A stretch of 7,286 bases of DNA from the NCBI GenBank assembly GCA_021845325.1, contig JAKBRR010000081.1, positions 1 through 7,286 of the forward strand, written 5' to 3'. Positions within the stretch are counted from its first letter, which is position 1. Every line of letters begins with the position of its first letter. Under the pieces are notes generated by a model that saw only the letters and a program-made list of their open reading frames with translations, made no database searches and was not told where the DNA came from. The stretch comes from Thermoplasmata archaeon (GTDB lineage Archaea; Thermoplasmatota; Thermoplasmata; Thermoplasmatales; Thermoplasmataceae). Position numbers and translations under genes: made by a program. Of the stretch, positions 1 to 7,286 are shown piece by piece.

Positions 1-8
1 TTGATCGT

Positions 9-25
9 GTTAATTTCAATTTAAC
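9..25. repeat. Imperfect inverted repeat upstream of the solute-binding protein gene
   Basis: The 17-nt stretch GTTAATTTCAATTTAAC has matching ends, GTTAA and TTAAC, around a T/A-rich centre; 14 of 17 positions fit the palindrome. It lies about 35 nt upstream of the first candidate TATA box, a place where an archaeal operator could sit. In AT-rich DNA this may be chance. Confidence 0.15.
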
Positions 26-57
26 AATTCCAATTTTATATTAATTCATCTGTGTCA

Positions 58-96
58 CTTTATATACTCTTGCATTCACCCTTGAATATATAATAT
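58..96 (+). promoter_or_regulatory. Candidate archaeal promoter(s) of the solute-binding protein gene
   Basis: Two box-A-like elements are visible: TTTATATA at 59-66 and AATATATAATAT at 85-96. With transcription starting about 25 nt downstream of the box, they predict 5' leaders of roughly 50 and 25 nt before the ATG at 141. The first matches the classical archaeal box A best; the second is closer to the gene. No Shine-Dalgarno motif lies before the ATG. Which box is used cannot be decided from sequence. Confidence 0.4.
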
Positions 97-140
97 CAAA
101 TCATGCATCTTAAAGTTATTATAGGACCCTTGACATAGCT

Positions 141-2117
141 ATGCTTATGACTAGCATTCTCAATAATAGATCTAGAATAAGAATTTTACTAGCCATAGTA
201 ATTGTTGTTATTTTTGTGGCTTCTGGAAGTATGCTTGGTATTGCATCCTATTATACAAACATGGAGAAACAACAGAATGGAAATTCACAAAATGCAACTC
301 CTTCAACTTCATCAAGCAACGGAGGAACTCTAAGTGAAGGTATTGTTACAACCATAGTTCAGGAATCGTTCAACTATTTTTCACCTGTTGAAGACTATTA
401 CATAACATCGATGCTTTATCTGCCATTCGCTACACCTGAATTTCCGCCGCTCCCGTCTATTTCAATGGTATTAGGTCAAAACGTATCACATAAGGATAAT
501 AACATGACATGGTGCTTATCGCTCAAGAAAAACTTAAAATGGGATAATGGCTCCCCTCTTAATTCAACTGATTTATGGTTTACAATGGAGCTCTACGTAC
601 AGCAAGGATGGATTAGTCTGAACGTAACAAAGATAAGTATAGTGAACTCAACTACTATAAAAATACAGACAAATAGACCTGAACCTGACTTCTTCGATCT
701 CTGGTTGCTGGACACCAACTCTTATATTTTCCCATATGAGTCATTTCACTCACATGACCTTAACTTAAGTGCCAACAGTGTCAATGTAACTGGTTTCAAG
801 ACATTTTCAAACTTTCATAACATAGTGGCAGACGGCCCATTCGTAGTTACTAATTATACTGTAGGTGAGAATCCTATGATCTTTAATGCCAATCCTTACT
901 ATTATCAAGGTCCACCAAAAATGAGCCATCTTACAATACGATTCTTTTCCTCTGCCTCATCCGAATCAGCTGCAATGAGATCAGGCGAGATCAGTGCAAT
1001 GTGGTCTAACGCGGCGTATAACACCATTGTGGCTCCAATATTCACAGGTATACCAGACTCAACCATCCATGAAGTTGAGCCTGGAGAGTTTGAGGAGGCT
1101 TCCTTCAATATGCATATTTGGCCATTTAATACAACTCAGTTCAGGCAAGCTCTTGCGTATCTGACTAATCAGAGTGCAATAAATTCAATCGTTAATTCTA
1201 ATAGTTCCACTCTAGTTGGATATGATACCTTAACAAGTTCACTTGATAATAGCATTGGACTGAATCCAGCATCCCTGAATAGCTACACTTACAATCAGGC
1301 AAAGGCAAATGAACTATTATCTGAAATAGGCATAATTAGAGATGAAACTCCCGGTTCAACTAATTATGGGTTGTATGTTTATGAAAATAGTTCACTTCCT
1401 TGCTATGGAAATCCAGTCACCATACAAATAACTACCACACAGCTGGGATATGGGGATTTATCATCAGCAGTAGAGTTAAGTAACGAGTGGGAATCAGCTG
1501 GGTTCAAGGTAGAAATAACATCCATATCTTCCAGCACGATATATGCAACATTAGATTCAGCTACAGGATGGGAAGTTGTTGTTTTCCCTGATCCATCTGG
1601 ATATCCACCCATACCGGGATATCTTTTGCCAACAATTACCGATTCTGATAACTCCACTGCTTACAGGTATTCCCCCTTTCACGGTGTTACCAATTATAAC
1701 TATTCCTATGCTTCAAAACTGGTTAACCTCAGTGAAGAGTATGCTTTGGGGACATCCCAGTCCAATCATTACCTCAGGGAACTTGCTGTCTACATTGATC
1801 AGGTAGTTCCAGTAATTCCTCTGTTCGATGGAGAATGGTGGGTCGTAGTCTCTAATAATTACGACTGGGGTAATTATACCAATCACACCGGGGTATACTC
1901 AACACAGGATCTAGTTGTTTCCACGTTCAACTATCCCGCACTGGACATGGTGCATCTTATTACCGTTAGTAAACACACATCCAGTAATTCTATATATTAC
2001 ATAATTGGAGGTATAGTGGCAGCAGTAGTAGTGATCGGAGGAGTTGCTAGCATCATGACATCAAAGAAACACAAAAAAGCGAGGGAAGGGGAAGAAAGGG
2101 AGGATGATGATAAGTAA
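141..2117 (+). CDS. Membrane-anchored ABC transporter substrate-binding protein, oligopeptide/dipeptide type (SBP_bac_5 family)
   Basis: This is probably the extracellular binding component of an ABC importer for peptides or, as in some archaeal members of the family, oligosaccharides. After a basic N-terminus comes a hydrophobic helix (about residues 14-36), then a Ser/Thr/Asn-rich linker (about 45-62), then the binding domain. Family landmarks are the LKWDNGSPL-type segment near 132-140 (compare VKWHDGTPF), GPFVVTNYTVGENP and NPYYYQGPP in the middle, and FRQALAY further on. A second hydrophobic helix (about 619-639) and a charged KKHKK...DDDK tail end the protein, as in archaeal C-terminally anchored binding proteins. 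There is no lipobox cysteine. About 19 N-x-S/T sequons in the outer part suggest N-glycosylation. The ATG at 141 is the first after an in-frame stop at 135-137; the ATG at 147 is a possible alternative. No permease or ATPase gene is visible, so the partners lie elsewhere. Family assignment is firm; the ligand is inferred only from neighbours. Confidence 0.88.
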   Translation: MLMTSILNNRSRIRILLAIVIVVIFVASGSMLGIASYYTNMEKQQNGNSQNATPSTSSSNGGTLSEGIVTTIVQESFNYFSPVEDYYITSMLYLPFATPEFPPLPSISMVLGQNVSHKDNNMTWCLSLKKNLKWDNGSPLNSTDLWFTMELYVQQGWISLNVTKISIVNSTTIKIQTNRPEPDFFDLWLLDTNSYIFPYESFHSHDLNLSANSVNVTGFKTFSNFHNIVADGPFVVTNYTVGENPMIFNANPYYYQGPPKMSHLTIRFFSSASSESAAMRSGEISAMWSNAAYNTIVAPIFTGIPDSTIHEVEPGEFEEASFNMHIWPFNTTQFRQALAYLTNQSAINSIVNSNSSTLVGYDTLTSSLDNSIGLNPASLNSYTYNQAKANELLSEIGIIRDETPGSTNYGLYVYENSSLPCYGNPVTIQITTTQLGYGDLSSAVELSNEWESAGFKVEITSISSSTIYATLDSATGWEVVVFPDPSGYPPIPGYLLPTITDSDNSTAYRYSPFHGVTNYNYSYASKLVNLSEEYALGTSQSNHYLRELAVYIDQVVPVIPLFDGEWWVVVSNNYDWGNYTNHTGVYSTQDLVVSTFNYPALDMVHLITVSKHTSSNSIYYIIGGIVAAVVVIGGVASIMTSKKHKKAREGEEREDDDK

Positions 2118-2122
2118 TCAAT

Positions 2123-2170
2123 GTATTTCTTCAAAATTTCTACCAGTTCATTCATTTTACAATTTTGTTA
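2123..2170 (+). terminator. T-rich stretch after the solute-binding protein gene, possible archaeal terminator
   Basis: Just past the TAA at 2115-2117 the + strand carries several short T runs (TTTCTTC, ATTTC, CATTTTAC, AATTTTG) and no GC-rich hairpin. Archaeal RNA polymerase commonly releases at oligo-T tracts, so this is a plausible but weak termination zone. Confidence 0.25.
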
Positions 2171-2332
2171 AGTAATTTCGCACACTAAAGATTCATTCAC
2201 CTTTTGTTGTTTCGGACCCTCATGGTATATTCTATGGGTTCATATTATTGGATCAGGTATCTGGAGGTTTGTAAGAGCATCTTCCAAGAAGACATCAGAT
2301 AGTTTTTGAAAAATCAATAGAACTAATTCGAT

Positions 2333-2343
2333 ATTTAATTAAA
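2333..2343. repeat. ATTTAATTAAA element, copy 1 (upstream of the GH3 gene)
   Basis: The core TTTAATTAAA (2334-2343) is a perfect 10-bp palindrome. The same 11 bases occur upstream of the GNAT and GH20 genes, and a one-mismatch copy precedes the NlpC/P60-like gene. This copy lies about 90 nt before the GH3 start. It may be an operator or an AT-rich promoter part; function is unproven. Confidence 0.4.
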
Positions 2344-2403
2344 GTTTATCAAGATTTTAGAGCATCATGATAATATTATTGCACAAATATCTTAATCGAA
2401 AAG

Positions 2404-2416
2404 GTATTATAATATC
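2404..2416 (+). promoter_or_regulatory. Candidate TATA box of the GH3 gene
   Basis: GTATTATAATATC is centred about 23 nt before the ATG at 2433. That spacing places transcription start at or next to the start codon, predicting a leaderless or nearly leaderless mRNA. No Shine-Dalgarno sequence precedes the ATG, which fits. Confidence 0.45.
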
Positions 2417-2432
2417 TAAATGATCCTTTAGA

Positions 2433-3833
2433 ATGAGAGCTGGATTATTTTTGCAGAGTGGCATAGTGGGCTTCGAAAGAGAAGAAGGATTGAAAAGATT
2501 ATCTAAACTTCTACCTACTTCAGTCGCTCTTTTCAGACCTGATTATTCAGATGACAGGGATCTACTTCAACTGATTCATAGAATCAATAAAATCTACAAA
2601 ATAGATAATGGAGTAAAGGAACCCTATATAGCAATTGACCAAGAAGGAGGAAACGTGGTAAGATTACCATGGACTAACTACAGTCCTGGCAATTACAATC
2701 TGGGGAATATCAACAACACTGCATTCACAGAATTTGTGGGCATGTCAACTGGTTACGATCTTTTTGAACGTGGGATCAGGTGGAATTTAGCACCAGCATT
2801 GGATATATTGAACACAATTAATCCAGTGATGATGGAGAGATGTTTTGGAGAAGATACTGAAATTGTGGCAACACATGGAGAAGCTTATATCAGGGGCCTT
2901 CAGAAAATGGGTGTTGCAGCAACCGCAAAACATTTTCCAGGGCATGGTGGGGTCATGGAAGATTCCCACCAAACACTTCCCAGAGACAGGAGATCCTATA
3001 CTATGGTAATCAATGAAGCATTTCCGTTTAAGAAGGCAATAGAAGCAGGCGTCAGCTCTATCATGCTGGCCCATATACTTTATGAAGAACTTGATATGGA
3101 TTTTCCTGCTTCTCTATCATCAAAGATACAGCAAATACTAAGAAGAGACTTGGGATTTGATGGGATGCTAATAACTGATTCAGTTGACATGGGAGCACTT
3201 ACGAAGAATTACACTTTTGAGGAGATAATCAAGTATTCGCTTTCAGGTGAGGTCGATCTTGTCGAGTGCGTGGATTTTAACCAGACTCTTGAAATGGCGG
3301 ATTATGTTATGAAAGTTGATAGCGAAGTATTAAAAAAGAAGCTCAAGCATATGGAAAATTTTCTCCCAAACAGGCAATTGAATTTTAGGCCTCCTCAGCA
3401 ACTGATGAGTGCCATGTCACTAATATCTAGCAGGGTGATCAGAAAGAAAACACTTGATCCATCCAGAAAGATAAACATATTTTTCCTAGACTCCAGGGCA
3501 GAAAGTGTTGCTTCTGATAGGCTTTCATCAAAGGATGATATAATAAAGCAACTCAGGAATGATAGATTAGATGTCAAGGCTGGAAGCTTGAACGATCTAA
3601 AAAAATTCAATGGCAAAAATGAACAGATTATATTGATAGGCAGAAATGAACACCTAAAGGATAGACAAGATTTAATATCTGCTGTATCCAAGGAGAACGA
3701 TGCAGTATATATATCAATGTCCATTGCAAGGGATACTGGAATAGTACCAAAATCAGCAGGTTATATAGCAGCCTATTCTGTGAAACCTGAAGCCGTTGTT
3801 GGTGCCATTTACAAGGCTGTAGGTTTTATCTGA
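2433..3833 (+). CDS. nagZ: Glycoside hydrolase family 3 beta-N-acetylhexosaminidase, NagZ type, two-domain
   Basis: NagZ enzymes remove non-reducing GlcNAc from muropeptides (GlcNAc-MurNAc or GlcNAc-anhydroMurNAc) and also act on chitobiose, through a covalent glycosyl-enzyme. Visible marks are IDQEGG (68-73), NLAPALDI (118-125), RCFGED (136-141), the NagZ signature KHFPGHG (166-172) followed by D177-S-H179, the Asp-His pair taken as the general acid/base in this subfamily, and GFDGMLITD with D249 as expected nucleophile. Residues from about 345 form a second alpha/beta domain ending in the AAYSVKPEAVVGA segment, as in Bacillus-type two-domain NagZ; E. coli NagZ has only the first domain. At 466 residues it is compact for the two-domain class. 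There is no signal peptide or membrane segment, so it should act in the cytoplasm on imported substrate. The ATG at 2433 fits both the family N-terminus and the TATA spacing. Subfamily assignment is strong; murein rather than chitin as substrate is inferred from context. Confidence 0.92.
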   Translation: MRAGLFLQSGIVGFEREEGLKRLSKLLPTSVALFRPDYSDDRDLLQLIHRINKIYKIDNGVKEPYIAIDQEGGNVVRLPWTNYSPGNYNLGNINNTAFTEFVGMSTGYDLFERGIRWNLAPALDILNTINPVMMERCFGEDTEIVATHGEAYIRGLQKMGVAATAKHFPGHGGVMEDSHQTLPRDRRSYTMVINEAFPFKKAIEAGVSSIMLAHILYEELDMDFPASLSSKIQQILRRDLGFDGMLITDSVDMGALTKNYTFEEIIKYSLSGEVDLVECVDFNQTLEMADYVMKVDSEVLKKKLKHMENFLPNRQLNFRPPQQLMSAMSLISSRVIRKKTLDPSRKINIFFLDSRAESVASDRLSSKDDIIKQLRNDRLDVKAGSLNDLKKFNGKNEQIILIGRNEHLKDRQDLISAVSKENDAVYISMSIARDTGIVPKSAGYIAAYSVKPEAVVGAIYKAVGFI

Positions 3834-3853
3834 AGGACTATCTTCACTCATGA

Positions 3854-3858
3854 TTTTT
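3854..3858 (+). terminator. T5 run after the GH3 gene, possible terminator
   Basis: A single TTTTT lies about 20 nt past the TGA at 3831-3833 and has no strong hairpin before it. It is the only oligo-T tract of this length directly after the gene and could serve as an archaeal termination signal. The evidence is weak. Confidence 0.2.
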
Positions 3859-3901
3859 GAAGAGGGATAGGCAATTTTAGTCATTTACGTCAAAATTATT
3901 G

Positions 3902-3912
3902 ATTTAATTAAA
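3902..3912. repeat. ATTTAATTAAA element, copy 2 (upstream of the GNAT gene)
   Basis: This is an exact copy of the 11-bp element, with the palindromic core TTTAATTAAA at 3903-3912. It lies about 50 nt upstream of the candidate TATA box of the acetyltransferase gene. Confidence 0.4.
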
Positions 3913-3960
3913 ATAAAATACGATAAATAGTTTGTGATAGGATAGAAAGCTGGGTTAAAA

Positions 3961-3970
3961 TTAATATAAA
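3961..3970 (+). promoter_or_regulatory. Candidate TATA box of the acetyltransferase gene
   Basis: TTAATATAAA is centred about 25 nt before the ATG at 3990, the spacing expected for a leaderless archaeal transcript. An ATG at 3971 is out of frame with the gene and meets a stop after eight codons. No ribosome-binding motif precedes 3990. Confidence 0.45.
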
Positions 3971-3989
3971 ATGCGATCTTTTAATATTT

Positions 3990-5081
3990 ATGTATAGTGA
4001 AGTTAAAAGAGGAACAAGAGAAAGTATGCACTGGCTAATGGAAACAGTAAATAAAGTATTCGGTTCAGAAAATTCAATTGACTTCGAAATGGGGTTCGAA
4101 TCTCCTTTCCTTTTTACAGAAGAAAATATAAAAAACACCTTCTACATAGATGACGGAAGTAAATCAGTAAGTCAGGCAAGCGTGCTCTTATCAAAAGTAT
4201 CTCTTAATGGTGTAGTTATTGATGTGGCATCTTTAGGTTCTGTGTGTACTCTGAAAGAACACAGGCACAATGGGCTTTCAACAAAGATTATCAATGAGAT
4301 CATAAGAGTATTCACAAAGTCCAAGGTGGATCTTTTGCTTGTTTCAGGGGAGATAGAACTTTACAAAAAGCTTGACTGTGTAAGAACAGGAAGCATCTAT
4401 ATTGGTGTGGCACATCTTTTAAAGAATGAATCTGATTACGATGTAAGGATGTCAAATAATGAGGGAAGAATTAAAAACTCATATGTGTACCAAAATATTC
4501 ACAAATCGGAAAAATTGAGATTCCTAAGAACTGAAGAAGACTTTAATAAGTTAATGAATTCCAGCTCCTTCAACAGTGAAGGATACATAGTAAAGTTGTT
4601 TGAAATCTATAATTGGAAAGAGGAGATTGTTGCATATGCAGTGATATTCAAAAGGGATGGAGATAAAAGAATGAGGATTATGGAATATGCTGGATCTAGA
4701 TATGCCATTATGCATTCTCTTGGAAATATCATGGAAAAAATGGAGTGCACTGACGCATATTTCAACATAAACACTGAAGATTTAGATCTAATGGATGTCT
4801 GCTCTACTATGGAGATAAGATTACGTAAGGAAAATATTCCTGGCACAGTGAGGATACTAGACAGTAATTCTATCATCCAGAAACTTACTCCATTGATTAA
4901 TGAAAGAACTGGAGGAAATTTTGAATTGAAGCAGGAAACGGGAAACAAATGGAACTTCACTTCAAAAAAATTGAGTGGGAAAATAAATGGTTATGGTGAA
5001 TTAACCAGCCTAATATTCAACCATGATAGAAACAGTCTAGGTATACCCCTAATGTTCACAGATGATCTCAATTACATTTGA
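3990..5081 (+). CDS. GNAT-family N-acetyltransferase, Eis-like multi-domain form
   Basis: This is predicted to transfer acetyl from acetyl-CoA to an amine in the cytoplasm. The acetyl-CoA site is visible as beta-strand SLGSVCT (81-87) followed by EHRHNGLS: R92-H-N-G95-L-S97 fits the R/Q-x-x-G-x-G/A loop, with Ser in the last position. The helix IINEIIRVF and strand VDLLLVSG follow, as usual for the fold. The rest resembles Eis-like proteins: a second degenerate GNAT-like unit (about 160-285, with AYAVIF and IMEYAGSRYAI) and a C-terminal piece (about 286-345, GTVRILD...GNFELK...GELTSLIFN) like the SCP2-type domain of that family. The length of 363 aa is near that of the family. No signal peptide or membrane segment is present. 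It sits between two hexosaminidase genes, which suggests an amino sugar, a muropeptide amine or a released amino acid as acceptor; this is inference and the substrate is unknown. The fold is confident; the sub-domain assignment less so. Confidence 0.78.
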   Translation: MYSEVKRGTRESMHWLMETVNKVFGSENSIDFEMGFESPFLFTEENIKNTFYIDDGSKSVSQASVLLSKVSLNGVVIDVASLGSVCTLKEHRHNGLSTKIINEIIRVFTKSKVDLLLVSGEIELYKKLDCVRTGSIYIGVAHLLKNESDYDVRMSNNEGRIKNSYVYQNIHKSEKLRFLRTEEDFNKLMNSSSFNSEGYIVKLFEIYNWKEEIVAYAVIFKRDGDKRMRIMEYAGSRYAIMHSLGNIMEKMECTDAYFNINTEDLDLMDVCSTMEIRLRKENIPGTVRILDSNSIIQKLTPLINERTGGNFELKQETGNKWNFTSKKLSGKINGYGELTSLIFNHDRNSLGIPLMFTDDLNYI

Positions 5082-5235
5082 ACACCTGAAATTTCAAAAC
5101 GCAGTTGAAATGTATTGTAATAGAATGAAATATTCATAACGAAAAACCACTTAGAAATTACTTCCATATTCTAGCAACTAGTTAAGATATATAATTCATC
5201 GTACTTTTCTAACGGTAAGGTCTAAGTGAATCCCA

Positions 5236-5250
5236 TATTATTTAATTAAA
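5236..5250 (+). promoter_or_regulatory. Candidate promoter of the GH20 gene
   Basis: The AT-only stretch TATTATTTAATTAAA is the best box-A candidate near the gene. It predicts a transcription start near 5268-5272, hence a leader of about 10 nt. It overlaps copy 3 of the repeated element. A second AT element, TATATAATTCATC at 5188-5200, resembles TATATTAATTCATC at 37-50 before the first gene and could be an alternative. Confidence 0.35.
5240..5250. repeat. ATTTAATTAAA element, copy 3 (upstream of the GH20 gene)
   Basis: This is an exact third copy, with core TTTAATTAAA at 5241-5250. Unlike the other copies it lies close to the gene, about 30 nt before the ATG at 5281, so here it may itself be the TATA element or overlap it. 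Confidence 0.4.
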
Positions 5251-5280
5251 TTCTGAAAACAGAAACGATTTTGTATATTA

Positions 5281-6948
5281 ATGAATTATAAGCACATGGA
5301 AGATAAAATTTATCTTGTTCCTGAGCCAAAAAGCATCAAGTTCACAGGAAGGTGGTTACAGTTTGATGGTTTTTCTAATTTTCGTGAGGAGATCAGGGAG
5401 GAATTCAACATAAAGAAGGGATCGTGGGAGTTCAGGCACATCTATGATTCTGTTCAAAGCATCAAAGTATATGAAAAGAAAGTCGAAACACATGGGGACA
5501 TTAACATAGCAACGGCAACCGCAATCCAGCTTATCATGCAAAGAAAAGGGTTTCTTCCAGAAGTTGAGGTAATCGAGCAATTAGACTTCTCATTCAGGGG
5601 TTTTCATCTTGATATAGCAAGAGGAGGTGTCCCATCACTTGAAACCTTCAAAAAATTCATGGACCTCCTTTTTGTCATGAAGTACAATAAATTTGGAATC
5701 TATTTTGAAGACCTATATCCGTGGAAAAGTTTTCCTGAAATAGGTAAACGAAGAGGTCGTATCACAGAAGAAGAATGGAAGGAAATATTGAAACATGGAA
5801 ACAAGATTGGTCTTGATGTATTTCCGTCTCTTGAATTACTTGGACATATGGAGCATTTCCTTGAGATGGACAAATATAGAGAACTAGGTGAACTATGGTG
5901 GACTGAAAGGGACGACTGTGTTGATGTTACCAATCAGAAGGCTAGCAAATTCACAAAGGATTTACTGAAGGATGCCATTGAAACATCCCCATCAAAGTTA
6001 ATACATATAGGAGGAGATGAAACGTGGTCCCTTGGAAGAGGAAGATCCTTAGATAAAACGGAAAAGTTTCAGGGCCCAGACCTTTACATAAAGCATTACA
6101 GAGAACTTGTTAATTTAACCAGTAACATGGGAAAAAAGGCCATGATGTGGGGAGACATGCTTACAGGTATGTATCTATCAAGTGAAGAGAAAAAATACTG
6201 GTCAAAGGTAGTTGAAGATAAGATCTGGGATAATGTCATGATAGCGAACTGGGATTATGAACCCCTGTCAGTGGATCATTTCAGAAGGAGGATATCAGAG
6301 ATAGGGCATATTGATCAGCAGATAGCATGTCCTGCACTGAACAGTTCTGCCACGTTTTACCCAGATTTTGAACCGGCCCTAAAGAATATCACATCTTTCC
6401 TTAAAGCTGCAAAAGAGGAAAAGTTGCAGGGATACATGATAACTGCATGGGGTGATTTGGGGCAAGAGTGTCTATTTTCGCTTCTTAATCCATTGGTTAT
6501 GGCATCTGCCGATATATTCTCTGATCCAAAGGAATTTCCAAAAAAATTCTCAATATTATCAGGAGAGGATATTGAGTGTTCCAAAGCAAGGTTTGAAGCA
6601 GGAAAATTGAACTGCGCACCCATGATCAGGAATGTACTTTACAGAAATCTCAATTTTGTCTCAGAAAGGAGAGAACTCAGAACAGGGTGGTATGAAGCAA
6701 TGAGGTCTTTTGTTAATAAATACAGCGGTGCAAAACTTTCAGAGGATATGAATGCAATACTCCTGTTAATGAAACAGTGTATAAACATGGAGAATAGAGA
6801 ATTTAAGGGTCAGGAATTTGGAAGTGCAATCAGGAAATATGAGGAACTATGGCTAAGAGAAAGGAAGATCTATGGTCTCAGTAATGTTGTATCAAAATTA
6901 CTTGGATCATGCGAAATGGAATCAATCCTTAACAACACAAGTAAATGA
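5281..6948 (+). CDS. Glycoside hydrolase family 20 beta-N-acetylhexosaminidase, GcnA-like
   Basis: GH20 enzymes release terminal GlcNAc or GalNAc by substrate-assisted catalysis in which the substrate's own acetamido group attacks. The catalytic signature is intact: HIGGDE at 242-247, with D246 orienting the acetamido group and E247 as acid/base. Other barrel marks are FRGFHLDIARG (105-115), YFEDLYPW (141-148), FPSLELLGHMEHFL (181-194), LGRGRSLDK (251-259), MMWGDM (288-293) and ITAWGDLGQE (387-396). The layout resembles bacterial GcnA-like proteins: a short N-terminal domain (about 1-100), the barrel, and a helical C-terminal part (about 400-555). At 555 aa it is somewhat shorter than GcnA-type enzymes. 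No signal peptide is seen, so cytoplasmic. The ATG at 5281 is the first start after an in-frame stop at 5254-5256; Met6 at 5296 is an alternative that would still keep the conserved YLVPEPKSI segment. It lies downstream of the GH3 and GNAT genes. Family is certain; substrate (GlcNAc from murein, chitin or glycans) is open. Confidence 0.92.
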   Translation: MNYKHMEDKIYLVPEPKSIKFTGRWLQFDGFSNFREEIREEFNIKKGSWEFRHIYDSVQSIKVYEKKVETHGDINIATATAIQLIMQRKGFLPEVEVIEQLDFSFRGFHLDIARGGVPSLETFKKFMDLLFVMKYNKFGIYFEDLYPWKSFPEIGKRRGRITEEEWKEILKHGNKIGLDVFPSLELLGHMEHFLEMDKYRELGELWWTERDDCVDVTNQKASKFTKDLLKDAIETSPSKLIHIGGDETWSLGRGRSLDKTEKFQGPDLYIKHYRELVNLTSNMGKKAMMWGDMLTGMYLSSEEKKYWSKVVEDKIWDNVMIANWDYEPLSVDHFRRRISEIGHIDQQIACPALNSSATFYPDFEPALKNITSFLKAAKEEKLQGYMITAWGDLGQECLFSLLNPLVMASADIFSDPKEFPKKFSILSGEDIECSKARFEAGKLNCAPMIRNVLYRNLNFVSERRELRTGWYEAMRSFVNKYSGAKLSEDMNAILLLMKQCINMENREFKGQEFGSAIRKYEELWLRERKIYGLSNVVSKLLGSCEMESILNNTSK

Positions 6949-6978
6949 GAAAATTATAATTATTAACAAAAATAGATA

Positions 6979-6989
6979 ATTTAATTATA
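6979..6989. repeat. ATTTAATTATA element, degenerate copy 4 (upstream of the NlpC/P60-like gene)
   Basis: It matches the 11-bp element at 10 of 11 positions, with T for A at the next-to-last base. It lies about 30 nt after the GH20 stop and about 145 nt before the next ATG, farther than the other copies, so its link to the following gene is weaker. Confidence 0.25.
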
Positions 6990-7105
6990 CGGAATAACTA
7001 ATTCGCTGCCTTCTAGGGTTATCATTATTGTTAAATTAGTATAGTCTATTCATAACAACAAGAATCTGGAATTAGGATAAACATTTCTTCTCATGGAAAG
7101 GATAA

Positions 7106-7115
7106 GTTTCATATG
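7106..7115 (+). promoter_or_regulatory. Weak TATA-like element before the NlpC/P60-like gene
   Basis: GTTTCATATG is centred about 25 nt before the ATG at 7136, the distance seen for the GH3 and GNAT genes, but it is a poor box-A match. The 187 nt between the GH20 stop and this ATG hold no other gene that I can see. Confidence 0.22.
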
Positions 7116-7135
7116 CTCATAGTGAATGCTGCAGG

Positions 7136-7286
7136 ATGTATCAGGTACGGATAGGTGTTGGAGATTTAAGAAGTAAGGCAATGTTTGAATCTGAAAGAGA
7201 AACACAGGTAGTTTTTGGAGAAAGATTTGACCTCCTGGAAAGGGGAGACGCCTATTCTTTAATTCAAACCCAGGATCATGTTAAAG
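7136..7286 (+). CDS. N-terminal SH3b domain of a probable NlpC/P60-family peptidase (partial, runs off the window)
   Basis: Fifty residues are visible from the ATG at 7136; the gene continues past the end. The start VRIGVGDLRSK followed by SERETQVVFGERFDLLERGDAYSLIQTQDH follows the pattern of the first SH3b domain of NlpC/P60 endopeptidases such as YkfC and dipeptidyl-peptidase VI (V-x-DLR, SE-x-x-TQ-x-x-FGE-x-x-x-x-LE-x-GD). Those enzymes cut the gamma-D-Glu-L-diamino acid bond of murein stem peptides. The catalytic Cys-His domain lies beyond the window, so activity cannot be checked. No signal peptide precedes the domain, so a cytoplasmic peptide-processing role is likely. The ATG is the only start in frame after the stop at 7103-7105. 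Its place after NagZ-type GH3 and GH20 genes supports a muropeptide-breakdown role. The main doubt is that SH3b domains occur in other proteins as well. Confidence 0.6.
   Translation, partial: MYQVRIGVGDLRSKAMFESERETQVVFGERFDLLERGDAYSLIQTQDHVK

Follow-up and report, generated by a model that had tools for sequence, protein, structure and literature searches.

The ykf-type murein peptide operon of Bacillus combines on a plasmid of B. velezensis (NZ_CP083716.1) an LD-carboxypeptidase, a dipeptide epimerase, a C40 peptidase and a peptide ABC transporter. Archaeal loci, like the one described here, were examined on haloarchaeal plasmids, including those of Natrialba magadii, Halorussus halophilus and Halostagnicola larsenii, in which a protein with SH3_16 and NlpC/P60 domains has a dipeptide epimerase as its neighbour and ABC transporter genes in the vicinity; an NlpC/P60 protein with the YkfC hallmarks adjoins the epimerase in three of the four loci examined. 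Passages of PMC12352652 describe archaeal peptidoglycan hydrolases that target bacterial murein, some of them in Thermoplasmatota, as possible weapons and leave scavenging open; these enzymes are modular, with a catalytic and a wall-binding domain, about one-third have signal peptides, and bacterial killing is reported. Within the Thermoplasmatales, Cuniculiplasma is portrayed in passages of PMC5155288 and PMC6336744 as a scavenger that feeds on surrounding microbes. Neither 'peptidoglycan' nor 'murein' appears as a word in the main text of any of three papers on Thermoplasmatales genomes (PMC3750248, PMC5155288 and PMC6336744). Searches of the open-licence literature for Thermoplasmata with dipeptide epimerase, for archaea with NlpC and dipeptide epimerase, and for Thermoplasmata with acetylhexosaminidase and peptidoglycan found no paper, and no such archaeal pathway is evident in the titles and abstract openings of related open-licence papers.

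Thermoplasmata lack bacterial-type cell walls, and the presence of genes like those of murein recycling in such an archaeon suggests feeding on the wall debris of nearby bacteria. The window analyzed here, a stretch of 7,286 nucleotides from a Thermoplasmata archaeon, is read as part of a cytoplasmic set that degrades imported fragments of bacterial murein, with a probability of roughly 60%. Its features are listed in Table 1.

Table 1. Features of the window, with positions counted from its first nucleotide.
Feature	Position	Strand	Basis
Family-5 (oligopeptide-type) substrate-binding protein of an ABC transporter, 658 aa	141..2117	+	PF00496 (SBP_bac_5) E 5e-41
Two-domain NagZ-like GH3 beta-N-acetylglucosaminidase (putative), 466 aa	2433..3833	+	Glyco_hydro_3 E 3.2e-52
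GNAT acetyltransferase (Acetyltransf_9), 363 aa	3990..5081	+	PF13527 E 6.5e-8
GH20 beta-N-acetylhexosaminidase (putative), 555 aa	5281..6948	+	PF00728 (Glyco_hydro_20) E 9.2e-17
N-terminal SH3b domain, probable NlpC/P60 peptidase, cut by window end	7136..7286	+	SH3_16 E 1.4e-5
Val49 codon, site of YkfC hallmark Tyr (Tyr118, B. cereus YkfC)	7280..7282	+	sequence + alignment

The ORF list and the Pfam matches confirmed five consecutive genes on one strand in the order given by the preliminary description, and no ORF of at least 60 aa overlaps the first 140 bases. The intergenic gaps calculated from the coordinates are, in order, 315, 156, 199 and 187 nt; gaps of this size are unlike those of one tight operon and argue against a one-operon organisation. 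With the Bacillus ykf-type operon the window shares a probable SH3b-NlpC/P60 peptidase and a peptide-type ABC binding protein. Unlike that operon, it is not tightly packed, GH3, GNAT and GH20 genes lie between the binding protein and the peptidase, and no LD-carboxypeptidase was seen in it. GH3 and GH20 are not annotated in the haloarchaeal stretches, for which the PLSDB gene tables are incomplete. The joint layout of sugar and peptide genes was not seen in any of the bacterial and haloarchaeal loci examined here.

Judged by hydropathy alone, the binding protein is the only window protein with strong hydrophobic segments, and none is present in the GH3 or the GH20. The peaks lie near both of its ends, at residues 16 and 621, and its pI is 4.7. 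It matched 31 PDB sequences, with names that are mostly peptide- or nickel-binding; the best was 6tfq (E 5.3e-15), and the match to the murein peptide-binding protein 3o9p was weak (E 0.0029). No permease or ATPase gene accompanies it among the window ORFs. The set as a whole looks cytoplasmic and catabolic, in contrast to the modular hydrolases described in passages of PMC12352652.

The GH3 protein has the N-terminal catalytic domain of its family (PF00933, 178.4 bits against a cut-off of 27), and its residues K166, H167, D177, S178, H179 and D249 were invariant in all 33 aligned sequences. The loop KHFPGHG(x)4DSH, with its Asp-His acid/base and an Asp nucleophile, is the NagZ-type GH3 motif, and the motif residues of the window protein align with those of GH3 proteins of solved structure. 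Against the NCBIfam equivalog for beta-N-acetylhexosaminidase (NF003740) the score was 158 bits (E 3.3e-46), below the 207-bit cut-off, and the protein is therefore classed as NagZ-like only. The fold comparison gave as joint best matches B. subtilis NagZ, which was solved with GlcNAc-MurNAc, and 6k5j, a GlcNAcase. The window protein is shorter than B. subtilis NagZ (YbbD; PDB 4gyj and 3bmx), has 22-23% identity to it and, unlike it, has no strong hydrophobic N-terminal segment by hydropathy. In the GH3 tree it falls in a 66-row clade with all five Thermoplasmata-labelled rows listed, Picrophilus included, and the four bacteria-labelled rows fall apart from this clade. A phylogeny that put the contig in a bacterium had been named beforehand as one outcome that would refute the proposal; the GH3 tree instead supports an archaeal grouping.

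The GH20 domain reached 61.9 bits with PF00728 (cut-off 22.3) and matched 2epk (E 2.2e-24) and GH20C 5a69 (E 4.4e-21); the Asp-Glu pair is present, its GGDE aligning with GMDE of 2epk and 5a6b. The GNAT reached 33.1 bits with PF13527 (cut-off 25) and had no match in NCBIfam and no useful solved relative in the PDB, where one chain, labelled as an antibody chain, was returned (E 0.0028). Plasmid searches with the GH3 (603 records) and the GH20 (259 records) returned none that spanned 80% of the query, no relative of the GH3 alignment or of the NlpC/P60 relative was found among viral contigs, and a search of genome contigs gave a single locus, from Nomurabacteria.

A dipeptide epimerase, one of the genes for which the preliminary description proposed to look, is absent from the window, but it probably shares a contig with a member of the GH3 clade in three cases, as judged from equal contig sizes alone. 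The longest contigs of epimerase clusters P0125, P0130 and P0132 equal in length those of GH3 clusters P0045, P0016 and P0007 (16964, 9921 and 28004), while in a chance control with jittered contig sizes the average number of equal pairs was 0.20. The equal size of 2030 for P0042 and P0158 was rejected as a shared contig because it is too small for both genes. For the closest GH3 relatives of the window, P0001 to P0006, no epimerase was shown. The epimerase query was chosen by way of the chimeric P0061, whose GH3 part is 90% identical to P0033 and whose epimerase part is 98% identical to P0121; as a single sequence on a single 1.8-kb contig, it looks like an assembly joint or deletion and was discarded as a real GH3-epimerase fusion.

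The epimerases form a 12-row clade. A KxK motif, the metal ligands D/E/D, a second Lys and DxD, which are presumably the functional residues of L-Ala-D/L-Glu epimerases, are present, with the pattern for the second Lys missing two of the 12 members (P0126 and P0131). Four of the 12 were compared with NCBIfam; NF041118 was the best family for each at 216 to 242 bits, below its 500-bit cut-off, and the N-acetyl-D-Glu racemase DgcA was rejected because it scored lower in all four (166 to 184 bits). A dipeptide epimerase is common to the Bacillus ykf-type operon and to relatives of the window. According to passages of PMC3605383, dipeptide epimerases also occur in plants and in archaea without murein, and other roles are possible. 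The longest contigs of the two close relatives of the cut peptidase, P0175 and P0176 (81304 and 6262 bases), equal in length, as compared by eye, none of the 120 listed GH3 contigs, which counts against strict conservation of the neighbourhood.

The main rival to muropeptide scavenging is amino-sugar salvage, in which GH3, GH20 and GNAT would act on oligosaccharides of chitin or on fragments of N-glycans, with the binding protein and the NlpC/P60 protein as unrelated neighbours. Neither GH20 nor GNAT is known as a standard part of murein recycling, and GH20 is not known to be a murein-recycling enzyme in bacteria. Salvage is also in keeping with the equal rank of the GlcNAcase 6k5j and NagZ in the fold comparison, with the GNAT glucosamine acetyltransferase region that the fungal GH3 4zm6 bears according to its title, with gaps of 156-315 nt, which do not force a single pathway, and with the unmatched contigs of the NlpC/P60 relatives. 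However, chitin use leaves unexplained both the SH3b protein directly downstream, probably of NlpC/P60 type, and the epimerases that probably lie on GH3 contigs, and we consider salvage a possible but rather unlikely explanation.

The 50-aa SH3b start of the downstream gene scored 25.2 bits with SH3_16, slightly below the 25.8 cut-off, and as a fragment alone matched no PDB chain. A protein search with it found only P0175 and P0176, which are 94% and 84% identical over the 50 residues. Both are 229 aa long and carry an N-terminal domain of the SH3_16 dipeptidyl-peptidase type (25.8 and 25.9 bits, just at the cut-off) together with PF00877 (E 3.7e-26 and 8.9e-24), in which the catalytic Cys134, His180 and His192 are kept; both stay below the cut-off of every NlpC/P60 model in NCBIfam. 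The expectation of an NlpC/P60 protein downstream is thus supported through two close relatives, the domain itself lying outside the window, and the cut gene probably encodes such a peptidase. A fold prediction for the relative from two sequences had a pLDDT of 37 and was not used.

Passages of PMC2954226 assign residue roles in the YkfC subfamily, in which Tyr118 and Asp256 hold the free L-Ala amine, while Tyr226, Trp228, Asp237, Ser239 and a small residue at 257 form the S1 site for gamma-D-Glu. The equivalent of Tyr118 is Val49 in the window protein, P0175 and P0176, whereas it is Tyr in all five references (one Bacillus and four haloarchaeal) and in 3npf; the SH3b domain aligns to PDB chains only weakly (about 11 bits). 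The equivalent of Asp256, at a site beyond the window, is Asn152 in P0175 and P0176, and Asp in the five references as well as in 3h41, 3npf, 3pvq and 2hbw. Both hallmarks are therefore kept in all four haloarchaeal proteins and lost in the two Thermoplasmata-type relatives, with the window covering the Tyr site only, and the Bacillus ykf-type protein differs from the window set at the same positions. Since both residues that hold the free amine are replaced, the label 'YkfC-type' is not supported by the published subfamily test. The S1 set for D-Glu is kept in P0175 and P0176 (Tyr122, Trp124, Asp133, Ser135 and Ser153).

The loss of the YkfC hallmarks would also fit an NlpC/P60 protein that attacks living bacteria or acts on a non-murein substrate, with the altered S2 site marking another role, and passages of PMC12352652 allow that archaeal peptidoglycan hydrolase homologues, some in Thermoplasmatota, are weapons. 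Against such a role, which we regard as improbable, stand the retained S1 residues, the dipeptidyl-peptidase type of the N-terminal domain and the finding by hydropathy that P0175 has no strong hydrophobic segment. A bacterial contig or an archaeal-bacterial chimera is very improbable, for although most members of the NagZ, NlpC/P60 and GH20 families are bacterial and the tree placement covers the GH3 only, that GH3 groups with Thermoplasmata apart from the bacterial rows, and GC is 0.33-0.41 across the window in 1000-base windows.

Muropeptide scavenging, as first proposed for this DNA, thus stands as the best reading, shorn of a YkfC peptidase and with the gaps opposing one operon. In the scavenging pathway, an ABC importer with a presumed permease would receive peptides or muropeptides from the membrane-anchored family-5 binding protein. 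Inside the cell, as their families suggest, the NagZ-like GH3 would take GlcNAc off GlcNAc-(anhydro)MurNAc peptides, and the GH20 would trim other terminal GlcNAc. The NlpC/P60 enzyme is predicted, from the D-Glu-binding residues kept in the two relatives, to cleave the bond from gamma-D-Glu to the diamino acid, and in at least some relatives, if the contigs are indeed shared, a dipeptide epimerase would convert L-Ala-D-Glu into a dipeptide usable by ordinary peptidases. Having lost both residues that hold a free N-terminal L-Ala, the peptidase might, speculatively, accept N-terminally blocked peptides, such as sugar-bound or acetylated ones. We propose only tentatively a full cytoplasmic muropeptide pathway in an archaeal lineage without murein, in which the clamp-less peptidase would cut MurNAc-bound or GNAT-N-acetylated peptides and the sugar and peptide arms would occur together.

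Passages of PMC12352652 leave undecided whether archaea use their murein-degrading enzymes to kill or to scavenge. The putative cytoplasmic, catabolic set in Thermoplasmata and the tidy haloarchaeal plasmid clusters, such as that of Natrialba magadii, make the feeding hypothesis directly testable, and the altered residues of the peptidase predict a shifted substrate preference.

Five genes lie on the plus strand of the window, four of them complete and the last one cut, and the ORF and domain calls agree with the preliminary description, in which consecutive genes of these families were placed on one strand. The intergenic gaps, in gene order, are 315, 156, 199 and 187 nt; the genes are thus neighbors, but probably do not share a single transcript. 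Membrane and soluble calls were made by hydropathy alone (19-residue window, threshold 1.6). The scan gave two strong hydrophobic segments in the binding protein, at residues 16 and 621, and no segment of at least 1.6 in GH3, GH20, GNAT (maximum 1.59, which is borderline) or P0175, a full-length relative of the cut protein. This pattern suggests that the binding protein is anchored and that the enzymes are soluble and probably cytoplasmic.

Genes of the window and haloarchaeal plasmid stretches opened for comparison
Source	Feature	Position	Strand	Extent
Window	Family-5 ABC binding protein	141-2117	+	Whole gene
Window	GH3	2433-3833	+	Whole gene
Window	GNAT	3990-5081	+	Whole gene
Window	GH20	5281-6948	+	Whole gene
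Window	SH3b protein, first 50 residues	7136-7286	+	Gene cut by window end
Natrialba magadii pNMAG01 (L007)	Oligopeptide-type ABC ATPases, dacB, HTH, DAP decarboxylase, NlpC/P60, dipeptide epimerase, serine hydrolase, D-aminoacylase	447-12012		
Halorussus halophilus plasmid (L003)	NlpC/P60, DUF1611 (PF07755), dipeptide epimerase, HTH, S9 peptidase, dacB, oligopeptide-type ABC transporter	11746-24720		
Halostagnicola larsenii plasmid (L006)	Dipeptide epimerase adjoining NlpC/P60 gene; ABC binding protein and permeases near	7983-10398	Opposite strands (epimerase, NlpC/P60)	
Halomontanus rarus plasmid (L008)	Region with archaeal GH20	6121-13124		

The search for the cut gene was performed with its 50 residues padded with X, which made full-length proteins eligible, and matched P0175 (94%) and P0176 (84%) and no other protein; each has 229 aa with SH3_16 and NLPC_P60 domains. 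Among solved structures, P0175 is closest to 3h41, the YkfC of B. cereus (E 3.8e-20). Through these close relatives, the expectation that the cut SH3b gene encodes an NlpC/P60 protein is borne out. The label "YkfC-type" that had been attached to it is not. In an alignment of P0175, P0176 and five references (one Bacillus, four haloarchaeal), the two YkfC hallmark residues, Tyr118 and Asp256, which grip the free L-Ala amine, were found in all five references and were replaced by Val49 and Asn152 in P0175 and P0176, with Val49 also present in the window fragment, so that the Thermoplasmata side of the comparison consists of two sequences and that fragment. Against PDB chains, the SH3b domain aligns weakly (about 11 bits), although the seven-sequence alignment agrees with the result. 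Both relatives keep the catalytic Cys134, His180 and His192 as well as the D-Glu pocket (Tyr122, Trp124, Asp133, Ser135, Ser153). With the pocket kept and the hallmark pair replaced, the predicted peptidase should still recognize gamma-D-Glu, but may not need a free N-terminal alanine. A contrasting case is a YkfC of Chlamydia trachomatis, which, in the available text of PMC9928106, accepts the tripeptide but not MurNAc-tripeptide.

The search with the window GH3 protein gave 2824 proteins; among the 120 matches listed, the five with Thermoplasmata labels (P0023, P0033, P0047, P0065 from Picrophilus, and P0068) all fell within the first 68. A 91-row tree was built from the window, locus L001 and 89 of the 120 matches, with P0059, P0061, P0064 and 28 lower rows excluded. 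The window GH3 lies inside a 66-row clade (SH-aLRT 99) that contains all five labeled rows and is separate from the four rows with bacterial labels (two Paenibacillus, one Desulfobacterales and one Nomurabacteria), in what is a quick tree with long basal branches and most rows unnamed. This one gene is the basis for assigning the window to the archaea.

One GH3 match, P0061, joins the N-terminal part of a GH3 to the final third of an epimerase of the dipeptide type at a shared Asp-Glu, and is probably a chimera produced by an assembly joint or a deletion. Its epimerase part, used as query, gave 55 proteins, P0061 included. In a 32-row tree (28 of the 55 proteins and four loci), 12 epimerases (P0121-P0132) formed one clade (100/100), with the rows from bacteria and haloarchaea outside it. 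NF041118 (L-Ala-D/L-Glu epimerase) was the best family for all four clade members tested, with scores under its cut-off, and P0125 aligned with the L-Ala-D/L-Glu epimerase 1jpm (E 2.6e-68).

Linkage was assessed through the longest contig per cluster, with 54 epimerase rows (P0061 excluded) set against the upper 68 rows of the GH3 search. Four pairs had equal longest contigs: 28004 (P0007, P0132), 9921 (P0016, P0130), 16964 (P0045, P0125) and 2030 (P0042, P0158). The last was rejected as a shared contig, being too short to hold both genes. A control in which epimerase lengths were shifted at random by as much as 20% gave 0.20 equal pairs on average, with three in 16 of 20,000 draws and four in none; a model that treats the twelve clade contigs as random pieces of a genome taken to be 1.8 Mb predicted 0.065 shared contigs (P = 4e-5 for three or more). 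Among the 52 lower GH3 rows, no longest contig equaled that of an epimerase row. The two trees are roughly congruent: P0125 clusters with P0121 in the epimerase tree, and its GH3 partner P0045 with the P0033 group; likewise P0130 and P0132 lie together, and their partners P0016 and P0007 share one 17-row GH3 group. Taken together, the evidence for GH3 and the epimerase lying close to each other in some Thermoplasmata is good, though indirect. The epimerase sought in the preliminary description probably shares contigs with some members of the GH3 clade. Against this, the window's closest GH3 group (P0001-P0006) contains none of the three GH3 rows concerned, and, compared by eye, the contigs of the NlpC/P60 relatives (81304, 6262) equal no listed GH3 or epimerase contig. 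P0131, within the epimerase clade linked to Thermoplasmata-type GH3, is labeled Candidatus Parvarchaeota and perhaps comes from a misbinned contig.

Searches of plasmids with P0175 (best 5 of 859 records) and P0125 (best 25 of 1639 records) led to haloarchaeal loci. NlpC/P60 and dipeptide epimerase occur together in three of the four opened, which is no frequency estimate, as two of the three were picked through the epimerase search and two more haloarchaeal hits, H11 and H12, lie outside the set. In H. salilacus, the NlpC/P60 gene has no annotated epimerase within 12 kb. The SH3b-NlpC/P60 protein of pNMAG01 carries the YkfC hallmarks; with its gene content, this stretch of a named archaeal strain is a candidate murein-peptide cluster. 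The DUF1611 protein of Halorussus is presumably DgcN-like (D-Glu N-acetyltransferase). These loci show that in archaea the peptide half of murein recycling can be encoded within a single cluster. They differ from the window in that their gene tables, which are incomplete, list no GH3 or GH20. On the Halomontanus rarus plasmid, the gene for an archaeal GH20 is flanked by those for a sulfatase and a ceramidase-domain protein, and a D-aminoacylase gene is nearby.

The murein-recycling enzymes of bacteria are well known. In the available parts of the sources, archaeal murein hydrolases (PMC12352652, section 6) and D-amino-acid genes (PMC12363236) have already been reported, dipeptide epimerases are known from archaea without murein (PMC3605383), and the literature searched gave no description of muropeptide catabolism in Thermoplasmata or haloarchaea.

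The genes, their families, the catalytic residues kept and the enzymes without a strong hydrophobic segment are the observed basis of a model in which pieces of murein would be imported, GlcNAc would be taken off by GH3 and perhaps GH20 too, NlpC/P60 would cut after gamma-D-Glu, and L-Ala-D-Glu would be epimerized by the dipeptide epimerase; an amino sugar or peptide amine is the putative GNAT substrate, and the peptidase may also accept blocked peptides. According to the available text of PMC5155288 and PMC6336744, the cultured Thermoplasmatales member Cuniculiplasma scavenges compounds from the microbes around it, and the studied Thermoplasmatales except Picrophilus are without cell walls. 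Both traits would suit a diet of murein debris in the window's own lineage, which may be wall-less too.
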